A stretch of 64,000 bases of DNA, taken from contig JAENZX010000002.1 in the NCBI GenBank assembly GCA_016841045.1, forward strand, positions 50,375 through 114,374, written 5' to 3'. Source of the stretch: Thermincola carboxydiphila. GTDB lineage: Bacteria > Bacillota > Thermincolia > Thermincolales > UBA2595. Position numbers and translations under genes: made by a program. How positions within the stretch are numbered: the first letter of the stretch is position 1; every line of letters starts with the position of its first letter. Below, piece after piece: positions 1 through 64,000 of the stretch. Below the pieces are notes generated by a model. The model did not search any database, was not told the origin of the DNA, and was given only the letters and a program-made list of their open reading frames with translations.

Positions 1-334
1 TACTTACTTATTTGCCGTTGTATTTGGCCCAATTAGTCAAACTGTCCTCCTTTTGGGTTGGCCTGGGTGGCTGTGGCCGGTCACTCCAGATTTTTTATTA
101 TCTTTGTTGCCTTCCTGGGATTCTTTCCTGATGCCAGAAGGTTCAGAATACAAGGTTGAGCACCGGGATAGACGGCCCCTGTCTGGCACAGAACCGAATT
201 GTGAGGACTCAGTGGTCCGAAAATGATTTTTATTGGTGCGAAACCCCCTTTTTTTGTACATCCGGTCGATACAATTCCAGTATTAGAACACTTTGCTTTT
301 AGAACTGGGAGAATCGCATAATAAGTTGCAATAA

Positions 335-351
335 TGGAACGATTTGTTCCA
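335..351. promoter_or_regulatory. Palindrome, candidate enhancer-binding site
   Basis: TGGAAC-N5-GTTCCA is a perfect 6-bp inverted repeat with a 5-bp spacer. It lies about 140 bp upstream of the sigma-54-type -24/-12 element at 488-504, the usual distance for a bacterial enhancer-binding protein. The site and promoter geometry are seen directly; the activator is not identified and no complete sigma-54 activator is encoded in the window. Confidence 0.45.
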
Positions 352-487
352 AAAATGAAATAAAGCTTAGACTAGTTGCAGAAGCCATTGGCTGGCATGT
401 TTTTAATAAACCTTTTGGCGTGCAAAAACGTTATCCCGGTAACTGTATTTATCATTTGGGGTTAGTTTGGCATCTTTTTGTCTTGAG

Positions 488-504
488 TTGGCATCAGGTT
501 TGCA
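488..504 (+). promoter_or_regulatory. Sigma-54 (-24/-12) promoter of the ubiD cluster
   Basis: TTGGCAT-N5-TTGCA matches the sigma-54 consensus (TGGCAC-N5-TTGCW), with the essential GG at 490-491 and GC at 502-503 exactly spaced. Transcription would start near 515, about 40 bp before the ATG at 554. This element lies inside the N-terminal extension of the longest possible ubiD frame, which argues that the true start is 554. Confidence 0.75.
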
Positions 505-553
505 ATTATTAATAGGTGACACCAAAAAATATTCAAAAGGAGGTCTTCGGACA

Positions 554-2188
554 ATGGGAAATTATCACAAAGATTTAAGGGGTTACATTGAAATGCTGGA
601 GAAAGAAGGTAAACTCCAAAGAGTGACCAGGGAGATCAATAAAGACAGTGAGTTAATGCCTCTGGTCAGATGGCAGTACAAGGGCCTTCCGGAAAGCGAG
701 CGTAAAGCATGGTTGTTTGAAAATGTGGTAGACGCTACCGGTAAAAAGTATGAAGGTTCTGTTGCTGTTGCAATGCTGGGCGGCTCCAGGGAAATCTACG
801 CCATGGCCATGAACACCACGATGGATAAGATTGAAGAGCAGTGGAACAAAGCTCTGTTAAACCCTATCCCCCCTGTTATGGTAGAAACCGGTCCTGTACA
901 TGAAGAAGTACACTATGCTGAGAATTTTGCCAATGAAGGTGGCGGACTCTACGAGTTCCCGATTCCTATCTCCACTCCCGGTTTTGATTGTGCTCCGTAC
1001 TTAACATCACCGTACTGGGTAACCAAAGACCCGGAAAACGGCATTATCAACATAGGGACTTACCGGGGCATGATCAAAGCTGCGGACCGTACCGGAGTAA
1101 TGACCCACCAGATCCAGCATATCGGAATTCACCTTCAGAAAGCCAAGGACATGGGCATGAAAACCCTGCCGGCTGCCGTTGTTCTGGGCTGCGTCCCTGT
1201 TGTAGGTATGTGCAGTGTGGCCAAGATTCCTTATGGGGTTGATGAGTATGCTGTAGCCGGTGGTCTTGCCGGGGAACCTATCCCGCTGGTAAAATGCAAG
1301 ACTGTTGATATCGAAGTTCCGGCAACCTCTGAGATTGTCCTCGAAGGCGAAATCTCGGTTGACATCCTGGAGGCAGAGGCACCCTTCGGCGAATATACCG
1401 GCTATATGGGCCCCAGGGCATTTAACCACTTTTTTAATGTAAAGTGCATTACACACCGGAAAAAACCTATTTATCAGGCCTTTATCAGCCAGTGTCCCCC
1501 GAGTGAAAGCAGTAAGATTCGTCAGATCAGTTATGAGGCAGTAATGTATAAATTCCTGAAGTACGACTGCAACATTCCTTCCATCCTGAAAGTAGCGTTT
1601 CATGAGTCCAGCGGTAGTTGGGAGTACTGCGTAATTCAAATGAAGAAGACCAATCCCAGCCAGCCCTGGCAGGCCCTTAATGCAGCGGTGGCCTTAGACC
1701 CCACCATCGGCAAATTTATCATTACCGTAGATGAAGATATTGACCCCCATGATCCCGATTCCGTCAACTGGGCACTGAGCTTCCGTGTTCAGCCACATCT
1801 GGACTGTCGGATCACAAACGGTAAATCCAGTATGCTGGATCCATCATCCGCACCTCCCGGATCAAGTACTGATGAGGACAGATTCCCATCACCGGTTGGA
1901 ACCTCAGCTATACTGATTGATGCTACCCGTTCCTTTGCCTTCCCGGCTGTATCCCTGCCGGCTAAGCCCTTTATGGAGCATGCTAAGGAGATCTGGGAAG
2001 AACTTGGTTACGCCAAACTCACTCCCAAAGCGCCATGGCACGGTTACACCCTGGGATATTGGAGTGAAGAAAACGAAGAAGAGGCCCAAATGGCCGTTCA
2101 GGGCAGGCACAGTGAAACCGGTGCTAAACTGAAGAACATAAGGACTACAATGGAAGATTTGGAGACCAAAGCTTTAAGACAGAAGTAA
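554..2188 (+). CDS. UbiD family prenyl-FMN-dependent decarboxylase
   Basis: This 544-residue protein belongs to the UbiD family, which reversibly (de)carboxylates aromatic or unsaturated acids using prenylated FMN. The family signature PFGEYTGY lies near residues 276-284, with an IGTYRG-type segment further upstream. I chose ATG 554 because it follows an AAAGGAGG ribosome site at 535-542; the longer TTG frame from 467 would run through the sigma-54 promoter. The gene leads a cluster with ubiX (its cofactor supplier), a Liv-type importer and a benzoate-CoA ligase-like gene. The substrate could therefore be a hydroxybenzoate, phenylphosphate or an aromatic dicarboxylate (or its CoA ester). Family assignment is firm; the substrate is inference. 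Confidence 0.93.
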   Translation: MGNYHKDLRGYIEMLEKEGKLQRVTREINKDSELMPLVRWQYKGLPESERKAWLFENVVDATGKKYEGSVAVAMLGGSREIYAMAMNTTMDKIEEQWNKALLNPIPPVMVETGPVHEEVHYAENFANEGGGLYEFPIPISTPGFDCAPYLTSPYWVTKDPENGIINIGTYRGMIKAADRTGVMTHQIQHIGIHLQKAKDMGMKTLPAAVVLGCVPVVGMCSVAKIPYGVDEYAVAGGLAGEPIPLVKCKTVDIEVPATSEIVLEGEISVDILEAEAPFGEYTGYMGPRAFNHFFNVKCITHRKKPIYQAFISQCPPSESSKIRQISYEAVMYKFLKYDCNIPSILKVAFHESSGSWEYCVIQMKKTNPSQPWQALNAAVALDPTIGKFIITVDEDIDPHDPDSVNWALSFRVQPHLDCRITNGKSSMLDPSSAPPGSSTDEDRFPSPVGTSAILIDATRSFAFPAVSLPAKPFMEHAKEIWEELGYAKLTPKAPWHGYTLGYWSEENEEEAQMAVQGRHSETGAKLKNIRTTMEDLETKALRQK

Positions 2189-2206
2189 CTATATTCCTTT
2201 TAACGT

Positions 2207-2234
2207 GCTCTGGGGAAAGTGGTTTTCCCCAGAG
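2207..2234 (+). terminator. Hairpin after ubiD, weak terminator or processing site
   Basis: An 11-bp inverted repeat (CTCTGGGGAAA at 2208-2218, TTTCCCCAGAG at 2224-2234) sits 20 bp after the ubiD stop. The following tract is only moderately T-rich, so it may reduce rather than end transcription into the next gene, or stabilise the ubiD message. Confidence 0.5.
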
Positions 2235-2278
2235 TGCTTAACTATTTTTAATGCATCATTTGGTTAGGGGTGATTACG

Positions 2279-3115
2279 TTGAATCTGGCCGATACAGCAA
2301 TCAGGCGGATAATTGAACACTCTCTGGAGGAGGACGTTGGTCCGGGTGACGTTACCACACAGGTGACTATTCCTGAAAACCACCCGGCAAATGCTTGTTT
2401 CTTTGCCAAGGAAGATTTTGTGTTGGCTGGGATTGAGGTAGCCAGGATGGTGTTTAATCAACTTGATCCCAGAATAAACATGGAACTAAAATTTTGTGAC
2501 GGTTCCCAGGTTGCCGCAGGGAAGATTGTGGCCAAGGTTTTCGGACCGGCCCGGAGCATTCTGGCCGGTGAGCGGGTAGCCCTCAACTTACTGCAGCGCA
2601 TGTCAGGTATAGCTACGAAAACAGCAGGCTTGGTGGAGATGGTCCGGGGATTGCCTGTAAGGCTTGCAGATACCCGTAAAACCATGCCCGGGCTTAGGGT
2701 CCTGGACCGATACGCTGTACGCGTAGGCGGGGGCATCAATCACCGTTTCGGTTTATTTGATGCAGTTTTAATCAAAGATAACCACATCAAAGCAGCAGGG
2801 GGTATAAAAATTGCAGTTGAAATGGCTAGGAAGAATATATCCCATACCCAGAAAATAGAAGTAGAAGTGGAAGATTTAGAACAAGTAGCAGAGGCCCTGG
2901 AGACTGGGGCAGAGATTATAATGTTCGATAACATGTCGGTGGAGCTAATGGCTAGGGCGGTGAAAATTGTTAACAAAAAAGCATTGACTGAGGCTTCGGG
3001 TGGAATCACTGAAAAAAATATCCGGGAAGTTGCCGAAACTGGGGTAGATGTTATTTCGCTTGGGGCTTTAACTCATTCTGTAAAAGCGGTCGACATCAGC
3101 CTGAAGTTCTTTTGA
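2279..3115 (+). CDS. nadC: NadC-like quinolinate phosphoribosyltransferase
   Basis: Typical NadC enzymes convert quinolinate and PRPP to nicotinate mononucleotide with loss of CO2 in NAD synthesis. The protein has the family landmarks TRKTMPGLR near residue 131 and KDNHI near residue 166, and a normal length (about 278 residues). The start is probably TTG 2279, six bases after AGGGGTGA; GTG 2270 is possible but lacks a ribosome site. There is no nadA or nadB beside it. Instead it lies between ubiD and ubiX, suggesting either a chance position or a specialised role with aromatic or pyridine carboxylates. Family is confident, physiological role uncertain. Confidence 0.88.
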   Translation: MNLADTAIRRIIEHSLEEDVGPGDVTTQVTIPENHPANACFFAKEDFVLAGIEVARMVFNQLDPRINMELKFCDGSQVAAGKIVAKVFGPARSILAGERVALNLLQRMSGIATKTAGLVEMVRGLPVRLADTRKTMPGLRVLDRYAVRVGGGINHRFGLFDAVLIKDNHIKAAGGIKIAVEMARKNISHTQKIEVEVEDLEQVAEALETGAEIIMFDNMSVELMARAVKIVNKKALTEASGGITEKNIREVAETGVDVISLGALTHSVKAVDISLKFF

Positions 3116-3130
3116 GGAAGGAGAATAGTT

Positions 3131-3715
3131 ATGAGACGATTGGTTGTAGCTATGTCGGGTGCCACGGGAGCTGTTTATGGAGTCCGTTTGTTGGAATCAC
3201 TGCAGTCGCAGCAAAACTGTGAAGTCCATCTTGTACTGAGTCCGTGGGCGGAAAAGACTATTGCTATGGAGACCAAGTACAGCCCGAGCCAGGTCAAAAA
3301 AATGGCTACTTACTACCATGATTACCGGAACCAGGGAGCACCTATTGCCAGCGGCTCTTTCGGTGTAGACGGGATGATAGTTGTTCCTTGCAGTATGAAA
3401 ACCCTTTCCGGTATTGCCTATGGCTATGCCGATAGTCTTATTGCCCGCGCTGCAGATGTTATGCTGAAGGACAGAAAGCCGTTGATTCTTGTCCCACGGG
3501 AAACTCCGCTCAATGAAATCCACCTGGAGAATATGCTAAAGCTCACCAGGGCAGGTGCCATTATGGCCCCGCCTATGCCGGCCTATTACAATCTCCCTAC
3601 CTGTTTGGACGACCTGGTCAATCATCATGTTTCCCGGATCCTGGATTTGCTGCATATCGAAAATCAATTAACGCGTCGCTGGGGTAGTGTTTTTGTTGCA
3701 AGTGCCACGGAGTAG
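3131..3715 (+). CDS. ubiX: UbiX family flavin prenyltransferase
   Basis: UbiX attaches a dimethylallyl group to FMN to make prenyl-FMN, the cofactor of UbiD decarboxylases. The 194-residue protein begins with the flavoprotein-fold signature MSGATGAVYG and contains VVPCSMKTLSGIAYGYADSL and LVPRETP, characteristic of the family. It starts 15 bp after the nadC-like gene with a GGAAGGAG ribosome site. Pairing with the upstream UbiD is the standard arrangement and supports prFMN-dependent chemistry here. Members of the older Pad1/decarboxylase-subunit annotation are the same family. Confidence 0.94.
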   Translation: MRRLVVAMSGATGAVYGVRLLESLQSQQNCEVHLVLSPWAEKTIAMETKYSPSQVKKMATYYHDYRNQGAPIASGSFGVDGMIVVPCSMKTLSGIAYGYADSLIARAADVMLKDRKPLILVPRETPLNEIHLENMLKLTRAGAIMAPPMPAYYNLPTCLDDLVNHHVSRILDLLHIENQLTRRWGSVFVASATE

Positions 3716-3760
3716 AAAAATGCTTAATGCTTTAAATCATTAATAAAGGAGGGCGACCCT

Positions 3761-4957
3761 GTGAAAACCAATAAAAAGATACTGGTTATTCTGATCGGAC
3801 TGATTTTATCCCTCACCCTGGTCAGTGGATGTGGTTCAGGAAGTCAAAAGGACAACAGCGGTCAGTCCGGAGGAACCTCCGGGTCGACAGGTAAAGAACC
3901 TTATGCAATTGGTGTTTTAACTGCCCAAACCGGACCGGCCAGTTGGCTGGGGGATGGTGAATTAAAAGCGGCCAATATGGTGGCTGAACAAATTAATTCC
4001 CAGGGGGGTATCGACGGGCATCCTCTTAAAATTGTTTTTTATGATACAGCAAGCAGTCCTGAACAAACTGTAAAAGGTGCCAGTAAACTCATGGGGGACG
4101 GAGTTCTTGCTATTATCGGGCCAAGTCTGGTTGCAGAAAGTAAGGCAATTGCACCTCTGGTTAAGGCCCAGGGGCCTTTGGTATATTCCCTCTCCGGGGG
4201 TTACCGGCCAGAAAACAACTGGATGTTTGCTGCCAGTGCCCAAACGGAAATAATGCAGAAAACTGTACTGGATTACTTTAAAACCAAGGGTGTCAAGCGA
4301 ATTGCTTTACTTGCGGCTACTGATTCTACCGGTCAGGAAGCTGTTGATTCACTCAAAGATCTCTCTGAAAAGGAAGGCGGCTTTGAAATTGTCGCTGTGG
4401 AGAGGGTAAACCCTACCGATGTTGATGTCACTGTCCAAATTAATAATATCAAAAGTAAGAAACCGGAAGCTTTAATTGCCTGGATGACAGGAAAACTGGT
4501 GAATGTTGCTGCTAAGAATTTTTATCAGGTAGGTATGGATATACCGTTGGTAGTTTCTCACGGGAACCTCTCTTACAAGTTCCTGGACGGTATTAAGGGT
4601 TTTACCCCTAAAACCTTGTTGATGCCTGCTACTAAGGACTTTGCCTGGAAGTCACTGCCTGACAGTGACCCGCAAAAGAAGGTTAATGAAAAACTCCATG
4701 TTGATTATAAAAACAAATATGGCAAAGAAGCAGACTTTGGACCTGGAGTAGCTTTTGATGCTATGAACCTGATAGTTGATGGCCTGCGAAAAACCGGTTC
4801 CGATAAAGAGAAATTGCGGGCCTACCTGGAAAATGTCAATAATTACGCAGGCGCCACCGCAGTGTTTAATTTTTCACCCCAGGACCACCGGGGTACAGGC
4901 CGTAAAGACACTGTACTCCTGCAAGTTAAAGACCAACAGTTTCAGTTAGCCCAATAA
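3761..4957 (+). CDS. Liv-type ABC transporter substrate-binding lipoprotein
   Basis: This is the extracytoplasmic receptor of a branched-chain amino acid/amide-type importer (type I periplasmic-binding fold). The N-terminus is a lipoprotein signal: a charged start, a hydrophobic stretch and lipobox LVSGC with Cys24, followed by a Gly/Ser-rich linker. The mature part begins with the family-typical IGVLTAQTGPASWLGDGEL segment. GTG 3761 follows AAAGGAGGG. Such HAAT-family receptors also bind aromatic acids, and the neighbouring UbiD/UbiX and benzoate-CoA ligase genes point to an aromatic carboxylate. Ligand is inference. Confidence 0.9.
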   Translation: MKTNKKILVILIGLILSLTLVSGCGSGSQKDNSGQSGGTSGSTGKEPYAIGVLTAQTGPASWLGDGELKAANMVAEQINSQGGIDGHPLKIVFYDTASSPEQTVKGASKLMGDGVLAIIGPSLVAESKAIAPLVKAQGPLVYSLSGGYRPENNWMFAASAQTEIMQKTVLDYFKTKGVKRIALLAATDSTGQEAVDSLKDLSEKEGGFEIVAVERVNPTDVDVTVQINNIKSKKPEALIAWMTGKLVNVAAKNFYQVGMDIPLVVSHGNLSYKFLDGIKGFTPKTLLMPATKDFAWKSLPDSDPQKKVNEKLHVDYKNKYGKEADFGPGVAFDAMNLIVDGLRKTGSDKEKLRAYLENVNNYAGATAVFNFSPQDHRGTGRKDTVLLQVKDQQFQLAQ

Positions 4958-4975
4958 AGGCGGAGGTGACATCAC

Positions 4976-5845
4976 ATGGATATCTTTTGGCAGATAATTA
5001 TTTCCGGTATTACAAGCGGAAGTATATACGCCTTGGTTGGCCTGGGTCTGGGTCTGATTTACAATGTCAGCAAAGTAATTAATCTCGCTCAGGGGGAATT
5101 TCTAACTTTTGGGGCGCTGTTGCTCGTTAGTATGATTTCATTTAAGCTACCATTAATTATTGCTATTCCCATTGTCCTGGTGATTGCGGCCTTGCTTGGT
5201 CTGGCCTTTGAACGACTGGCTATTCGTCCGGCCTGGCAATCCTCTACCACTGTTTTATTGATCACGACACTGGCGGTTTCAATCATCCTAAAGGGTATTG
5301 CAATGCTCATTTGGGGCAAGGATCCCTTATCTCTGCCCTCGTTCTCCGGTGAAGTGCCACTAAAACTGGGTGAGGTGGTTATTGCTACCCAAACCTTTTG
5401 GGTTATCGGTGTGCTGCTGATTGTGGCCGGCCTGAGCTGGTTTTTCTTTAACCGGACTCTGGCCGGTAAGGCCATCCTTGCAGTGGCCGAAAACCGGGAT
5501 GCATCAGCATTGGTTGGAATCAACAACCGATTGGCAGTGCAGGTATCTTTCGCTTTAAGTGCTTTAGTTGGCGCACTTGCCGGAGCGGTGGTTACCCCTA
5601 TCACTTTTGTATCCTATGACGGGGGCACTATGATTGGCCTGAAAGGGTTTATCGCCCTCACTTTAGGGGGCATGGAAAGCATATGGGGTGGTATAGTTGG
5701 CGGATTAATCCTTGGGTTGATTGAAGCTCTTGGGGCTGGCTATATTTCTGCCCAGTTCAAAGACCTGCTGGCCTTTATACTGCTAATAATGTTACTTTAC
5801 CTGCGCCCGGCCGGTATTCTGGGCGGGGCATTGAAAAAGGGGTGA
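4976..5845 (+). CDS. Liv-type ABC transporter permease (LivH-like)
   Basis: A 289-residue, highly hydrophobic permease of the LivH type, forming the membrane channel with the downstream LivM-like protein. The N-terminal ITSGSIYALVGLGLGLIYNV and GEFLTFGA segments and the C-terminal GGMESIWGG loop, which contacts the ATPases, are typical. It follows the binding protein by 18 bp with a GGCGGAGGTG ribosome site and its stop overlaps the ribosome site of the next gene, so the transporter is one transcription unit. Confidence 0.92.
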   Translation: MDIFWQIIISGITSGSIYALVGLGLGLIYNVSKVINLAQGEFLTFGALLLVSMISFKLPLIIAIPIVLVIAALLGLAFERLAIRPAWQSSTTVLLITTLAVSIILKGIAMLIWGKDPLSLPSFSGEVPLKLGEVVIATQTFWVIGVLLIVAGLSWFFFNRTLAGKAILAVAENRDASALVGINNRLAVQVSFALSALVGALAGAVVTPITFVSYDGGTMIGLKGFIALTLGGMESIWGGIVGGLILGLIEALGAGYISAQFKDLLAFILLIMLLYLRPAGILGGALKKG

Positions 5846-5850
5846 TGATA

Positions 5851-6879
5851 GTGCAATTATGGGCGAAGTTTCGAAATTCACTTGCGTCTTGGGGAATTTG
5901 GCTTGTATTTGGGTTAATACTGGTCTTGCCTCTGGTTGGTCTTTCTGAGCACTATATCAGCCTTTTAACATTATCCGCAGTTCTGGCTTTGGCTGTTTTA
6001 GGAATTGACCTGTTAATGGGTTATACGGGGCTATTGTCATTAGGTCAGGCGGGTTTTATGGCTATTGGAGCATACACATCTGCGATTTTGACGGTACGGT
6101 ATGGAGTTGGCGCAATACCTGCTCTGATTGCAGCACAAGCCATTACTTTAGTAACCGCAGTCTTTATCGGAAAAGCGGTTTTGCGGTTGAAAGGTTACCA
6201 CCTGGCTATAGCCACTCTGGCTTTCAGTGTAATTATGGAGCAGCTGCTGGTTAATTTACGGAACTTAACCGGCGGTCCTTCCGGTTTGGCCGGAGTACCC
6301 TCCTTATCTGTCGGGCAAATTTCTGTTACTGGGGGCCAATCTCTATTCTATCTCTGTATGTTTGCAGTTATGGTGGCAATCTTCCTGCTAAAGAATCTGA
6401 CCAACTGCCGGGTGGGCCGGGCGTGGCAGGCCATAGCGGGAGACGAGCTGGCTGCTGCGACCCTAAGCATCAACACTGACAACTTCAAACTCCTGGCCTT
6501 TGTTATCAGTGCCTGTCTGGCCGCTTTTAGCGGTAGCCTCTATGCACACTACATGCACTTTATTGCGCCGGAGATGGTTGGTATGCAGGCTTCCTTAAAC
6601 CTGGTAGTAATGACTGCCCTGGGAGGGGCGGGAACTTTGTGGGGACCGCTGCTAGGTGTGGTTTTATTGACCTTTTTGCCTGATTTTATAGCCTATCTGC
6701 AAAACTTCCAACTAATTATTAACGGTCTGGTCTTGCTAATATCAATAGTTTTCTTCCCTGGCGGACTGGCCGGATTACTTACCTACCTATACAACATGAT
6801 AGTTGAACGATTATTTGGGAGAAAAGAATATCTTAATGGAGGAGGGACCAAAAATGAAGCAAGCTCTCCTGTCAATTAA
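5851..6879 (+). CDS. Liv-type ABC transporter permease (LivM-like)
   Basis: Second membrane subunit of the importer, about 342 residues with many membrane-spanning helices. LLMGYTGLLSLGQAGFMAIG and the GGAGTLWGP ATPase-contact loop are family hallmarks. Starts are possible at GTG 5842, ATG 5845 and GTG 5851; I prefer 5851 because AAAAGGGGTGA lies at the right distance. The 3' end overlaps the start of the LivG-like gene by 26 bp, implying translational coupling. Confidence 0.9.
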   Translation: MQLWAKFRNSLASWGIWLVFGLILVLPLVGLSEHYISLLTLSAVLALAVLGIDLLMGYTGLLSLGQAGFMAIGAYTSAILTVRYGVGAIPALIAAQAITLVTAVFIGKAVLRLKGYHLAIATLAFSVIMEQLLVNLRNLTGGPSGLAGVPSLSVGQISVTGGQSLFYLCMFAVMVAIFLLKNLTNCRVGRAWQAIAGDELAAATLSINTDNFKLLAFVISACLAAFSGSLYAHYMHFIAPEMVGMQASLNLVVMTALGGAGTLWGPLLGVVLLTFLPDFIAYLQNFQLIINGLVLLISIVFFPGGLAGLLTYLYNMIVERLFGRKEYLNGGGTKNEASSPVN

Positions 6880-7624
6880 CGATGTCAGTAAAAAGTTTGG
6901 TGGTTTACAGGCGGTGGACGAGGTTAGTCTGCAAGTGCAGAAGGGCCAGATTAAGGCTTTGGTAGGGCCCAATGGAGCAGGAAAGACCACTTTGTTTAAT
7001 CTGATTACCGGTGCCCATCTGTCAGACCAGGGTACGATTGCTTTTTCCGGAAAAGATATTACCGGGTCACCGCCGCACAAAGTGAATGAGTATGGCATGG
7101 CCAGGACTTTCCAGATTCTTCGCTTATTCAACAAACTGACTGCTCTGGAAAATGTCAAGGTGGGCTGTCACCGCTGGACGAAAGTAGGTTTAGTGCACGG
7201 GTGCCTGCGGACCTCAGTTGTTCGCCGTGAAGAAAAGATAATTACTGAAAAGTCTATGGAGTGCCTGGAGAGAGTTGGTTTGGCCGATTCTGCTCATAAG
7301 TTGGCAGGTAACCTCCCGCTGGGGAAACGTAAACTTCTGGAAGTAGCCAGAGCATTAGCCAGTGATCCGGAATTACTGCTTTTGGATGAGCCGGCTGCCG
7401 GTCTGAATGATAAAGAAACCGATGAGCTTTTGCATCGGATTTGGGCGATTCGGGACAGCGGGGTAACTGTATTGATAATTGAACACAATATGAACCTTGT
7501 GATGCGTTTGTCCGATGAGGTTGCCGTATTGAATTACGGGAGAAAGATAGCTGATGGCAAACCAGCGGAAATTCAAAACAATCCGGAAGTTATTTCGGCT
7601 TACCTGGGAACGGGGGTGAGCTAA
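6854..7624 (+). CDS. Liv-type ABC transporter ATPase (LivG-like)
   Basis: Cytoplasmic ATP-binding subunit, about 256 residues. It has Walker A GPNGAGKTT, a LivG-type signature LPLGKRKLLEVARAL in place of LSGGQ, Walker B LLLLDEPAAGL and a final switch His in IIEHNM. ATG 6854 follows GGAGGAGGG; the longer frame from 6803 lies inside the permease gene. Together with the LivF-like protein it powers uptake. Confidence 0.92.
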   Translation: MKQALLSINDVSKKFGGLQAVDEVSLQVQKGQIKALVGPNGAGKTTLFNLITGAHLSDQGTIAFSGKDITGSPPHKVNEYGMARTFQILRLFNKLTALENVKVGCHRWTKVGLVHGCLRTSVVRREEKIITEKSMECLERVGLADSAHKLAGNLPLGKRKLLEVARALASDPELLLLDEPAAGLNDKETDELLHRIWAIRDSGVTVLIIEHNMNLVMRLSDEVAVLNYGRKIADGKPAEIQNNPEVISAYLGTGVS

Positions 7625-8346
7625 TGTTAGCAGTAGAAGGTTTGACAGCGGCATATGGCTCCATTACGGTCTTAAGGGATGCCTCATTGTTTATTGAACC
7701 AGGACAGATAGTCACTCTTATCGGTGCCAACGGTGCCGGGAAAACTACCCTGATGCGCTCCATTGCCGGTCTGCATAAACCCACAGCCGGCCGGGTCAGA
7801 TTTAATGGCGAAGATATAACCGGACTACGGGCCCACAAGGTAATCAGAAAAGGTCTGTGCCTGATTCCGGAAGGCAGACAGTTATTTTCCAACCTCTCTG
7901 TCATGGATAACCTCCTGCTGGGGAGTCTTGGTAATACCAAAAAACAAAAGAAGACTGCTGTTGAAGCCAGGGTAGAGGAACTAATGACTGTTTTTCCCCG
8001 TCTTAAGGAACGGGCTCATCAACTGGCCGGGACTTTAAGCGGGGGTGAGCAGCAAATGCTGGCAATTGCCCGGGGTTTGATGGCTAATCCCCGGTATGTG
8101 ATGCTGGATGAACCTTCCCTTGGTTTGGCTCCTATCATTGTGGAAGAGGTTTTTAGTTTAATTCAGAAGTTAAACAAAACCGGAGTATCAATATTTTTAG
8201 TGGAGCAGAACGCCTTTGCGGCCTTAAGGATCTCCCACCGCGGTTATGTACTTGAGAACGGCAGAGTAGTCAGAGAAGGAATTGCAGCCGATTTATTAAA
8301 CGATGAAGAGATTCGCTATCATTACCTGGGTGGAAAAGCAGTATAG
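7624..8346 (+). CDS. Liv-type ABC transporter ATPase (LivF-like)
   Basis: Second ATPase of the importer, 240 residues, with Walker A GANGAGKTT, signature LSGGEQQML and Walker B MLDEPSLGL. The start ATG overlaps the stop of the LivG-like gene by one base, with GGGGGTGAG as the ribosome site. The family normally works as a LivG/LivF heterodimer, so the five-gene transporter here is complete. Confidence 0.92.
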   Translation: MLAVEGLTAAYGSITVLRDASLFIEPGQIVTLIGANGAGKTTLMRSIAGLHKPTAGRVRFNGEDITGLRAHKVIRKGLCLIPEGRQLFSNLSVMDNLLLGSLGNTKKQKKTAVEARVEELMTVFPRLKERAHQLAGTLSGGEQQMLAIARGLMANPRYVMLDEPSLGLAPIIVEEVFSLIQKLNKTGVSIFLVEQNAFAALRISHRGYVLENGRVVREGIAADLLNDEEIRYHYLGGKAV

Positions 8347-8389
8347 ATGGCATTACTCTGGTGGTACGGTAGTTAAGGAGGCGTCAAAA

Positions 8390-9955
8390 GTGAGTGAAAC
8401 CGAATTGGTAATCCCGGAAAAATTAAATATAGCTGTAGAGTTGGTCGATAAAAACCTGCAAATGGGCAGAGGAAAAAAGGCAGCTATTTATTATAAAGAT
8501 CAAACCCTGACTTATGAAGATGTCTACAAGTCAGTGAACAAAACCGGCAATGCTTTGAAAAATCTCGGAATTGGTATGGAGGACCGGGTATTGTTACTGC
8601 TTTTCGACAGCCCGGAGTTTGTCGCCAGCTTTTTTGGGGCAATAAAAATTGGGGCAGTACCCATTCCTACCAATACTCTTTTAAAAGCCAGGGACTACCT
8701 GTATTTGTTAAATGACAGCCGGGCAAATGCAGCTATAGTGGATGAAGCTTTTGTACCGCTAATTGAAGAAGTGAGAAGTGAACTACTGTATCTGCGGCAT
8801 GTAATAGTAGTCGGCAAGGCGGGTCATAGCCAACTGTCTTACGAAAAACTGGTAAACGATGCCTCTGATGAATTAGTGCCTGCAGATACCGGTAAAGATG
8901 ATTCTGCGTTTTGGCTGTACAGTTCGGGTACTACCGGTTTTCCCAAAGGAACCGTACATTTACAGCATGATATCCTGGTAGCCGCCGAGCTGTATGGTAA
9001 AGGAATTCTGAAAATTAATGAGAACGATATTACTTTTTCCATAGCCAAACTCTTTTTTGCTTATGGTTTGGGCAACGGGTTATACTTGGCCTTCTATGCA
9101 GGTGCTTCAACGGTGCTTTATCCCGACCGGTTCCTTCCAAAAGTATATTTTCATATTATCAGACAATATAAGCCAACTTTGTTCTTTGGAGTCCCTACAG
9201 CCTATGGAGCGATGCTCCAGGCATCAGAGAATATGTCCGATATAGATGTCAGCTCCATACGGTATTGTATCTCTGCCGGTGAAGCATTGCCAAACGCGAT
9301 TTTTGAAGCCTGGAAGAAAAAATTTAATTTACTCATATTAGATGGTATTGGCTCCACCGAGATTACTCACATCTTTATTTCCAACAGACCTGATGATTAC
9401 AAGGGCGGGACTTCCGGCAAACCTGTACCGGGATATGAAGCAAAGATTGTGGATCAGGATGGAAACAAACTGCCGGATGGGGAGATGGGCACCCTGATGA
9501 TTAAAGGTGACAGTATTGCAGCTTACGATTGGAACAAGCACAAAAAAACCAAAGAAACATTCTTTGGTCCATGGATAAATACCGGCGATAAATATTATGT
9601 GGATGATGAAGGCTATTACACATATGTAGGCCGGGGCGATGACATGATTAAGGCTGGCGGGATATGGGTTTCTCCCATTGAGGTAGAAAATACTATCATG
9701 GAACATGAGGCAGTTTTGGAGTGTGGGGTTATTGGTGCAGTTGACAATGACAGCCTGGTAAAACCCAAGGCCTTTATAGTACTGAAGGAAGGGTTTGAAG
9801 CGTCAGAGGCCCTGACCAACGAGATTCAAAACTATGTTAAGGAACGGATAGCGCCATATAAGTATCCCCGCTGGATTGACTACGTCACAGAACTTCCCAA
9901 AACAGCTACAGGTAAAACCATGAGGTTTATGCTGAGGAGACTTGATGAAGAATAA
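8390..9955 (+). CDS. Benzoate-CoA ligase family protein
   Basis: An ANL-superfamily acyl/aryl-CoA ligase of 521 residues, the usual length of benzoate-CoA ligases. It activates a carboxylate with ATP and CoA through an acyl-adenylate. The phosphate-binding loop is SSGTTGFPKG. The segment GIGSTEITHIFISNRP followed by GGTSGKPVPGY is characteristic of benzoate/4-hydroxybenzoate-CoA ligases. The C-terminal catalytic lysine lies in PKTATGKTMR. GTG 8390 follows AAGGAGG; the longer frame would overlap livF. Adjacent UbiD/UbiX suggests the aromatic acid is decarboxylated to, or from, a benzoyl-CoA-level intermediate. Substrate not provable from sequence. Confidence 0.88.
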   Translation: MSETELVIPEKLNIAVELVDKNLQMGRGKKAAIYYKDQTLTYEDVYKSVNKTGNALKNLGIGMEDRVLLLLFDSPEFVASFFGAIKIGAVPIPTNTLLKARDYLYLLNDSRANAAIVDEAFVPLIEEVRSELLYLRHVIVVGKAGHSQLSYEKLVNDASDELVPADTGKDDSAFWLYSSGTTGFPKGTVHLQHDILVAAELYGKGILKINENDITFSIAKLFFAYGLGNGLYLAFYAGASTVLYPDRFLPKVYFHIIRQYKPTLFFGVPTAYGAMLQASENMSDIDVSSIRYCISAGEALPNAIFEAWKKKFNLLILDGIGSTEITHIFISNRPDDYKGGTSGKPVPGYEAKIVDQDGNKLPDGEMGTLMIKGDSIAAYDWNKHKKTKETFFGPWINTGDKYYVDDEGYYTYVGRGDDMIKAGGIWVSPIEVENTIMEHEAVLECGVIGAVDNDSLVKPKAFIVLKEGFEASEALTNEIQNYVKERIAPYKYPRWIDYVTELPKTATGKTMRFMLRRLDEE

Positions 9956-10059
9956 CAAAACAAGTTGCATAATACCTGATTAAAGAGAACCAGTTAATAT
10001 CCCGGACAACGGTTCAATCTCCCTCTTCCTTTTCTTTGATGAGGCCGCCTTTTTTACAG

Positions 10060-10102
10060 TCCCTTTTTATCCGCGTCCATCCGTGCAATCCGTGGCTGAT
10101 TT
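10060..10102 (-). repeat. Dispersed repeat, ccacggat type
   Basis: Read on the minus strand this contains GCCACGGAT followed by two further CGGAT-type units (cacggat, gcggat). It matches the layout of the element at 33391-33425 (TTGCCACGGATACACACTGA and onward). Short elements of this type are scattered between genes in many bacterial genomes; no function is visible. Confidence 0.6.
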
Positions 10103-10174
10103 TTTATAGCCCTCGGAATTTCTGAGACTTTATACCTTTGTAGTTGGGTTGTATAAGTACATATGTGTGTGTAG

Positions 10175-10206
10175 GAGGCTGTTTTGGTTGACGGCCTCTT
10201 TTTTAT
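10175..10206 (+). terminator. Probable terminator downstream of the ligase cluster
   Basis: GAGGC (10175-10179) pairs with GCCTC (10194-10198) and is followed by a run of six Ts and a further TTTT. The stem is short and the loop long, and it lies about 220 bp after the ligase stop, so it is a modest candidate. Confidence 0.4.
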
Positions 10207-10362
10207 TTTGGGATGGGCGTTGAGGGGCGAAAAAGATTGAATCATAGCTAGTTAGCGTGTTTATTAACGTAATATTCTATCTTTATTTCCAAGAAAAGGA
10301 TTTATTTGAATTTCAGTCGAATCATATGATAGTAACAGACGGCTGGTAAGGAGCTGAGGATA

Positions 10363-12996
10363 TTGGTAACACCAATATTGACGACAAAATTATATGTACC
10401 GGCATCCAGACCAAGTATTGTTTTTCGCCCTGCACTGATTCAGAAAATTAACGAAGGAATTGCACAGGGTGGAAAGCTTTCTTTAGTTTCGGCTCCGGCG
10501 GGCTATGGTAAAACAACTCTAATTACAGAGTGGTTAAAGACTCTTGCCTGTGAGTATGCCTGGCTTTCCCTGGATGGAGGAGATAACAATCCGCAGAGGT
10601 TTCTAACTTATCTGATTGCCGCCTTGCAAACTGTAGATAACAGGTTTGGGCAGGAGGCCGGCAAACTGTTACGTTCCCCTCAGTTAACTGACCCCGGGAC
10701 AATAGCAGCTCTGTTGATAAATCAAATTGTTGATGAAGGTAAGCCTATTGTGCTGGTGTTAGATGATTATCATTTAATAACCAGTGAATATATCAATCGC
10801 ACCCTGGAATCCATTATCGAGAACAGTCCGGACATATTCCATATAGTTATCGTGACAAGGCATGACCCGGTCTTACCACTCGGACGGTGGCGGGGAAGAA
10901 ACCGGCTAATAGAATTAAGGATAGATGATTTAAGATTTGATGATCAGGAAGTGGAAGCATTTTTTGCTCAGACGATGCGGCTTAGCTTAAAAGACTCCCA
11001 TCTTCTCTCCCTTAAGAATAGAACCGAGGGATGGGTTGCCGGACTTCAACTGGCTGCCCTTTCCTTAAGAGGCAGGGAAGAGCAGGGGATAGATGAATTT
11101 ATTGAAAAGTTTAGCGGCAGTCACAGGTACGTGATAGACTACTTATTTGAAGAAGTTTTACGGCTGCAGCAGGCTGAAATAAAAAACTTTTTGTGCTGTA
11201 CTGCAGTTTTAGGGCGGATGTGTGCCTCTTTATGTGATGAATTAACGGGAAGGAATGACAGTAAAAATGTACTAAACAGTCTGGAACAGACCAATCTTTT
11301 CTTGATACCTCTGGATGAGAACCGTCAATGGTACCGTTATCATCACCTGTTCGCTGAATTTCTGCTTACAGAGTTGGAGGAAGATCACAAGAGGTGCCTG
11401 CATCAAAAGGCCTCTCTGTGGTTTGAGGGCAATGGCTATAATACTGAAGCCATAGAACATTCTCTTGCCGCAGGAGATGTTGATAATGCTGTCAGGCAGA
11501 TAAAAAAACAAACCAACAGCAGCCTGATAAGTGGGAAATTATATACCCTTATTGGGTGGCTGGATTCTCTGCCTGCAAACCTGGTTAATAATGACAGTGA
11601 GCTTTGTTCCTATAAAGCTTGTGCTCATTTTCTGGCAGCCCAAATTGATAAGGCCTTATATTACATAAATGCTTTTCGGCAATTAAAGCAGGTAGACAGA
11701 TTAAATGACGGCAGGGTTAAAGCTCTGGAAGCATGGTTTGCCAATATTCGTGAAGATAAAAGAACCATAGAACTGGCCATGGAAGCCATTGAATTAATGG
11801 CTGACGAGGAACTTGGCCTGAAAGTTTTCGCCCTGGTTGCCCTGGCCCAGGCTCAAAGAAATATAGGTAATTTAGATGAATCCAGTAAGGCCTTTAAAGA
11901 GGCTTTAAAAATCAGTGTTGATGAAAGCTACTCCCTGTCAGTTTGCACAGTAACGATGGACCTGGTCTATAACTACTACATTCAGGGCAATTTACAGGAA
12001 GCCATACAAATATGTTTGGATACCCTGGAGGGAAAATCTACCGGAAATAAGCCTCTGTCAGCCGCAGGAATTCTTAATATTCCTCTGAGTCAACTTTATT
12101 ATGAGACCAATCGCTTAGAATTAGCCGGGGAAACTGTAGATAAAGCTATAGATGCATGCCGTAGAATGGCCATGAGTAAAATTTTCGGCGGAGATGCCGA
12201 AAGAACTCTGGCCCGGGTCCGGTATTTACAGGGATGTCCGGAAGAAGCTTTAACTGTTTTACAGGAGGGTATGGAGGCCGCTAAGGCTTCCGGCCTGCCC
12301 ATGGCTGTCCTGAGATTTGAGGCAATCCAGGCAGATTTGATGCTTAAAATGGGAAAAGTCCATTGGGTCAAAGAGTGGATTAGGAGAATTGGATTATCCC
12401 TTGAGAGTGAAATAACTTCATTAAGAGAACAGCCATATTTGGTTTACGTGCGATTTCTCCTCGGCCAGAAACTTTGGACGGAAACTAATACTCTTTTAGA
12501 AAAGCTTGAAAAGTTTTCACAGGCTCAGAGAAAAGGACGTTTAATTAGTATTTTGGTCTTAAAAGCTATTTTGAAAGATGCTCTTGGAGATGTTGAAGAA
12601 GGGAAAAAGAGCTTAGGGGAGGCAGTAAGCATTGCAGCCCCGCAAAATTACCGGCGTTCCTTCCTGGAGGAGGGAGAGCAGGTGTATAAAATGCTGCCTT
12701 ACGTCAAGGATTATGCTCCGGAATTCGTTGCTGGACTAATTAAGGATTTTGAGCTGGAGTTAAAATTGTCTGCCGAGGTGAAACCAACTAATTCAGAGCT
12801 GATTGAATCCCTTAGTGAAAGGGAAATAGAAGTTTTGAGGTTAGTTGATAAAGGGCTGTCCAACGCAGACATTTCCCGTAGGTTATTTATTAGCCTGGGA
12901 ACGGTTAAGTGGCATATTAATCATATCTTTGCCAAACTGGGGGTTAAAAACAGGACCCAGGCAATAAATAAGGCAAAACAATTTGAAATAATCTGA
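10363..12996 (+). CDS. LAL-type (MalT-like) LuxR family transcriptional regulator
   Basis: An 877-residue signal-transduction ATPase with a DNA-binding tail. The N-terminal NTPase has Walker A APAGYGKTT (about residues 43-51) and Walker B IVLVLDDYH. A long helical TPR-like middle region follows, then a LuxR-type helix-turn-helix at about residues 810-870 (LSEREIEVLRLVDKGLSNADIS, shown in part, and VKWHINHIFAKL). TTG 10363 follows TAAGGAG. MalT-like regulators multimerise on binding an inducer and ATP. It follows the aromatic cluster on the same strand and could control it, but the cluster promoter is sigma-54-type, which LAL proteins are not known to activate, so the target is open. Confidence 0.9.
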   Translation: MVTPILTTKLYVPASRPSIVFRPALIQKINEGIAQGGKLSLVSAPAGYGKTTLITEWLKTLACEYAWLSLDGGDNNPQRFLTYLIAALQTVDNRFGQEAGKLLRSPQLTDPGTIAALLINQIVDEGKPIVLVLDDYHLITSEYINRTLESIIENSPDIFHIVIVTRHDPVLPLGRWRGRNRLIELRIDDLRFDDQEVEAFFAQTMRLSLKDSHLLSLKNRTEGWVAGLQLAALSLRGREEQGIDEFIEKFSGSHRYVIDYLFEEVLRLQQAEIKNFLCCTAVLGRMCASLCDELTGRNDSKNVLNSLEQTNLFLIPLDENRQWYRYHHLFAEFLLTELEEDHKRCLHQKASLWFEGNGYNTEAIEHSLAAGDVDNAVRQIKKQTNSSLISGKLYTLIGWLDSLPANLVNNDSELCSYKACAHFLAAQIDKALYYINAFRQLKQVDRLNDGRVKALEAWFANIREDKRTIELAMEAIELMADEELGLKVFALVALAQAQRNIGNLDESSKAFKEALKISVDESYSLSVCTVTMDLVYNYYIQGNLQEAIQICLDTLEGKSTGNKPLSAAGILNIPLSQLYYETNRLELAGETVDKAIDACRRMAMSKIFGGDAERTLARVRYLQGCPEEALTVLQEGMEAAKASGLPMAVLRFEAIQADLMLKMGKVHWVKEWIRRIGLSLESEITSLREQPYLVYVRFLLGQKLWTETNTLLEKLEKFSQAQRKGRLISILVLKAILKDALGDVEEGKKSLGEAVSIAAPQNYRRSFLEEGEQVYKMLPYVKDYAPEFVAGLIKDFELELKLSAEVKPTNSELIESLSEREIEVLRLVDKGLSNADISRRLFISLGTVKWHINHIFAKLGVKNRTQAINKAKQFEII

Positions 12997-12997
12997 G

Positions 12998-13027
12998 GGC
13001 TGCTATATGTTAGCAGTTCTTTTTTTT
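12998..13027 (+). terminator. Rho-independent terminator of the LAL regulator gene
   Basis: CTGCTA (13000-13005) and TAGCAG (13011-13016) form a hairpin right after the stop codon, followed by TTC and a run of eight Ts (13020-13027). Confidence 0.85.
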
Positions 13028-13122
13028 ACCTAACCCCAAAACTGAACTTTAGTTAGGGTTCAACCTAACCTGTTTGGAGTTATAAATAATGTAAAGAGTT
13101 ATCAAAAGGAGGTTAGCTTCAA

Positions 13123-13338
13123 ATGAACGATTACGAGATTGTAATACAAGGTCATATTGATAAACGTCGCTTTCGGGATATGGCTGAAATTGAGATGGAG
13201 AAGCTTCCCAATGGGGAAACCAAAATCACCTGTCTGCATTTTGATCAGGCAGCTCTGCATGCTGTATTAACGAAAATTTATAATCTGGGATTAAATTTGG
13301 AAAGGCTTAAGCTGATTAAGCCGACAAATCAGCTGTAA
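13123..13338 (+). CDS. Small conserved hypothetical protein (71 aa)
   Basis: A 71-residue soluble protein with a strong AAAGGAGG ribosome site. It reads as a beta-alpha small fold: YEIVIQGHID, then an NGETKITCLHFDQAALHAVL segment and an LGLNLERLK ending. I recall small unannotated proteins with the same pattern (GHLD, NGET, DQAALHGVL, LGL) in Actinobacteria and Chloroflexi, which suggests a widespread family without known function. The flavoprotein gene follows 21 bp downstream on the same strand, so they are probably co-transcribed. Confidence 0.75.
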   Translation: MNDYEIVIQGHIDKRRFRDMAEIEMEKLPNGETKITCLHFDQAALHAVLTKIYNLGLNLERLKLIKPTNQL

Positions 13339-13365
13339 AACCAAACAGGAAAGGGGAATTTGAAG

Positions 13366-14166
13366 ATGAAGGTATTGGCTGTTATAGGCAGCCCACGCAA
13401 AGGGGATACCTTAAAAGCTGTGAAAAAGTTTGAGGAAAAGCTGTCTTCATTAGGGCACATTGAGTTTAACTATATATTTTTAAAGGATTTAAATTTAAAA
13501 CCATGCCGCGGATGTTTTGTGTGCCTCGAAAAAGGAGAAGAATTTTGTCCTCAGCGGGAAGATGATAGGGACCAGATAGTTAATGCAATGCTTGAGGCAG
13601 ACGGAGTCATCTTCGCAACACCAAATTATTCTTTACAGGTTACAGCTCTCATGAAGAACTTTTTGGATCGTCTTTGTTATGTTTTTCACCGACCCCGGTT
13701 CTTTCATAAGGCCTTTATCCCTATCGTAACCCAGGGGGTATATGGTGGGAAAGATATCGTGAAATATCTGGAGACTGTGGGCGATTTTTGGGGATACATC
13801 GTCTGTCGGGGGATTTGTATAACTGCCCCCGCAGGGGTACGGCTCCCTCAGGAAGAGGAGCAAATTGATAATATTCTGAGAGTAGGGGCCAAAAGGTTTT
13901 ATCAAACCTTAACGGGTGAAAAGTCTCCTTCGCCCAGTTTAAAGAAGCTTCTGATATTTAGGTTTATGCAGGGCTATAAGCCATATGGCCCTGTTGACTG
14001 TGATTATAAATATTTTAAAGAAAGGGGATGGCTGGAAGCTCCTTACTTCTACGAAACCAAAATCAGCTTGCTTAAAAAATTTATCGGCAAATTTTTCCAG
14101 TGGAAATCTCAAAGGCTGGGAAAAATCCTGCAGGACCGGGCAACGAAAATTTCACCGTCAAAATAA
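13366..14166 (+). CDS. Iron-sulfur flavoprotein-like FMN reductase
   Basis: A flavodoxin-fold protein of about 266 residues of the NADPH-dependent FMN reductase/iron-sulfur flavoprotein group. The FMN phosphate loop is IGSPRKGDT. CRGCFVCLEKGEEFC gives a compact Cys-x2-Cys-x2-Cys-x7-Cys motif like that which binds the 4Fe-4S cluster in Isf proteins, and FATPNYSLQVTALMKNFLDR is the family's isoalloxazine-contact region. The start may be ATG 13366 or TTG 13360; GGAAAGGGG precedes both. It probably transfers electrons in anaerobic redox metabolism or oxygen/peroxide defence. The C-terminal 80 residues are longer than in minimal family members. Confidence 0.82.
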   Translation: MKVLAVIGSPRKGDTLKAVKKFEEKLSSLGHIEFNYIFLKDLNLKPCRGCFVCLEKGEEFCPQREDDRDQIVNAMLEADGVIFATPNYSLQVTALMKNFLDRLCYVFHRPRFFHKAFIPIVTQGVYGGKDIVKYLETVGDFWGYIVCRGICITAPAGVRLPQEEEQIDNILRVGAKRFYQTLTGEKSPSPSLKKLLIFRFMQGYKPYGPVDCDYKYFKERGWLEAPYFYETKISLLKKFIGKFFQWKSQRLGKILQDRATKISPSK

Positions 14167-14247
14167 AAAGAAAGATCAATACAAAAACTATTGTAAAAGT
14201 ATTGTAATTGAATAAAAATTTGTATTATAGGAAGAAGGTAAGTTACA

Positions 14248-14445
14248 ATGAAAACTTTAATTATTACTTCGGGAATAATTACAAATTTATTGCTGCTTTC
14301 AACAGCAATTTGCGGATTTTGGATAAGGGCTAATAATATTAACGATATTTCATCCATAAATTTTCATGTAACAATAGGGAGTATTTCTATAGTTTTGGCT
14401 GTCTTGTCAGTAGTGATCCTTACTAGGTCACTGTTAAAACAGTAA
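14248..14445 (+). CDS. Small two-helix membrane protein, unknown function
   Basis: A 65-residue protein made of two predicted membrane helices (about residues 4-25 and 42-61) joined by a short polar loop. AGGAAGAAGG precedes ATG 14248. I do not recognise the family. It lies 80 bp after the flavoprotein gene and ahead of a shared terminator, so it may be co-transcribed. Confidence 0.6.
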   Translation: MKTLIITSGIITNLLLLSTAICGFWIRANNINDISSINFHVTIGSISIVLAVLSVVILTRSLLKQ

Positions 14446-14520
14446 TTTGCATAAAAACGGTAGATATCATCATCCGGATACAACAGCAAACGATATAGCC
14501 CAGCAAAAATGACACAAAAA

Positions 14521-14560
14521 GTGCAGGCCTCCGAATAATAACCGGCTGCCTGCACTTTTA
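14521..14560. terminator. Bidirectional terminator between convergent genes
   Basis: GTGCAGGC (14521-14528) and GCCTGCAC (14548-14555) form a perfect 8-bp stem, followed by TTTTA on the plus strand and, on the minus strand, by a T-rich stretch. It separates the plus-strand membrane-protein gene from the minus-strand polyferredoxin gene. Confidence 0.75.
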
Positions 14561-14568
14561 TGCCATGT

Positions 14569-17007
14569 TTACATCTTTGCACTGCTGATATTTTCAAGCG
14601 GCAAATTTGCTCTTTTTGCTGACGATTTCTTTCGGCCGGATCGCAGCAGCACCATTGTCATCGTTATTCCTGTAAGGGTTAATCCGAACAGGCCGGCAAT
14701 AGTCCGGGTGGCAGTCAGGGCAGGGATATGAAGGGATATAGCCTCGTTCCCTTGAGGTCGGTATGATAAATCAAGCATGACTGACGCAATTCCGGGAATA
14801 AAGTGCAGTTGATAAATTACGTAGCCTGAGAGCACCAGTGGAATCAGGGCGAAGGTCAGTTTGATTTTTAAGGATGCAGCCTTTGTCTTGAATGGCTTAG
14901 CCAAATACCAGGTAATCGTACCGGCCACCAAAGCGGCACCCCAGAAGACCAGGCTGAACCAGAGCCGCCATTTATCTAAAGGCCATACATTGTAAAGGGG
15001 TTCGAAATACATAATTGGCAGAAGGACACCCAGTGCGACACCAATGAAAACAGTAAAACCCTGATTAACCCTGACCAGGTGCCAGACTTCTCTGGCAGGA
15101 ATCCTTAAGTTGAGTTTTACCGCACCGTTTGGGCAGTTGCGGATACAATTCAGGCACAACTTGCAGGCGATATTATTATCTAAATACGGAACGTGCTGGG
15201 ACATGGGACAGCCTGAGGTGTGAGAGGTTCCCCTGTAGCATTCAAAAGTAGTGCACTTATTAAGGCAAACCTCTACATCAGACCTTACCTCAAGCATTCC
15301 TCCCACCGAGGCCATACCGACAAATCCGCCAAGGGGGCAGAGGTGTCGGCACCAGGTGTGCCTGGTAAAAATAATACCGGTTATACTTGCTGCGGCGGTG
15401 ATGAAAATCAGCCATAGGGCTGTGAGTACGGGACTGCTCCTCATTCCGCTCATTGCTTCCACCCAAAAAACCATGAGAAACAAAAAGCTGATAAAGATAA
15501 AATCATACTTTTTCAGTAGATCGGGAACCGGTCGGTTCAGATGAAAAATCTTCTGCACCCGGTCCATGGTAAAGGAGAAAGGACAAATACTGCACCAAAC
15601 CCGACCCAAGGTAGGGGAGAAAATTGTCAGAGCAGGCCACCAAAATCCCCATACTACTGCAAACATAATACGGGTTGTAAGTGAAGCAGGCGCGAAAAGT
15701 AGAAAGTATGTTATAACGAAGAAAATTAAAGCCGACAGACGGCGCAGCCATAAATGGAAATTCCCCTGTTTTATAACCTTTTCCACCCAGGAGAAGGATA
15801 GCAGGTCAAGACTACGGCCTGTTTTTTCGGCTGTAGGGCCGAAGAAGACGTGCTCTAGGCCGATTGTGTTATCTTCAGCCAGGTAAAAAGCCCTCTCAAC
15901 GACCTGAATAAGCTCAGTAACGTTGCCCTGCCGGTAGTGGTGGGTCAGCAGCAGCTTAACGGCATCCTTGCTGAGAGAGGGTGGGGTGCGATTATTCTCG
16001 TCAGCCAGTTTTTTTAGTAATCCCAGGGCAAGCACAGGAATATCCCGTTTACGTTCACGTAAGGGAGTGAATTTAAAGGTGTGTGGGAAACAATCCTTCA
16101 ACTCAGTTTTCAGGCGCTGCGGCAGTGATTCCGGTTCGCCCAACAGACTCCCGATGATACGGCATTGAGCATCCCCGGCCTGAATGGCTTGGGCTAGTCT
16201 TTGCTGGGCCCTTTGGGAAATAAGGTTTATATCCCTTATAAACAGTGTTCCACCCTCGGCCAGCTCCAACAAGCCGCTGCCCTTAAGGCTTTGGGTTTCA
16301 AACATCAGGTCGCCCCATTGCTGGTCAATTTGACGACCGTCTACAACTACAAAGGGGGCTTCTTCACCGAACTGACGCTCATGCAGCTGCCAAGCCAGCA
16401 TCTGTCGTCCGGTACCCCGCTCGCCGATTATGAGAAGGTGTTCACCGGTCTTGCTTAAATCAGCCAGCGCGGTTTGAATTTCTCTTGTAGTTTTGGCGCT
16501 TCCCCACAAACCATAAAATTTTTGCTTAAACTGGTTGAGCTGCAGACCAGAACGTAAAAACTCCTTGTGTTTAGACTCCCATAAATCTTTATTAACGTTA
16601 TTCACCATACGGGATAACTTTTCGGCAAAACTCCGGTAAAGATGCGGCCAGCGAATGAGCATGAAGGCAAAATGCTCAGCATCCATTGCCAGAAGAGTGC
16701 AGTCCTTGGTACAGCGGATGGCGACCGGGGAAGGTTTACCCGTAAAGAGAGATATTTCTCCAAAGGAGTTGCCCGGCCGGAATGTGCTAATTGAGTGGGG
16801 ATTCCGTCCCTCCTCAGCAGCCAGGACTTCAGCTTCACCTTCTACTAATACATAGAACCAATTCCGTTCTTGGCCAAGTATAACAATATCAGCACCTGCC
16901 GGGTGGGTTTCCCACTCGAAGCCCTCGGCCAGTTCTGTTAAGTCTTCGTTATTTAATTCGGCAAGCAGTTTTACCTTGGAGAGATAATAAACTTTATCTT
17001 TTAGCAT
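14569..17007 (-). CDS. Cyclic-nucleotide-binding/AAA+/membrane polyferredoxin fusion
   Basis: An 812-residue three-part protein. Residues 10-130 are a Crp-type cyclic-nucleotide-binding domain (FGEISLFTGKPSPVAIRC in the phosphate-binding cassette). Residues 165-385 resemble a sigma-54 activator AAA+ domain but are degenerate: Walker A GERGTGR has Arg for Lys, Walker B is TLFIRDI instead of LDE, the GAFTGA loop is missing and GNVREL is GNVTEL. Residues 420-790 are a multi-pass NapH/NosR-like membrane region with CSIC (472-475), CRHLCP (553-558), Cys581/585/590/600 and a CKLCLNCIRNCP ferredoxin motif (615-626). There is no DNA-binding domain. It probably moves electrons under nucleotide control. 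A cyclase-like gene lies 76 bp upstream on the same strand. Confidence 0.9.
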   Translation of the reverse strand: MLKDKVYYLSKVKLLAELNNEDLTELAEGFEWETHPAGADIVILGQERNWFYVLVEGEAEVLAAEEGRNPHSISTFRPGNSFGEISLFTGKPSPVAIRCTKDCTLLAMDAEHFAFMLIRWPHLYRSFAEKLSRMVNNVNKDLWESKHKEFLRSGLQLNQFKQKFYGLWGSAKTTREIQTALADLSKTGEHLLIIGERGTGRQMLAWQLHERQFGEEAPFVVVDGRQIDQQWGDLMFETQSLKGSGLLELAEGGTLFIRDINLISQRAQQRLAQAIQAGDAQCRIIGSLLGEPESLPQRLKTELKDCFPHTFKFTPLRERKRDIPVLALGLLKKLADENNRTPPSLSKDAVKLLLTHHYRQGNVTELIQVVERAFYLAEDNTIGLEHVFFGPTAEKTGRSLDLLSFSWVEKVIKQGNFHLWLRRLSALIFFVITYFLLFAPASLTTRIMFAVVWGFWWPALTIFSPTLGRVWCSICPFSFTMDRVQKIFHLNRPVPDLLKKYDFIFISFLFLMVFWVEAMSGMRSSPVLTALWLIFITAAASITGIIFTRHTWCRHLCPLGGFVGMASVGGMLEVRSDVEVCLNKCTTFECYRGTSHTSGCPMSQHVPYLDNNIACKLCLNCIRNCPNGAVKLNLRIPAREVWHLVRVNQGFTVFIGVALGVLLPIMYFEPLYNVWPLDKWRLWFSLVFWGAALVAGTITWYLAKPFKTKAASLKIKLTFALIPLVLSGYVIYQLHFIPGIASVMLDLSYRPQGNEAISLHIPALTATRTIAGLFGLTLTGITMTMVLLRSGRKKSSAKRANLPLENISSAKM

Positions 17008-17083
17008 GGTCTTTTTCCTTTCACTGAACCCTGTTTATAATCTCCGGGTAAAAAGTTTTAGGCTTTTGGCTTCCGAAACCTTC

Positions 17084-17920
17084 TTAATCAAATCTGCATC
17101 TTTGTAAATCTTCCCCGCAAATGTCAGCTTCACATTGGATGGCTAGCTCCAGGAAATTAATTTCGTCAGCCTCAAAAGTTTCATAAAACTGTATTGTTGA
17201 CAGTAACTTTGATGCGATAGCTGGAGTAATGGGCTGTACCTTTAAAAAGTTTTTTATGAGATCATTTTTATCAAGTTTTTTTCTAAGCCAGTTTCGAATC
17301 CAGTTCACACAGAAAGTATCGTATTTTCCATAATTCTTTATATCTATAGAATGTGGTTTTATAACACCCTTTGAAAAAAAGGTGTTATTATCACATTGCA
17401 GCAGCGCTGACGGAGTAAATATCACTCCAATCCAATCAAACATTTCATACCAGGAGGCAACCTCGTCTACAGCAGGTCCAAGCATAATGTTTTCAACGGA
17501 GGTTAATTCTCCATAGCAAGTGGCGCCTCTTACAGGGATTTGATGAATAATTGATTCACTAATTACTCTCGACGCAACAGTAGCCTGATATTCAAGCGCT
17601 TTATTACACTCACCATAGGTTACTATTGCTATTGTATCAGAGATGCTGATTATTTCTGTATCTAGATCTTTAAAGCGGGATTTTTTTAAACAGGGAAATT
17701 CCCGATTAGTAATTCGTTCCGCTCGTGTTGTTGTGATCTCTATTATCTTTAGTAGATCTCTGATGGCATTGTGCTTTCTTTGCCATATCCCTTTCCAGCC
17801 TAGAATATCGAGCAGGGTTATAGCTCCCCAATTCATTTCTTTTTCTTTTTGAACAAATATTTCTTTTTCCATAAGACCCCACCTAAGAAAATTATCATTA
17901 GCAGTTGGATTCGAGGTCAT
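17084..17920 (-). CDS. Nucleotide-cyclase-like protein, unassigned
   Basis: A 278-residue soluble protein I do not recognise by name. Its order of motifs resembles a class III nucleotide cyclase fold: ITLLDILGWKG with Asp38, SISDTIAIV with Asp95 (positions of the two metal-binding Asp), then VRGATCYGEL and LGPAVDEVASWYE. That is a reading by eye and needs a profile search. Starts at ATG 17920 (weak ribosome site) and ATG 17872 (AGGTGGGG) are both possible; the second gives 262 residues and still includes both Asp. It precedes the cyclic-nucleotide-binding polyferredoxin gene on the same strand and may supply its ligand. Alternatively it is one of the many inactive cyclase-like hypothetical proteins. 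Confidence 0.7.
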   Translation of the reverse strand: MTSNPTANDNFLRWGLMEKEIFVQKEKEMNWGAITLLDILGWKGIWQRKHNAIRDLLKIIEITTTRAERITNREFPCLKKSRFKDLDTEIISISDTIAIVTYGECNKALEYQATVASRVISESIIHQIPVRGATCYGELTSVENIMLGPAVDEVASWYEMFDWIGVIFTPSALLQCDNNTFFSKGVIKPHSIDIKNYGKYDTFCVNWIRNWLRKKLDKNDLIKNFLKVQPITPAIASKLLSTIQFYETFEADEINFLELAIQCEADICGEDLQRCRFD

Positions 17921-18123
17921 GCCGTAAAAATCCTTTTTAAACTATGCAATTAACAATATTTCCCGCAATTATTACATATTTTTACCAAGCAACAGCAAAT
18001 GCCTAGGGACGTATTTGTTAATCAAAATTTAACTTTTACGTAAGACGTAATTTATTATCATATAATAAAATGACAGTTAACAGATAATAAAAAGGCATTT
18101 AATAAGTGGAGAAATCTTTTTTG

Positions 18124-18152
18124 TTGACAAATATGTTTTTGGGGTACATAAT
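18124..18152 (+). promoter_or_regulatory. Sigma-A-type promoter of the rubredoxin/SOR genes
   Basis: TTGACA (18124-18129), 17-bp spacer and CATAAT (18147-18152) match the vegetative consensus closely. Transcription would start near 18160 and leave a leader of about 105 bases. Confidence 0.7.
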
Positions 18153-18158
18153 AAAACT

Positions 18159-18198
18159 ATACCACAATGGTAAACAATTGTATTGGAATGATACCACA
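18159..18198. promoter_or_regulatory. Direct repeat at the transcription start, possible operator
   Basis: ATACCACA occurs at 18159-18166 and again at 18191-18198, 32 bp (about three helical turns) apart and just downstream of the promoter. This placement suits a repressor site, but it does not match a PerR or Fur box that I know. Confidence 0.35.
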
Positions 18199-18266
18199 CG
18201 GAAACAGTATACTTTGCGGTCTGGATTAAAGTATCAAGATGCGAAGGAAGGAGGTTGTGGTTCGGG

Positions 18267-18428
18267 ATGAATAAGTGGAGATGTGGAGTATGTGGCTATA
18301 TGCTGGAGGCCGATATACCACCTGATGTATGCCCGTCGTGTAAGCAAAAGTGTGAGTTTATAGATGATAACTGTTACACACCTGATTGTGGCTGCTCTAA
18401 ATGTGTAGAAGAAAAAGGAGGAAATTAA
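18267..18428 (+). CDS. Rubredoxin-like protein (53 aa)
   Basis: A 53-residue protein beginning MNKWRCGVCGYM. It has the rubredoxin-type pair CGVCGY and CPSCKQK, expected to hold one iron with four cysteines, then a second cysteine group in CYTPDCGCSKC that ordinary rubredoxins lack. GGAAGGAGG lies 14 to 22 bases upstream of ATG 18267. The stop is one base before the start of the superoxide reductase gene, so the pair is an operon. It is the likely electron donor to superoxide reductase; what the extra cysteines bind is unknown. Confidence 0.85.
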   Translation: MNKWRCGVCGYMLEADIPPDVCPSCKQKCEFIDDNCYTPDCGCSKCVEEKGGN

Positions 18429-18429
18429 A

Positions 18430-18810
18430 ATGACAAGTCTAAACGAAGTTTACAAATGTAATGTGTGTGGAAATATTGTCGAAATGGTTCACTCTGGCAA
18501 AGGACAGTTAGTATGCTGTGGACAGCCTATGGAACTGAAAAAAGCCAATGACCAGGATGCCAGTCTCGAAAAACATGTCCCGGTGATTGAAGTTACGGAA
18601 AATGGAATAAAGGTTGCAGTAGGAGCAGTCCTGCATCCCATGGAGGACAAGCACTACATAGAATGGATTGAAGTTATTGCAGATGGCAGGATAGAACGAA
18701 AATTCCTGAAACCTGGTGACGAACCCACAGCTGAGTTTTCCAAGGTTGGGGATAGTATAGAGGTTAGAGCATATTGTAATTTGCATGGTTTGTGGAAGGC
18801 AATTCTATAA
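18430..18810 (+). CDS. Desulfoferrodoxin-type superoxide reductase
   Basis: A 126-residue 2Fe superoxide reductase, which reduces superoxide to peroxide without releasing oxygen. The N-terminal desulforedoxin domain has CNVCG and a CC pair (residues 10-36), intact for center I. The catalytic center II ligands are visible in EKHVPV, HPMEDKHYIEWIE and YCNLHG (His4-Cys). Length is standard. Co-transcribed with the rubredoxin-like gene, as expected for an anaerobe's oxygen defence. Confidence 0.96.
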   Translation: MTSLNEVYKCNVCGNIVEMVHSGKGQLVCCGQPMELKKANDQDASLEKHVPVIEVTENGIKVAVGAVLHPMEDKHYIEWIEVIADGRIERKFLKPGDEPTAEFSKVGDSIEVRAYCNLHGLWKAIL

Positions 18811-18926
18811 TTTTTCAATCATAACGTACTAAACTCTTCAATTAACAACCTTTTACAGCAGGATTTACAGCTGCTCAACTGGAATTGCTTCCTGATATGA
18901 TTAAATACAGGGGGTTAACCAGAGTA

Positions 18927-19211
18927 ATGATTAAAATAATCTTAAACGACATCAGAAATCTAAAAATAGAAGTAAGGATACAACTTGAACAGTGTAAGTC
19001 CATTTCGCCGTCCGATAGTACGGCTAGAGAACTGAAAACAATTTTTCATGAACTTGATGCCATTGAAGAGGAAATTTTAGATGGAGAGGTTCCACCCCGC
19101 AAACGGCATTATTCAGATTTGTACCGGGCAGTAACTGATGCCTGGGGGATTGATTCTGAGCTGGGGGATAAACTGTTGGAATTTGCAAATAAGTATAAGG
19201 AATATATTTAA
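18927..19211 (+). CDS. Small helical protein, unknown function
   Basis: About 94 residues from ATG 18927 (a GGGGG stretch lies 12 bases upstream); starts at ATG 18897 or TTG 18885 are also open. The sequence is charged and predicted almost wholly helical (LKIEVRIQLEQ, ELDAIEEEILDGE, GDKLLEFANKYKEY). No family recognised. It lies 116 bp after the superoxide reductase gene and ends before a strong terminator, so it may be the last gene of that unit. Confidence 0.5.
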   Translation: MIKIILNDIRNLKIEVRIQLEQCKSISPSDSTARELKTIFHELDAIEEEILDGEVPPRKRHYSDLYRAVTDAWGIDSELGDKLLEFANKYKEYI

Positions 19212-19265
19212 CTGATGAATAGTTGGTAGGCGTAACAAAAGTAAGATTGTCGGCTTTGTCGACAT

Positions 19266-19300
19266 AATTAAGACAGGTGCTTCACCTGTCTTAATTTTTG
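19266..19300 (+). terminator. Strong rho-independent terminator
   Basis: A perfect 14-bp stem, AATTAAGACAGGTG (19266-19279) with CACCTGTCTTAATT (19283-19296), three-base loop, followed by TTT. It ends the superoxide reductase region and lies between converging genes. Confidence 0.85.
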
Positions 19301-19325
19301 GAATATAGTTTTTGATAAGAATTTG

Positions 19326-19535
19326 TCATTTGGGAGTATTAACATTATCACTAAACGGAATACAGATTTTACTGCCAATCTGAAGGTTTTTCGGGTCAAT
19401 ACCCGGATTAGCTTCGAAAAGTTTTTCTAAAGGTATGTTCAGCTGGCGGGAAATTAGGTAAAGGGTGTCGCCAGGAGCGACAATCCAGTAAACCCCGCTT
19501 GGGCAGTTTTGTTGCGCAGAGGTTTTCTTTTTCAT
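19326..19535 (-). CDS. Single LysM domain protein
   Basis: A 69-residue protein consisting of one LysM peptidoglycan-binding domain (YWIVAPGDTLYLISRQLNIP through IGSKICIPF). It has no signal peptide, which in spore-formers is common for LysM proteins of the spore coat or cortex. AAGGAGGTC precedes the ATG. A spore role is plausible given cwlD next door, but not shown. Confidence 0.85.
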   Translation of the reverse strand: MKKKTSAQQNCPSGVYWIVAPGDTLYLISRQLNIPLEKLFEANPGIDPKNLQIGSKICIPFSDNVNTPK

Positions 19536-19848
19536 ATTGACCTCCTTACTTTTTTTATTTATTCTATGTTTTAAGGGGGTTGTCGGTGAAGATGGGATGA
19601 CCTGCCATGTATAATAACTTAATTATTTATCCGGGGAGAGTCTAATACCATCAATTATTTTGGCAAACCGTTAAAGGTTTGTTTTTTTTGCATAGTTTTA
19701 CTCATTGAGTCATTATGTTACTATCCTGCGAAGACCGTAGGGAAAAGTCAAAATATCACTAGTGATTGTAAGTGTTTTGAGTTTTAATTACATAATTCAC
19801 CGAAGGAATAATCGCTTTTTAGACGAAGGTTAATAAAAAGGTGAGGAT
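19536..19848. other. Intergenic region with an orphan terminator, possible small RNA
   Basis: The spacer between the divergent LysM and cwlD genes contains a complete terminator (19664-19689) pointing right with no plus-strand gene upstream of it. TTGACC (19537-19542), 17 bp, TATTCT (19560-19565) is a weak promoter match that would give an RNA of about 118 bases. The TTGACC overlaps the LysM ribosome site, so this may be chance. Confidence 0.35.
19664..19689 (+). terminator. Orphan rho-independent terminator
   Basis: CAAACC, six-base loop, GGTTTG, then eight Ts. It looks fully functional but follows no plus-strand gene; the nearest plus-strand gene ends at 19211 and already has a terminator at 19266-19300. 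Confidence 0.75.
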
Positions 19849-20562
19849 ATGAAGATGACAGATTACCCGTTATTAAAAAAAATAAGCCTGACTATTTTTT
19901 TAATAGGTGTTGTAGCAGCCTTAGGCTGGCCGAATACAACTAATGTAACGGTTAACAGTAAGCCAGTTACCTTTGGGTTGCAGCAAAAAATTATAATTAT
20001 TGACCCAGGACATGGAGGGGCAGACCCAGGAGCAATAGCTGGAGACCTTAACGAAGCCCACCTGAATATGACGTTATCCCTCGCCTTGCAAAAAGAACTG
20101 GAAAAGCATGGTGCAGTTGTTAAATTAACCAGGCACGAAAACGCCGGTTTGATACCCGAAAGGACAATGACTTATCACGAGAGATGGTCTATTTTACAAA
20201 AAAGGAAAGATTATGCCATAAGCCAAAAAGGTGATATTTTGGTGAGTATTCATATTAATAGTGACAAAGATTCCCGGACTTCAGGAGCAATGGTTTTTTA
20301 CTCTGATAACCGATCCAGGGAATTAGCCTCGATAATACAGGAAAATCTAAATAGTTTAGGATTGAAGCCCAGAAAATCGCTAAAAAATAATTTTGCGGTA
20401 ATTAGTGAACTTGACATACCTGCAGTGCTTGTAGAGGCTGGATTTATTACTAATAAGAAGGATAGGTCTCTTATTTTGGACAAGCCGACAATGATAGCAC
20501 AAATGATATGCAATGGTATTCTCGAATATGAAATAGAGAAGCAGAAGAAACCCAATTTTTGA
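19849..20562 (+). CDS. cwlD: N-acetylmuramoyl-L-alanine amidase, CwlD-like
   Basis: A 237-residue Amidase_3 protein, the same length as Bacillus CwlD, which cleaves peptide from muramic acid so that muramic-delta-lactam can form in the spore cortex. An N-terminal hydrophobic stretch (residues 9-26) is a signal or anchor. The zinc-site motifs are visible: IDPGHGGADPGA (His), NEAHLNM (Glu), SIHINS (His) and VEAGFITN (catalytic Glu). ATG 19849 follows AAAAGGTGAGG. Assignment as CwlD rather than a vegetative amidase rests on size and on having no added wall-binding domain. Confidence 0.85.
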   Translation: MKMTDYPLLKKISLTIFLIGVVAALGWPNTTNVTVNSKPVTFGLQQKIIIIDPGHGGADPGAIAGDLNEAHLNMTLSLALQKELEKHGAVVKLTRHENAGLIPERTMTYHERWSILQKRKDYAISQKGDILVSIHINSDKDSRTSGAMVFYSDNRSRELASIIQENLNSLGLKPRKSLKNNFAVISELDIPAVLVEAGFITNKKDRSLILDKPTMIAQMICNGILEYEIEKQKKPNF

Positions 20563-20728
20563 ATCGACGAAAGATTTAACGGGGAATTCTAGGCAGGATT
20601 TTGGAACAATTTGTAGAAATAACACAAAATAGCCAACGTAGTTTTTGTAGTAAACGTAATTTTGTAGGTAAATGAAGACTAACTAAAAGGTATCGTCGGC
20701 ACTTATGGTTGTTGAAAGGGGCATTTAG

Positions 20729-21526
20729 ATGAATCGCAAAGGGGACAAGAAAGGGAACATTACAGCGGCATTCGGTTCCGATATTACCCTTGGAGGGATG
20801 ACCGCAGTCCCCAATCTTTTATTAAAGTTTTACTCGAAACTGGGAATTACAGACAGAGAAATGATGCTTATTATGCAGTTAATTTATATGCATACCTCAG
20901 CGGGAGTCATGTTTCCCACCCACAAGGAACTGGCGGATATTATGTCCGGAGATGAAAGTGAAATTCGTGGGTGTCTGGCCAGCCTCATAGAGAAAGAAAT
21001 TATAAGCATTAGTCACTATTATTGTGAAGTATCTGATGAAATTCTTCCTGTCTACAGTTTGGAACCACTCTTTGAAAAAGTCTCAGAGTTTTGGGCTTGT
21101 GAAAAAGTTTCAGTTTACCAAAAAATGAAGAAGAATCTCAAAGAGCAGGAAGATAACAGTAAAAACTCAAAAAGTCATCAGAAGGTATTCGCGTATGTTT
21201 GCAAGGCTTTTGAAAAGGAATTTGCACGATTGTTGTCTCCAATGGAGATAGAGCAGATTAATTTATGGGTTAATGACTTCAATGGAAATCCTGAACTTAT
21301 TCTTGAAGCTCTTAAGCGTGCAGTAATGTTAGGGAAGCATAACTTTAAGTATATTGACATTATTCTGTTGGAGTGGCATAAAAATAATCTTAATACGATT
21401 TCTGATGTATTAGCCTTTGAGGCTAACTTCAGGGAGCGTCAGTCAAATCGGGGAATTCGCCGAAATAAAAGCCAGCTGCCACCGGTTAATAAAAAAGATA
21501 AATTCAGGTTATTGTACCTCGGGTAA
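20729..21526 (+). CDS. DnaD-like replication initiation protein
   Basis: A 265-residue protein with a winged-helix N-terminal domain (about residues 35-100) and a C-terminal DnaD/DnaB-type helical domain (about 145-235, including YIDIILLEWHKNNL, the YxxxIL..W pattern of the family). DnaD helps load the replicative helicase at origins and stalled forks. The gene stops 14 bp before the DnaC/DnaI-like loader gene, so the two form a primosome pair. Similar pairs also occur on phage and plasmids, but I see no other phage genes nearby. Confidence 0.85.
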   Translation: MNRKGDKKGNITAAFGSDITLGGMTAVPNLLLKFYSKLGITDREMMLIMQLIYMHTSAGVMFPTHKELADIMSGDESEIRGCLASLIEKEIISISHYYCEVSDEILPVYSLEPLFEKVSEFWACEKVSVYQKMKKNLKEQEDNSKNSKSHQKVFAYVCKAFEKEFARLLSPMEIEQINLWVNDFNGNPELILEALKRAVMLGKHNFKYIDIILLEWHKNNLNTISDVLAFEANFRERQSNRGIRRNKSQLPPVNKKDKFRLLYLG

Positions 21527-21540
21527 CAGGAGGAATTCTC

Positions 21541-22287
21541 TTGAAGGTTATAAATGAAATTTGCCCCCTCTGTAATGGCAGGGGGCTTATTATTCTAAAT
21601 GAAAATTCTGCTGCGCCATGTAAGTGTGTAACAAACCGCAGTGTTTTAAACAGGTTTAAAAGTTCTAGAATGAGTAAGCCAATGCTCGACTCCAGTTTTA
21701 ACAAGTTTAGTTCCAAATTTTATTCAAAAAACCTGAAAGACCCTGTAAATGGCAAAACTTATTATGAAAATGCGGCAGAAGCAGTTGCCGGAGCCCAAAA
21801 GTTTATCAGAGAAGTGCAGAAAAATCCTAACACTGACGGTTTGCTGCTCAGCGGCCCGGTGGGAAGCGGCAAAACATTTTTAGCCTGTGCTATTGCCAAC
21901 TCTTTAATTGAACTCAAAATAGAAGTGTTGTTTACTGTTGTCCCTGACCTGCTTGACCAAATAAGAGCAACCTATGATGAGGATAACGAATATTCTGAGC
22001 AGGAGTTGATGAATGCTGCCAGAGAGGTTCCTGTTTTGATTTTAGATGATCTTGGAGCTCATAATTATACAGAATGGACAAGAAATAAGCTTTATTCCAT
22101 AATTAATTACCGCCTCAATAACAGACTTCCTACAATAATAACCACCAATCTTGAACTGGCTGAACTGGAGGCCTACACAGGTGAGAGAACAACTTCACGT
22201 ATTGTTCAGATGTGCAGACCATATCGCTTGCTGGTTGAAACTGATATCAGGTTAATAAAAAGATACAGCTCAATGAAAAAAGATTAG
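21541..22287 (+). CDS. DnaC/DnaI-like helicase loader ATPase
   Basis: A 248-residue AAA+ protein that would load the DnaB-type helicase. The N-terminus has a zinc-ribbon-like cysteine set (CPLCNGRG and CKC, residues 8-29). The ATPase has Walker A GPVGSGKT and Walker B VLILDDLGAHN, then TTNLELAELEA (sensor) and ERTTSRIVQMC (Arg finger). TTG 21541 follows AGGAGGAATTC. Operonic with the DnaD-like gene. Confidence 0.9.
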   Translation: MKVINEICPLCNGRGLIILNENSAAPCKCVTNRSVLNRFKSSRMSKPMLDSSFNKFSSKFYSKNLKDPVNGKTYYENAAEAVAGAQKFIREVQKNPNTDGLLLSGPVGSGKTFLACAIANSLIELKIEVLFTVVPDLLDQIRATYDEDNEYSEQELMNAAREVPVLILDDLGAHNYTEWTRNKLYSIINYRLNNRLPTIITTNLELAELEAYTGERTTSRIVQMCRPYRLLVETDIRLIKRYSSMKKD

Positions 22288-22302
22288 AGAGTAGGGATTT
22301 AC

Positions 22303-22980
22303 ATGAAATTCATTTTAAAGACAATGGTTATAACTGTACTGATTTCACTACTTGTAGGGCCCTTTGCGGTTTTGGCTGTAGAATTTCCCGACCTGCCAGG
22401 AGACCATTGGGCCTATAGGGAAATAATAGAGATGAAAAATCTAAAAATAATTGCCGGAGCCAAAGACGGGAATTTTTATCCTGAATCCCCTGTCACGAGA
22501 GCCGAATTTGCCACTATGATAACAAAAAGCCTTAAACTCCCGGTTGAAAATCCGGGAAAGTCACGATTTACCGATGTCCCCAAAGGATACTGGGCGATGG
22601 GAACTATAGAGGCTGCTGCCAAGGCCGGATTTATAGTCGGATATCAGGGTAAATTCCGTCCTGGGGACAGCATTTCCCGTCAGGAAACGGCTGTTATTAT
22701 TATGAAGATAAGCGAGAAGTATGGGTATTCTGACAGCGGGGCGACGGATAATCTGATACGTTACAAAGATGGTAAAGATGTTGCGTCTTGGGCTGCTTCA
22801 GATTTTGCCGGCGCTTTGAGATTCGGTTATATGAATGAAGTTAAAGACGAGGATGACATTAGTGATTCACCCTATGATACTCCATGGTTTAAACGGTTAT
22901 TAAAGCCTGCCTCAAACGCAACAAGGGCAGAAGCCGCTTTTGCATTATATAAGCTGCTAGTTAAAACAGGGTTGATCTAG
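22303..22980 (+). CDS. SLH domain protein
   Basis: A 225-residue secreted protein with a signal peptide (about residues 1-25) and S-layer homology modules covering the rest: FPDLPGDHWAYREI, FTDVPKGYWAMGTIEAAAKAG and a third, more divergent copy near SWAASDFAGALRFGY ending in NATRAEAAFALYKLL. SLH domains bind pyruvylated secondary wall polymers. There is no further functional domain, so it may only coat or anchor. The gene starts 15 bp after dnaC-like with a weak ribosome site and may be coupled to it. Confidence 0.88.
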   Translation: MKFILKTMVITVLISLLVGPFAVLAVEFPDLPGDHWAYREIIEMKNLKIIAGAKDGNFYPESPVTRAEFATMITKSLKLPVENPGKSRFTDVPKGYWAMGTIEAAAKAGFIVGYQGKFRPGDSISRQETAVIIMKISEKYGYSDSGATDNLIRYKDGKDVASWAASDFAGALRFGYMNEVKDEDDISDSPYDTPWFKRLLKPASNATRAEAAFALYKLLVKTGLI

Positions 22981-23061
22981 TATAAAAATCCGAATTTTTT
23001 AACAATTAAGCAGGAATTTTTCTAATAAAGTAGAATAAGATATTGTTGAATAATAGAATAT

Positions 23062-23235
23062 ATGCGGACAGGTGACTCGTTAGCGAGTTGAAAAGGGAAG
23101 CTGGTGAGAACCCAGCACGGTCCCGCCACTGTAACAGGGAGAAACCCGCAATATGCCACTGGGCTATGAGCCTGGGAAGGCGCGGGGGACGATGAACTGT
23201 AAGTCAGGAGACCTGCCTGTCCAGGGTGCACCGGT
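23062..23235 (+). promoter_or_regulatory. Cobalamin riboswitch
   Basis: The sequence contains the ordered conserved pieces of an adenosylcobalamin aptamer: GGTG near 23070, AAAAGGGAAGCTGGTGAGA, the B12-box-like GCCACTGTAACAGGG, a GGGAAGGCGCGG stretch and AAGTCAGGAGACCTGCC. Flanking GACAGGT and ACCTGCCTGTC form the P1 stem. It sits just upstream of the cobalt transport and corrin synthesis operon and should shut it down when B12 is plentiful. Confidence 0.95.
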
Positions 23236-23291
23236 TGAACCTTCGAGAGAGAGGGAGGTGGACGTTGAAGGAATAACATGTTATTACCTTT

Positions 23292-23320
23292 CCTCGGTCT
23301 GCTTTGGGCTGAGGTTTTTT
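23292..23320 (+). terminator. Riboswitch expression-platform terminator
   Basis: CCTCGG (23292-23297) pairs with CTGAGG (23309-23314), followed by six Ts, 36 bp before cbiM. Its position after the aptamer suggests premature termination when cobalamin is bound. Confidence 0.7.
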
Positions 23321-23356
23321 AATGTCTAAAAAAATTATTTACCGGAGTGGTTCATA

Positions 23357-24013
23357 ATGCATATACAGGATGGTTTCATGATAGGCAAGTGGGCTGTTGG
23401 ATGGTACGGAGTATCAGCAGTGTTCGCAGCCAAAGGAATATATGAGATAAAGAAGCGGTCCCGGGAAAATCAAATGTTTAAACCCCTATTGGGACTATTC
23501 AGTGCAGCGGTATTTTTCATTTCCATTCTCCCGGTACCCCTGCCGGGCCTGGGTACTTCTTCACACGCAGCAGGAACTCCGATGGCTGCAATTCTTGCAG
23601 GGCCTTTTGCAGCAACGGTTTTATCAATGATTGCACTTCTCCTGCAGGCCGCTTTGTTTGCTCATGGGGGGATAACAACCCTAGGGGCTAATACCTTTTC
23701 CATGGGTGTTGTTGGGTCCTTTCTAGGGTACGGACTATTTAAACTAGGCCGTAAGCTAGGGCTTTCACTAGGAGTGGCGGCGTGTATTGCCGGCATTTTT
23801 GGGGATCTTGCGGTTTACGTTACTTCATCCTTTCAATTAGCTTATGGTGGGATACATAAATTGTCGGTCCTTACATTTTTGGGCGTATATATGCCCACCC
23901 AATTACCCTTATCATTGGTGGAAGGTTTGGTAACCGGAGGGATGGTAACATATATCGCAAGGGTACGACCAGACATCTTAGTTAACTTGGGCATAGATAA
24001 GGCTCAAAAGTAG
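23357..24013 (+). CDS. cbiM: Cobalt ECF transporter S component CbiM
   Basis: A 218-residue membrane protein that captures Co2+ for the Cbi energy-coupling transporter. The N-terminus MHIQDGF is diagnostic: after Met removal, the following residues and His2 form the metal site. SSHAAGTPMAAILAGP and GANTFSMG are also family segments. First gene after the riboswitch, with cbiN, cbiQ and cbiO following, so the complete transporter is present. Confidence 0.96.
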   Translation: MHIQDGFMIGKWAVGWYGVSAVFAAKGIYEIKKRSRENQMFKPLLGLFSAAVFFISILPVPLPGLGTSSHAAGTPMAAILAGPFAATVLSMIALLLQAALFAHGGITTLGANTFSMGVVGSFLGYGLFKLGRKLGLSLGVAACIAGIFGDLAVYVTSSFQLAYGGIHKLSVLTFLGVYMPTQLPLSLVEGLVTGGMVTYIARVRPDILVNLGIDKAQK

Positions 24014-24025
24014 GAGGTATCTTAG

Positions 24026-24316
24026 GTGAAATCTTGGGTGAATTCCTGGGGTAAGATTATTGTACTGGTAGTTTTGGTGTTGCTTTTTACTCCGATTTCT
24101 GTCTCAGCAGATGAAAAATGGCTGGGGACTGATGATTTGGTAGATAAAAAAATGAATGAAATTACAGGTGTTTCGGCTAAGGAGCCACTTATAGATATTT
24201 CGCAGGGAAATTTAGGGCTATTTCTTTTTACCATCGGCGGATTTACAGCCGGAACAATGGTAGGCTATCAGTGGAGAGTTATGTTTGGTGAAAGTGCAGG
24301 TAAAAAGAATGATTAA
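24026..24316 (+). CDS. cbiN: Cobalt ECF transporter subunit CbiN
   Basis: A 96-residue protein with two membrane helices (about 8-26 and 66-84) separated by an external loop, the layout of CbiN, which helps CbiM load metal. GTG 24026 follows AGGAGGT. The 3' end overlaps the cbiQ start by 8 bp. Confidence 0.88.
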   Translation: MKSWVNSWGKIIVLVVLVLLFTPISVSADEKWLGTDDLVDKKMNEITGVSAKEPLIDISQGNLGLFLFTIGGFTAGTMVGYQWRVMFGESAGKKND

Positions 24317-25100
24317 AGAATCTTTTTTGACAGTTGACGCAATTGCCCAGAGGGATAATGTTTTTACTAGGATGGATGCCAGGCTTAAGGTCCTTTTCTG
24401 TATGAGTATTCTAGGTACTATTATAGTACTGCCTGGCTTAAGACTCCCGGTAAGTGTTGTGGCATTAACATTTACAGCAGTCGTTATGATTAGAACACCT
24501 TTTAAAGTTATTTTGGCGAGACTTGTACCGCCGTTGGCTTTGGGATTAATATTTTTGGTTTTCATGCTATTAACAGAGGGGCAAAATCGACTCTTTACCT
24601 TTCATATATTAGACATTGAAGTTTCGGGTTATCGAGAAGGGTTTTTGATTGGATTGACTATTTTGGCACGAATTACAGCAAGTATGGCAATAGTTATGTT
24701 TCTAAGCGTTACAACCCCCATCTATGAACTGGGACGGGCGCTGATGTGGTTTCGGATTCCAGAAGTTATTGTTGAGATACTTCTTCTCACTTATCGGTAT
24801 ATTTTTGTCCTGTGGGATGAAGGTATGCGTATCAGGGAGGCGCAATCCCTTCGACTGGGATATTATGTCGGCAGCAGTCCCGGCGGGTGGAAGCGGAGTT
24901 TGCGGTCTACCTTTACTCTTATGGCAATGGTTGTAATAAGGGCTTATGACAGAGCGGATCATACTTTTTCTGCCATGTCTCTCAGGGGTTATAATGGTAA
25001 GTTGGCCAGAAATACATATGGAGCTTGGAACCGGATTGATGTCAAATCTTTTGTATCATGTTTTGTATTGGTTGCAGCACTAATATTCGCAAGTCTTTAA
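24309..25100 (+). CDS. cbiQ: Cobalt ECF transporter transmembrane subunit CbiQ
   Basis: The T component (about 263 residues) connecting CbiM to the ATPase. It has several membrane helices and the cytoplasmic coupling motifs EAQSLRLG and AMSLRGYNG, corresponding to the two Ala-Arg-Gly-type coupling helices of the family. ATG 24309 overlaps the cbiN stop; an alternative GTG at 24285 would add eight residues. Confidence 0.93.
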   Translation: MIKESFLTVDAIAQRDNVFTRMDARLKVLFCMSILGTIIVLPGLRLPVSVVALTFTAVVMIRTPFKVILARLVPPLALGLIFLVFMLLTEGQNRLFTFHILDIEVSGYREGFLIGLTILARITASMAIVMFLSVTTPIYELGRALMWFRIPEVIVEILLLTYRYIFVLWDEGMRIREAQSLRLGYYVGSSPGGWKRSLRSTFTLMAMVVIRAYDRADHTFSAMSLRGYNGKLARNTYGAWNRIDVKSFVSCFVLVAALIFASL

Positions 25101-25117
25101 TCTGGGAGGAATAGCAA

Positions 25118-25969
25118 TTGATTCTGGAGGCTCGGGAGGTAAAGTATACTTACAGTGACGGGACTGCTGCCCTTAAGGAAGTAGAGCTTAATATTTCCAA
25201 AGGTCAGTTTACAGTTCTTCTGGGTCCTAACGGTTCCGGCAAAACTACACTATTTAAAGTTATCACCGGCCTGATAAAACCTTTTAGGGGTGAAGTAAGG
25301 GTCGAAGGAAGACCTTTTGAAGAATACACCAAGGAAGAAATCTACCGAAAGGTGGGTTTTGTTTTCCAGGATCCCAATGATCAGTTGTTTGCTCCGACTG
25401 TAGGGGAGGATGTGGCTTTTGGCCCCGTTAATCTGGGGCTGTCACGTTCTGAGGTAGAGCTGAGGGTAAAGGATTCTCTTGATAAAGTGGGTATTCCTAA
25501 TTTGGCTAATAAGCCTATTCATTATCTTAGTTACGGTCAGAAGAAAAGGGCAGCCATAGCAGGAGTACTGGCAATGAAGCCCGATCTCATGATTCTTGAT
25601 GAACCTACTGCCGGTCTCGACCCTGCCGGGGTGCGGGAAATAATGCGGCTCCTTGTAAAGCTTAACCGTGAAGAAGGAATTACAATATTAATGGCAACAC
25701 ATGATGTTGATCTTGTGCCGCTATATGCTAATGGAATTTTTGTTTTATATGAGGGAAAAGTGGTTTTAAACGGTACTCCACAGGAAGTTTTCAGTGAAAA
25801 GGAGATAGTCAGGGGTGCGGGGCTGAGACTGCCCAGAGTAGCCCATTTGGCCGAAATTCTTGTTAAGAAAGATAGTATCAGGATGGATAGGCTGCCTCTG
25901 ACAATAGGGGAGGCCAGGCGTATGGTAGTTTCTGCTTTAAAGAAGGATGAGACCAGGTATGAAAAATAA
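25118..25969 (+). CDS. cbiO: Cobalt ECF transporter ATPase CbiO
   Basis: ATP-binding subunit of 283 residues with Walker A GPNGSGKTT, Q-loop FQDPNDQLF (typical of ECF ATPases), signature LSYGQKKR and Walker B MILDEPTAGLD. TTG 25118 follows GGGAGGA. The stop overlaps the start of cbiD. Confidence 0.95.
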   Translation: MILEAREVKYTYSDGTAALKEVELNISKGQFTVLLGPNGSGKTTLFKVITGLIKPFRGEVRVEGRPFEEYTKEEIYRKVGFVFQDPNDQLFAPTVGEDVAFGPVNLGLSRSEVELRVKDSLDKVGIPNLANKPIHYLSYGQKKRAAIAGVLAMKPDLMILDEPTAGLDPAGVREIMRLLVKLNREEGITILMATHDVDLVPLYANGIFVLYEGKVVLNGTPQEVFSEKEIVRGAGLRLPRVAHLAEILVKKDSIRMDRLPLTIGEARRMVVSALKKDETRYEK

Positions 25970-27056
25970 AATGCGTTCAGGTATAACCACCGGGGCCAGT
26001 GCTGCTGCGGCGGCACAAGCGGCGGTAATAATGCTTTTTAATAAGCATGAAATAACAACAGCAAAAGTAATTAACCCACAGGGACGTGAAATAATTGTTC
26101 CCATAAAGTCAGTTGCTATTTGTGGTGATTATGCCGAAGCAGTTGTTGTAAAAGATGGCGGTGATGATCCAGATACCACCAACGGGCTGGAAATTGTTGT
26201 TTCAGTCCAAAAAGCGGCCAATGGAATTGAAATTACAGCGGGCACGGGAGTAGGCGTTGTTACCAAACCGGGCCTGCAGGTGCCTGTCGGGGAATTTGCA
26301 ATTAACCCTGTACCAAGACAAATGATTGCTGATGCAGTTAGGGCTTACCTTCCCGAAGGAGGAGGGGTTAGGGTACAGGTCAGTGTCCCGGGCGGGGTTG
26401 CCGCGGCACGTAGAACACTAAATCCTAAACTGGGGATTGAGGGCGGAATCTCAATCCTGGGGACGACTGGAATTGTCGAACCCATGTCGGAAGAAGCCTT
26501 TAAAAGCTCCCTTGTACCCCAGATTTCTATGGCCATGGCATATGGTTTTACAACCATTTGCCTTACTCCCGGGCGGCTAGGCGAGGGATGGGCCACTGAG
26601 AGGCTTGGTATACAGTCCGAAGCTGTTGTACAGATGAGTAATTTCGCGGGGTTTATGCTTAGATCCTGTGTTGAAATGGGAATTAAAAAAGTGTTGTTAA
26701 TAGGGCATCACAGCAAGCTGACAAAAATTGCAGCCGGCTGTTTTCATACTCATAATAAAGTTTCAGATGCGAGGCTTGAGACTCTGGCAGCATTTGCGGG
26801 CTTATTAGGGGCTCAGCCACCGGTTATTAGAAACATACTGGAGTCAACTACTTCTGAAGGGGCTTTGGAGATTTTGCGTGAAAATGAATTAATGGAGGTT
26901 CTGCCATTGATTGCAGCCAGAGCTTCTGAGAGAGCCATAGAACATGTCTTTGGAGAACTTTTCGTGGGAACAGTGATGTTTGCTATGAACGGTGAAGTTC
27001 TGGCTGCTGATGAAAACTCCAAGGCAATCGGGAGGGAAATGAATTGGAAAATTTAA
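25959..27056 (+). CDS. cbiD: Cobalt-precorrin-5B C1-methyltransferase CbiD
   Basis: CbiD methylates C1 of the corrin ring in the anaerobic pathway. RSGITTGASAAAAAQAA at the N-terminus is the family signature; TKPGLQVPVGE and INPVPRQMI are also typical. ATG 25959 or 25947 is the start; both overlap cbiO. About 365 residues, normal. The presence of cbiD and cbiG instead of cobG shows the oxygen-independent route. Confidence 0.95.
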   Translation: MKNKMRSGITTGASAAAAAQAAVIMLFNKHEITTAKVINPQGREIIVPIKSVAICGDYAEAVVVKDGGDDPDTTNGLEIVVSVQKAANGIEITAGTGVGVVTKPGLQVPVGEFAINPVPRQMIADAVRAYLPEGGGVRVQVSVPGGVAAARRTLNPKLGIEGGISILGTTGIVEPMSEEAFKSSLVPQISMAMAYGFTTICLTPGRLGEGWATERLGIQSEAVVQMSNFAGFMLRSCVEMGIKKVLLIGHHSKLTKIAAGCFHTHNKVSDARLETLAAFAGLLGAQPPVIRNILESTTSEGALEILRENELMEVLPLIAARASERAIEHVFGELFVGTVMFAMNGEVLAADENSKAIGREMNWKI

Positions 27057-27670
27057 TCCGGGTGGTGGGTATCGGACCTGGCAGCCCGGAATATATCACT
27101 CCTGCGGCGCTGGAGATGGTCAGGGACTCCGATATACTTATTGGCGGAGAACGTGCTTTAAAGGCTTTTGAAGGTTTAGCCAAACAAACTTTTACAATTA
27201 AAAATAACCTGAAGGAAATGGTTGATTTCATAAACCGACACCGGGCCAATTATAAAGTCGCAGTTTTGGCTTCGGGAGACCCTTCATTTTACGGAATACT
27301 TGAGTTTCTGAAAAAAAATTACTCCAAAACTGATCTTGCAGTTACGCCGGGCATAAGTTCGGCACAGTTAGCCTGTTCGAAGCTGTGTATTTCGTGGCAT
27401 AATGCAGCATTTTTCAGTGTACATGGAAGAACTATTCAAGGTTTGTCCCGGATAGCCGGAAAGTTTGGGAAAGTTATAGTCCTTACCGACCCTAAAAACA
27501 CACCGGGCTTGATCGCCCGGGAACTGGTGAAGGAAGGGCTGGGAGCAAGAAAGATTTATATCTGTGAAAACCTTTCCTACGAGGAAGAAAGGATCACTGA
27601 GTGGGAAATAGGCGATGTGCCTGATGGTGTTGGCTCTGAAGGATGTGTTATGGTGATTAGTGATGAGTAG
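27044..27670 (+). CDS. cbiE: Cobalt-precorrin-7 C5-methyltransferase CbiE
   Basis: An SAM-dependent tetrapyrrole methylase of 208 residues. VVGIGPGSPEYIT is the N-terminal loop of the superfamily and LASGDPSFYGI the substrate loop. TTG 27044 follows GGGAGGG and overlaps the end of cbiD by 13 bp. With CbiT it replaces the fused CobL of the aerobic pathway. Confidence 0.93.
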   Translation: MENLIRVVGIGPGSPEYITPAALEMVRDSDILIGGERALKAFEGLAKQTFTIKNNLKEMVDFINRHRANYKVAVLASGDPSFYGILEFLKKNYSKTDLAVTPGISSAQLACSKLCISWHNAAFFSVHGRTIQGLSRIAGKFGKVIVLTDPKNTPGLIARELVKEGLGARKIYICENLSYEEERITEWEIGDVPDGVGSEGCVMVISDE

Positions 27671-28256
27671 AGGAATCTGGAAATATAAGAGTGGTGGAAT
27701 TCCCGACGAGCTGTTCATTCGCGGACAGGTGCCTATGACCAAGGCTGAGGTCAGAGCAGTGACCATTTCCAAGGCCAGATTAACAGACGCACAGGTAATC
27801 TGGGATATAGGGGCAGGCACTGGGTCAATTTCTGTGGAGGCGGCTCTGACAAGCCTTAGCGGTCAGGTTCACGCAGTGGAAAAAGAAGAGGATGCCGTGG
27901 ACCTGTTAAAACAAAATATTGAATTATTTGAAGTTGAAAATATTAAGGTGCACCATGGAAATGCTCCTGAAGCTCTCAAGGGTTTACCTGCACCGGATAG
28001 AGTTTTTATCGGCGGCAGTGGAGGTAACTTTGAACAGATTATTAACCACGTTTACGAGAAACTTGTTCCGGGAGGAAGAGTTATAATAAATGCGGTTGTA
28101 CTTGAAACCCTTAGTATTGCGGTCGAATTGCTGAAGACGCTTAACTTTAAAGATATCGACCTGGTTCAGGTGAGCATCGCCAAAACAATTAAAGTGGGCA
28201 AAATTAATATGTTTAAGGGTAACAACCCGGTTTTTGTGATAAGTGCAGAAAAATAG
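27660..28256 (+). CDS. cbiT: Cobalt-precorrin-6B C15-methyltransferase (decarboxylating) CbiT
   Basis: A 198-residue class I methyltransferase with the SAM-binding motif VIWDIGAGTGSISVEAA and an early PMTKAEVRA segment typical of CbiT, which methylates C15 and removes the acetate carboxyl at C12. GTG 27660 or ATG 27663 overlaps the cbiE stop. Separate from cbiE, as in most anaerobes. Confidence 0.93.
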   Translation: MMSRGIWKYKSGGIPDELFIRGQVPMTKAEVRAVTISKARLTDAQVIWDIGAGTGSISVEAALTSLSGQVHAVEKEEDAVDLLKQNIELFEVENIKVHHGNAPEALKGLPAPDRVFIGGSGGNFEQIINHVYEKLVPGGRVIINAVVLETLSIAVELLKTLNFKDIDLVQVSIAKTIKVGKINMFKGNNPVFVISAEK

Positions 28257-28304
28257 TTAGTACGAAAAATTACACACAAAAATTTTTATCAGGAAAGGAA
28301 TTGT

Positions 28305-29024
28305 ATGAAGGGCAAAATTTACGGATTAGGAGTTGGGCCGGGAGACCCAGAGCTGCTAACTCTCAGAGCTTACCGAATACTCACTGAAGTGGACCTGGTA
28401 TGTGTGCCTAAGTCCAAGGCTGAAAAGGAAAGCCTTGCATTATCAATAGCAGCAAAAGCTGTAAATAAGGAATTAGAGACCATGGAACTGGTATTTCCCA
28501 TGACTCATGACAAACAAATATTAAAGGAGCACTGGGACCTGGCTACGGAGAAGATAGCAGAAAAGGCCAGGGAGGGCAAGAATATAGCATTTATTACCAT
28601 TGGAGACCCAATGTTCTACAGCACTTATGCCTATGTTCTTGAACGTGTGAAACGGCAATATCCTGATGTGGAGATTGAGACAATACCGGGAATTACCGCT
28701 TTTACAGCTTGTGCTTCAGTTATCAATGAACCCCTCACTGAAGGTGATGAGACTTTGGCCGTTATCCCGGCGGCATACGGTATCGGTCCAATCAGAGAGG
28801 CTTTGGAAAAGAATGATAATGTAGTTTTGATGAAGGTTAATAGTTTATTTGATGAAGTGGTTGAGTTGATTAAGGAGTTAGATCTTTTAGGCAAAGCGGT
28901 TTATATAAGCCGTGCCGGCTATCCGGATCAGTTTTATACCACTGACCTGGAGAGTCTTGTCGGTATAGATAAAAACTACATGTCCTTAATGATAATAAGA
29001 AAAGCGGGGTGGAAAAGCCTGTGA
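28305..29024 (+). CDS. cbiL: Cobalt-precorrin-2 C20-methyltransferase CbiL
   Basis: Tetrapyrrole methylase, 239 residues, with LGVGPGDPELLTLRA and ITIGDPMFYSTYAYV, the latter specific to the CbiL/CobI group. AGGAAAGGAATTG precedes ATG 28305. It is the first ring methylation after cobalt insertion. Confidence 0.93.
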   Translation: MKGKIYGLGVGPGDPELLTLRAYRILTEVDLVCVPKSKAEKESLALSIAAKAVNKELETMELVFPMTHDKQILKEHWDLATEKIAEKAREGKNIAFITIGDPMFYSTYAYVLERVKRQYPDVEIETIPGITAFTACASVINEPLTEGDETLAVIPAAYGIGPIREALEKNDNVVLMKVNSLFDEVVELIKELDLLGKAVYISRAGYPDQFYTTDLESLVGIDKNYMSLMIIRKAGWKSL

Positions 29025-29779
29025 AAAATATTTATTTTATAGGAGCCGGATCGGGTGACCCGGAACTTATTACTATAAAAGGCGTCAAGGCAATAGAACA
29101 GGCCGGTATTGTTATTTATGCAGGTTCCCTTGTAAACCCTGAAATACTTCATTATGCCAGGGAGGATGCTGAAATATTTAACAGCGCCTCAATGAGCCTC
29201 GATGAGGTTATTGCAGTTATGGAGCGGGGAGTTAAAGAAGGAAAGATAATTGCCCGTGTTCATACTGGTGACCCCGCTATTTATGGGGCTATTCAGGAAC
29301 AGATGGATGCCCTCTGTGAACGCGGTATCTCCTACGAAGTTATTCCGGGTGTAAGTTCTTTCCTGGGGGCTGCTGCTGCCCTGAAGCAGGAGTATACCCT
29401 GCCAGGTGTTACACAGACAGTAATACTTACCAGAATGGAAGGCAGGACCCCGGTTCCGCCTAAAGAAAAGCTGAGTGCCCTGGCTGCACATGGCGCCACA
29501 ATGTGCATTTTTCTTAGTGTCCATGCCATCAGCGATGTAGTGGAGGAACTCCGCTCCGGTTATGCTGAGGATACTCCTGTAGCAGTTGTTCAGCGGGCAA
29601 CATGGCCTGACGAGAAGGTTGTCAGAGGAACTCTTGCTGATATCGCAGGTAGGGTTGCTGAGGCGAACATATCTAAAACAGCATTGATTATTGTCGGTGA
29701 CGTATTTAGGGGACAGTATGAAATGTCAAAATTATACGATCCTGGGTTTACCCACGGGTACCGGGAGGGTAGAAATTGA
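29021..29779 (+). CDS. cbiF: Cobalt-precorrin-4 C11-methyltransferase CbiF
   Basis: Tetrapyrrole methylase of about 252 residues with FIGAGSGDPELIT and HTGDPAIYGAIQEQMD, characteristic of CbiF/CobM. GTG 29021 overlaps the cbiL stop in GTGA and has GGGGTGG upstream; GTG 29009 is the longer option. Next in the operon after cbiL. Confidence 0.94.
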   Translation: MKNIYFIGAGSGDPELITIKGVKAIEQAGIVIYAGSLVNPEILHYAREDAEIFNSASMSLDEVIAVMERGVKEGKIIARVHTGDPAIYGAIQEQMDALCERGISYEVIPGVSSFLGAAAALKQEYTLPGVTQTVILTRMEGRTPVPPKEKLSALAAHGATMCIFLSVHAISDVVEELRSGYAEDTPVAVVQRATWPDEKVVRGTLADIAGRVAEANISKTALIIVGDVFRGQYEMSKLYDPGFTHGYREGRN

Positions 29780-30855
29780 AAATTGCTGTTGTTGCAGTGA
29801 CAATAAAAGGGCTTAAGCTGGCTGAACGCACAGCAGCTCTGCTCTCAGAAACGGGTGAGCATAAAACTGTTCTCTACGTGCCGGGTAAGTTTTCCCTCCT
29901 TAGAATTGAGGGGGAGCGCCAGCCTTACCGTAAACCTTTAAGGGAACTTTTTAGAGAGTTGTTTAAGGAATACGAAGGTATTATTTGTATAATGGCATTG
30001 GGAATAGTTATGCGGCTGTCGGCCCCACACCTAAGGGACAAGACTGTTGACCCGGCTGTTGTGGTTGTAGATGAACTTGGTCAGAATGTCATCAGCGCCC
30101 TATCAGGCCATCTGGGCGGGGCCAACAGACTGACAGTACAGCTGGCCGGTCTGCTTGAAGCAAATCCGGTAATCACAACTGCTACAGATGTAAACGGTCT
30201 GCCGGCTGTTGAAATGCTTGCCGTAGAAAATGGCTGGACTGTTGAACCTTTTGAACTGGTCAAAAAAATAAACTCTGATTTAGTTAATGATAAAAAAATT
30301 TTTATGTACACTGAATACCCGCTAAACATAGAGCTTCCTGAGCAAATTGAACTAAGGGAATTTGCCAGATATTCCCCAGGCCGAAGAGAAGATGGGCGGG
30401 TTATATTAATCACCAATCGGTCATCTAAGAATTTCCCGCATGGGACAATGTTCTTAAGACCGGCTAATTTATTTATAGGTATTGGCTGCCGTAGAGATGT
30501 TTCAGATGAAGAGGTCAGGGAAGCAATAAATGCAGCCCTTGAAGAGACGGGCAGGGCCTTAAGCTCGGTTAGAAGTATTGCCAGTATTGATATAAAGAGC
30601 AATGAACAGGGGCTGTTGGATGCAGCAGAGGAGCTGAAGCTTCCTGTGGAGTTCTTATCCAGGGAACAGATTGTTGAAGTTCTTGACAGACGTCAGGACT
30701 TAAGTTATTCCGAAATGGTTAAAGACAGAATAGGAGTTGGTGGAGTATGCGAACCTGCGGCGATACTGAGTGCCGGGGAGACATCTGTATTGATAATGCC
30801 CAAAACAAGGTACGGGAGAGTAACGGTTGCGATAGCAGAGGGCGGCTGGCAGTAG
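29776..30855 (+). CDS. cbiG: Cobalt-precorrin-5A hydrolase CbiG
   Basis: CbiG opens the delta-lactone of cobalt-precorrin-5A and releases acetaldehyde, the step marking the anaerobic route. The 359-residue protein has the N-terminal domain (IICIMALGIVMR, VVDELGQNVISALSGHLGG) and the C-terminal domain (GIGCRRDVSDEE, GVCEPAAIL). TTG 29776 overlaps the cbiF stop. Its last 109 bp overlap the longest frame of cbiH in another phase. Confidence 0.93.
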   Translation: MKIAVVAVTIKGLKLAERTAALLSETGEHKTVLYVPGKFSLLRIEGERQPYRKPLRELFRELFKEYEGIICIMALGIVMRLSAPHLRDKTVDPAVVVVDELGQNVISALSGHLGGANRLTVQLAGLLEANPVITTATDVNGLPAVEMLAVENGWTVEPFELVKKINSDLVNDKKIFMYTEYPLNIELPEQIELREFARYSPGRREDGRVILITNRSSKNFPHGTMFLRPANLFIGIGCRRDVSDEEVREAINAALEETGRALSSVRSIASIDIKSNEQGLLDAAEELKLPVEFLSREQIVEVLDRRQDLSYSEMVKDRIGVGGVCEPAAILSAGETSVLIMPKTRYGRVTVAIAEGGWQ

Positions 30856-31574
30856 TAGGGATCGGACCAGGTGACCCTGATCAAATGAGCCTGAGGGCTT
30901 TTAAAGTAATCAATGAATCAGAAATTATTGTAGGTTACAAGACATATGTTGAACTTCTGGGAAATATGATTGAAGGCAAAGAAGTTCTTAGTACAGGCAT
31001 GACCAAGGAAATAGAAAGATGCCAGGCTGCCATTGATAAGGCCTTAACAGGCAAATCAGTAGCTATTATCAGCAGTGGTGACCCAGGGATTTACGGTATG
31101 GCGGGCATTACACTAGAGCTTCTGGAAAAACAGCATTTAAGCGATAAGATTGACGTTGAAGTTGTACCAGGTATTAGTTCTGCCAATGCAGCAGCAGCTT
31201 CTCTGGGTGCGGCTTTGATGCACGATTTTGCCATAATTAGTCTGAGCGATCTCTTGACTCCCTGGGAGTTAATTGAAAAGAGACTGGCTGCTGCGGCACA
31301 GGCCGATTTTGTGACTGTATTGTATAATCCAGTCAGTAAAAAGAGGACAGAACAAATAATAAAAGCCAGAGAGATTTTCTTGAAGTACAGGTCACCGGAG
31401 ACTCCGGTGGGCATTGTCAGGAATGCAAAACGTGCCGGTGAAGAGATTGTAAAGACCGACCTTGAACACTTCCTGGAGCATCCCATTGACATGTTTACAG
31501 TTGTTTTAATGGGAAACAGTCAGACTTATCACACAGGCGAATTTATGATCACACCAAGGGGATACAGGGTATGA
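30747..31574 (+). CDS. cbiH: Cobalt-factor III C17-methyltransferase CbiH
   Basis: Tetrapyrrole methylase with VVGIGPGDPDQMSLRA and ISSGDPGIYGMAGI, typical of the CbiH/CobJ group, which contracts the ring while methylating C17. The only ATG upstream in frame is 30747 (AGGAGTTGGTGG before it). That gives 275 residues with a 32-residue N-terminal extension lying inside cbiG. The conserved domain itself begins near 30845, so a non-standard start close to the cbiG stop cannot be ruled out. Confidence 0.88.
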   Translation: MRTCGDTECRGDICIDNAQNKVRESNGCDSRGRLAVVGIGPGDPDQMSLRAFKVINESEIIVGYKTYVELLGNMIEGKEVLSTGMTKEIERCQAAIDKALTGKSVAIISSGDPGIYGMAGITLELLEKQHLSDKIDVEVVPGISSANAAAASLGAALMHDFAIISLSDLLTPWELIEKRLAAAAQADFVTVLYNPVSKKRTEQIIKAREIFLKYRSPETPVGIVRNAKRAGEEIVKTDLEHFLEHPIDMFTVVLMGNSQTYHTGEFMITPRGYRV

Positions 31575-32359
31575 TACTGGTTCTCGGAGGTACTGTGGAA
31601 GGACGCGAGCTTGCAGTTATTCTGCATGAGAAAGGTTATAAGGTCCTGCTGACTGTTGTTTCCGGGCACGGCGCGGCAATGGTTCCTCCAGGAACTCCCA
31701 TAGAAGTACTTGTAGATAAGCTTGACGACCACGACCTTAAACAGTTGGTACAAGACAGAGAGGCTAAAGTAATTGTTGATGCCACTCATCCATACGCTTC
31801 AACTATTACCGATAATGCCCAGAGAGCTGCTGCAGATGCTGGGATTCTTTATATCAGGTTTGAACGGAAACAAGCTGCAGCAGATATTGACAATCCTTTA
31901 ATTCACCGGACTGCAAGCTATCCGGAGGCTGCCCGAGTGGCCTTTGGTCTTGGAAACACTGTTTTTTTAACAATAGGCAGTAAAAATATCGGTCCATTTG
32001 TAGATGAAGGTCGAAATTCCCCTAAAAGAGTAGTTGCCAGGGTGCTTCCAGACCCTGTAATAATTCAGCAGTGCCTTGACAGCGGACTGAGAGCCAAAGA
32101 CATTATAGCTGTTCAGGGGCCTTTCAGTGAAGAAATGAATATTGCCATGCTAAAAGAATTTAAGGCAGAGGTATTGGTTACAAAAGACAGTGGTTCCAAT
32201 GGGGGAACCAATACGAAACTGGCGGCAGCGTTCCGATTGGGTTTACCTGTAGTCCTGGTTTCAAGGCCTGAGATTAAAGGTTCACTGCCGGATAATGGCA
32301 TAGTGATTGACGATATTGACCAGGTTGTAAAGAAAGTAACTCTTCTGTTATCAAATTAA
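31571..32359 (+). CDS. cbiJ: Cobalt-precorrin-6A reductase CbiJ
   Basis: A 262-residue NAD(P)H-dependent reductase of the CobK/CbiJ family: MILVLGGTVEGREL at the N-terminus, VDATHPYASTIT, and VLVTKDSGSNGGTNTKLAAA near the C-terminus are all diagnostic. ATG 31571 overlaps the cbiH stop (ATGA). Confidence 0.93.
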   Translation: MILVLGGTVEGRELAVILHEKGYKVLLTVVSGHGAAMVPPGTPIEVLVDKLDDHDLKQLVQDREAKVIVDATHPYASTITDNAQRAAADAGILYIRFERKQAAADIDNPLIHRTASYPEAARVAFGLGNTVFLTIGSKNIGPFVDEGRNSPKRVVARVLPDPVIIQQCLDSGLRAKDIIAVQGPFSEEMNIAMLKEFKAEVLVTKDSGSNGGTNTKLAAAFRLGLPVVLVSRPEIKGSLPDNGIVIDDIDQVVKKVTLLLSN

Positions 32360-32386
32360 CCCAAAATCTATTATGGAGGGAACGTT

Positions 32387-32752
32387 ATGAAAACAGCAAT
32401 CTTAGTTCTCGGACACGGAAGTAAGGCACCACAGGCACTTGAGACTTTGAAAAGGTATGGTGAGATGGTAAAGTCAGCCAGTGGTTGTGAAATAGTCGAT
32501 GTTGCATCACTGCAGTTCGACAAACCTGACCTGCCCGAAGGCATACGTAATGTGGTTAGTCAGGGAGCCGAAAAAGTTGTTATTGTTCCACTGTTTTTGT
32601 ATAACGGCATTCATATGCAGGAGGATATCCCGCAGGTGCTGGCTGAGGAAAAAGTAAAGTACCCGTCTGTAGAGATAGTCCTGGCGGAAAACCTGGGGGC
32701 TGACAACAGGATTGTGGAAATTGTTATGGATAGGGTTAAGGAGGTTTCCTAA
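32387..32752 (+). CDS. cbiX: Short sirohydrochlorin cobaltochelatase CbiX
   Basis: A 121-residue chelatase of the short CbiX type, half the size of the long form, acting as a homodimer to insert Co2+ into sirohydrochlorin. LVLGHGSKAP carries the first metal-binding His and NGIHMQEDIP the second. GGAGGGAACG precedes ATG 32387. No cbiK is needed with this enzyme. Confidence 0.9.
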   Translation: MKTAILVLGHGSKAPQALETLKRYGEMVKSASGCEIVDVASLQFDKPDLPEGIRNVVSQGAEKVVIVPLFLYNGIHMQEDIPQVLAEEKVKYPSVEIVLAENLGADNRIVEIVMDRVKEVS

Positions 32753-33373
32753 TTGGATTTTGTTAAAGACCCTAAGGCCATCGAAGACCAAAGTATGGAC
32801 ATCATTGAAAATGCCCTGCCCTGGCTTAAAGATATGCCTGAAGGTGAAAAACAGATAATCAAGAGAATAGTCCATACAACAGGGGACCCTGATATTGCTT
32901 CATTAGTCAAGATTCACCCTGAAGCGGTAGAGTCAGGCCTTAATGCCATGAGAGCCGGGTGCCCGATATTTACTGATGTACAGATGCTGAGGTCTGGCAT
33001 AAGTCAGGTCAAATTTGAGCAGTTTGGGATAGAAACCTTCTGCCTTATCAAAGACCCTGCTGTAGTTGCAGAAGCCCAACGTACCGGTAAAACCCGGGCT
33101 ATGGTTGCCATGTCTATGGCTGCGCCGCGCCTGGAGGGTGGGATTATTGCAATAGGAAATGCTCCAACTGCACTTTTTGAGCTATGTTCAATGATTGAAA
33201 AGGGTCAACTTAAGCCAGCCCTGGTTGTAGGTACTCCGGTAGGTTTTGTAGGGGCCAAAGAATCTAAAGAGGTGCTTGTGGAAACCCCGGTACCTTATAT
33301 CACAGTAACCGGAACCCGCGGAGGCAGCACCATCGCGGTAGCAGCGCTGAATGCCCTGTTGAAGCTGGCATAG
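32753..33373 (+). CDS. cbiC: Cobalt-precorrin-8 methylmutase CbiC
   Basis: CbiC moves a methyl group from C11 to C12 to form cobyrinic acid. The 206-residue protein has GCPIFTDVQMLRSGI and AIGNAPTALFEL, and the catalytic His in RIVHTTGDPDI. TTG 32753 follows AAGGAGG and starts immediately after the cbiX stop. Last gene of the operon; cbiA, cbiB and the lower-ligand genes are not in this window. Confidence 0.94.
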   Translation: MDFVKDPKAIEDQSMDIIENALPWLKDMPEGEKQIIKRIVHTTGDPDIASLVKIHPEAVESGLNAMRAGCPIFTDVQMLRSGISQVKFEQFGIETFCLIKDPAVVAEAQRTGKTRAMVAMSMAAPRLEGGIIAIGNAPTALFELCSMIEKGQLKPALVVGTPVGFVGAKESKEVLVETPVPYITVTGTRGGSTIAVAALNALLKLA

Positions 33374-33734
33374 TTTAAAGTTAAATCTATTTGCCACGGA
33401 TACACACTGATGTACACGGATATTAATGCTTATACTTATATTTAAAAGTATAGCAACATAAAAAACAAGGAAAGTCTAAAAAACCCAGTAACGCTTCTAC
33501 CTGGATAGAAAAAATTTAGTTGGCGTTGGCAATTTCTCTCTGTGGCCTCTGTGTCCTCAGGACCACTGAGTAGTGCCCGTGAGGACTCTGTGGTTAATAT
33601 TTTTACTTTTATTCTTAAGGATCAAGAGGAAAAGAAAAAGATTGAACCACAGAGTGTGGGATTCATGTGAGGCAGCAAAAGAGAGGACACAGAGATGGAA
33701 GAAATTTAGAATTAAAATGAACTGGGGAATTAAT
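33374..33734. repeat. Intergenic dispersed repeats after the cobalamin operon
   Basis: No gene. Contains the ccacggat element (33391-33425), then an imperfect foldback: CTCTGTGGCCTCTGTGTCCTC at 33537-33557 and gaggactctgtggtt at 33581-33595 face GAACCACAGAG (33644-33654) and AGAGGACACAGAGA (33681-33694). The same cacagagg vocabulary occurs at 42174-42217 and 42323-42354. I see no rho-independent terminator for the operon here. Confidence 0.7.
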
Positions 33735-34535
33735 ATGACACAGTTTAAACTGATAGCGGCAGACCTTGATGGAACGCTTCTTGATGATAGGTATACGGTT
33801 TTGCCGGAATTGATGTTATATATAAATAAAGCCAGGGAGCTGGGAGTTGAAATCACTGTCGCCACAGGCAGATTATACCCCTCAGCTTTGCCTTTTGTCC
33901 GGGATCTTGGTGTGAAACTGCCGGTTATTGCATCCAACGGGTCAGTTATCAAAGACCCGGTAACAGGTACTCTTGTTCACCAATTTACTCTGGATAAATC
34001 ATTGGCTGTTGAAGTGCTTAATATGGCAAGAAATTATGAAGTGCATAGATTTGTCAACCTCCACGATGTTTTTTATACTGATGCTCCGGGAATTCAAACG
34101 CGCAGATATTCCGAGGCTTTAAAGGTTGACTTTGTTTATAAAGACCCTCTGGAAGAAGCTATTACGGAAGACCCCATTATGGTTGTGCTGCGTGGAAGTG
34201 ATGAGGAAGTAGCCCGTCTTACCGAAATAATGCGGAATCACTTTGGAGACCGGGTGTATCTAGCTAATTCCAAGCCCTTTTTTATAGATGTCAATCATCC
34301 TGGAGTATCCAAAGGAACAGGCTTAATAGATTTATGCCAAAGAATAAATATTAAGCCCGAAGAAGTCATTGCCATCGGAGACGGGTGGAATGACCTGGAG
34401 ATGTTTCAGGCTGCCGGACTTGGGGCTGCTGTTGCCAACGCCCCGGATGAGTTGAAGGAGCATGCCGGATATGTATGTTCTGAGACTACTTATAAAGGTG
34501 TTATTGAGGTAATAAAGAATTTTGTGTTAAAATAG
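33735..34535 (+). CDS. Cof-type HAD superfamily phosphatase
   Basis: A 266-residue haloacid-dehalogenase-fold hydrolase of the Cof/YidA group. Motif I is DLDGTLLDD (nucleophile Asp), motif II VIASNGS, and GDGWNDLEM is the metal-binding motif IV. It probably dephosphorylates sugar phosphates or a flavin or pyridoxal phosphate; the substrate is unknown. ATG 33735 is preceded by GGGGAATTAAT; the longer frame from 33573 would run through the dispersed repeat. Confidence 0.9.
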   Translation: MTQFKLIAADLDGTLLDDRYTVLPELMLYINKARELGVEITVATGRLYPSALPFVRDLGVKLPVIASNGSVIKDPVTGTLVHQFTLDKSLAVEVLNMARNYEVHRFVNLHDVFYTDAPGIQTRRYSEALKVDFVYKDPLEEAITEDPIMVVLRGSDEEVARLTEIMRNHFGDRVYLANSKPFFIDVNHPGVSKGTGLIDLCQRINIKPEEVIAIGDGWNDLEMFQAAGLGAAVANAPDELKEHAGYVCSETTYKGVIEVIKNFVLK

Positions 34536-34832
34536 AATTGTGCGGAGTGGAGCCAGAGGAGTGAAGAATCGGGAGAGAAGCTGAGGAGCGGATCAGCGGA
34601 GAGTAGAGAGTGAAGTAAATAAGTGGTATTATAAAATTGGAGGGTTTGCGCAGGCAAACCTTCCTTTAGTTGTATAACGAAAACCACCTGCTATGTGTGA
34701 AGCTGGTGGTCATGATTTTTTTAATTACTAAGCACTGTAGGAAAAAAAGGAATGGTAAAGATTGTGTCGAATAAAGCCATAGAAAAAATTTAAACTACAG
34801 ATGAATTATTAGTTAACTATAGGTGATAAATA
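34536..34832. repeat. Intergenic repeat with two hairpins
   Basis: A purine-rich stretch (34540-34616) with GAGGAGTGAAGA leads into a hairpin GGAGGGTTTGC (34639-34649)/GCAAACCTTCC (34654-34664) and CTTTAG. The reverse strand of 41165-41238 has the same arrangement, so this is a copy of a dispersed element. A second hairpin, ACCACC/GGTGGT (34683-34710), followed by seven Ts (34716-34722), is a probable terminator for the HAD gene. Confidence 0.65.
34683..34722 (+). terminator. Probable terminator after the HAD phosphatase gene
   Basis: ACCACC (34683-34688) pairs with GGTGGT (34705-34710) around a 16-base loop, and a run of seven Ts follows within six bases. Confidence 0.6.
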
Positions 34833-36164
34833 ATGGCATTTAAATTAATGGAAGAAATCAAGAATAACCTAGTCTCTGTTATGTCGCACCCCATCAATGC
34901 AGTGTTAGTTATTTTTCTGGTTGTCTTAGTATCCCACTTTTCAACTGATCTTTACACTTCTGGTGATTCAATGTGGTCTGTCCCTACAGCCATGAGTATC
35001 ATTAAAGAAGGAAATGTTGATATAAATGAATATGAAGGAATTGCAAAAGACTATTCTTCCTATGGGATAACGGTTGTTGACGGTTATTTGTATAATGACT
35101 TTCCCATTGGTGTTTCCTTAATGGCTCTTCCCTTCGTTTTTGCAGTAGAGACATTTTCAACTGTTTTTTCATATCCTTTAAGTCTAGAAATATTAAATGA
35201 TTTATTTTCAGCAGTCAGAGATGTTGAAATTTTTATAGCGAGTTTTGTTATTGCCGCTACAGCAGTAATAATATATTTTATTGCCCGAAAATTTTTAGGT
35301 ATTTTTTTGTCATTATCAGTAGTTTTTATTTTTGCCTTTTGTACTTCCGCCTGGTCAACGGCTAGTCGTGCTTTATGGCAACACGGTCCATCAATGTTGA
35401 TGTTAAGTATAACGCTGCTTCTAATACTTAACGCCCGAAGCAAGCCTCACCTTGTACAGTTTGCGAGTTTGCCGCTGGCTTTCTCATATGTAGTAAGGCC
35501 AACTAATGGTATATCAATTGCCTTATTAACACTTTTTGTTTTTATTAAGTACAGAAATTATTTTTTTCGCTTTTGTTTATGGTCATTAGCGGTTGCAATT
35601 CCATTTATATTATTTAACTATAGTATTTATAATTCAATTTTATCACCTTACTATATGCCGCAAAGAATCGGTGCAAGCCCGCACTTTTTTGAAGCCTTGG
35701 CAGGTAATTTAATTAGTCCCGGTCGGGGGATATTTATTTTTACACCTATTTTCTTAGTTTCCCTTGCTGGTATTTATATTAAGATTAAAAACAGGCAATT
35801 CGAACAACTGGATGGATTTTTAATTACTATTATTTTATTTCATTGGCTGGCTATTTCATCTTTCCCCTTCTGGTATGGAGGATGGACAATAGGGCCTAGG
35901 CTGTTTTCGGATATGGTGCCATATTTCATATATTTATTGATACCTTTTATAGCTGAAATTCCCAAGATAAAAGGTGCATTTAAAAGTATGTCTATAATTA
36001 TTTTGCTAATTCTTGTTTTAACTAGTTTTTTCATACATTACGAATCAACCAGTAGTAGTGCGTGGCATTGGAATGAAAGACCATCAAATATTAACGACCA
36101 CCCCGAAAGGATATGGGATTGGGATGATATTCAGTTTCTGCGGGCTTTAAAATATAGAGTATGA
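34833..36164 (+). CDS. Multi-pass membrane protein, GT-C glycosyltransferase-like
   Basis: A 443-residue protein with about ten membrane helices. The first external loop after helix 1 contains TSGDSMWSVPTAMSII, with an acidic residue in the place where GT-C-fold glycosyltransferases (PMT/ArnT type) have their catalytic Asp. Later segments RALWQHGPS, RPTNGIS and SPGRGIF resemble polyprenyl-phosphate-linked sugar transferases. It would act on lipid-linked sugars at the membrane; donor and acceptor unknown. The DNA is more AT-rich than its neighbours, hinting at transfer. AGGTGATAAAT precedes the ATG. Confidence 0.65.
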   Translation: MAFKLMEEIKNNLVSVMSHPINAVLVIFLVVLVSHFSTDLYTSGDSMWSVPTAMSIIKEGNVDINEYEGIAKDYSSYGITVVDGYLYNDFPIGVSLMALPFVFAVETFSTVFSYPLSLEILNDLFSAVRDVEIFIASFVIAATAVIIYFIARKFLGIFLSLSVVFIFAFCTSAWSTASRALWQHGPSMLMLSITLLLILNARSKPHLVQFASLPLAFSYVVRPTNGISIALLTLFVFIKYRNYFFRFCLWSLAVAIPFILFNYSIYNSILSPYYMPQRIGASPHFFEALAGNLISPGRGIFIFTPIFLVSLAGIYIKIKNRQFEQLDGFLITIILFHWLAISSFPFWYGGWTIGPRLFSDMVPYFIYLLIPFIAEIPKIKGAFKSMSIIILLILVLTSFFIHYESTSSSAWHWNERPSNINDHPERIWDWDDIQFLRALKYRV

Positions 36165-36171
36165 TTTTATT

Positions 36172-36198
36172 CGCACCTGCTTAGGTGCGTTTTTTTTT
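36172..36198 (+). terminator. Rho-independent terminator after the GT-C-like gene
   Basis: CGCACCT (36172-36178) and AGGTGCG (36183-36189) form a 7-bp stem with a four-base loop, followed by nine Ts. Confidence 0.92.
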
Positions 36199-36346
36199 GT
36201 ATAAACTGCACAGCTTTAAATCAAGGTTAAATTATATATGAAAAAGTTGGAATTTATCGGAATATAAAGGATATAATCTTAAAATTTTATCGTATTGTCG
36301 ACACTGTTTTAATAAATAAAATTAGCGAATTTGATATTATATCTGT

Positions 36347-37030
36347 ATGCGTATAATGACTTACAATGTCCACTCATGTATAGATACGAGGAGGAAAAAT
36401 AGCCTTGGTCGGGTGGAGCAGTTAATAAAACAGGAAAAAATTACTATCGCCGGTCTCAATGAAATAGAGGCCTTCAGCCCAAGAACGTGGTTTATCAATC
36501 AACCCAAAAGGCTGGCCCAAGCTCGTGAGATGGTCTACTGCTTTGGGCCAACTATCAGACTCGGCCCTGTGGGTTTTTTTGGAAATGCTATAATATCACG
36601 GTTTCCAATTATCGACCATCAGAATATAAAGCTGCCCGGGTCAGTCGGTAAGGAGGTAAGGTACTGTCTTAAGGCAATTGTTCGTATACCGGGAGGAATT
36701 TTAAACGTATTTTCAACCCATCTTGGTTTAGATGCTGTAGACAGAAAGCCCCAGGTAGAAGTTCTTGCCAAGCTGGTTAAAACAGAAAAGGACCCCGTAA
36801 TATTAATGGGTGATTTTAATTGCGGTAGTGGTGAGCTGCAGCCACTCTATGATGTTATGGTCGACGTAGGTGAAAAATTCCGTTTTAAGGACACTTACCC
36901 TTGTGATAATCCCACTTATAGAATTGACTATATTTTTATTTCCCCAGAGACAATATGCACAAACCTGTATGTGCCTGACTGTGATGCATCCGATCACCTT
37001 CCGGTCATTGCCGATCTCCAACTGCCTTAA
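36347..37030 (+). CDS. Endonuclease/exonuclease/phosphatase family protein
   Basis: A 227-residue DNase I-like fold protein. Family residues are visible: TYNVHSC (Asn), GLNEIE (catalytic Glu), STHLGLDA (His), MGDFNCG (Asp/Asn), RIDYIF and SDHLPV (catalytic Asp-His). It cleaves phosphodiesters in nucleic acids, lipids or nucleotides; substrate unknown, and it has no signal peptide. Unusually no ribosome site precedes ATG 36347, so translation may be leaderless or start elsewhere (ATG 36356 is the next). Confidence 0.88.
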   Translation: MRIMTYNVHSCIDTRRKNSLGRVEQLIKQEKITIAGLNEIEAFSPRTWFINQPKRLAQAREMVYCFGPTIRLGPVGFFGNAIISRFPIIDHQNIKLPGSVGKEVRYCLKAIVRIPGGILNVFSTHLGLDAVDRKPQVEVLAKLVKTEKDPVILMGDFNCGSGELQPLYDVMVDVGEKFRFKDTYPCDNPTYRIDYIFISPETICTNLYVPDCDASDHLPVIADLQLP

Positions 37031-37119
37031 AAAGGGAAAGTTTCCATTTTAAGCAGTTTAAAAAAAATCTGTATGGTTCATAATAAAGCTGGGTATAATC
37101 CGGGAGGGAGGTTGAAATA

Positions 37120-37911
37120 TTGAAGAAATATGCTTTAACATGCGTAATAATGGCTGCCATGCTTTTTGTCATTTGCCTTCCGGTTTCGGCTGACGGAGAA
37201 ATATACTATTCAGTAAAGCCCGGTGATACCCTTTACGGAATAGGGAAAAAATTTGGTACAGGTTACCGGACAATAATGATTGCCAATAATCTTGAGTCAC
37301 ACACAATAATACCCGGAAAAGCCCTAAGTATACCAACCGATAAATTTGATGTTCATACGGTAGCAGAAGCTGAAACTCTTTTTGGTATAGCGCGGAAGTA
37401 TGGGGCAGAAGTAGAAATTATACAGTCAGCCAACAATCTGACTTCTGAGTTAATTCAACCTGGAATGAAGCTAATAATTCCCAGAGAAGGATATCAGCAG
37501 AAGAAGGATGAAGTGAAACCTGTATTCGGCAGGAACTATGCCTTTACAAGAGAGGACATATATCTGTTGGCAAAACTAATCTACGCCGAGGCCAGAGGTG
37601 AATCTCCGCTCGGGCAGGTTGCGGTTGGTGCAGTAATTATGAACAGGCTTTTAAGCGGTCAATTCCCTTCGTCAGTGCGGGAAATCATTTTCCAGAAAAC
37701 CAAAGGGGTATACCAGTTTACTCCTGTTCAGGATGGGCAGATTAACCTGGAACCAGATGGGAAGGCATTTGATGCTGCAGAAAGAGCAGTTAAAGGGGAA
37801 GATCCCACCGGAGGGGCACTCTTTTTCTACAATCCGGAAATAAGTTCTGATCAGTGGATCAGAACATTGGCAGTGAAAAAAGTAATAGGCAACCATGTAT
37901 TCGCAAAGTAA
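37120..37911 (+). CDS. LysM-containing SleB-like cell wall hydrolase
   Basis: A 263-residue secreted enzyme: signal peptide (1-24), two LysM domains (about 28-71 YYSVKPGDTLYGIGKKFG, and 75-118), a linker, and a Hydrolase_2/SleB catalytic domain (about 145-262). The catalytic domain has LIYAEARGESPLGQVAVGAV, with the active-site Glu, and GALFFYNP. SleB-type enzymes are lytic transglycosylases that degrade spore cortex during germination. TTG 37120 follows GGGAGGGAGG. A long palindrome begins four bases after the stop. Confidence 0.92.
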   Translation: MKKYALTCVIMAAMLFVICLPVSADGEIYYSVKPGDTLYGIGKKFGTGYRTIMIANNLESHTIIPGKALSIPTDKFDVHTVAEAETLFGIARKYGAEVEIIQSANNLTSELIQPGMKLIIPREGYQQKKDEVKPVFGRNYAFTREDIYLLAKLIYAEARGESPLGQVAVGAVIMNRLLSGQFPSSVREIIFQKTKGVYQFTPVQDGQINLEPDGKAFDAAERAVKGEDPTGGALFFYNPEISSDQWIRTLAVKKVIGNHVFAK

Positions 37912-37915
37912 GTTG

Positions 37916-38174
37916 AAAACACTAAGGCTGCTCCTTGATTGGGGTGGCCTCAGTGTCTTTCTGGGGAGAAAACCCTTACTGGGGCAGGAGTGGATGGGAT
38001 GTTTTCCACGCGGCGGCAACACCTCAGCTCGTTACCGGATCGCTTGCGCTCTCCGACGAGCGGATGGCAGACTCGCCGCTTAGGAAAAATCCCAGCCACT
38101 CCTTTCAGATTAGCAGGGTTTTTCACTTGGGTGAAACACTGAGGCTTTCCCTGGGGGAGCAGCCTAAGTGTTTT
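37916..38174. repeat. Foldback element, about 260 bp, long imperfect palindrome
   Basis: The two ends are inverted repeats: AAAACACTAAGGCTGCTCC (37916-37934) matches the complement of 38156-38174 at 18 of 19 positions. Nested pairs continue inward: GCCTCAGTGT (37947-37956) with ACACTGAGGC (38136-38145), GGAGTGG (37987-37993) with CCACTCC (38096-38102), GCGGCG (38010-38015) with CGCCGC (38074-38079), and GCTCGT (38027-38032) with ACGAGC (38056-38061). It has no credible gene. It could be a non-autonomous mobile element (MITE) or a giant hairpin in the sleB-like transcript. Confidence 0.85.
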
Positions 38175-38607
38175 TTGGGCGAGGAAAAAGATAAGAAGTG
38201 AGTTTTGAAGGGGGCACGTCTCTAGGTGAGTTATCCATTATAAAGATTTGCAGGAAAAGATAACCACTGTAGAGAAAAACTAAAAATGTAGCTTGTAAAT
38301 GCGATGTTTCAGTTTATATTTCACATATAGAAGTGTTGAACCAAATTTTTGTGGCGTGATTTAATGAACTTGAAAACTGATGGGAAGACTGTCGTTTTTT
38401 AGATAAACTTAAAATTTTTTTCCGCAAGGAACCAGCCTGTAAATTAATTTGCTAACAAGTTTGCTTAAAAAGGTAATTGCAGCAAGAAAAAGTGAGGAGC
38501 CCACTCGTGGCTCCTCGTTTTTGAATCCGTATGTAATTTGCCCACTCGTGACAAATCCTTTTGTACTCAAAATATACCATAAAAATATCTTAATGTCAAA
38601 TTTTTAC
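38175..38607. other. Gene-free, AT-rich spacer
   Basis: About 430 bp without a convincing reading frame on either strand. The only clear structure is the hairpin at 38494-38523, which terminates the minus-strand toxin pseudogene. Confidence 0.6.
38494..38523. terminator. Bidirectional terminator next to the toxin pseudogene
   Basis: GAGGAGCC (38494-38501) and GGCTCCTC (38509-38516) form an 8-bp stem. On the plus strand GTTTTT follows; on the minus strand CACTTTTTC follows, about 110 bases after the MazF-like stop. Confidence 0.75.
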
Positions 38608-39164
38608 TTAGCCGTCTAGTTTTGCTCTTAATTCTATAATTTCATTTTGCAAAAGCTCTCTTTGCTTAAGCAGTTTTTCTATATAAACATCTTTGTCTTT
38701 TATTATATTCTCCAACTTCTGAAATCTCCACCAAATATCCAAAGATTTTGCTATGGCCTCATCAACCAATTTCATCTCGTGTTTTGGTAACCTTGTAATA
38801 TAGTCTCCAAGTCTAGCTTTACTAACGGTAACAATATTACCTAATAAACATGTCCGTCTAATAAAATACTACCGTCATCTTTGTACTGAGTAGCGATTGG
38901 AACTACTATATCAAGAGTAGATTCAGTATGAGTTATCGGTGCCACTATAGTATTAGGCGAATTCCTATTTCCATCGAAGCATTGTAGTATTACACATTGC
39001 CTTTCTTTTTCTTGTTCACTACCAACACCCCTGCCCAGATTGCACTGATAGACATAGCCTCGTGTCACTATTCTCCTGCTGGCTCCTGAGGCAGTAAGGT
39101 CAAGGAATAATTTTGTTTTTAACCAATCCAGATACAATTGTACTCTATCTAACCCGATATCCAT
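38608..39164 (-). pseudogene. MazF/PemK-like toxin gene with a frameshift
   Basis: The 5' frame (to 38841) encodes 107 residues with MazF-type features: RGYVYQCNLGRGVGSEQ, RQCVILQCFDGN and SPNTIVAPIT. It stops at GHVY. A one-base shift at about 38844-38847 opens the rest: LGNIVTVSKARLGDYITRL, where MazF proteins have their last conserved strand and helix, then a 40-residue coiled-coil-like tail, stop at 38608-38610. So the gene has lost one base, or uses a frameshift. MazF toxins cut mRNA; no MazE-type antitoxin gene is visible upstream. GGAGGTTAAAT precedes ATG 39164. Confidence 0.82.
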
Positions 39165-39307
39165 TATTTAACCTCCATTCTGTCTATGCACATTTTCAAC
39201 AGAAATGAGGAAAATCCTTCCAATTTATCGAAAAGATACCAAAAAAGGTGTTCTAGACTCAAAACACATACGAACAACGCTGGAAACGGCTTCACTACGT
39301 TCCGCCC

Positions 39308-39408
39308 AACTTTGCTCATTGTGCCCTGCTGTCACGGTTTTTGCGGTGCTCGGGCGAGCAGGGGAGTGCAAAAACCGCGCCAACCGGAGAGTGGGAATGC
39401 GCAAAGTT
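39308..39408. repeat. Foldback element, about 100 bp, upstream of the DUF429-like gene
   Basis: Outer arms AACTTTGC (39308-39315)/GCAAAGTT (39401-39408), middle arms CGGTTTTTGC (39335-39344)/GCAAAAACCG (39368-39377), inner arms GCTCG (39348-39352)/CGAGC (39355-39359). It is GC-rich compared with its surroundings and ends 26 bp before the likely start of the next gene, so it may separate that gene from its promoter. Its sequence differs from the larger foldback at 37916-38174. Confidence 0.8.
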
Positions 39409-39434
39409 TGTTTCCAGCAGATGCGTTAAGTGAA

Positions 39435-40204
39435 ATGTTTCTAGGTTGGGAATCAGGAAAAATAAATCCTTCAGGTGTTGCATTAATAAAATGTGATAAT
39501 AATGGCAGACCCAAACTCATTAGGGCAGGCCGTTCTTATGATGAATTTCTCAGGGGAAATATAAATTGGCAGGAGAAGGTGAGTGGAAGTTTGCCTAACT
39601 TGGAGGATATTTTTAGCTGCTGTCCGTCAGTAGACATCGCTGCACTTGACCTCCCTTTAGCCCCTCTTGAGATTGTTGGGCGAAGGGAAGTAGACCAGGC
39701 TTTGTCAAAAGCCTACGCTAAGTTCAAAGCGGCTACTCACAGTCCTGTTCCAGGAAGGCCAGGAAAGTTAAGTAAACGTGTATTTAACCAACTGAGTGAT
39801 TAGGATTAAAATGGGCTATTGACTATATAGCTCCACCTGCATTTTTTGAAGTTTACCCCCATGCATCAATAATAGAACTTTTTAATCTAAATGAATGTCT
39901 AAAGTATAAGGTTTCAAAGAAATCCAAATATTGGCCAGGGCTTACTGCAGATGAGAAGTCCCAAAGACTCATAGAAAACCTGAACTTTTTAAAGGAAGGG
40001 CTCAGGCGGTTAATTGATGGTGTTGATGAATATTTACCCAAATTGGAACCAGGTCCAAAAGTTTCGATGTCTTTTTTGAAAGGCTATGAAGACTTGCTTG
40101 ATGCTTTGGTTTGCTGCTGCACTGGATATTGCTATTTGCGCGGTTGGGTGAAACCCCATGGAGATAAACAAGGAGTGGCGTGGGTGCCAACTAAGGGTAT
40201 TAAC
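39435..40204 (+). pseudogene. DUF429-like (RNase H-fold) gene with a frameshift
   Basis: From ATG 39435 the frame reads MFLGWESGKINPSGVALI and DIAALDLPLAPLE, resembling DUF429 proteins, predicted RNase H-like nucleases. It stops after NQLSD. Shifting frame at about 39799-39800 continues LGLKWAIDYIAPPAFFEVYP and HASIIELF, the expected DUF429 segment, on to GYEDLLDALVCCCTGY and a stop at 40202-40204. A single missing base therefore splits the gene. No good ribosome site precedes the start. Family call is by eye. Confidence 0.75.
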
Positions 40205-40218
40205 TAAGAGATGCGTTA

Positions 40219-40469
40219 TGAAGAAGAATAATCACCGGGATAAGCAAAGTAGAAATCTTCAGACATACATAGATCAGTTGTCGGATGACAGTAAGCCCAT
40301 CTTAACTTACGTTGACATAGATGAAAAAATGAAATCAGGCGCTTTTCAACGTACATTTTTAGAACCGCTTCCTAAATGGCTTAAAATAATTCTCACTGTT
40401 GTGGTAACAGGTTCAATAGTTTATGGGTTGATCGAAAATCTTGTTGTGTCTTTCCAGGCTGCTCAATAA
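40219..40469 (+). CDS. Small single-helix membrane protein, unknown function
   Basis: From ATG 40219 this is 83 residues: a charged N-terminal half and one membrane helix (about residues 53-76, LKIILTVVVTGSIVYGLI). I do not recognise it. The ribosome site is weak (AAGAG), and it lies 14 bp after the DUF429-like pseudogene, so it could be coupled to it or not be translated. Confidence 0.45.
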
Positions 40470-40477
40470 GGAGAAAT

Positions 40478-40505
40478 AAGCCGAGGACTAAAACTCTCTC
40501 GGCTT
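40478..40505. terminator. Hairpin between convergent genes
   Basis: AAGCCGAG (40478-40485) and CTCGGCTT (40498-40505) form an 8-bp stem between converging genes, reaching into the last codons of the minus-strand gene. No clear T-run follows on either strand, so termination efficiency is uncertain. Confidence 0.45.
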
Positions 40506-41033
40506 ACAAATAATCTCCTTTATCTTCGTGTCGAAGAAATTATTCGAATGGGCAGGTACCACAACAATGGCAGAATCGGCACCATATCCGCTGCCAGCTA
40601 CGGTTATTACTTCTTTTCCGTAGGGAATCAGCCCGGCATCTAATGCCATTCCTGCAATTTCAATACAGACTTTTACGCCCTGGCCAAACATGCGCAGGGT
40701 TTGAGCCATTATTTCGGCGGGATACACTCCCCCGAATTTGTTTCGCACAGCCCTGTCCAGACCTGCCATAAGGTGGGTGGTGGTAAGTACTTTTACTCCC
40801 AGAGAGGCAAGTTTTTCACGCATTTCCGGAGGCATTTCGTCAATCCCCGGCCCTGCAAAGCCGAAATGATGTGTAACACATACCACATTAAGGCCTTGAC
40901 CTGTAAAACGCATCACAGTATCTCCGGCACTGGAAGCGACTACCACATGGTCAATATTAAGTTCCTTTGCCTTTTTAACTGCCAGTTCAACAGTACGGGC
41001 AGTATTTTCTTTCCCTTTTTGTTGCCAGTACAT
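40488..41033 (-). CDS. Pyruvate kinase alpha/beta (C-terminal) domain-like protein
   Basis: A 181-residue stand-alone protein resembling the C-terminal regulatory domain of pyruvate kinase: ENTARTVELAVKKAKEL, HVVVASSAGDTVMRF, and GGVYPAEIMAQTLRMFGQGVK. The catalytic barrel is absent. Such orphan domains are common in clostridia and archaea, but their role is unknown; binding of a phosphosugar or nucleotide is possible. CAGGAG precedes ATG 41033. The longer frame to 41207 would extend into a dispersed repeat and is rejected. Confidence 0.8.
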   Translation of the reverse strand: MYWQQKGKENTARTVELAVKKAKELNIDHVVVASSAGDTVMRFTGQGLNVVCVTHHFGFAGPGIDEMPPEMREKLASLGVKVLTTTHLMAGLDRAVRNKFGGVYPAEIMAQTLRMFGQGVKVCIEIAGMALDAGLIPYGKEVITVAGSGYGADSAIVVVPAHSNNFFDTKIKEIICKPREF

Positions 41034-41078
41034 AATAATCACACTCCTGTTTTGGTGTATTAACAATATTATAGCATA

Positions 41079-41238
41079 AAGTGGGTAGTGAGTAGTGGGT
41101 AGTGGGTAGTGAAAAACCTTCCTCGGGCAGAGAATATAGCAGTACCCCACTCGCTCCGCTCGGGGGTCTAAAGGTTGGTTTGCGTTCGCAAACCTCAATT
41201 TTAACACTACTCACTACCCACTCTTCACTCCTCACTAA
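41079..41238. repeat. Dispersed repeat with short tandem units
   Basis: AGTGGGTAGTGAG-type tandem units (41079-41110) face their inverted partners at 41203-41238. Inside are a GGTTTGCG-ttc-GCAAACC hairpin (41175-41193) and a GAGCGGAGCGAG hairpin (41152-41164). Read on the minus strand the right half matches the element at 34550-34668 (AAAATTG, GGTTTGCG, GCAAACC, CCTTTAG in order). Confidence 0.7.
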
Positions 41239-41302
41239 TTAGGTACATCATTCCCCCTATTCCCGGTGATAATAAAAAAAATTACTAAAACGGGGTGAAA
41301 AT

Positions 41303-42145
41303 ATGAGAAACCTTTGGAAGGGCGCCATCAGTTTTGGGCTGGTGCATGTCCCGGTAAAGCTTTATTCTGCCACGGAGCGAAAAGATATAAAATTCAATTA
41401 CCTGCATGAGGAGTGTAAAACACCGGTACGGTATGAGAAGGTATGTCCAACCTGCGACAGGGAAATTTCCGTTGATGAAATAGTTAAGGGCTACGAGTAT
41501 GAAAAAGGTAAATACGTTATTCTAAAAGACGAAGATTTTGAGAATATCCCCCTTGAGACAACAAAATCCGTTGAAATTATCAATTTCGTTGATTTAAAGG
41601 AAATTGATCCCGTTTATTTTGACAAGTCATATTACCTGGCCCCGGGGGATGGTGGTCAAAAGGCTTATGAATTACTCAAAAAAGCTATGGAGGATTCCAA
41701 AAAGGTTGCTCTGGCCAAAGTCGTGATTAGGTCGAAAGAATCACTGGCCGCCCTGAGAGTCCATCAGAATGTTATTGTCATGGAAACTATGTTTTATCCT
41801 GATGAGATAAGGGGTACACAGCTTATGCCGGAAATAAATTATAAGGTCCAGATAAATGAAAACGAAATTAAGATGGCCACAAGCTTAATTGAAAGCCTCA
41901 CTGAGCCCTTTAACCCGGAAAGATACCACAATGAATATAGGCAAGCCCTGACTGACCTTATTGAGGCAAAGATAACAGGTGAGGAGATAGAAGTAGCGCC
42001 AAGGGTTGAACCGGGCAAAGTGGTTGATTTAATGGATGCATTAAAAGCAAGTATAGAACTGGCCAAAAAAGAGAAGGACAAAGCCAAGGAAAAGCCAAAA
42101 AAGAAAGCAGCCAAAACCGCTAAAAAAGCAAAGATGACGTCTTAA
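41303..42145 (+). CDS. ku: Ku family DNA end-binding protein
   Basis: A 280-residue bacterial Ku, which encircles broken DNA ends and recruits LigD for non-homologous end joining. The start WKGAISFGLVHVPVKLY is diagnostic, followed by KYVILKDEDFENIPLETTKSV, shown here in part, and YYLAPGDGGQKAYELL. The C-terminus is a lysine-rich tail, as in other bacterial Ku. ATG 41303 follows CGGGGTGA. The ligase and polymerase genes lie downstream after a 300-bp repeat region. Confidence 0.95.
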   Translation: MRNLWKGAISFGLVHVPVKLYSATERKDIKFNYLHEECKTPVRYEKVCPTCDREISVDEIVKGYEYEKGKYVILKDEDFENIPLETTKSVEIINFVDLKEIDPVYFDKSYYLAPGDGGQKAYELLKKAMEDSKKVALAKVVIRSKESLAALRVHQNVIVMETMFYPDEIRGTQLMPEINYKVQINENEIKMATSLIESLTEPFNPERYHNEYRQALTDLIEAKITGEEIEVAPRVEPGKVVDLMDALKASIELAKKEKDKAKEKPKKKAAKTAKKAKMTS

Positions 42146-42442
42146 TATTCCTCGACATAATAAAAAGATAAAAAAGACCGAACCACAGAGGACACGGAGG
42201 ACACAGAGAAAAGATAATATAAATAATGAATGGTATAAGTAAATTGACGTCTACTTGTTAATTGTTCGGAATAATTATAACTTTTACCTTGATAAGAAAA
42301 CCGTTAGTTGGGGAAAAATGTGACTCTCTGTGTACTCTGTGTCCTCTATTTTGGCCCCAAATGAATCAACTCGTCTCTGTGTTTGATATTTCAAATAAAA
42401 GTCCATAATTAAACATATCTAACGACGTTACTGGATAAGGGA
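42146..42442. repeat. Intergenic foldback repeat between ku and the ligase gene
   Basis: GAACCACAGAGGACACGGAG with GACACAGAGA (42174-42212) faces CTCTCTGTGTACTCTGTGTCC (42324-42344) in inverted orientation. It is the second clear copy of the cacagagg element at 33537-33694. The unit separates ku from the ligD-type genes. No reading frame of note. Confidence 0.7.
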
Positions 42443-43447
42443 TTGGCGAGGTCTATGGTCACTAAAGAACTGCTGAAAAAATTAAAACCTATGTTGGCGG
42501 TGTCGGCGGAGCCTTTTGATTCTGAGGAGTATATTTTTGAGGTAAAGTGGGATGGGTTCCGGTGTCTGAGTTTTCTTGGTGATACGACTGTCCTGCAGAG
42601 CCGGAATAACCTGGATTTGAGTCATAAGTTCCCGGAATTATCTAACCTTCATCGGCAAATAGAAGGGCAACCGGTAATTTTGGATGGTGAAATTGTTATT
42701 ATGGATAACGGGGTTCCCTCCTTTTACGAACTGCAGAAAAGAGGATGGTCAGGTGAAAAGTCTGCTATCCAAAGGGCAGCCCGGGAGAAACCTGCCACTT
42801 ATGTGGTTTTTGATATTTTATTTGTGGGAGACGAAAAAATCCTCAATCTTCCGCTGTTGAAGCGAAAAGAAATATTGAAGTCAATTATTACGCCGGATGA
42901 TAGGCTTTATATATCTGAAGGCATACCTGAAGATGGTACGGAATTTTTCCGGGCATGTGTGGAGCGTGATTTGGAAGGCATTGTAGCGAAAAAAGCCGAT
43001 AGTACCTACGTTCCAGGGAAACGGACCCCGTATTGGAAGAAAATAAAAAAATCCCTTGAAGGAGAGTTTGTGATATGTGGCTATAAACAAACAGTTAAGG
43101 GTTCCAACAGGGTCGATGTTTTACTCCTGGGGTGTCCGGGGGAAAAAGGCTTTGTCTTTCAGGGGAGCGTAGGTGTAGGTCTGGGAGGTGTCACGGGAAG
43201 GAAAATCTTCTCCCTGCTTAAACCGCTTGAAATAAAGACTCCAATTTTCAGAGTGCCGCGAGAAATTGCCAAGGGAATGACCTGGGTTGAACCAGTGATA
43301 TGCTGTGCCGTTGAATTTCTTGAGCCTGCCAGGGACGGTGGCCTGAGGCATCCTGTGTTTCGGGGTCTCCGGCAGGATATCAGACCAGCAGACTGTACGG
43401 GCATAGCAGGGGCTTTGGCTGGCAGGAGGTATTCTTTTGAACAGTGA
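42443..43447 (+). CDS. ATP-dependent DNA ligase, LigD ligase-domain type
   Basis: A 334-residue ATP-dependent ligase equal to the ligase module of LigD. The adenylated Lys35 is in EVKWDGFR; LDGEIVIMD, EGIVAKK and YWKKIKKSLEGEFVICGY are further nucleotidyltransferase and OB-fold motifs. TTG 42443 or ATG 42455 may start it. Seals double-strand breaks with Ku. The 3' end overlaps the polymerase gene by 11 bp, so these are separate proteins made from one message. Confidence 0.92.
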   Translation: MARSMVTKELLKKLKPMLAVSAEPFDSEEYIFEVKWDGFRCLSFLGDTTVLQSRNNLDLSHKFPELSNLHRQIEGQPVILDGEIVIMDNGVPSFYELQKRGWSGEKSAIQRAAREKPATYVVFDILFVGDEKILNLPLLKRKEILKSIITPDDRLYISEGIPEDGTEFFRACVERDLEGIVAKKADSTYVPGKRTPYWKKIKKSLEGEFVICGYKQTVKGSNRVDVLLLGCPGEKGFVFQGSVGVGLGGVTGRKIFSLLKPLEIKTPIFRVPREIAKGMTWVEPVICCAVEFLEPARDGGLRHPVFRGLRQDIRPADCTGIAGALAGRRYSFEQ

Positions 43448-44342
43448 AGTAATCATTGAAGGTAAAAAGCTCCGGTTGAGCAATCTGGACAAAATTATGT
43501 GGCCTGCGGATGGGATAACAAAAGCTGAATTAATAAAATTTTATGCAGACATGGGTGAAATTCTGATTCCTTACCTGCAAAACCGGTTGTTTGTTATGAG
43601 CCGATATCCTGATGGAATCGAAGGGGAAATGTTTTATCAAAAAGATTGTCCGGATTATGCCCCTAAATGGCTGAACATTTTTCCCGTAGAATCACCTGAT
43701 GTAAAAAAAATAGTCCATTATATAGTGTGTAATGACCTGCCATCTTTGTTATGGCTGGCCAATCAAGCGTGTATTGAACTTCATATATGGCTTGCAAAAA
43801 TCCCCGAAATCGATAAACCGGATATTGCAGTTTTTGACCTTGACCCATTTCCTCCTGCAGGGTTTGTAGATACCCTTGAAGTGGCTCTTCTGGTAAAAGA
43901 AGCCCTAAGTCAGTTTGGACTTACTGGATATCCTAAAACCTCGGGGGCTACCGGACTGCATGTTTTTGTCCCTATAATCCCAGAGTATACTTATAAAGAA
44001 GTCAGGGATGCAGTGGAATTTATATGCCGCCACATTCATTCAGTATTCCCCCAAAAGACGACCATGGAGCGCCTAATAAAGGACCGGGATGGCAAAGTAT
44101 ACCTTGACTACCTTCAGAATACCAGGGGCAAGACAATGACCTTCCAGTATAGTTTAAGGCCTGTTTTAGGGGCGCCGGTTTCCACTCCATTAACTTGGGA
44201 AGAAGTAAAGGAAGGTAAAGTCAGGCCTTCTGATTTTCGCATAGACAACTTTAAGGAGAGGCTAAATGAGGTAGGAGACCTGTATAGGGATTTCATGAAG
44301 CCGCAGCAGAGTCTCAGACAATTAATGAATATTCTGCAATAG
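43437..44342 (+). CDS. LigD-type polymerase/primase
   Basis: A 301-residue AEP-superfamily polymerase matching the polymerase module of LigD, which fills gaps at broken ends, preferring ribonucleotides. LSNLDKIMWP near the N-terminus, VFDLDPFPP (metal-binding Asp pair), TSGATGLHVFVPI and LDYLQNTRGKTM are family motifs. TTG 43437 follows GCAGGAGG. No nuclease (LigD PE) domain gene is in the window. Confidence 0.93.
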   Translation: MNSEVIIEGKKLRLSNLDKIMWPADGITKAELIKFYADMGEILIPYLQNRLFVMSRYPDGIEGEMFYQKDCPDYAPKWLNIFPVESPDVKKIVHYIVCNDLPSLLWLANQACIELHIWLAKIPEIDKPDIAVFDLDPFPPAGFVDTLEVALLVKEALSQFGLTGYPKTSGATGLHVFVPIIPEYTYKEVRDAVEFICRHIHSVFPQKTTMERLIKDRDGKVYLDYLQNTRGKTMTFQYSLRPVLGAPVSTPLTWEEVKEGKVRPSDFRIDNFKERLNEVGDLYRDFMKPQQSLRQLMNILQ

Positions 44343-44436
44343 CACTAAACAATTTGGTAATAATTTCTTCCTGTTAGGGAGGAGATTTCGTCCTTACCCC
44401 GAAAAGACTGTAAAGAGCACTAAAACTTAGTCAGGG

Positions 44437-45570
44437 GTGCATGTATTGGATTCAAGATTTTATAATGTTCTTTTAACAATGATACCTGGTTTGGGACCCA
44501 GAACACTTAGGTTATTAGTTGAGCATTTCGGAAACCCGCAGCTGGCATGGTCTGCAAAAGAGTCAGAATTAAGGGCTATAACAGGATTATCAGGTAAAAT
44601 TGTGGACAACCTTGTTAACAAACGAAGAATAATAAGGCCCGATTTAGAAATGGAGAAACTAAAAAATAGTGGGATAGGACTTCTTTTCAGGGATGATCCA
44701 GATTACCCAGAGCTTCTCAGCCACATTTACGACCCTCCGGGCGTCTTGTATTATAAAGGTAATCCGGCAGTACTACAAAACAAGAATTTTGCCATTGTAG
44801 GAGCAAGAAAGGCTACCCACTATGGGCTTAACAACGCCGAATCAATTGCCCGCGATTTATCCCGGGCAGGTTTGTGTATAGTTTCAGGGATGGCCCGGGG
44901 CATTGATGCAGCCGCCCATCGGGGAGCTCTCAGCGGTTCAGGAGCGACAACCGCAGTTTTAGGGTGTGGTGTTGACGTTGTATATCCTAGAGAAAACAGA
45001 AAGCTGATGGATGAAATAATTGAAAAAGGGATTGTTTTGAGTGAATTTCCACCCGGAACTTCGCCTATTGCAGGAAACTTTCCCCAGCGCAACAGGATAA
45101 TAGCAGGGATGTCGGAAGGAATAATGGTTGTAGAAGCTGCAGAAAAAAGCGGGTCACTGATAACTGCTGATTTTGCCCTTGAACAGGGAAGGGAAGTTTT
45201 CGCAGTTCCAGGGCAAGTAACCAATCCTCTGAACCGGGGAGCGCACCGGCTCATCAAACAAGGAGCAAGACTAGTGGAGAGTGCAGTTGATATTTTGGAG
45301 GAATTGGGTTTTGATGAGTGCTATTTACCAGCTGCAAATAATATTTTTGCAGAAAAACCAAATAATATGATAAATGATTTGACCTCAGATGAGAGAAGGA
45401 TATATAATATTACTTCAGATGTACCTGTGAGTAGTGAAGTGATTATTCAAAAGTCCGGGAATAGCGCCGGAGATGTATTATCAATCCTATTGGCAATGGA
45501 GCTTAAAGGCCTGCTTACCCAGCTGCCTGGACAACTTTATGTGCGCCGAGCGGAATCTGCCGGGTTCTAA
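44437..45570 (+). CDS. dprA: DNA processing protein DprA
   Basis: A 377-residue DprA/Smf protein. In transformable bacteria it loads RecA on incoming single strands. An N-terminal helix-hairpin-helix region (IPGLGPRTLRLLVEHFG) leads to the Rossmann-like domain with VGARKATHYG, SGMARGIDAAAHRGAL and GCGVDVVYPREN, and a C-terminal winged helix (about 315-370). TTG 44446 is in the same frame, but ATG 44437 is kept. It heads the conserved block continuing with topA. Confidence 0.94.
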   Translation: MHVLDSRFYNVLLTMIPGLGPRTLRLLVEHFGNPQLAWSAKESELRAITGLSGKIVDNLVNKRRIIRPDLEMEKLKNSGIGLLFRDDPDYPELLSHIYDPPGVLYYKGNPAVLQNKNFAIVGARKATHYGLNNAESIARDLSRAGLCIVSGMARGIDAAAHRGALSGSGATTAVLGCGVDVVYPRENRKLMDEIIEKGIVLSEFPPGTSPIAGNFPQRNRIIAGMSEGIMVVEAAEKSGSLITADFALEQGREVFAVPGQVTNPLNRGAHRLIKQGARLVESAVDILEELGFDECYLPAANNIFAEKPNNMINDLTSDERRIYNITSDVPVSSEVIIQKSGNSAGDVLSILLAMELKGLLTQLPGQLYVRRAESAGF

Positions 45571-45605
45571 AAGACTCCATTATGTATATCTTAAATAGAA
45601 ACAAA

Positions 45606-45643
45606 AGGGCCATACTATATTTAGTAAAGTATCACATGGTCCT
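45606..45643 (+). promoter_or_regulatory. Hairpin in the topA leader
   Basis: AGGGCCAT (45606-45613) pairs with ATGGTCCT (45636-45643) with one G-T wobble, closing a 22-base AT-rich loop just ahead of the topA ribosome site. No T-run follows; role unknown. Confidence 0.3.
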
Positions 45644-45657
45644 ATAGAGGTGATTAT

Positions 45658-47751
45658 GTGGCAAAATATCTGGTGATCGTTGAGTCACCCGCCAAGGCGA
45701 AAACCATCAGCAAGTTTTTGGGCAGAAATTACACTGTCAAGGCTTCAATGGGGCATGTCAGAGACCTGCCTAAAAGTCAGTTTGCTGTTGATACTGAGCA
45801 CCAGTTTTCCCCAAAATACATTAACATCAGGGGAAAAGGTGACTTAATAAAAGAACTTAAGACTGCAGCGAAAAAAGCTGACAAAACGTTGCTTGCGCCT
45901 GACCCCGACCGTGAAGGTGAAGCAATAGCCTGGCATTTGCAGAACCTTCTTGGCATTAAGGAAAATGAAAAGTGCCGAGTAGAATTTAACGAGATCACTA
46001 AAGATGCCATCCAAAAGGCTATCAAAGCACCGCGAACTATTGACTACACCAGGGTAAATGCCCAGCAGGCCAGAAGAATTCTGGATAGAGTGGTGGGTTA
46101 TAAATTAAGCCCTTTGCTATGGCGCAAGGTAAAAAAGGGTCTGAGTGCTGGACGTGTGCAATCTGTAGCTGTCAGGCTAGTTTGTGACCGGGAAAATGAA
46201 ATAAAGGAATTTATACCTGAAGAATACTGGTCGTTGACTGGTTTATTCAGGAAGGAAAAAGGCCGGAAAGATTTCGAAGCCAAGCTTTCTCACTTCGAAG
46301 GTAAAAAAATCGATATTAAAGATGAGAGCAGCATGAAGAAAGTCCTGTCTGACCTGGAAAATGTGACTTATAAGGTCCGGGACATACGAAAAAGAGAGAA
46401 AAAGAGACAGCCTGCAGCCCCTTTTACAACTAGCACAATGCAGCAGGAAGCTTACAGAAAGCTTAATTTTGCTGCGAGAAAAACCATGCAGGTTGCCCAG
46501 CAGCTGTATGAAGGACTTGACATGGGACCTGAAGGGACTGTTGGTCTTGTTACATACATCAGAACCGATTCTACCAGAGTTTCAGAGACTGCTCAAGGGG
46601 AAACAGGCGAATATATCAGCAGTGTTTTTGGAGATTCCTACAAACCTGAAACCCCAAAGCAGTATGCAACCAAGGGTAAGACACAGAATGCACACGAAGC
46701 TATCAGACCTACTTCGGTGTGGCGTGAACCTACTAAAATTAAGGATTTTTTAAGCAGAGATCAGTTCAGATTATACAAACTTATATGGGATAGATTTGTG
46801 GCAAGCCAAATGAAACCCGCCATTCTGGATACAACGACCATTGATATTTCAGCGGGCGAATACAGTTTCAAGGCTACAGGTTCAATTATTAAATTCCCTG
46901 GGTTTATGAAATTATATATTGAAGGAAAAGATGACGGGGAAAAAGATGAGGAAAAGCTGCTGCCTGAATTAACGGTTGGTGCTGCACTAGAACTCAAATC
47001 CTTGGCACCAAAGCAGCATTTTACCCAACCGCCTCCGAGATATTCTGATGCAACACTTATTAAGGCTCTTGAGGAGTACGGTATAGGACGTCCCAGTACA
47101 TATGCGCCTATTGTGGAAACTATTCAGAAAAGAGGGTATGTTACTAAGGAAGAAAAACAGTTCTACCCCACTGAACTTGGGTACGTAGTAGTTGACTTAT
47201 TAAAAGAACATTTTCCTGACATCATAGATGTCCAGTTTACTGCAGATTTGGAAGAACAACTGGATTCAATCGAAGAGGGAGATGAAAACTGGGTTGAAGT
47301 CCTGCAGGAATTTTATGATCCTTTTAAACAGACCCTTGAAAAAGCTGAGGAGGAAATTGGGACTGTAGAAATTGAAGATGAGGTCAGTGAAGAGGTTTGT
47401 GAAAAATGCGGCCGAAACCTCGTTTATAAAATGGGCCGCTACGGAAAATTCCTAGCGTGTCCCGGATTTCCTGAGTGTAAATTTACGAAGCCAATACTTG
47501 AGGAAGCCGGAGTTCCCTGCCCGGAATGCGGGGGTACTGTGGTACTTAAGCGAAGTAAAAAGGGAAGAAAGTTTTATGGATGCGCAAACTACCCCAACTG
47601 TGAATTTATAAGCTGGGATATTCCCACTACTAAGAGGTGCCCAGACTGTGACAGTGTGCTTGTGCAGAAGACATCCAGCAAAAAAGGTACTGTCCTGCAT
47701 TGCATGGCATCCGATTGCAAATATAAAGAAGTTGTAGTCGAACAACAATAA
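45658..47751 (+). CDS. topA: DNA topoisomerase I
   Basis: A 697-residue type IA topoisomerase that relaxes negative supercoils. It starts with the Toprim motif VIVESPAKAKTI and has PDPDREGEAIAWHL. The catalytic Tyr is in TYIRTDSTR. The C-terminus has three zinc-ribbon modules (CEKCGRNLVY, CPECGGTVVL, CPDCDSVLVQ, each with its second cysteine pair). GTG 45658 follows TAGAGGTGATT. Position between dprA and trmFO is conserved in Firmicutes. Confidence 0.97.
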   Translation: MAKYLVIVESPAKAKTISKFLGRNYTVKASMGHVRDLPKSQFAVDTEHQFSPKYINIRGKGDLIKELKTAAKKADKTLLAPDPDREGEAIAWHLQNLLGIKENEKCRVEFNEITKDAIQKAIKAPRTIDYTRVNAQQARRILDRVVGYKLSPLLWRKVKKGLSAGRVQSVAVRLVCDRENEIKEFIPEEYWSLTGLFRKEKGRKDFEAKLSHFEGKKIDIKDESSMKKVLSDLENVTYKVRDIRKREKKRQPAAPFTTSTMQQEAYRKLNFAARKTMQVAQQLYEGLDMGPEGTVGLVTYIRTDSTRVSETAQGETGEYISSVFGDSYKPETPKQYATKGKTQNAHEAIRPTSVWREPTKIKDFLSRDQFRLYKLIWDRFVASQMKPAILDTTTIDISAGEYSFKATGSIIKFPGFMKLYIEGKDDGEKDEEKLLPELTVGAALELKSLAPKQHFTQPPPRYSDATLIKALEEYGIGRPSTYAPIVETIQKRGYVTKEEKQFYPTELGYVVVDLLKEHFPDIIDVQFTADLEEQLDSIEEGDENWVEVLQEFYDPFKQTLEKAEEEIGTVEIEDEVSEEVCEKCGRNLVYKMGRYGKFLACPGFPECKFTKPILEEAGVPCPECGGTVVLKRSKKGRKFYGCANYPNCEFISWDIPTTKRCPDCDSVLVQKTSSKKGTVLHCMASDCKYKEVVVEQQ

Positions 47752-47808
47752 TTACAGGTTTGACGCGGCTGAAGATGCAGCACTTTATTGAGGAAAGGAC
47801 TCCTTTAA

Positions 47809-49131
47809 ATGAATCAGGTTACAGTAGTCGGAGCCGGGCTGGCAGGTTCAGAGGCAGCCTGGCAGTTAGCGATAAGAGGAATCAAAGTTAAATTATTTGA
47901 AATGAGACCTGTTAAGAAATCACCGGCTCATCATACTGATTTATTCGCAGAACTAGTCTGCAGTAATTCATTGCGCGGCAATTTCCTTGAGAATGCAGTG
48001 GGTCTCTTAAAAGAAGAAATGCGCCGGCTAGGATCTGTTATCATGGAATGTGCAGACCAAAATTCGGTACCGGCGGGTGGCGCTTTAGCTGTTGACAGAT
48101 TGAAATTCGCAGTGGCTGTGACCGAAAAGGTTCAAAAGCATCCCAATATAGAACTGGTGCGGGACGAGTATCAAGAAATTGCAGAAACTGAACCTCTTAT
48201 TCTGGCTAGCGGACCTCTTACCTCAGATAATCTTGCAGACAAGATAAGAACCCTGACCGGAGAAGAATATTTTTACTTTTACGATGCAGCAGCTCCAATA
48301 GTAACATATGAATCCCTCGACCATCAAAAAGTCTTTAGGGCTTCAAGGTACGATAAAGGGGAAGCCGCCTACCTGAACTGCCCAATGACTCAGGAACAAT
48401 ACGAACTTTTTTATTCGGAGCTTGTCAAAGCTGAAAGAGTACCTTTGCGGGAATTTGAAAAGGAGATCTTTTTTGAAGGATGTATGCCCGTTGAAGAACT
48501 TGCTTCGAGAGGATATAAGACTCTTTTATTTGGGCCGTTGAAACCAGTGGGTCTTACAGACCCTAATACAGGACAAAGGCCATTTGCAGTAGTACAACTG
48601 CGCCAGGACAATGCCGAAGGCAGCCTTTTTAATATAGTGGGTTTTCAGACCCACTTAAAATGGGATGATCAGAAACGTGTTTTTAGTCTGATACCGGGGC
48701 TTGAGAATGCGGAGTTTGTCAGGTACGGAGTGATGCACCGCAATACCTTTATTAATTCCCCGAAGCTTCTTCAACCTACTCTGCAATTAAGAACACGCGA
48801 CAACTTATTTTTTGCAGGGCAGATTACAGGGGTTGAGGGTTATGTCGAGTCGGCTGCAATGGGTCTGGTAGCAGGAGTAAATGCTGCAAGAAAAATACTT
48901 TGCCAGGATTTGGTTGTTTTTCCGCCGGAAACTGCTCATGGGGCTTTATGCAATTATATTACCACAGCTGATCCGGGGCATTTTCAACCAATGAATGTCA
49001 ACTTTGGCCTGCTTCCTCCTCCTGGAGAGAAAATAAAGGATAAAAAGATGCGTTACCGTCATGTTGCTGAACGGGCGCTGGATAGTTTGGCTAAATTCAT
49101 GGATGAATGCAAAATAAAAGAAACCAATTAG
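47809..49131 (+). CDS. trmFO: Folate-dependent tRNA (uracil-54-C5)-methyltransferase TrmFO
   Basis: A 440-residue flavoprotein that makes ribothymidine-54 in tRNA with methylenetetrahydrofolate. The FAD-binding loop is [28 protein letters not shown] contains the catalytic Cys, and [17 protein letters not shown] is a late family motif. GGAAAGGACTCC precedes ATG 47809. Neighbours topA and xerC match the Bacillus order. Confidence 0.96.
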
Positions 49132-49186
49132 TTATAACCTGGTCTAAACGCAAAATGAACGAAATATGCTTTACCGGGGGGATTTT

Positions 49187-50086
49187 ATGTACAGTTTCCT
49201 CGATAATTTTATAATTTATCTGAAAGTAGAAAAGAACGCCTCCCCCAGGACTGTTGAAAGTTACCAGCAGGATATATGGCAGTTTATAGACTTTATGTCA
49301 GACGATTTAAAGATACCGGGTGAGCAGGTCCATCCCCGGGATGTTAATCACCTGGTTGTGCGCAAACATCTGGCGATTTTACAGCGAAATGGGCTTAAGA
49401 GGACAACTATTGCCAGGAAAATGGCGAGCCTCAGAGCCTTTTTTCGTTTTCTGAACCGTGAAGAGATTATTGCTGTAAACCCAATTATGGATGTATCAAC
49501 TCCTAAAATGCAAAAACGTTTACCTCAAGTCCTGTATCAGGATGAAGCATGGATGCTGGTTGAGGCTCCGGATACCAGAAATCCCGCCGGCTTGAGAGAC
49601 AGGGCCATCATGGAAACTTTGTACTCCAGTGGATTGAGGGTTAGTGAACTGGTAGGAATGAATTTCAAAGATGTGGATTTTTCTCTTGGGTTTATCAGGG
49701 TAATGGGAAAAGGGGCCAAGGAAAGGATTGTCCCTCTTGGCTCGTACGCATCGAGTGCCCTTGAACGGTATATCAATGCAGGTAGGCCGGCACTGAACAA
49801 AAAAAATATTGAAGCCCTGTTTTTAAATAAGAATGGGGGGAGACTCACCGCCCGCAGTATAAGAAACATCATTGATAAGTATGTGGGGCAGGTGAGTATC
49901 CAGCGAAAGATTAGTCCACATACTTTGCGGCATTCTTTTGCAACACATCTCTTAGATGGGGGAGCAGATTTGCGGACGGTACAGGAACTACTGGGTCATG
50001 TGAAAATGTCTACAACACAGATATATACTCATGTATCTAAGGAAAAACTAATGTCTGTTTACGAAAAAAACCATCCTCGGGCATAG
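49187..50086 (+). CDS. xerC: Tyrosine recombinase XerC (CodV-like)
   Basis: A 299-residue site-specific recombinase resolving chromosome dimers at dif. The SAM-like N-terminal domain is residues 1-85. The catalytic residues are visible: Arg in [11 protein letters not shown], Lys in [21 protein letters not shown] (His and Arg) and [16 protein letters not shown] (His, Tyr). ATG 49187 follows GGGGGG; the frame from 49166 would add seven residues with a poor site. In Bacillus the same gene is codV. Confidence 0.95.
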
Positions 50087-50096
50087 GAGGGAAAAT

Positions 50097-50627
50097 ATGT
50101 TTCATGGAACGACGATAGTTGCGGTCAGAAAAAATGATAAGGTAGCTATAGCCGGTGATGGGCAAGTAACTTTTGGCGGGAATATGATTCTCAAACATCA
50201 GGCCAGGAAAGTCAGACGGCTGTATCAAAACCGGGTGATTGCCGGCTTTGCGGGGTCAGTTGCCGATGCCTTCACACTGTTTGAGAAATTTGAGAAAAAA
50301 CTCGAGGAGTACAGGGGAAACCTTCCTCGTGCTGCGGTAGAACTGGCGAAGGAATGGCGGTTAGACAAAATTTTGCGAAAGCTTGAAGCCCTTCTTATAG
50401 TTGCTGACAAGGAACACTTACTGATTATTTCAGGTAATGGAGAAGTTATTGAACCAGATGATAATGTAACTGCAATAGGGTCAGGCGGCTCATATGCCTT
50501 GAGTGCAGCCAGAGCACTTGTTAAGCACACCGAAATGGAGGCAGTGGAAATCGCCCGGGAGGCTCTGGAAATTGCTGCTTCTATTTGTGTTTTCACAAAT
50601 TCCAATATAACGGTTGAGGAGCTTTAA
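50097..50627 (+). CDS. hslV: ATP-dependent protease peptidase subunit HslV
   Basis: A 176-residue proteasome-like peptidase (ClpQ in Bacillus). The N-terminus [11 protein letters not shown] would be processed to expose Thr5 as the nucleophile; GDGQVT is the next family motif. AGGAGGGAAAAT precedes ATG 50097, ten bases after xerC. Works in a complex with HslU encoded next. Confidence 0.96.
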
Positions 50628-50639
50628 GGAGGGATTTCA

Positions 50640-52031
50640 ATGCAGGATTTAACTCCGAGGAAAATAGTCGAGGAACTAAATAAATATATTGTTGGTCAGT
50701 CAAAAGCCAAAAAGGCGGTTGCCGTAGCTCTGCGCAACCGGTACAGGAGGAAACTGCTTTCCGAAGAATTGCGTGAAGAGATAACTCCCAAGAATATTAT
50801 TATGATTGGTCCCACAGGTGTAGGGAAAACAGAAATTGCCCGCCGGTTGGCAAGATTAGTTAATGCACCCTTTATCAAGGTGGAAAGTACCAAGTTCACT
50901 GAAGTCGGATACGTAGGCCGTGATGTCGAATCTATGATAAGGGATCTGGTCGAAACCTCTATAAGGATGGTAAAGGGCCAGAAATTAATGGAAGTGGAGG
51001 AGAAGGCTAAAGATTTAGCTGAGCAGAGAATAATAGAAATTCTTGCCCCTTCCGCTGAATCCGATGCCCGGAACAGAAATCCCTTTGAAATGATATTCGG
51101 AGCAGCTCAGAATCAGGAGAATGATGAACAGAAAGAAGAAATGGCAAGGATTCAGTCAGACAGGGAAAATATTAAGGATAGGCTTAAAAAAGGTGAACTT
51201 GAAAATGAGTATATAGAGATAGAGGTTGATGATGCCTCACCTCCGATGGTAGAAGTCTTTTCCGGTTCGGGGATTGAAGAGATGGGCATCAACTTACAGG
51301 ATATGCTTGGAGGAATGTTCCCTAAAAAGAAAAAACGCCGCAAACTCACTGTAAGGGAAGCTCGTGAGATAATAATTCAGCAGGAAGCACAAAAGTTAAT
51401 CGATATGGATGAAGTTGTTTCTCTTGCAATAGAGAGGGCTGAACAGTCAGGGATAATTTTCCTGGATGAAATCGATAAAATAGCTGCCTCTGAAACTGGT
51501 GCCGGGCCCGACGTTTCCCGCGGAGGTGTGCAGAGAGACATACTCCCGATAGTTGAAGGCTCTACGGTAATGACAAAATACGGCCCTGTTAAGACTGACT
51601 TCATACTGTTTATAGCGGCTGGTGCTTTTCATATTTCTAAACCTTCAGATTTAATTCCTGAACTGCAGGGAAGGTTCCCCATCCGTGTTGAATTGGAGAG
51701 TCTTACACAGAATGATTTTAAACAGATTCTTACGGAGCCTCGCAATGCACTTATTAAGCAGTATACTGCACTTTTAGAAACCGAAGGCATCACTCTTGAA
51801 TTTACAGAAAATTCTCTTGATGAAATTGCGAAAATCGCTTATACTGTTAATGAACAGACAGAAAACATCGGTGCTAGACGTCTTCATACGATATTAGAGA
51901 AATTGCTGGAGGATATTGCATTTGATGCTCCTGAACTGGGGACCGGGAGTATAGTCATAGACAGGGAATATGTGGATAAGAAACTTAGTGACGTCACGCA
52001 CGATCAGGATTTAAGCAGATATATTCTTTAG
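50640..52031 (+). CDS. hslU: ATP-dependent protease ATPase subunit HslU
   Basis: A 463-residue AAA+ unfoldase feeding Hsl[18 protein letters not shown] is Walker [13 protein letters not shown] Walker B, and [12 protein letters not shown] the pore-loop region before the variable I domain (about 110-240). The C-terminus ends in RYIL, the tail that docks in HslV. AAGGAGGG precedes ATG 50640. Confidence 0.97.
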
Positions 52032-52052
52032 CAATCAAGGAGAGGAATTTTA

Positions 52053-52835
52053 TTGAAAAATTTGCTAGATAAAGCCAGAGCAATTAATAAACTACTACAA
52101 AAAGCAGCCAGACACCCGGTAGACTTCCACGAAATGGCCAATGTCCTCTGTGATAATATCGGGGCTAATGTGTATATAGTCGGTAGGCGTGGGAAGATTC
52201 TTGGACATTCGTTTGTCGATAAGTATAAATGTGATGTTGTAAAAGACATTATTGAAACAGTAGAACGATTTCCCGAAGAATATAATGATAAGCTTCTCAA
52301 AATCACTGAAACCAGAGCCAATTTTCATCAAAAGGGTGAATATTGCGTATTTGATAATAATCTCGATTGTAAATTTAAGAACAAAGTCAATACAGCAGTC
52401 CCTATAGTTGGCGGCGGTGAAAGATTAGGTACTTTGATGCTGTCGAAATTCGGGGAACTCTTCACCGATGAAGACCTTGTTCTCGCTGAGTATGGTACGA
52501 CAGTAGTTGGTATGGAAATCCTCCGTGTTAAGGCAGAGCGTGTTGAAGAAGAGGCCAGAAAAAAAGCGGCAGTTCAAATTGCTTTGGGGACACTTTCCTA
52601 TTCCGAGCTTGAAGCCATTGAGCATATATTTGAAGAACTTGACGGTGATGAAGGTCTTCTCGTTGCAAGTAAAATTGCGGATAGGGTTGGCATTACCAGG
52701 TCAGTCATTGTTAATGCACTTCGCAAATTCGAAAGTGCAGGGGTGATTGAGTCAAAATCTCTGGGAATGAAAGGAACTTATATTCGTATATTGAACGAAA
52801 GACTGTTGGACGAGCTGCAAAAAATTAAGAAATAG
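52053..52835 (+). CDS. codY: GTP-sensing transcriptional regulator CodY
   Basis: A 260-residue CodY. It represses or activates stationary-phase, nitrogen and motility genes in response to GTP and branched-chain amino acids. The GAF-type sensor covers about 1-155 and the winged helix about 190-255 ([20 protein letters not shown]). TTG 52053 follows AAGGAGAGG. As in B. subtilis it ends the hslVU group and stands directly before the flagellar operon. Confidence 0.95.
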
Positions 52836-53132
52836 TTTTAATATAAAACAATACTGTTAATAGCGGTTGAAGGATTTTCCTTCGACCGTTTTTTTATTGG
52901 GTATGAACTGCTTTATAAGTGTATATATGGATATTTTTTTTGAAAGAAAACCTGCTTTTGGGGGATTGTGAAATCAATCTTTTGAAGATGATAAAATTAG
53001 CTTTCATGTCAATTATTTCTAGAAAATTAGCCATCAAAAGAGGATTTTCGACTAAAATAGCGAAATTGTTGTAAAGTTAGAAAACTATGCTAAATGTGGT
53101 TTGGTTTTCTGTTATAGGGAGTGTGGTTATTT
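52836..53132. promoter_or_regulatory. codY-flgB intergenic region with a CodY-box-like site
   Basis: After the codY terminator this AT-rich spacer carries two AAAATTAGC direct repeats (52994-53002 and 53024-53032). At 53011-53028 lies AATTATTTCTAGAAAATT, similar to the CodY box AATTTTCNGAAAATT but with one extra central base. It should contain the flagellar operon promoter; I could not pick one out with confidence. Confidence 0.4.
52864..52895 (+). terminator. Rho-independent terminator of codY
   Basis: CGGTTGAAGG (52864-52873) and CCTTCGACCG (52879-52888) form a 10-bp stem with one wobble pair, followed by seven Ts. Confidence 0.92.
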
Positions 53133-53543
53133 GTGATTGAAAAATTGCTGTTTAGCAATACAATGAGCCTTATGGAACGGGGGCTTGATGCTTCAGCGCT
53201 GCGTAATGAAGTGATTGCTAATAATCTGGCTAATGTAGATACTCCTGGGTTTAAGAGATCCGATGTAGTTTTTGAGGAAGAGCTCAGGCGGGCTGTGGCC
53301 GGACAACAAAAGCTTCAGGGGCGTATGACTCATCCAAAGCACATTCCTATACCTCCCGGTAATCATGGTGTAATACCCAGAATAATAACAGAACGCGAAA
53401 CCAGTATCAGAAATGATGGCAATAACGTGGATATAGATCGTGAAATGGCACTGATGGCTAAAAACAGTATAATGTACGATGCCTTGACTCAAGCGCTTAA
53501 TGGCGATTTGCGTAAAATAAAAATGGCAATTGAAGGGAGATAA
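53133..53543 (+). CDS. flgB: Flagellar basal-body rod protein FlgB
   Basis: A 136-residue proximal rod subunit. NEVIANNLANVDTPGFKRSDV is the rod/hook family N-terminal motif (shown as seen, residues about 26-46). GTG 53133 fits the family N-terminus MIEKLLFSNTMS; GTG 53121 would add four residues. First gene of the flagellar operon. Confidence 0.94.
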   Translation: MIEKLLFSNTMSLMERGLDASALRNEVIANNLANVDTPGFKRSDVVFEEELRRAVAGQQKLQGRMTHPKHIPIPPGNHGVIPRIITERETSIRNDGNNVDIDREMALMAKNSIMYDALTQALNGDLRKIKMAIEGR

Positions 53544-53550
53544 GTAGAAA

Positions 53551-53994
53551 ATGCGTCTCTTTCATTCGATTGATGTAAGTGCGTCCGGTTTAACGGCGCA
53601 AAGGCTCCGAATGGATGCTGTTTCCGAAAATATTGCAAATGTCAATACCACCAGAACTGCTGGAGGAGGACCATACAGGAGGAAAGTGGTCGTATTCGAA
53701 TCCAGGGAACCTGAAAAGAATTTTATGGGTTTCCTCCAAAAATCACTGCAACAGCAGCAATTGGGTAACGGTGTGAGGGTTGTAAAAATTGACGAGGACA
53801 AAAGTCCCTTTAAGTTGGTGTATGACCCCAATCATCCGGATGCTGATGCCAGAGGTTATGTCAACATGCCTAATGTGAACATAGTATCTGAGATGGTTGA
53901 TATGATTTCCGCGACCCGTGCGTATGAAGCAAATGTCACGGCAGTTAAAGCTTCAAAGGATATAGCGCTTAAGGCTCTTGAAATTGGCAGATAG
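53551..53994 (+). CDS. flgC: Flagellar basal-body rod protein FlgC
   Basis: A 147-residue rod subunit with ASGLTAQRLRMDAVSENIAN at the start and YVNMPNVNIVSEMVDMISA near the C-terminus, both family hallmarks. It begins seven bases after flgB. Confidence 0.95.
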   Translation: MRLFHSIDVSASGLTAQRLRMDAVSENIANVNTTRTAGGGPYRRKVVVFESREPEKNFMGFLQKSLQQQQLGNGVRVVKIDEDKSPFKLVYDPNHPDADARGYVNMPNVNIVSEMVDMISATRAYEANVTAVKASKDIALKALEIGR

Positions 53995-54007
53995 GGGTGG
54001 GAAATAA

Positions 54008-54307
54008 ATGGATTTGCGGAATGTATCAGTTACAGGTATCCAGCCTCTTAAACAGGCTGCAGAAAATTCCCGGACTCCCGAAACTGAAACAAGTTTCAGT
54101 CAAATACTAAAGAGCGCTGTCGATGAAGTAAACTCACTTCAGCAGCAGTCATCGGAGATAAAAGAGAAGCTTATAACAGGTCAGGTTCAGGATTTACATC
54201 AGGTTATGATTGCTGCTGAAAAAGCCGGTTTGGCTTTCCAATTAACTGTACAGATAAGAAATAAAGTCGTTGAAGCATATCAGGAAATTATGAGAATGCA
54301 GGTATAA
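54008..54307 (+). CDS. fliE: Flagellar hook-basal body protein FliE
   Basis: A 99-residue protein joining the MS ring to the rod. FSQILKSAVDEVNSLQQQS and DLHQVMIAAEKAGLAFQL fit the family. ATG 54008 follows AGGGGTGG, 13 bases after flgC. Confidence 0.93.
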   Translation: MDLRNVSVTGIQPLKQAAENSRTPETETSFSQILKSAVDEVNSLQQQSSEIKEKLITGQVQDLHQVMIAAEKAGLAFQLTVQIRNKVVEAYQEIMRMQV

Positions 54308-54350
54308 TGAAATTGCTCCTTAATTGTACAGGATGGGGTGACTGGTCCGA

Positions 54351-55967
54351 ATGAAAGAATCTTTACTACAGTTGAAAACGCAAGCGGTCGAAATGTGGCA
54401 GAGAATGAGCAGGGTACAGAAAATAGTAATCGTTGGTTCGGCTGTCATTCTATTCGGAGTCCTTGTACTACTGACAAGAGGAGCATCCAAGCCTGACTAT
54501 GGTGTCTTGTTTACCATTAAAGATAACCAGGAAGCAGGTCGAATTGTAGAAAAACTTAAAGAAAAGAAGATTCAGCATCAGGTCGTTGAAAACGGTTCTG
54601 ATGGCGGAGTAACAATAATGGTTCCGACCAAAGATATTACTACTATGAGGTTGGAGCTGGCTTCAGAAAACATTCCCACCGGCGGGGTTGTCGGGTTTGA
54701 AAGTTTGGAAAACGCTTCGTTCGGGGAGACAGATACCGACCGGCGAACCAGATACCTTCGTGCACTTCAAGGCGAATTAACACGAACAATAGAAGGTATG
54801 GCAGAGGTTGACGCGGCCAGGGTTCATATCGTCCAGCCCGAACCTTCTCTTTTTATAGATGAACAAAAAAATGCTACAGCTGCAGTTGTTCTCAAACTTA
54901 AACCTTACAAAAGCCTCGAGGAGGGGCAAATAAGAGGCCTTATTAAACTTGTAACTAACAGTGTAGAGGGTTTGAAGTCAGAGAATGTCACAATAGTAGA
55001 TATGGCAGGAAACATCCTTTCTGAAGATTTGTCTGACGATGAAGAGACCAGGGGACGAAGACTGACAATAACTCAGCAGGAACTAAGAAAAGAGCTTCAA
55101 AAAGAAATTCAGCGCGACATCCAGACTATGATGGAAAAAATGTTTGGGATAGGTAAAGCGGTCGTCCGGGTTCAATTGTCTCTGGATTTCGATAAGATAC
55201 AACAAAAGAAACATGAGCTTGGAGAAAATGTTCCGGTTAGTACTCATAAAATAAGCGAGGAAAACAGGAGTACAGATAATGCAAATCCCACGGGTGTTCC
55301 GGGTACAGACAGTAATATACCGGGGTATGTAACCCAGGATGAAACCGCAACCAGTGAAAGTACACGGGATGAAGCAATTGTCAATTATGAAATTAGTACT
55401 TTTGATGAGGTACTGGAAAAAGCTCCTGGAAGTATTAAGAGGTTATCTGTGGCGGTTGTTGTAGATAAAGAACTGGATGCCAGAGTAAAAAAGGATGTTG
55501 AAGAACTGGTCAAATCCGCTACAGGATTCCAGGCAGATAGAGGCGACCAGATTTCTGTGGCAGGAATGCTCTTTAATACAGAGTACCAGGATCGTATAAA
55601 TAAGGAAATAGCTGATGCCCAAAAACGGAAGCAAATGATGATTTTTGGCGGCATTGCTCTTCTGGCCTTGCTTTTAATTGGTGGAATACTGACAAATGCA
55701 TTAATTAAGTGGCGTAAGAGAAGGGAAGCGGAACGGCAGCTTCAAGCCGAACTTGCAGCTGCTGTCGAAGATGAGTTATTAGTTACGCCTGTTCCGATAA
55801 ACGACATTGAGGAACTAATAGAGACTTCAGAGAATAATGAAGAAGTTGAAGAAGTTAATCCCGAGGAAGCTGAAAGTGAGCGGATTAAAGGCTACCTGGA
55901 GAAAGCTGCAAAGGAAAATCCCGGAGATGTTGCGCAACTGCTTAAGGCGTGGTTGGCAGAAGAATAG
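54351..55967 (+). CDS. fliF: Flagellar MS-ring protein FliF
   Basis: A 538-residue membrane ring protein with helices at about 24-43 and 427-447. Ring-building motifs include VPTKDITTMRLELASENIP, FGETDTDRRTRYLRALQGEL (in part) and ARVHIVQPEPSLF. The cytoplasmic C-terminus, which binds FliG, ends in KENPGDVAQLLKAWL. GGATGGGGTGA precedes ATG 54351. Confidence 0.96.
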   Translation: MKESLLQLKTQAVEMWQRMSRVQKIVIVGSAVILFGVLVLLTRGASKPDYGVLFTIKDNQEAGRIVEKLKEKKIQHQVVENGSDGGVTIMVPTKDITTMRLELASENIPTGGVVGFESLENASFGETDTDRRTRYLRALQGELTRTIEGMAEVDAARVHIVQPEPSLFIDEQKNATAAVVLKLKPYKSLEEGQIRGLIKLVTNSVEGLKSENVTIVDMAGNILSEDLSDDEETRGRRLTITQQELRKELQKEIQRDIQTMMEKMFGIGKAVVRVQLSLDFDKIQQKKHELGENVPVSTHKISEENRSTDNANPTGVPGTDSNIPGYVTQDETATSESTRDEAIVNYEISTFDEVLEKAPGSIKRLSVAVVVDKELDARVKKDVEELVKSATGFQADRGDQISVAGMLFNTEYQDRINKEIADAQKRKQMMIFGGIALLALLLIGGILTNALIKWRKRREAERQLQAELAAAVEDELLVTPVPINDIEELIETSENNEEVEEVNPEEAESERIKGYLEKAAKENPGDVAQLLKAWLAEE

Positions 55968-55978
55968 AGGTGAAACTA

Positions 55979-56983
55979 ATGGTCAGAGGCTTGACGGGAA
56001 AACAAAAAGCAGCCATACTACTTATTTCCCTGGGCCCGGAAGTTTCGGCGGAAATATTCAAGCATTTGAAGGATGATGAGATTGAGCAACTGACCCTTGA
56101 AATAGCGAATACCCGTACGGTTCGTAATGAAGACAGAGAAATGATTTTAAATGAGTTTCACGAGCTGCTTTTGGCCAAAGAATATATAGCTTCGGGTGGC
56201 ATTGATTATGCCAAGGAAATTCTTGAGAAGGCCCTTGGGACACAGAAGGCCCTTGACATAATTCAAAGATTGACAGCTACCCTTCAGGTTAAACCTTTTG
56301 ATTTTATAAGAAACACTGATCCCTCACAGCTATTAAACTTTATTCAGGCTGAACATCCTCAGACCATCGCCCTTATTATTGCATACCTGGAGCCAGACCA
56401 AGCAGCGGCGATTATTTCGGCTCTTCCGCCGGAACGTCAAGCTGATGTTGCCAGGAGAATTGCACTAATGGACCGTACTTCTCCAGAAGTAATCAGGGAG
56501 GTAGAACGTCTTTTGGAAAGAAAGTTGTCTACGGTTGTTTCCGAAGACTTTACCAGTGCAGGAGGGGTTCAGACTGTTGTCGACATCCTAAACAGGGCTG
56601 ATCGTACCACAGAAAAAACCATTATGGAAAGTCTTGAGATACAGGATCCTGAAATGGCTGAGGAGATAAAGAGGCGCATGTTTGTATTTGAGGATATCGT
56701 TGGAATTGACGACAGGGCTATTCAGCAGTTACTTCGGGAGGTTGACGGGAAGGATCTGGCCCTTGCTCTTAAAGGTACCAGTGAACAGGTGTCCACCAAA
56801 ATCAAGCGTAATCTTTCCAGGCGTGCAGTTGACATGCTTGACGAAGATATGGAATTTATGGGGCCTGTTCGTTTGCGTGATGTGGAGGAAGCTCAGCAAA
56901 GAATCGTTAATGTTATCAGGAAGCTTGAAGAAGCAGGGGAAATTGTTGTTGCCCGTGGTGGAGGGGATGAGATAATTGTCTAA
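55979..56983 (+). CDS. fliG: Flagellar motor switch protein FliG
   Basis: A 334-residue rotor protein. LTGKQKAAILLISLGPEVSA begins the FliF-binding domain, EHPQTIALIIAYL is the middle-domain EHPQ motif, and the C-terminal domain has charged residues (DDRAIQQLLREVDGKDLALAL) that interact with the stator. ATG 55979 follows AGAGGTGA; the frame from 55949 overlaps fliF and is rejected. The start is 11 bases after fliF. Confidence 0.96.
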   Translation: MVRGLTGKQKAAILLISLGPEVSAEIFKHLKDDEIEQLTLEIANTRTVRNEDREMILNEFHELLLAKEYIASGGIDYAKEILEKALGTQKALDIIQRLTATLQVKPFDFIRNTDPSQLLNFIQAEHPQTIALIIAYLEPDQAAAIISALPPERQADVARRIALMDRTSPEVIREVERLLERKLSTVVSEDFTSAGGVQTVVDILNRADRTTEKTIMESLEIQDPEMAEEIKRRMFVFEDIVGIDDRAIQQLLREVDGKDLALALKGTSEQVSTKIKRNLSRRAVDMLDEDMEFMGPVRLRDVEEAQQRIVNVIRKLEEAGEIVVARGGGDEIIV

Positions 56984-57866
56984 AGTCATTAAATCCTCCT
57001 CTGTTTACATAAAGTCTCCAAAGCTTATTACCCATTATGAACCTGAGGTTGGGTTAGAGATTTCTTTGGAGGATGATAGTTGTGAAACTCAGAGCAGTGG
57101 TGAACCCCAGTTTTCTGGCGAAACATCTGAGGAACCCTCTGGAGAAGTTACCGGAGAACTTTTCATCGAAGATGATGGCACTGTAGAAGATGTAGTAGAT
57201 TTAGAAACTGTAAGGGAACAGGCGGCAGAAATCCTTCAAGAAACGGAAGAGATGGTTAGGGAACTCTTGGAGACAGCAAGTCAGGAGGCCCGGAAAATTA
57301 TTCAAAAAGCTAATGAAGAAGCTGATGCAATAATAAGTTCGGGACACGAACAGGTTAAGGAAGTTCACGAGACTGCCTTCAACAATGGAAAAGAAGAAGG
57401 CTATCAATATGGATTGAAAATGGCTGAGGACGAATCAAGAGCTAAAATTCTTGAAGCTGAAAAATTAGTGGAACAAGCCAAACAGGAGCGCCAAGAAATA
57501 ATAGAAGGCTCAGAAAATGAAATTCTTCAGTTAGCCATGGCAGTAGCTCGCAAGGTGGTGGGCGAGGAAATAACCTTAAACTCAGAGTGTGTAGTTGATA
57601 TTGTAAAAAAGGCCATCCAGAAAGCTACGGACAGACAGGAACTCACTGTTAGGGTTAATCCGGAAAATCTTGATGTTACCCTTAATGCCGAAGAACAAAT
57701 AAACAAATCTGCAGCAGGTATACGAAAACTGAGAGTTACAGCCGACCCTGCCGTGTCCTGTGGGGGATGTGTTGTGGAAACCTCAAATGAGACTGTTGAT
57801 GCACGCATAGAAAGGCAGCTTGACGAAATAGAACAGGTTTTAATGGAAGTGGGTCCCAATGATTAA
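56976..57866 (+). CDS. fliH: Flagellar assembly protein FliH
   Basis: A 296-residue regulator of the export ATPase FliI. Acidic N-terminal region (to about 70), long coiled coil (about 75-190) and a C-terminal domain with LQLAMAVARKVVGEEI and LTVRVNPENLDV, typical of FliH/YscL. TTG 56976 overlaps fliG by eight bases, implying coupling. Confidence 0.9.
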   Translation: MSKVIKSSSVYIKSPKLITHYEPEVGLEISLEDDSCETQSSGEPQFSGETSEEPSGEVTGELFIEDDGTVEDVVDLETVREQAAEILQETEEMVRELLETASQEARKIIQKANEEADAIISSGHEQVKEVHETAFNNGKEEGYQYGLKMAEDESRAKILEAEKLVEQAKQERQEIIEGSENEILQLAMAVARKVVGEEITLNSECVVDIVKKAIQKATDRQELTVRVNPENLDVTLNAEEQINKSAAGIRKLRVTADPAVSCGGCVVETSNETVDARIERQLDEIEQVLMEVGPND

Positions 57867-59181
57867 ATTGGATAAATATTTTGCCGCTATCGAAAAGGCA
57901 GAGCCGATAACAACCAATGGCAAGGTTACTCAGGTAATAGGCCTTATTATTGAATCTCTTGGGCCAGGAGCTAATCTTGGAGAACTCTGTTACGTATTTC
58001 CCAAAACTGGGCCGGGTAAAATTCGTGCTGAAGTAGTAGGTTTTAAAGAGAATAAAATTTTATTAATGCCACTTGGAGAGTTGGGTGGAATTGGCCCCGG
58101 TTGTGAAGTGGTAGCAACAGGAGAAAGTTTTAGGATTGGAGTAGGGCCAAAACTTCTTGGCAGAATTCTTGATGGGTTGGGAAACCCTCTTGATGGTATA
58201 GGACCGGTGGAAGCAACTGCCGAGTATCCTGTCGATGCACAACCACCAAATCCGATGGCAAGAAAAAGAATTTGTGAACCGCTTTCAGTTGGGGTCAAGG
58301 CAATTGACGGTATATTAACCTGTGGAAAAGGTCAAAGAATAGGAATCTTCGCCGGCAGCGGCGTTGGGAAAAGTACACTGCTTGGGATGGTCGCCCGGAA
58401 CACCTCTGCTGATGTTAATGTTATCGCTCTTATTGGTGAGCGGGGGAGGGAAGTACGGGATTTTATAGAAAAGGACCTGGGGCCCGAAGGCTTAAAGAAA
58501 TCAGTTGTCATCGCAGCTACATCGGATCAGCCGGCATTGGTACGACTAAAAGGAGCCCTTGTGGCTACTACCGTAGCTGAGTATTTCAGGGATCTTGGGT
58601 TAAATGTAATGCTAATGATGGACTCGGTTACAAGATTTGCCATGTCACAGAGAGAAGTTGGACTTGCTGTTGGGGAACCTCCGGCAACCCGTGGTTATAC
58701 TCCTTCGGTATTCGCACTGCTGCCAAAACTTCTCGAGAGGTCTGGGACGTCACAGGATGGAACCATTACCGGCTTATATACTGTGCTGGTGGACGGGGAT
58801 GATCATAACGAACCGGTTGCTGATGCAGTAAGGGGTATTCTTGACGGACATATAGTTCTGAGTAGGGATATTGCCATGCAGAATCACTATCCTGCTATTG
58901 ACGTACTGGCAAGTGTAAGCAGGGTCATGAATGATATTGTGGAAAAAGAGCACAAGGCTGCAGCTGGAGAACTGAGAACTATTCTAGCAACCTACAGGGA
59001 TGCCAAAGATCTTATAGATATTGGAGCCTATGTAGAGGGAAGTAACCCTAAAATAGATTATGCCTTATCAAAAATTGATGTTGTTAACAGCTTTCTGAAA
59101 CAGGGAGTAGATGAGAGCATCACACTCACCGATTCTGTGGACATTTTAAAAACTACTGCTTCCCGTGATACATCTCTATAA
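57859..59181 (+). CDS. fliI: Flagellar protein export ATPase FliI
   Basis: A 440-residue F1-beta-like ATPase of the flagellar type III export system. Walker A GSGVGKSTLLGMVAR, IGERGREVRDFIE, and MMDSVTRFAMSQREVGLA are clear. ATG 57859 overlaps fliH by eight bases. Confidence 0.97.
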   Translation: MIKLDKYFAAIEKAEPITTNGKVTQVIGLIIESLGPGANLGELCYVFPKTGPGKIRAEVVGFKENKILLMPLGELGGIGPGCEVVATGESFRIGVGPKLLGRILDGLGNPLDGIGPVEATAEYPVDAQPPNPMARKRICEPLSVGVKAIDGILTCGKGQRIGIFAGSGVGKSTLLGMVARNTSADVNVIALIGERGREVRDFIEKDLGPEGLKKSVVIAATSDQPALVRLKGALVATTVAEYFRDLGLNVMLMMDSVTRFAMSQREVGLAVGEPPATRGYTPSVFALLPKLLERSGTSQDGTITGLYTVLVDGDDHNEPVADAVRGILDGHIVLSRDIAMQNHYPAIDVLASVSRVMNDIVEKEHKAAAGELRTILATYRDAKDLIDIGAYVEGSNPKIDYALSKIDVVNSFLKQGVDESITLTDSVDILKTTASRDTSL

Positions 59182-59192
59182 AAAGGGGCTGA

Positions 59193-59651
59193 CTGAACAT
59201 CAAAACGTTTGTTTTTAAATTGGAATCTGCTCTTAATTTAAAGCTAAGGGAAGAAGATATCCTGAAAGAGGAGCTTCGTACGGCCACAGAAGTGCACATG
59301 GAACAGGCTGCTATACTTTCAGGATTAGAAAATCGCCTCAATGAAATATACGCCTCTTTGAGAGAAATTGAGACGGGGTCTCTGGATATTATCCGGACAA
59401 GATATTGTAGCGGATATGTTCCATTAATGATAGACCGAATCAGGGAACAGGAAGAGTTGACTGAGGCCTCTCGCATTGAGATGGAACAGGTTAGAGACAA
59501 GCTTATTAGAACCATCACAGAAAGGAAAGTAATGGAAAAGCTTAAGGGCAGGCAGTACAGAGAATACCTTCAGGAGTGCCTAAGGCAGGAACAAAAAGAA
59601 ATTGATGAAATGGCTGTAGCAAGATTTATGCACCAAGATTCGGCCGTGTAG
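59193..59651 (+). CDS. fliJ: Flagellar export chaperone FliJ, non-standard start
   Basis: A coiled-coil protein of about 150 residues that links export ATPase and gate. The family N-terminus (KTFVFKLESALNLK) begins before the first standard start in frame (TTG 59220). Upstream, in frame and after the stop at 59190-59192, the only usable codons are CTG 59193 and ATC 59199; AAAAGGGG at 59181-59188 suits either. I give CTG 59193. Gene position between fliI and the MotE-like gene confirms the call. Confidence 0.85.
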   Translation: MNIKTFVFKLESALNLKLREEDILKEELRTATEVHMEQAAILSGLENRLNEIYASLREIETGSLDIIRTRYCSGYVPLMIDRIREQEELTEASRIEMEQVRDKLIRTITERKVMEKLKGRQYREYLQECLRQEQKEIDEMAVARFMHQDSAV

Positions 59652-59665
59652 CAGGGGGCGAAAAG

Positions 59666-60310
59666 ATGCGGTTAACCCGGGGTATCTCGATTACACTGGT
59701 AGTTATTCTTTTTTTGGGGATTGCAGGCGGTATATTATGGCTGCTGGATTTTTTAGCAGTCATAAATTTAAGTAAAACCCTGGGGAAGATACCTGTTGTA
59801 AGTAAATTTGTCTACCAGTCGGACAATCAGGCAGAAAGAATCAAGAAACCGCTGATAATTGAAAAGACAGCGGCGGAAAAAGAAAATGAAAAGCTTAAAC
59901 AAGAAAATAATGAACTTGTAACAGCTAATCAGAAACTTATAGCAGAAAATAAAAAACTTGCCAGTGAAATCGAACAGGTAAAAAGGGAAAAAAGTTCACT
60001 AACAAAACAGATGGAAGTGTTAAAAAAAGAAAAACAGAATTTAATTGCCGAACGGGACGCCCTCAATATGACCCTTGATTCTATGCAGGAAAGCCAAACA
60101 ACGGATGAAACTCAAGAACTGGGTTATCAAAAGCTGGGCAAGATTTACGCAGAAATGAAACCTAAGGATGCAGTAAAAATTATGGAAAATCTATCTGATG
60201 AAGTGGTTATAGGCATTCTGCTTCAGCTTGAGGATGACCAGGTAGCTAAAATACTAAGTGAAATGAATCCGGAAAAGGCAGCTGTTTTAGTGGATAGTAT
60301 GAAAAACTGA
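59666..60310 (+). CDS. MotE-like (YlxF) flagellar protein
   Basis: A 214-residue protein with one N-terminal membrane helix (about 8-30), a coiled coil (about 72-135) and a C-terminal MgtE-N-like repeat domain (YAEMKPKDAVKIMENL, LSEMNPEKAAVLVDSM). This layout is that of MotE/YlxF, a chaperone for the stator or motor in this operon position. GGGGGCGAAAAG precedes ATG 59666. Confidence 0.85.
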   Translation: MRLTRGISITLVVILFLGIAGGILWLLDFLAVINLSKTLGKIPVVSKFVYQSDNQAERIKKPLIIEKTAAEKENEKLKQENNELVTANQKLIAENKKLASEIEQVKREKSSLTKQMEVLKKEKQNLIAERDALNMTLDSMQESQTTDETQELGYQKLGKIYAEMKPKDAVKIMENLSDEVVIGILLQLEDDQVAKILSEMNPEKAAVLVDSMKN

Positions 60311-60330
60311 GATTACATAAGATTCTTGAA

Positions 60331-60355
60331 AGGAGGTGAGATGACAGTTTTGTAG
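60331..60355 (+). promoter_or_regulatory. Duplicated ribosome site with a four-codon leader ORF before fliK
   Basis: AAAGGAGGTGAG directly precedes ATG 60341, which opens a tiny frame M-T-V-L-stop (60341-60355). A second AAAGGAGGTGA (60361-60371) then serves fliK at GTG 60376. This may be a translational leader that adjusts fliK expression, or only a duplicated site. Confidence 0.4.
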
Positions 60356-60375
60356 GGGTGAAAGGAGGTGAAAAA

Positions 60376-61842
60376 GTGAATATAGCACAAATGGAAATAT
60401 TTCCAATGAAGCGGCTGGAGGGAAAAAAGTCGTCTAAAAACTTGTCAGGAATTTCCGAACAGAGTGCAAGGCAGGATAGACTTAAGAAAAGGGATTTTTC
60501 TAAAGTGTTTGGGAATGCCCTTGACAAGACTGAAGTTCGAAAACCTGGGGACTCCAAATCCAGACCCTCTAATTCCAAGGATTCTTTACCCAAGGCCTCG
60601 TCACAGGAAAATGGAAGAGATATGCTAACGCAAACGGTTAAAGGACTTGAGGATTCCCAACAGAAAACTGACAAGGCCAACGCTGATGTCAAGGAAAGTG
60701 ATGCAACAAATCCTATTCTGCTTCAGCAGATAGCAGAACTGTTAAAATTGTTTGGGATACCTGTAGATGAAAAAGTATTAGTTGAAAATGGCGGTTTAGT
60801 CCAGGAAACCACTAAACAGCAGGCGCAGGCAGGATCAATTCCACAGGAACAGATTGCGGGAGAAGCCGTTTCAAGGTTAATTAAAATGCTCGAACAGTTG
60901 ACCGCCAATGGCAAAAATATTAAGGGGAATGCTTTTATAGAGGAGCTAAAAGGCTTGACTGAACCTCAATTAAACGGATTAAGCTCCTTGCAGGATGAAA
61001 AGTTTCTGGCAAAGCTGATTAATGTTCTGGAGAAGTATCTCGGTGAAGATTTCCCTAAGACATCCCCCTCTCAGACATCCGGGCATGTTCCGACAGCAGA
61101 ATCTAAGAGCCTGCTTCCGGTAAATGAATCCGTTTCTGATAGCTTGACAGGGGAAGGGGGTTTTGAGCAAGGAACGTCTGCAAATAATCAAAATTTGCAT
61201 ACGCAGGGTAAATCTATTGACATGAACATGAAAGGCTTTGAAAGCCTTGGACGTGAAGCTGCACAGAATGGAAACAAGGGCCCGACACTTAACCAGTTGG
61301 ATACAATCAACCCGCACAATATACCAACGGCTGTATCAGGGAATGTTTTCAATGCAGTTGCAGAAGCCATGGGTAGTGAACAGCCGAACTCGGTCTATAA
61401 ATTGACCCAGGATATATTTGGCCAGATTGCACAAAAGGCCAAAGTGATTACTTTACCTGGCGGAGCAGAGATGCAGATAGAGTTGAAACCAGATTTCCTC
61501 GGCAGGCTTAACATGATCATTAGCTCGGAGAATGGTACTGTTACAGCAAGGTTTAGCGCTGAGTCCCATGCTGTAAAGGCTATAATTGAAGCAAACCTTA
61601 ATAGTTTAAAGGATACTCTAAACCAACAGGGGATAAAGGTAGACCAGCTAGTCGTTGATGTTGGGACACATAACCATCAGCCGGGATTTGAGCAAAGACA
61701 AAGCATGTATAAAGGACATAACAGCGGCAAAAACAACCGGGACTTAGTTAGTACCGAAGAAGTTGAACGGCTGTTTACAACCGAAAATCAAAAAGGGTCT
61801 TTGAAAGGGTATTATGGCAGCAGTATTGAATTTACCGCATAG
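60376..61842 (+). CDS. fliK: Flagellar hook-length control protein FliK
   Basis: A 488-residue protein with a low-complexity, Gln/Ser-rich ruler region and the conserved C-terminal FliK domain (about 345-440): LPGGAEMQIELKPDFLGRLN, ARFSAESHAVKAIIEANL and LKDTLNQQGIKVDQLVVDVG. It measures hook length and switches export specificity. GTG 60376 has a full AAAGGAGGTG; the frame from 60358 lacks one. Confidence 0.92.
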   Translation: MNIAQMEIFPMKRLEGKKSSKNLSGISEQSARQDRLKKRDFSKVFGNALDKTEVRKPGDSKSRPSNSKDSLPKASSQENGRDMLTQTVKGLEDSQQKTDKANADVKESDATNPILLQQIAELLKLFGIPVDEKVLVENGGLVQETTKQQAQAGSIPQEQIAGEAVSRLIKMLEQLTANGKNIKGNAFIEELKGLTEPQLNGLSSLQDEKFLAKLINVLEKYLGEDFPKTSPSQTSGHVPTAESKSLLPVNESVSDSLTGEGGFEQGTSANNQNLHTQGKSIDMNMKGFESLGREAAQNGNKGPTLNQLDTINPHNIPTAVSGNVFNAVAEAMGSEQPNSVYKLTQDIFGQIAQKAKVITLPGGAEMQIELKPDFLGRLNMIISSENGTVTARFSAESHAVKAIIEANLNSLKDTLNQQGIKVDQLVVDVGTHNHQPGFEQRQSMYKGHNSGKNNRDLVSTEEVERLFTTENQKGSLKGYYGSSIEFTA

Positions 61843-61853
61843 GAGGTGATTGA

Positions 61854-62516
61854 GTGTCAACAGTAAACGCAGTAGCAGGGTCAAGTCAACAAGCGGCATC
61901 AGATGCGGTTAAGAAGATTCTTGGTAAAGATGATTTTCTCAAGCTTCTGATAACCCAGCTGAAATACCAGGATCCTATGGAACCTACAGATAATAAAGAG
62001 TTTATAGCACAGATGGCTCAGTTCAGCTCCCTTGAACAGATGTCGAACATGAGCAAAGGTTTTGAGAAGCTGGCTGCTATGCAGGAATCAACCCTTAGGG
62101 AAATAAGTGTGGGACAGGCAGTGAATATGATAGGCCGGACTGTAACCGCTGTTTTGCCGGTTGATACAGTGACCGGAAAGCTCACAGCAGACACAGGTCT
62201 ATATCATGGCCCACAGACAGGTGCAGCATTGATTAAGCTTCTTTCCAAAGAAACAGAAGTGACAGTTTTGGAACAGGAAGGACAGACAATGAAGGTCATG
62301 CTGACTGATGGAACAACTGGCTACATAGACCAGGCATATCTGAAACTTGACGATAATCCTACAGTAGTTGGTGTTGCTACAGGGATGAAAGTTGTCAATG
62401 GAGTTCCTTATGTTGTAGTAAATGGTAAAACGATTCCACTGAGCTTAATTGAACAGGTTAGTCAGACGGAAGCAAATTCGGAACAAGCAGAGGGAGGTAC
62501 TGGTGACAATGGTTGA
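61854..62516 (+). CDS. flgD: Flagellar hook capping protein FlgD
   Basis: A 220-residue scaffold for hook assembly. [20 protein letters not shown] and [11 protein letters not shown] are diagnostic. The C-terminal half, including an SH3-like [20 protein letters not shown] segment, replaces the usual FlgD Ig domain, as in several clostridia. GTG 61854 follows TAGGAGGTGATT. Confidence 0.93.
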
Positions 62517-62892
62517 TAAAATTTTCTATCCACAGCCAATCATACCTGTAGGACCTTCCACAGGAAACAAAACCCAGAAGTCACAGCAGCCGGCGTCTGT
62601 ACCATTTAGAGACATACTGGAAAAACAGATTACTCCCGGTGGAATTAAGTTCTCTGCACATGCCCAGGCTAGACTTGCTTCAAGAAATATTCAGCTATCA
62701 TCAGCAGAACTGGCCAAAATAGGGAATGCCGTAGAGCGTGCCGCTCAAAAAGGTGCTAAAGAATCCCTCATAATGATGGATAAAGTTGCTTTCGTTGTAA
62801 GTGTGAAAAATAAGACTGTAGTAACAGCTGTTGATGATGCCAGTATGAAGGAACATGTCTTTACCAACATTGACAGTGCAGTAATTATTTAG
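62503..62892 (+). CDS. Flagellar operon protein, TIGR02530 type
   Basis: About 129 residues from GTG 62503 (GGGAGG five bases upstream); ATG 62509 is the alternative. [17 protein letters not shown] and [20 protein letters not shown] match the small conserved protein found between flgD and flgE in Firmicutes. The exact function is unknown; it may help hook assembly. Overlaps flgD by 14 bases. Confidence 0.85.
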
Positions 62893-62976
62893 GGCTGGAC
62901 CTCTATGAGGAAGCCCCTCAGCCGTGGAATGACAGACACGGACTAAAGACAATAAAATATTGGAGGTCGATTTATT

Positions 62977-64000
62977 ATGATGCGTTCCATGTTTGCCGGT
63001 GTTTCCGGCTTAAGAAACCACCAGACCCGTATGGATGTTATTGGCAATAATATTGCTAATGTTAATACTGTGGGTTACAAAAGGGGCAGGGTGACTTTTC
63101 AGGATATGCTGAGCCAGAATATTCGCGGAGCTTCAGCGCCGCAGGGTGGCAGAGGCGGAACAAACCCTCAGCAGATTGGTTTAGGTATGACTGTAAATGC
63201 AATAGAAACAATCTGGACCCCTGGCGCTTCAGAGTTAACTGGAAAGACCACAGACATGATGGTGGAAGGTGACGGATTCTTTATTGTTAAGGACGGTAGT
63301 AATAACAGTTACTACACTCGGGCAGGAAATTTTGATTTTGATGCCCTCGGAAACTTCAATACTGCGTCAGGAATGGCAGTTCAGGGATGGATGGCAGATA
63401 GTTCTGGTGTAATAGATAACACCACAGGAATCGGAGCAATTAAGATTCCCAAAGGAACAGCTGTTAAGCCACAGGCCACTACGGAAGCGGAGATAATTGG
63501 AAACCTTGATGCCAATGCAGTAGATAATGATACTGTTACAGTTCCCATAGAAGTCTACGATTCTCTGGGCAAAAGCTGGGCAATGAACCTTGTGTTTACA
63601 AAGACCAATAATGCGCGAGAATGGGAAGTCACTTTGGGCAATATCCCAGACTGGGGTGCCGATGACCCAGAACTGGATACAGATCCTTCAGTAATTACAT
63701 TTAATAACGATGGCTCTTTTGATACAGGCTCAGATACTATTAGAATAACTGGTATTCCAACTGATGCAGATAATATGACAGTGGATGTTGACATCTCAGC
63801 TCTTACACAGTACTCATCCGAATCTGACGCCAAATTAAATTCCCAGAACGGATATACATCGGGTGTACTTAACGGATTCTCAATTGATAAGTCCGGGGTC
63901 ATTACCGGACGGTTCTCCAACGGCTACAGCCAACAGCTGGCCCAGGTGGCAATGGCGAACTTTAATAACCCGGCAGGGCTTTCCAAGTCAGGGGGAAATT
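62977..64000 (+). CDS. flgE: Flagellar hook protein FlgE, partial at window end
   Basis: The frame is open to the last base (about 341 residues present). MMRSMFAGVSGLRNHQTRMD and GNNIANVNTVGYKRGR form the hook N-terminal motif; MVEGDGFFIVKDG and YTRAGNFDFDALGNF belong to the D1 domain; the D2 region follows. TGGAGGTCG precedes ATG 62977 (ATG 62980 also possible). The C-terminal part lies outside the window. Confidence 0.95.
   Translation, partial: MMRSMFAGVSGLRNHQTRMDVIGNNIANVNTVGYKRGRVTFQDMLSQNIRGASAPQGGRGGTNPQQIGLGMTVNAIETIWTPGASELTGKTTDMMVEGDGFFIVKDGSNNSYYTRAGNFDFDALGNFNTASGMAVQGWMADSSGVIDNTTGIGAIKIPKGTAVKPQATTEAEIIGNLDANAVDNDTVTVPIEVYDSLGKSWAMNLVFTKTNNAREWEVTLGNIPDWGADDPELDTDPSVITFNNDGSFDTGSDTIRITGIPTDADNMTVDVDISALTQYSSESDAKLNSQNGYTSGVLNGFSIDKSGVITGRFSNGYSQQLAQVAMANFNNPAGLSKSGGN

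Follow-up and report, generated by a model that had tools for sequence, protein, structure and literature searches.

The sigma-54 promoter at positions 488-504 of the window, as the whole 64,000-nucleotide stretch analyzed here is called (G000:C75:50375-114374 of the source genome), is very probably an ordinary promoter of its class serving a likely aromatic-acid operon, and the activator acting on it is most likely an enhancer-binding protein encoded upstream on the same contig. In the following, this promoter is designated P2. An earlier note on this DNA had combined the promoter with an upstream palindrome and had pointed out that an intact enhancer-binding protein is missing. The latter is true inside the window, but one is encoded 5.9 kb before its first base, and the apparent lack of a local activator is due to the window edge having cut it off. 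Hence, the activator gene for P2 probably lies about 6 kb upstream, just outside the window, and the arrangement of the locus looks ordinary, i.e., a sigma-54 promoter with its likely activator nearby. A false puzzle is thereby removed, as P2 is not an orphan promoter.

Promoter P2 and the linked activator gene

P2 reads TTGGCAT-N5-TTGCA with a spacing of exactly GG-N10-GC, agrees with the sigma-54 criterion TGGCAY-N5-TTGCW plus GG-N10-GC and is separated by 49 bp from the UbiD gene downstream. Genome-wide (4.16 Mb), the strict pattern TTGGCAYN5TTGCW gives 21 matches versus none for the reversed control pattern, so that strict boxes can be regarded as real signals in the source genome. A looser box allowing one mismatch, on the other hand, occurs inside the window at chance level (4 versus 2.4 expected, with equal counts in 21 of 100 shuffles). 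The gene rpoN, whose absence the earlier note had named as an argument against the promoter, was found on contig C26 (PF04552, 222.3 bits), and the promoter call stands. Judged by its sequence, P2 is a real sigma-54 promoter, at which transcription would start. Within 8 kb of an activator AAA+ domain, 11 of the 21 strict boxes are located, while about 1.2 would be expected. All of them are on the same strand and they include P2 as well as its paralog P1, which is found just downstream of the linked activator gene. However, these 11 boxes belong to only 5 activators and are not independent, since 5 of them cluster at one activator.

The linked activator gene ends 6.4 kb upstream of the P2 box. 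Its product consists of PrpR_N (71.5 bits), PAS, Sigma54_activat (AAA+, 234.9 bits) and HTH_8 (Fis-type HTH, 38.1 bits) domains, each of the four scoring over its cut-off, and GAFTGA, which was read in the linked activator only, is present in its sequence. In the source genome, 22 Sigma54_activat matches were obtained, 15 of them full-length (at least 185 bits). Neighbors of the activator gene are an IclR regulator, two further UbiD genes, a BenE transporter, a UbiX-like gene (assigned by eye), a benzoate-CoA-ligase-family gene and a TRAP permease with TAXI binding protein.

Regarding regulators inside the window, the only PF00158 match is encoded at 14569-17007 (-) and is devoid of GAFTGA, confirming what had been read from the sequence before about the sole sigma-54-like AAA+ domain; its product is unlikely to act as a normal sigma-54 activator. 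This protein shows an odd combination of cNMP_binding, Sigma54_activat, AAA lid and Fer4_5 domains. Likewise correctly recognized was the LAL regulator at 10363-12996, which is of the MalT/LuxR (LAL) type and whose gene follows the operon directly, in the same orientation. At the other side, directly upstream of the promoter cassette shared by P1 and P2, an MFS-like transporter gene is apparently broken into several frames (L024:14751-15506, the end of which corresponds to window positions 1-131), and Pfam MFS_1 scores over the cut-off only for the piece L024:15049-15363.

Features of the P2 locus. Positions refer to the window unless a contig or locus is given.
Feature	Position	Strand	Evidence or remark
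Promoter/leader cassette, counterpart just downstream of the activator gene	183..560	+	73% identical to G000:C75:44600-44979
Block CAATTCCAGTATTAGAACACTTTGCTTTTA, rival candidate activator site	272..301		Best-conserved windows between the paralogous leaders
Palindrome TGGAAC-N5-GTTCCA, candidate activator site	335..351		Exact inverted repeat
P2, sigma-54 -24/-12 element TTGGCATCAGGTTTGCA	488..504	+	Exact GG-N10-GC box
Likely ribosome-binding site AAAAGGAGG	535..543	+	Sequence, 10 bases before ATG 554
UbiD-family aromatic acid decarboxylase	554..2188	+	Pfam UbiD/UbiD_N/UbiD_C; TIGR00148 270 vs cut-off 244.85 bits
Second NadC (quinolinate phosphoribosyltransferase)	2270..3115	+	QRPTase_N, QRPTase_C; TIGR00078 347.7 vs 198.4 bits
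UbiX-type flavin prenyltransferase	3131..3715	+	Pfam Flavoprotein; 71% identical to L056 gene
Branched-chain amino acid type ABC transporter	3761..8346	+	ORFs named by eye
Benzoate-CoA ligase family protein, at the end of the likely operon	8303..9955	+	TIGR02262 630 vs 375 bits
Enhancer-binding protein gene, 658 aa	G000:C75:42491-44467 = L024:7492-9468	same strand and contig as P2	

The likely operon, its relatives and the second NadC

As the gaps between the genes are short or the genes overlap, 554-9955 probably forms one operon, likely dedicated to anaerobic aromatic-acid use. The name UbiX was assigned by eye and from the place beside ubiD, and the ABC transporter comprises a binding protein, two permeases and two ATPases. 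Among solved relatives, the window UbiD matches best with 6h6x (195 bits), outranking phthaloyl-CoA decarboxylase 8oz5 (75 bits), and a function as phthaloyl-CoA decarboxylase is hence unsupported.

The P1 box, TTGGCATCAGGCTTGCT, is located 439 bp downstream of the activator gene (G000:C75:44906), ahead of genes for a TRAP/TAXI transporter and a second UbiD gene. Over about 380 bp the P1 and P2 leaders share 73% identity and over a longer alignment 70%; no further copy turned up in the source genome, and both boxes start with TTGGCATCAGG. The P1 leader retains a start region resembling that of the window UbiD (GGAGGTCTTCG-ACAATGGGAA), which runs into a stop after ten codons, so that a UbiD gene may formerly have followed this leader.

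In a relative, Pelotomaculum sp. PtaB.Bin104, activator and UbiD are linked at two loci, L056 and the damaged L099. At L056, CTGGTATGAACTTTGCT is found at the same place before a UbiD gene whose product is 88% identical, and the order, all in one direction, is sigma-54 box, UbiD, NadC, UbiX-like gene, transporter and activator. The activator is cut by the contig end but likely represents the ortholog, being 59-60% identical and scoring 807 bits, with the next best match at 307 bits among 15 genomes when excluding the query's own gene. L099 shows the order ATGGCATGGAAATTGCT box, UbiD remnant, transporter, kinase (by eye) and activator N-terminus, the latter comprising residues 1-196, located at the end of the contig, with 54% identity. 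At L099:6399-6865 (-), pieces of ubiD and ubiX directly adjoin, as would result from a deletion or a misassembly; of this locus, the promoter, the transporter and the N-terminus of the activator are still there. PtaB.Bin104 possesses rpoN; the strict box, however, is not clearly above control in this genome (4 versus 2, both strands together), and both UbiD boxes match the relaxed pattern only.

Beyond PtaB.Bin104, comparison with 61 genomes retrieved with the leader DNA, apart from the genome's own two copies, no more than two scraps of 36 bits, and UbiD matches at E 1e-100 or better were obtained in 2 of the 61 (own genome and G027). With so few leader and UbiD matches, only the two loci of PtaB.Bin104 are usable for footprinting. 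In G027, a member of another family that also has rpoN, the box CTGGCACGGTACTTGCA is located at L066:804-820, about 120 bp before the gene of a 43%-identical UbiD. No activator was seen by eye among the ORFs of this 3.9-kb contig, and the box is no more than suggestive. At all six more distant UbiD loci inspected (L057-L062), a box with at least 11 of 12 positions is missing just upstream of UbiD, indicating that sigma-54 control is not general to the UbiD family.

The second NadC, a small testable oddity shared with the relative, sits between ubiD and the ubiX-like gene in the window (2270-3115) and in PtaB.Bin104 (L056:2309-3166). The operon NadC retains the DTRKT and NHR motifs of solved relatives. 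Another full NadC copy is encoded in the source genome at C6 behind a nadB-like gene (by eye), and nadC also stands beside a nadB-like gene in all six other genomes compared (G001, G002, G004, G007, G008, and G009). The other full copy of PtaB.Bin104 is found beside a birA-like gene (by eye) on a contig without nadB. The operon NadC of PtaB.Bin104 is 77% identical to its own genome's other copy and only 57% to the window operon copy. Considering these identities and the unsure placement of the window NadC in the tree, recruitment of NadC may have occurred more than once. Phthalate is a known quinolinate mimic, which is why the operon copy is possibly a substrate-tolerant one. For human QPRT, Kd values of 5.2 μM for phthalic acid and 4.8 μM for quinolinate are given in an excerpt of PMC4726147. 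A literature search linking nadC, phthalate and UbiD yielded nothing. It is a speculative and rather improbable proposal that the PrpR_N activator senses an aromatic dicarboxylate, such as ortho-phthalate, and induces its uptake and decarboxylation together with a phthalate-tolerant NadC. If true, the operon would carry its own self-protection gene, encoding a NadC tolerant of the substrate that would otherwise block NAD synthesis.

The palindrome and other candidate activator sites

The inverted repeat at 335-351, TGGAACGATTTGTTCCA, is located 136 bp upstream of the P2 box, and a 6-N5-6 geometry is typical of binding sites for this class of enhancer-binding proteins. Of the enhancer layout proposed previously, exactness and distance can be maintained, whereas a significance of the palindrome beyond chance is unsupported; it is unique and unenriched. 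Perfect 6-bp arms with a spacer of 3-10 appeared in 446 of 1000 dinucleotide shuffles of positions 238-427, and in 91 of 1000 with a spacer of exactly 5. For the narrower span 318-377, which was chosen post hoc, the corresponding values are 140 and 19 of 1000. By this measure, the palindrome falls within chance expectation for its region. The genome-wide search for other copies, suggested in the earlier note, did not give a second exact one, and matches with up to two mismatches numbered 164 compared to 171 for the control. Being not commoner than the control, the palindrome is ruled out as a genome-wide regulon marker. Moreover, it is not kept in the P1 leader, where it aligns with TGGGCTGATGTGTTTAT; a different perfect inverted repeat (ATGTGTTT-N8-AAACACAT) is found nearby in P1.

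Both PtaB.Bin104 promoters contain, 7 bp closer to the box, TGTTTCAAAA as a counterpart of the right half of the palindrome, TGTTCCAAAA. Relative to the box, TGTTTCA is found at -157 and -136 in both PtaB.Bin104 promoters, TGTTCCA at -143 in P2 and the complement TGAAACA at -133 in P1. When comparing P2 with both PtaB.Bin104 promoters, TGTTYCAAAA agrees in 9 of 10 columns, a result equaled by 7 of 200 shuffles, while widths of 14 and 21 are not significant (91 and 26 of 200). In the comparison of P2 with L056 alone, equally good shuffles amount to 45, 44, and 55 of 200 at widths of 10, 14, and 21, respectively. A half-site common to all four promoters, P1 included, is not significant (538 of 2000 shuffles equal). 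Besides, block 272-301 qualifies as a candidate site, with 19 of 20 columns conserved between P1 and P2 in its best windows; this block is not conserved in the L056 alignment.

Accepting P2 and its linked activator, the chances are evenly balanced that the palindrome is a mere chance repeat and that binding occurs elsewhere, for example, at block 272-301. The shuffling results, the uniqueness and lack of enrichment of the palindrome and its loss in P1 are in line with this, as is the missing significance of a half-site in the four promoters. The block itself, though containing the windows in which P1 and P2 agree best, is not conserved in L056, and TGTTYCAAAA is present at nearly equal distance in P2 and both PtaB.Bin104 promoters. 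This stretch is alike between the two PtaB.Bin104 promoters, albeit not their most alike one, and together with the typical geometry it argues for the palindrome, which is a possible enhancer site of the activator.

Proposed mechanism and comparison with known systems

In the mechanism proposed for P2, sigma-54 RNA polymerase would occupy 488-504, with opening of the complex left to a one-component enhancer-binding protein, and opening would be triggered upon binding of an aromatic acid, or of a derivative such as a CoA ester, to the PrpR_N/PAS part of the linked activator. A plausible place for the activator to bind is about 135-160 bp upstream, where the palindrome may be its site. Both P1 and P2 are probably served by it and would be switched on together.

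Control of P2 by the linked activator, and not by another of the 15 full-length proteins of this genome, has to be weighed against the possibility that one of the remaining 14 acts in trans. P2 is separated from the linked gene by 6.4 kb and several genes, and 38 activators in a Clostridiales reconstruction of 263 are not clustered with their targets, according to excerpts of PMC6615313. Nevertheless, activation in trans is unlikely in view of the paralogy of P2 to P1 just downstream of the activator gene and of the activator-UbiD linkage in PtaB.Bin104. Still clearly less probable is that a promoter of another type or the LAL regulator controls the UbiD operon and that the sigma-54 box is a relic. 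The LAL gene, reading in the same direction, adjoins the end of the operon, and the P2 leader, as one of two copies, could have decayed. However, P2 has a box of the strict consensus, and PtaB.Bin104 has retained a related one in front of its corresponding UbiD gene, making such a scenario highly improbable. With the linked activator as the preferred regulator, a regulatory hypothesis for the decarboxylation of aromatic acids in Pelotomaculum and close relatives can be put forward that comprises one activator, two promoters, two importers and two UbiD enzymes.

A literature search linking PrpR_N, sigma-54 and aromatic gave no result. Excerpts of PMC6615313 on Clostridiales sigma-54 regulons describe, like here, a -24/-12 box, an activator gene near the target operons and one-component regulators with PrpR_N and PAS sensors having one or few targets. 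The targets in the present case, however, are UbiD decarboxylase operons, whereas the main text of that study is without mention of Pelotomaculum, UbiD or aromatic. With PrpR, the activator of propionate catabolism (TIGR02329), the linked activator shares the PrpR_N, AAA+ and HTH domains; its score of 376.4 bits, however, is below the cut-off of 499.2, and here the gene is linked to UbiD and UbiX. The best-scoring NCBIfam model is PrdR (NF041552), likewise below its cut-off (401.6 versus 795 bits) and spanning residues 197-640, thus leaving out the PrpR_N part. A related gene set for UbiD/UbiX aromatic decarboxylation, including phthaloyl-CoA decarboxylase, appears in excerpts of PMC9516798 on terephthalate and isophthalate degraders of the genus Pelotomaculum. 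UbiD, UbiX-like and benzoate-CoA-ligase-family genes as well as importers are common to those systems and the operon described here, while the window UbiD, unlike the phthaloyl-CoA decarboxylase systems, is nearer to 6h6x than to 8oz5.

Follow-up and report, generated by a model that had tools for sequence, protein, structure and literature searches.

Do the two neighboring genes listed in Table 1 form a signaling pair, one making a cyclic nucleotide and the other sensing it, or do they simply lie side by side? They occupy part of a window of 64,000 nucleotides of Thermincola carboxydiphila DNA, the whole stretch analyzed here. An earlier note had proposed that the 278-aa protein is a cyclase and the 812-aa protein, which begins with a cyclic nucleotide-binding (CNB) domain, its membrane effector, recalling the logic of Pycsar. 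The layout is as the note described it: both minus-strand ORFs are open from end to end, and the gap between them is 76 bp. The genes are co-directional and no terminator was seen in the gap, so read-through or co-transcription is possible. Their base compositions differ, with a GC content of 36.8% for the cyclase-fold gene vs. 48.3% for the polyferredoxin-fusion gene, and a GC3 of 31% vs. 51%.

Table 1. Features of the two-gene locus (positions are those of the window).
Feature	Position	Strand	Basis or remark
CNB - degenerate sigma-54-type AAA - NapH/NosR-like polyferredoxin fusion, 812 aa	14569..17007	-	Pfam
C-X2-C-X2-C-X3-CP [4Fe-4S]-type motif, residues 615-626	15130..15165	-	invariant in 12 homologues
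Fer4_5 (NapH/NosR-type), residues 450-494	15526..15660	-	Pfam
Degenerate AAA+ core and lid, residues 169-387	15847..16503	-	Pfam and alignment
cNMP_binding, residues 35-116	16660..16905	-	Pfam; phosphate-binding Arg absent (FGEISLFTGKPSPVAI)
76-bp intergenic gap	17008..17083	-	no terminator-like or promoter-like site (consensus scan only)
Class III cyclase-fold protein, 278 aa, no named family	17084..17920	-	ORF, AlphaFold2 model, Foldseek/VIA
Asp95 codon, second putative metal Asp (SISDTIAI)	17636..17638	-	invariant in 31 relatives
Asp38 codon, first putative metal Asp (LLDILGWKG)	17807..17809	-	invariant in 31 relatives

The 278-aa protein has no matches in Pfam, NCBIfam or PADLOC, and phmmer and hmmsearch comparisons with PDB sequences found no cyclase, so that its fold assignment rests on predicted structure. 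An AlphaFold2 model built from an alignment of its relatives has a mean pLDDT of 88.7; the best 50 Foldseek matches to this model are all nucleotide cyclases (E down to 7e-6), and its structural Z against nucleotide cyclases in VIA reaches 14.1 over 167 residues. Taken together, these three results make a class III fold well supported for the modeled protein, at low identity to the solved cyclases in the structure comparison. The best 50 VIA rows include no Pycsar structure, which is not evidence of difference, and a viral structure library gave just distant matches to giant-virus cyclase domains.

Asp38 and Asp95, which the earlier note had placed as in class III cyclases, are indeed at those positions and do not vary among the relatives aligned. 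Residue offsets in the structural match place Asp38 at the position taken as the first metal aspartate in Rv1264 and CyaC. Also invariant in the 31 aligned relatives are G41-W42, G44, S94, R131-G132, G137, G148, A150, D152, A155, W157, E159, G165, P170, and W207, giving a family signature of D-[VI]-[LI]-G-W-K-G ... S-D-T ... R-G-A ... G-P-A-[VI]-D-E-x-A-x-W-x-E. The predicted fold and two metal-type aspartates are thus common to this protein and the class III nucleotide cyclases (PF00211 superfamily; Rv1264, CyaC, soluble guanylate cyclase), but it has no PF00211 match, its family has its own GWKG / GPAVDExASW signature, and the transition-state Asn and Arg of the class III motif VNxAARL read, by motif, as Asp152 and a variable Ser156.

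Is such a protein still an enzyme? Since the canonical Asn and Arg are missing, cyclase activity is predicted here as roughly an even bet. The substitutions mean that the protein could be inactive or a ligand-binding fold, and one possibility is a class III fold that has lost catalysis and serves for binding or sensing; the low identity of the protein to solved cyclases would fit this as well. We nevertheless regard a dead fold as unlikely: even very distant relatives keep both metal aspartates and a block of further core residues unchanged, which speaks for chemistry that has been retained. The most likely reading is that the protein acts as a two-metal cyclase dependent on Asp38 and Asp95, presumably assembled from two subunits and making a cyclic mononucleotide.

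The relatives on which this argument draws are sparsely distributed. An initial search of 398 genomes of the phylum found them in three genomes besides the window's (plus one spurious match), and repeating it with a profile gave the same four, the window's own included; the gene was found in none of the eight other members of the window's taxonomic family examined. A single-sequence scan of a genome contig collection found no relatives; a profile made from a small alignment found 33 loci in genome contigs and three in viral contigs, spread over many phyla and including Bacteroidota, Lentisphaerota, Verrucomicrobiota, Myxococcota, and archaea. A phage collection yielded none, and a plasmid collection one, fused to TPR repeats. 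The 278-aa protein is therefore best described as belonging to a family of class III cyclase-fold proteins that lacks annotation and occurs sparsely but across many phyla, and the window's copy was probably acquired horizontally. A weak match within the phylum (L014), whose sequence reads as that of a PgsA-like membrane protein, was discarded. A looser relative (L070) matched neither PDB nor PADLOC and provided no bridge to PycC, the Pycsar cyclase. At L002 2816-4600 (Fusobacterium) and L073 5017-6696 (viral contig), a domain of this family stands at the C-terminus of a TPR-repeat protein. The L002 record (NZ_CP084075.1, 2.1 Mb), labeled as a plasmid, looks like a mislabeled Fusobacterium chromosome.

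What, then, do these genes usually accompany? The family's real recurrent neighbor is a PF21648 protein, not a polyferredoxin fusion. Of 34 tree rows, 22 have a protein of approximately 220 aa encoded immediately upstream of the cyclase-fold gene, in one case as a fusion; the remaining rows are solo genes (10) or TPR fusions (2). At L058, one 445-aa ORF encodes partner and cyclase together. The integron-cassette domain PF21648 is matched by every one of the 18 partners aligned, and a model of the partner (pLDDT 93.6) matches the structure of Vch_cass3 (PDB 3FY6). The domain is common to the M1E1E6-like integron cassette proteins, to which Vch_cass3 belongs, but the partner also has a helical N-terminal half, to which the domain is attached. 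A literature search, which reached few subscription papers, found nothing on a cyclase/integron-cassette module. The novelty here is the unannotated cyclase-fold family together with this partner, which lies outside the window: the window's gene falls in a partnerless solo clade of eight tree rows (98/97), and a search of its genome, run with no positive control, found no PF21648 partner.

Where the partner is present, the module is sometimes found in defense loci. In L045, L048, L049, and L058 it is flanked by a type I specificity subunit and a restriction subunit (the L049 restriction subunit being assigned only by its cluster with L048 and L058), in L055 it is downstream of a type I specificity subunit, and in L023 it is between BREX PglZ/BrxL and Gabija GajA/GajB. 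Single loci have methyltransferase, OLD-like, or caspase-like neighbors, and downstream of the solo-clade member at L040, a further two ORFs along, is a PDC-S06 gene. Among hand-picked neighbors, strong defense matches (E 1e-30 or better) occur in about 9–10 of 37 loci. This placement is recurrent and lies partly within one subclade; no statistical enrichment is claimed, since a crude control set of polyferredoxin neighborhoods also contained restriction genes, in 2–3 of 13 loci.

These associations bear on two readings of the window. One is that its cyclase is a stripped-down member of the PF21648-cyclase defense module, protecting against phage by way of an effector elsewhere in the genome. 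The prevalence of the two-gene or fused module as the family's main form, its insertion into type I RM operons and, in L023, between BREX and Gabija genes, and the PDC-S06 gene near L040 all point in that direction, but the window has no recognizable defense operon, its genome yielded no partner in the search described above, and the control set had its own share of restriction genes; on balance we doubt it. Scattered single matches were all that the window scan gave, and they are of kinds also given by housekeeping ATPases and helicases. The other, which we put forward only tentatively and think improbable as a whole, is that the family is a new nucleotide-signaling module, in which cyclase and integron-cassette partner act as an alarm or regulator in restriction-modification and BREX loci, the window having the solo form with an unlinked effector.

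The 812-aa neighbor is unusual in a different way. The earlier reading of it, as a protein with a Crp-type nucleotide-binding start and a membrane iron-sulfur carrier end, stands as far as domain order is concerned, with Pfam identifying the first and Fer4_5 and a Cys cluster the second; it does not extend to the working parts of the CNB and AAA+ domains. In the phosphate-binding cassette, the window protein has FGEISLFTGKPSPVAI vs. FGELALIYGTPRAATV in PKA: Gly83-Glu84 is present, and the Arg is absent in all 12 fusion homologues. CNB receptors, PycTIR and CRP-type domains among them, are reported to conserve the Gly, the Glu and this Arg (PMC11224242). The AAA+ segment (sigma-54-type AAA, 169-279; AAA lid, 317-387) has a poor Walker A, GERGTGRQ, and FIRDI where FLDEI would be expected; across the fusion homologues the Walker B Asp is replaced and the GAFTGA loop missing in every case. 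The GAFTGA region is shortened, and a polyferredoxin takes the place of the HTH of a sigma-54 activator. With the Arg absent, Walker A and B degenerate and GAFTGA missing, the sequence sets the protein apart from standard sigma-54 activators and from standard cyclic-nucleotide receptors alike. It shares the Fer4_5 segment and ferredoxin Cys clusters with NapH/NosR-type membrane polyferredoxins, but adds N-terminal CNB-like and degenerate AAA+ domains to them. It is also a reminder that a Pfam CNB match need not mean cyclic-nucleotide binding. Nothing on such fusions was found in the literature, again in a search that reached few subscription papers.

Are the two genes found together elsewhere? 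Fusion homologues were found in nine other genomes (29–61% identity), none with an adjoining cyclase-fold gene, and the window's own genome has a second copy (L025 9029-11434, 49% identity), also without one. The homologues' neighborhoods vary; in two genomes the fusion is downstream of an acetate-kinase-like gene. Conversely, the fusion was absent from all three other cyclase-bearing genomes tested, one of which gave ordinary AAA matches. Within the window's taxonomic family, a search for cyclases of the PF00211 class alone found none in the members examined, and the fusion-bearing genomes have neither that class nor a cyclase of the 278-aa type. The comparison included a single genome of the window's genus, its own. 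The conserved pairing for which the earlier note had recommended a survey is thus missing from every other genome found with either gene, an absence that the note had itself named as refuting its proposal.

The resemblance to Pycsar is correspondingly limited. PycC, a uridylate/cytidylate cyclase, has a class III fold and two metal aspartates (PMC11224242), as predicted for the 278-aa protein, whose gene likewise adjoins one with a CNB-type domain. However, the aspartates are 57 residues apart here vs. 44 in PycC, and where the base pocket of AnPycC and EaPycC has a Phe at -2 of the first Asp and a Lys, Arg or Gln near the second, the 278-aa protein has Leu36, Ile91, and Ile93. The neighbor, keeping the Gly-Glu of the Gly-Glu-Arg set and not the Arg, is not a receptor of the PycTIR/PycTM type. 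PADLOC cyclase models matched none of 31 family members, in a set that may not include PycC. The protein resembles Pycsar in its class III fold and is not assigned as a member, given the lack of a conserved CNB effector and the differing base-pocket residues; the Pycsar-like logic suggested earlier probably does not hold for this locus.

The 812-aa gene is probably not the partner of the 278-aa gene, and their adjacency is probably due to chance: chance adjacency after horizontal acquisition is the simplest account of the GC3 mismatch and of the absence of the pairing elsewhere. The explanation we prefer, and consider reasonably probable, is that an orphan, stand-alone cyclase-fold gene, probably of horizontal origin, has come by chance to adjoin an independent polyferredoxin gene with a non-receptor CNB domain. 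Any cyclic mononucleotide made would then act on an effector encoded elsewhere in the genome, and the adjoining CNB-like domain would not be a cyclic-nucleotide receptor of known type. That the two genes are instead a lineage-specific pair, the CNB-AAA region sensing the cyclase's product and gating membrane electron flow, is very improbable: a shared strand, a short gap with no terminator detected, a class III fold, and a neighboring Pfam cNMP_binding match would all suit it, but not the lack of pairing in any other genome with either gene, the loss in 12 of 12 homologues of an Arg that PycTIR and CRP-type domains conserve (PMC11224242), the second fusion copy with no cyclase beside it, or the strong GC3 difference.

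An attractive but probably wrong pairing is thereby replaced by a testable association of cyclase and PF21648 protein. If active, this cyclase family would equip type I restriction or BREX loci with a nucleotide signal, and would give the PF21648 integron-cassette fold its first role.

Elsewhere in the window, a rubredoxin-like ORF of approximately 53 codons that is absent from the gene list (18268-18429, plus strand) lies directly upstream of a desulfoferrodoxin gene (18430-18810).
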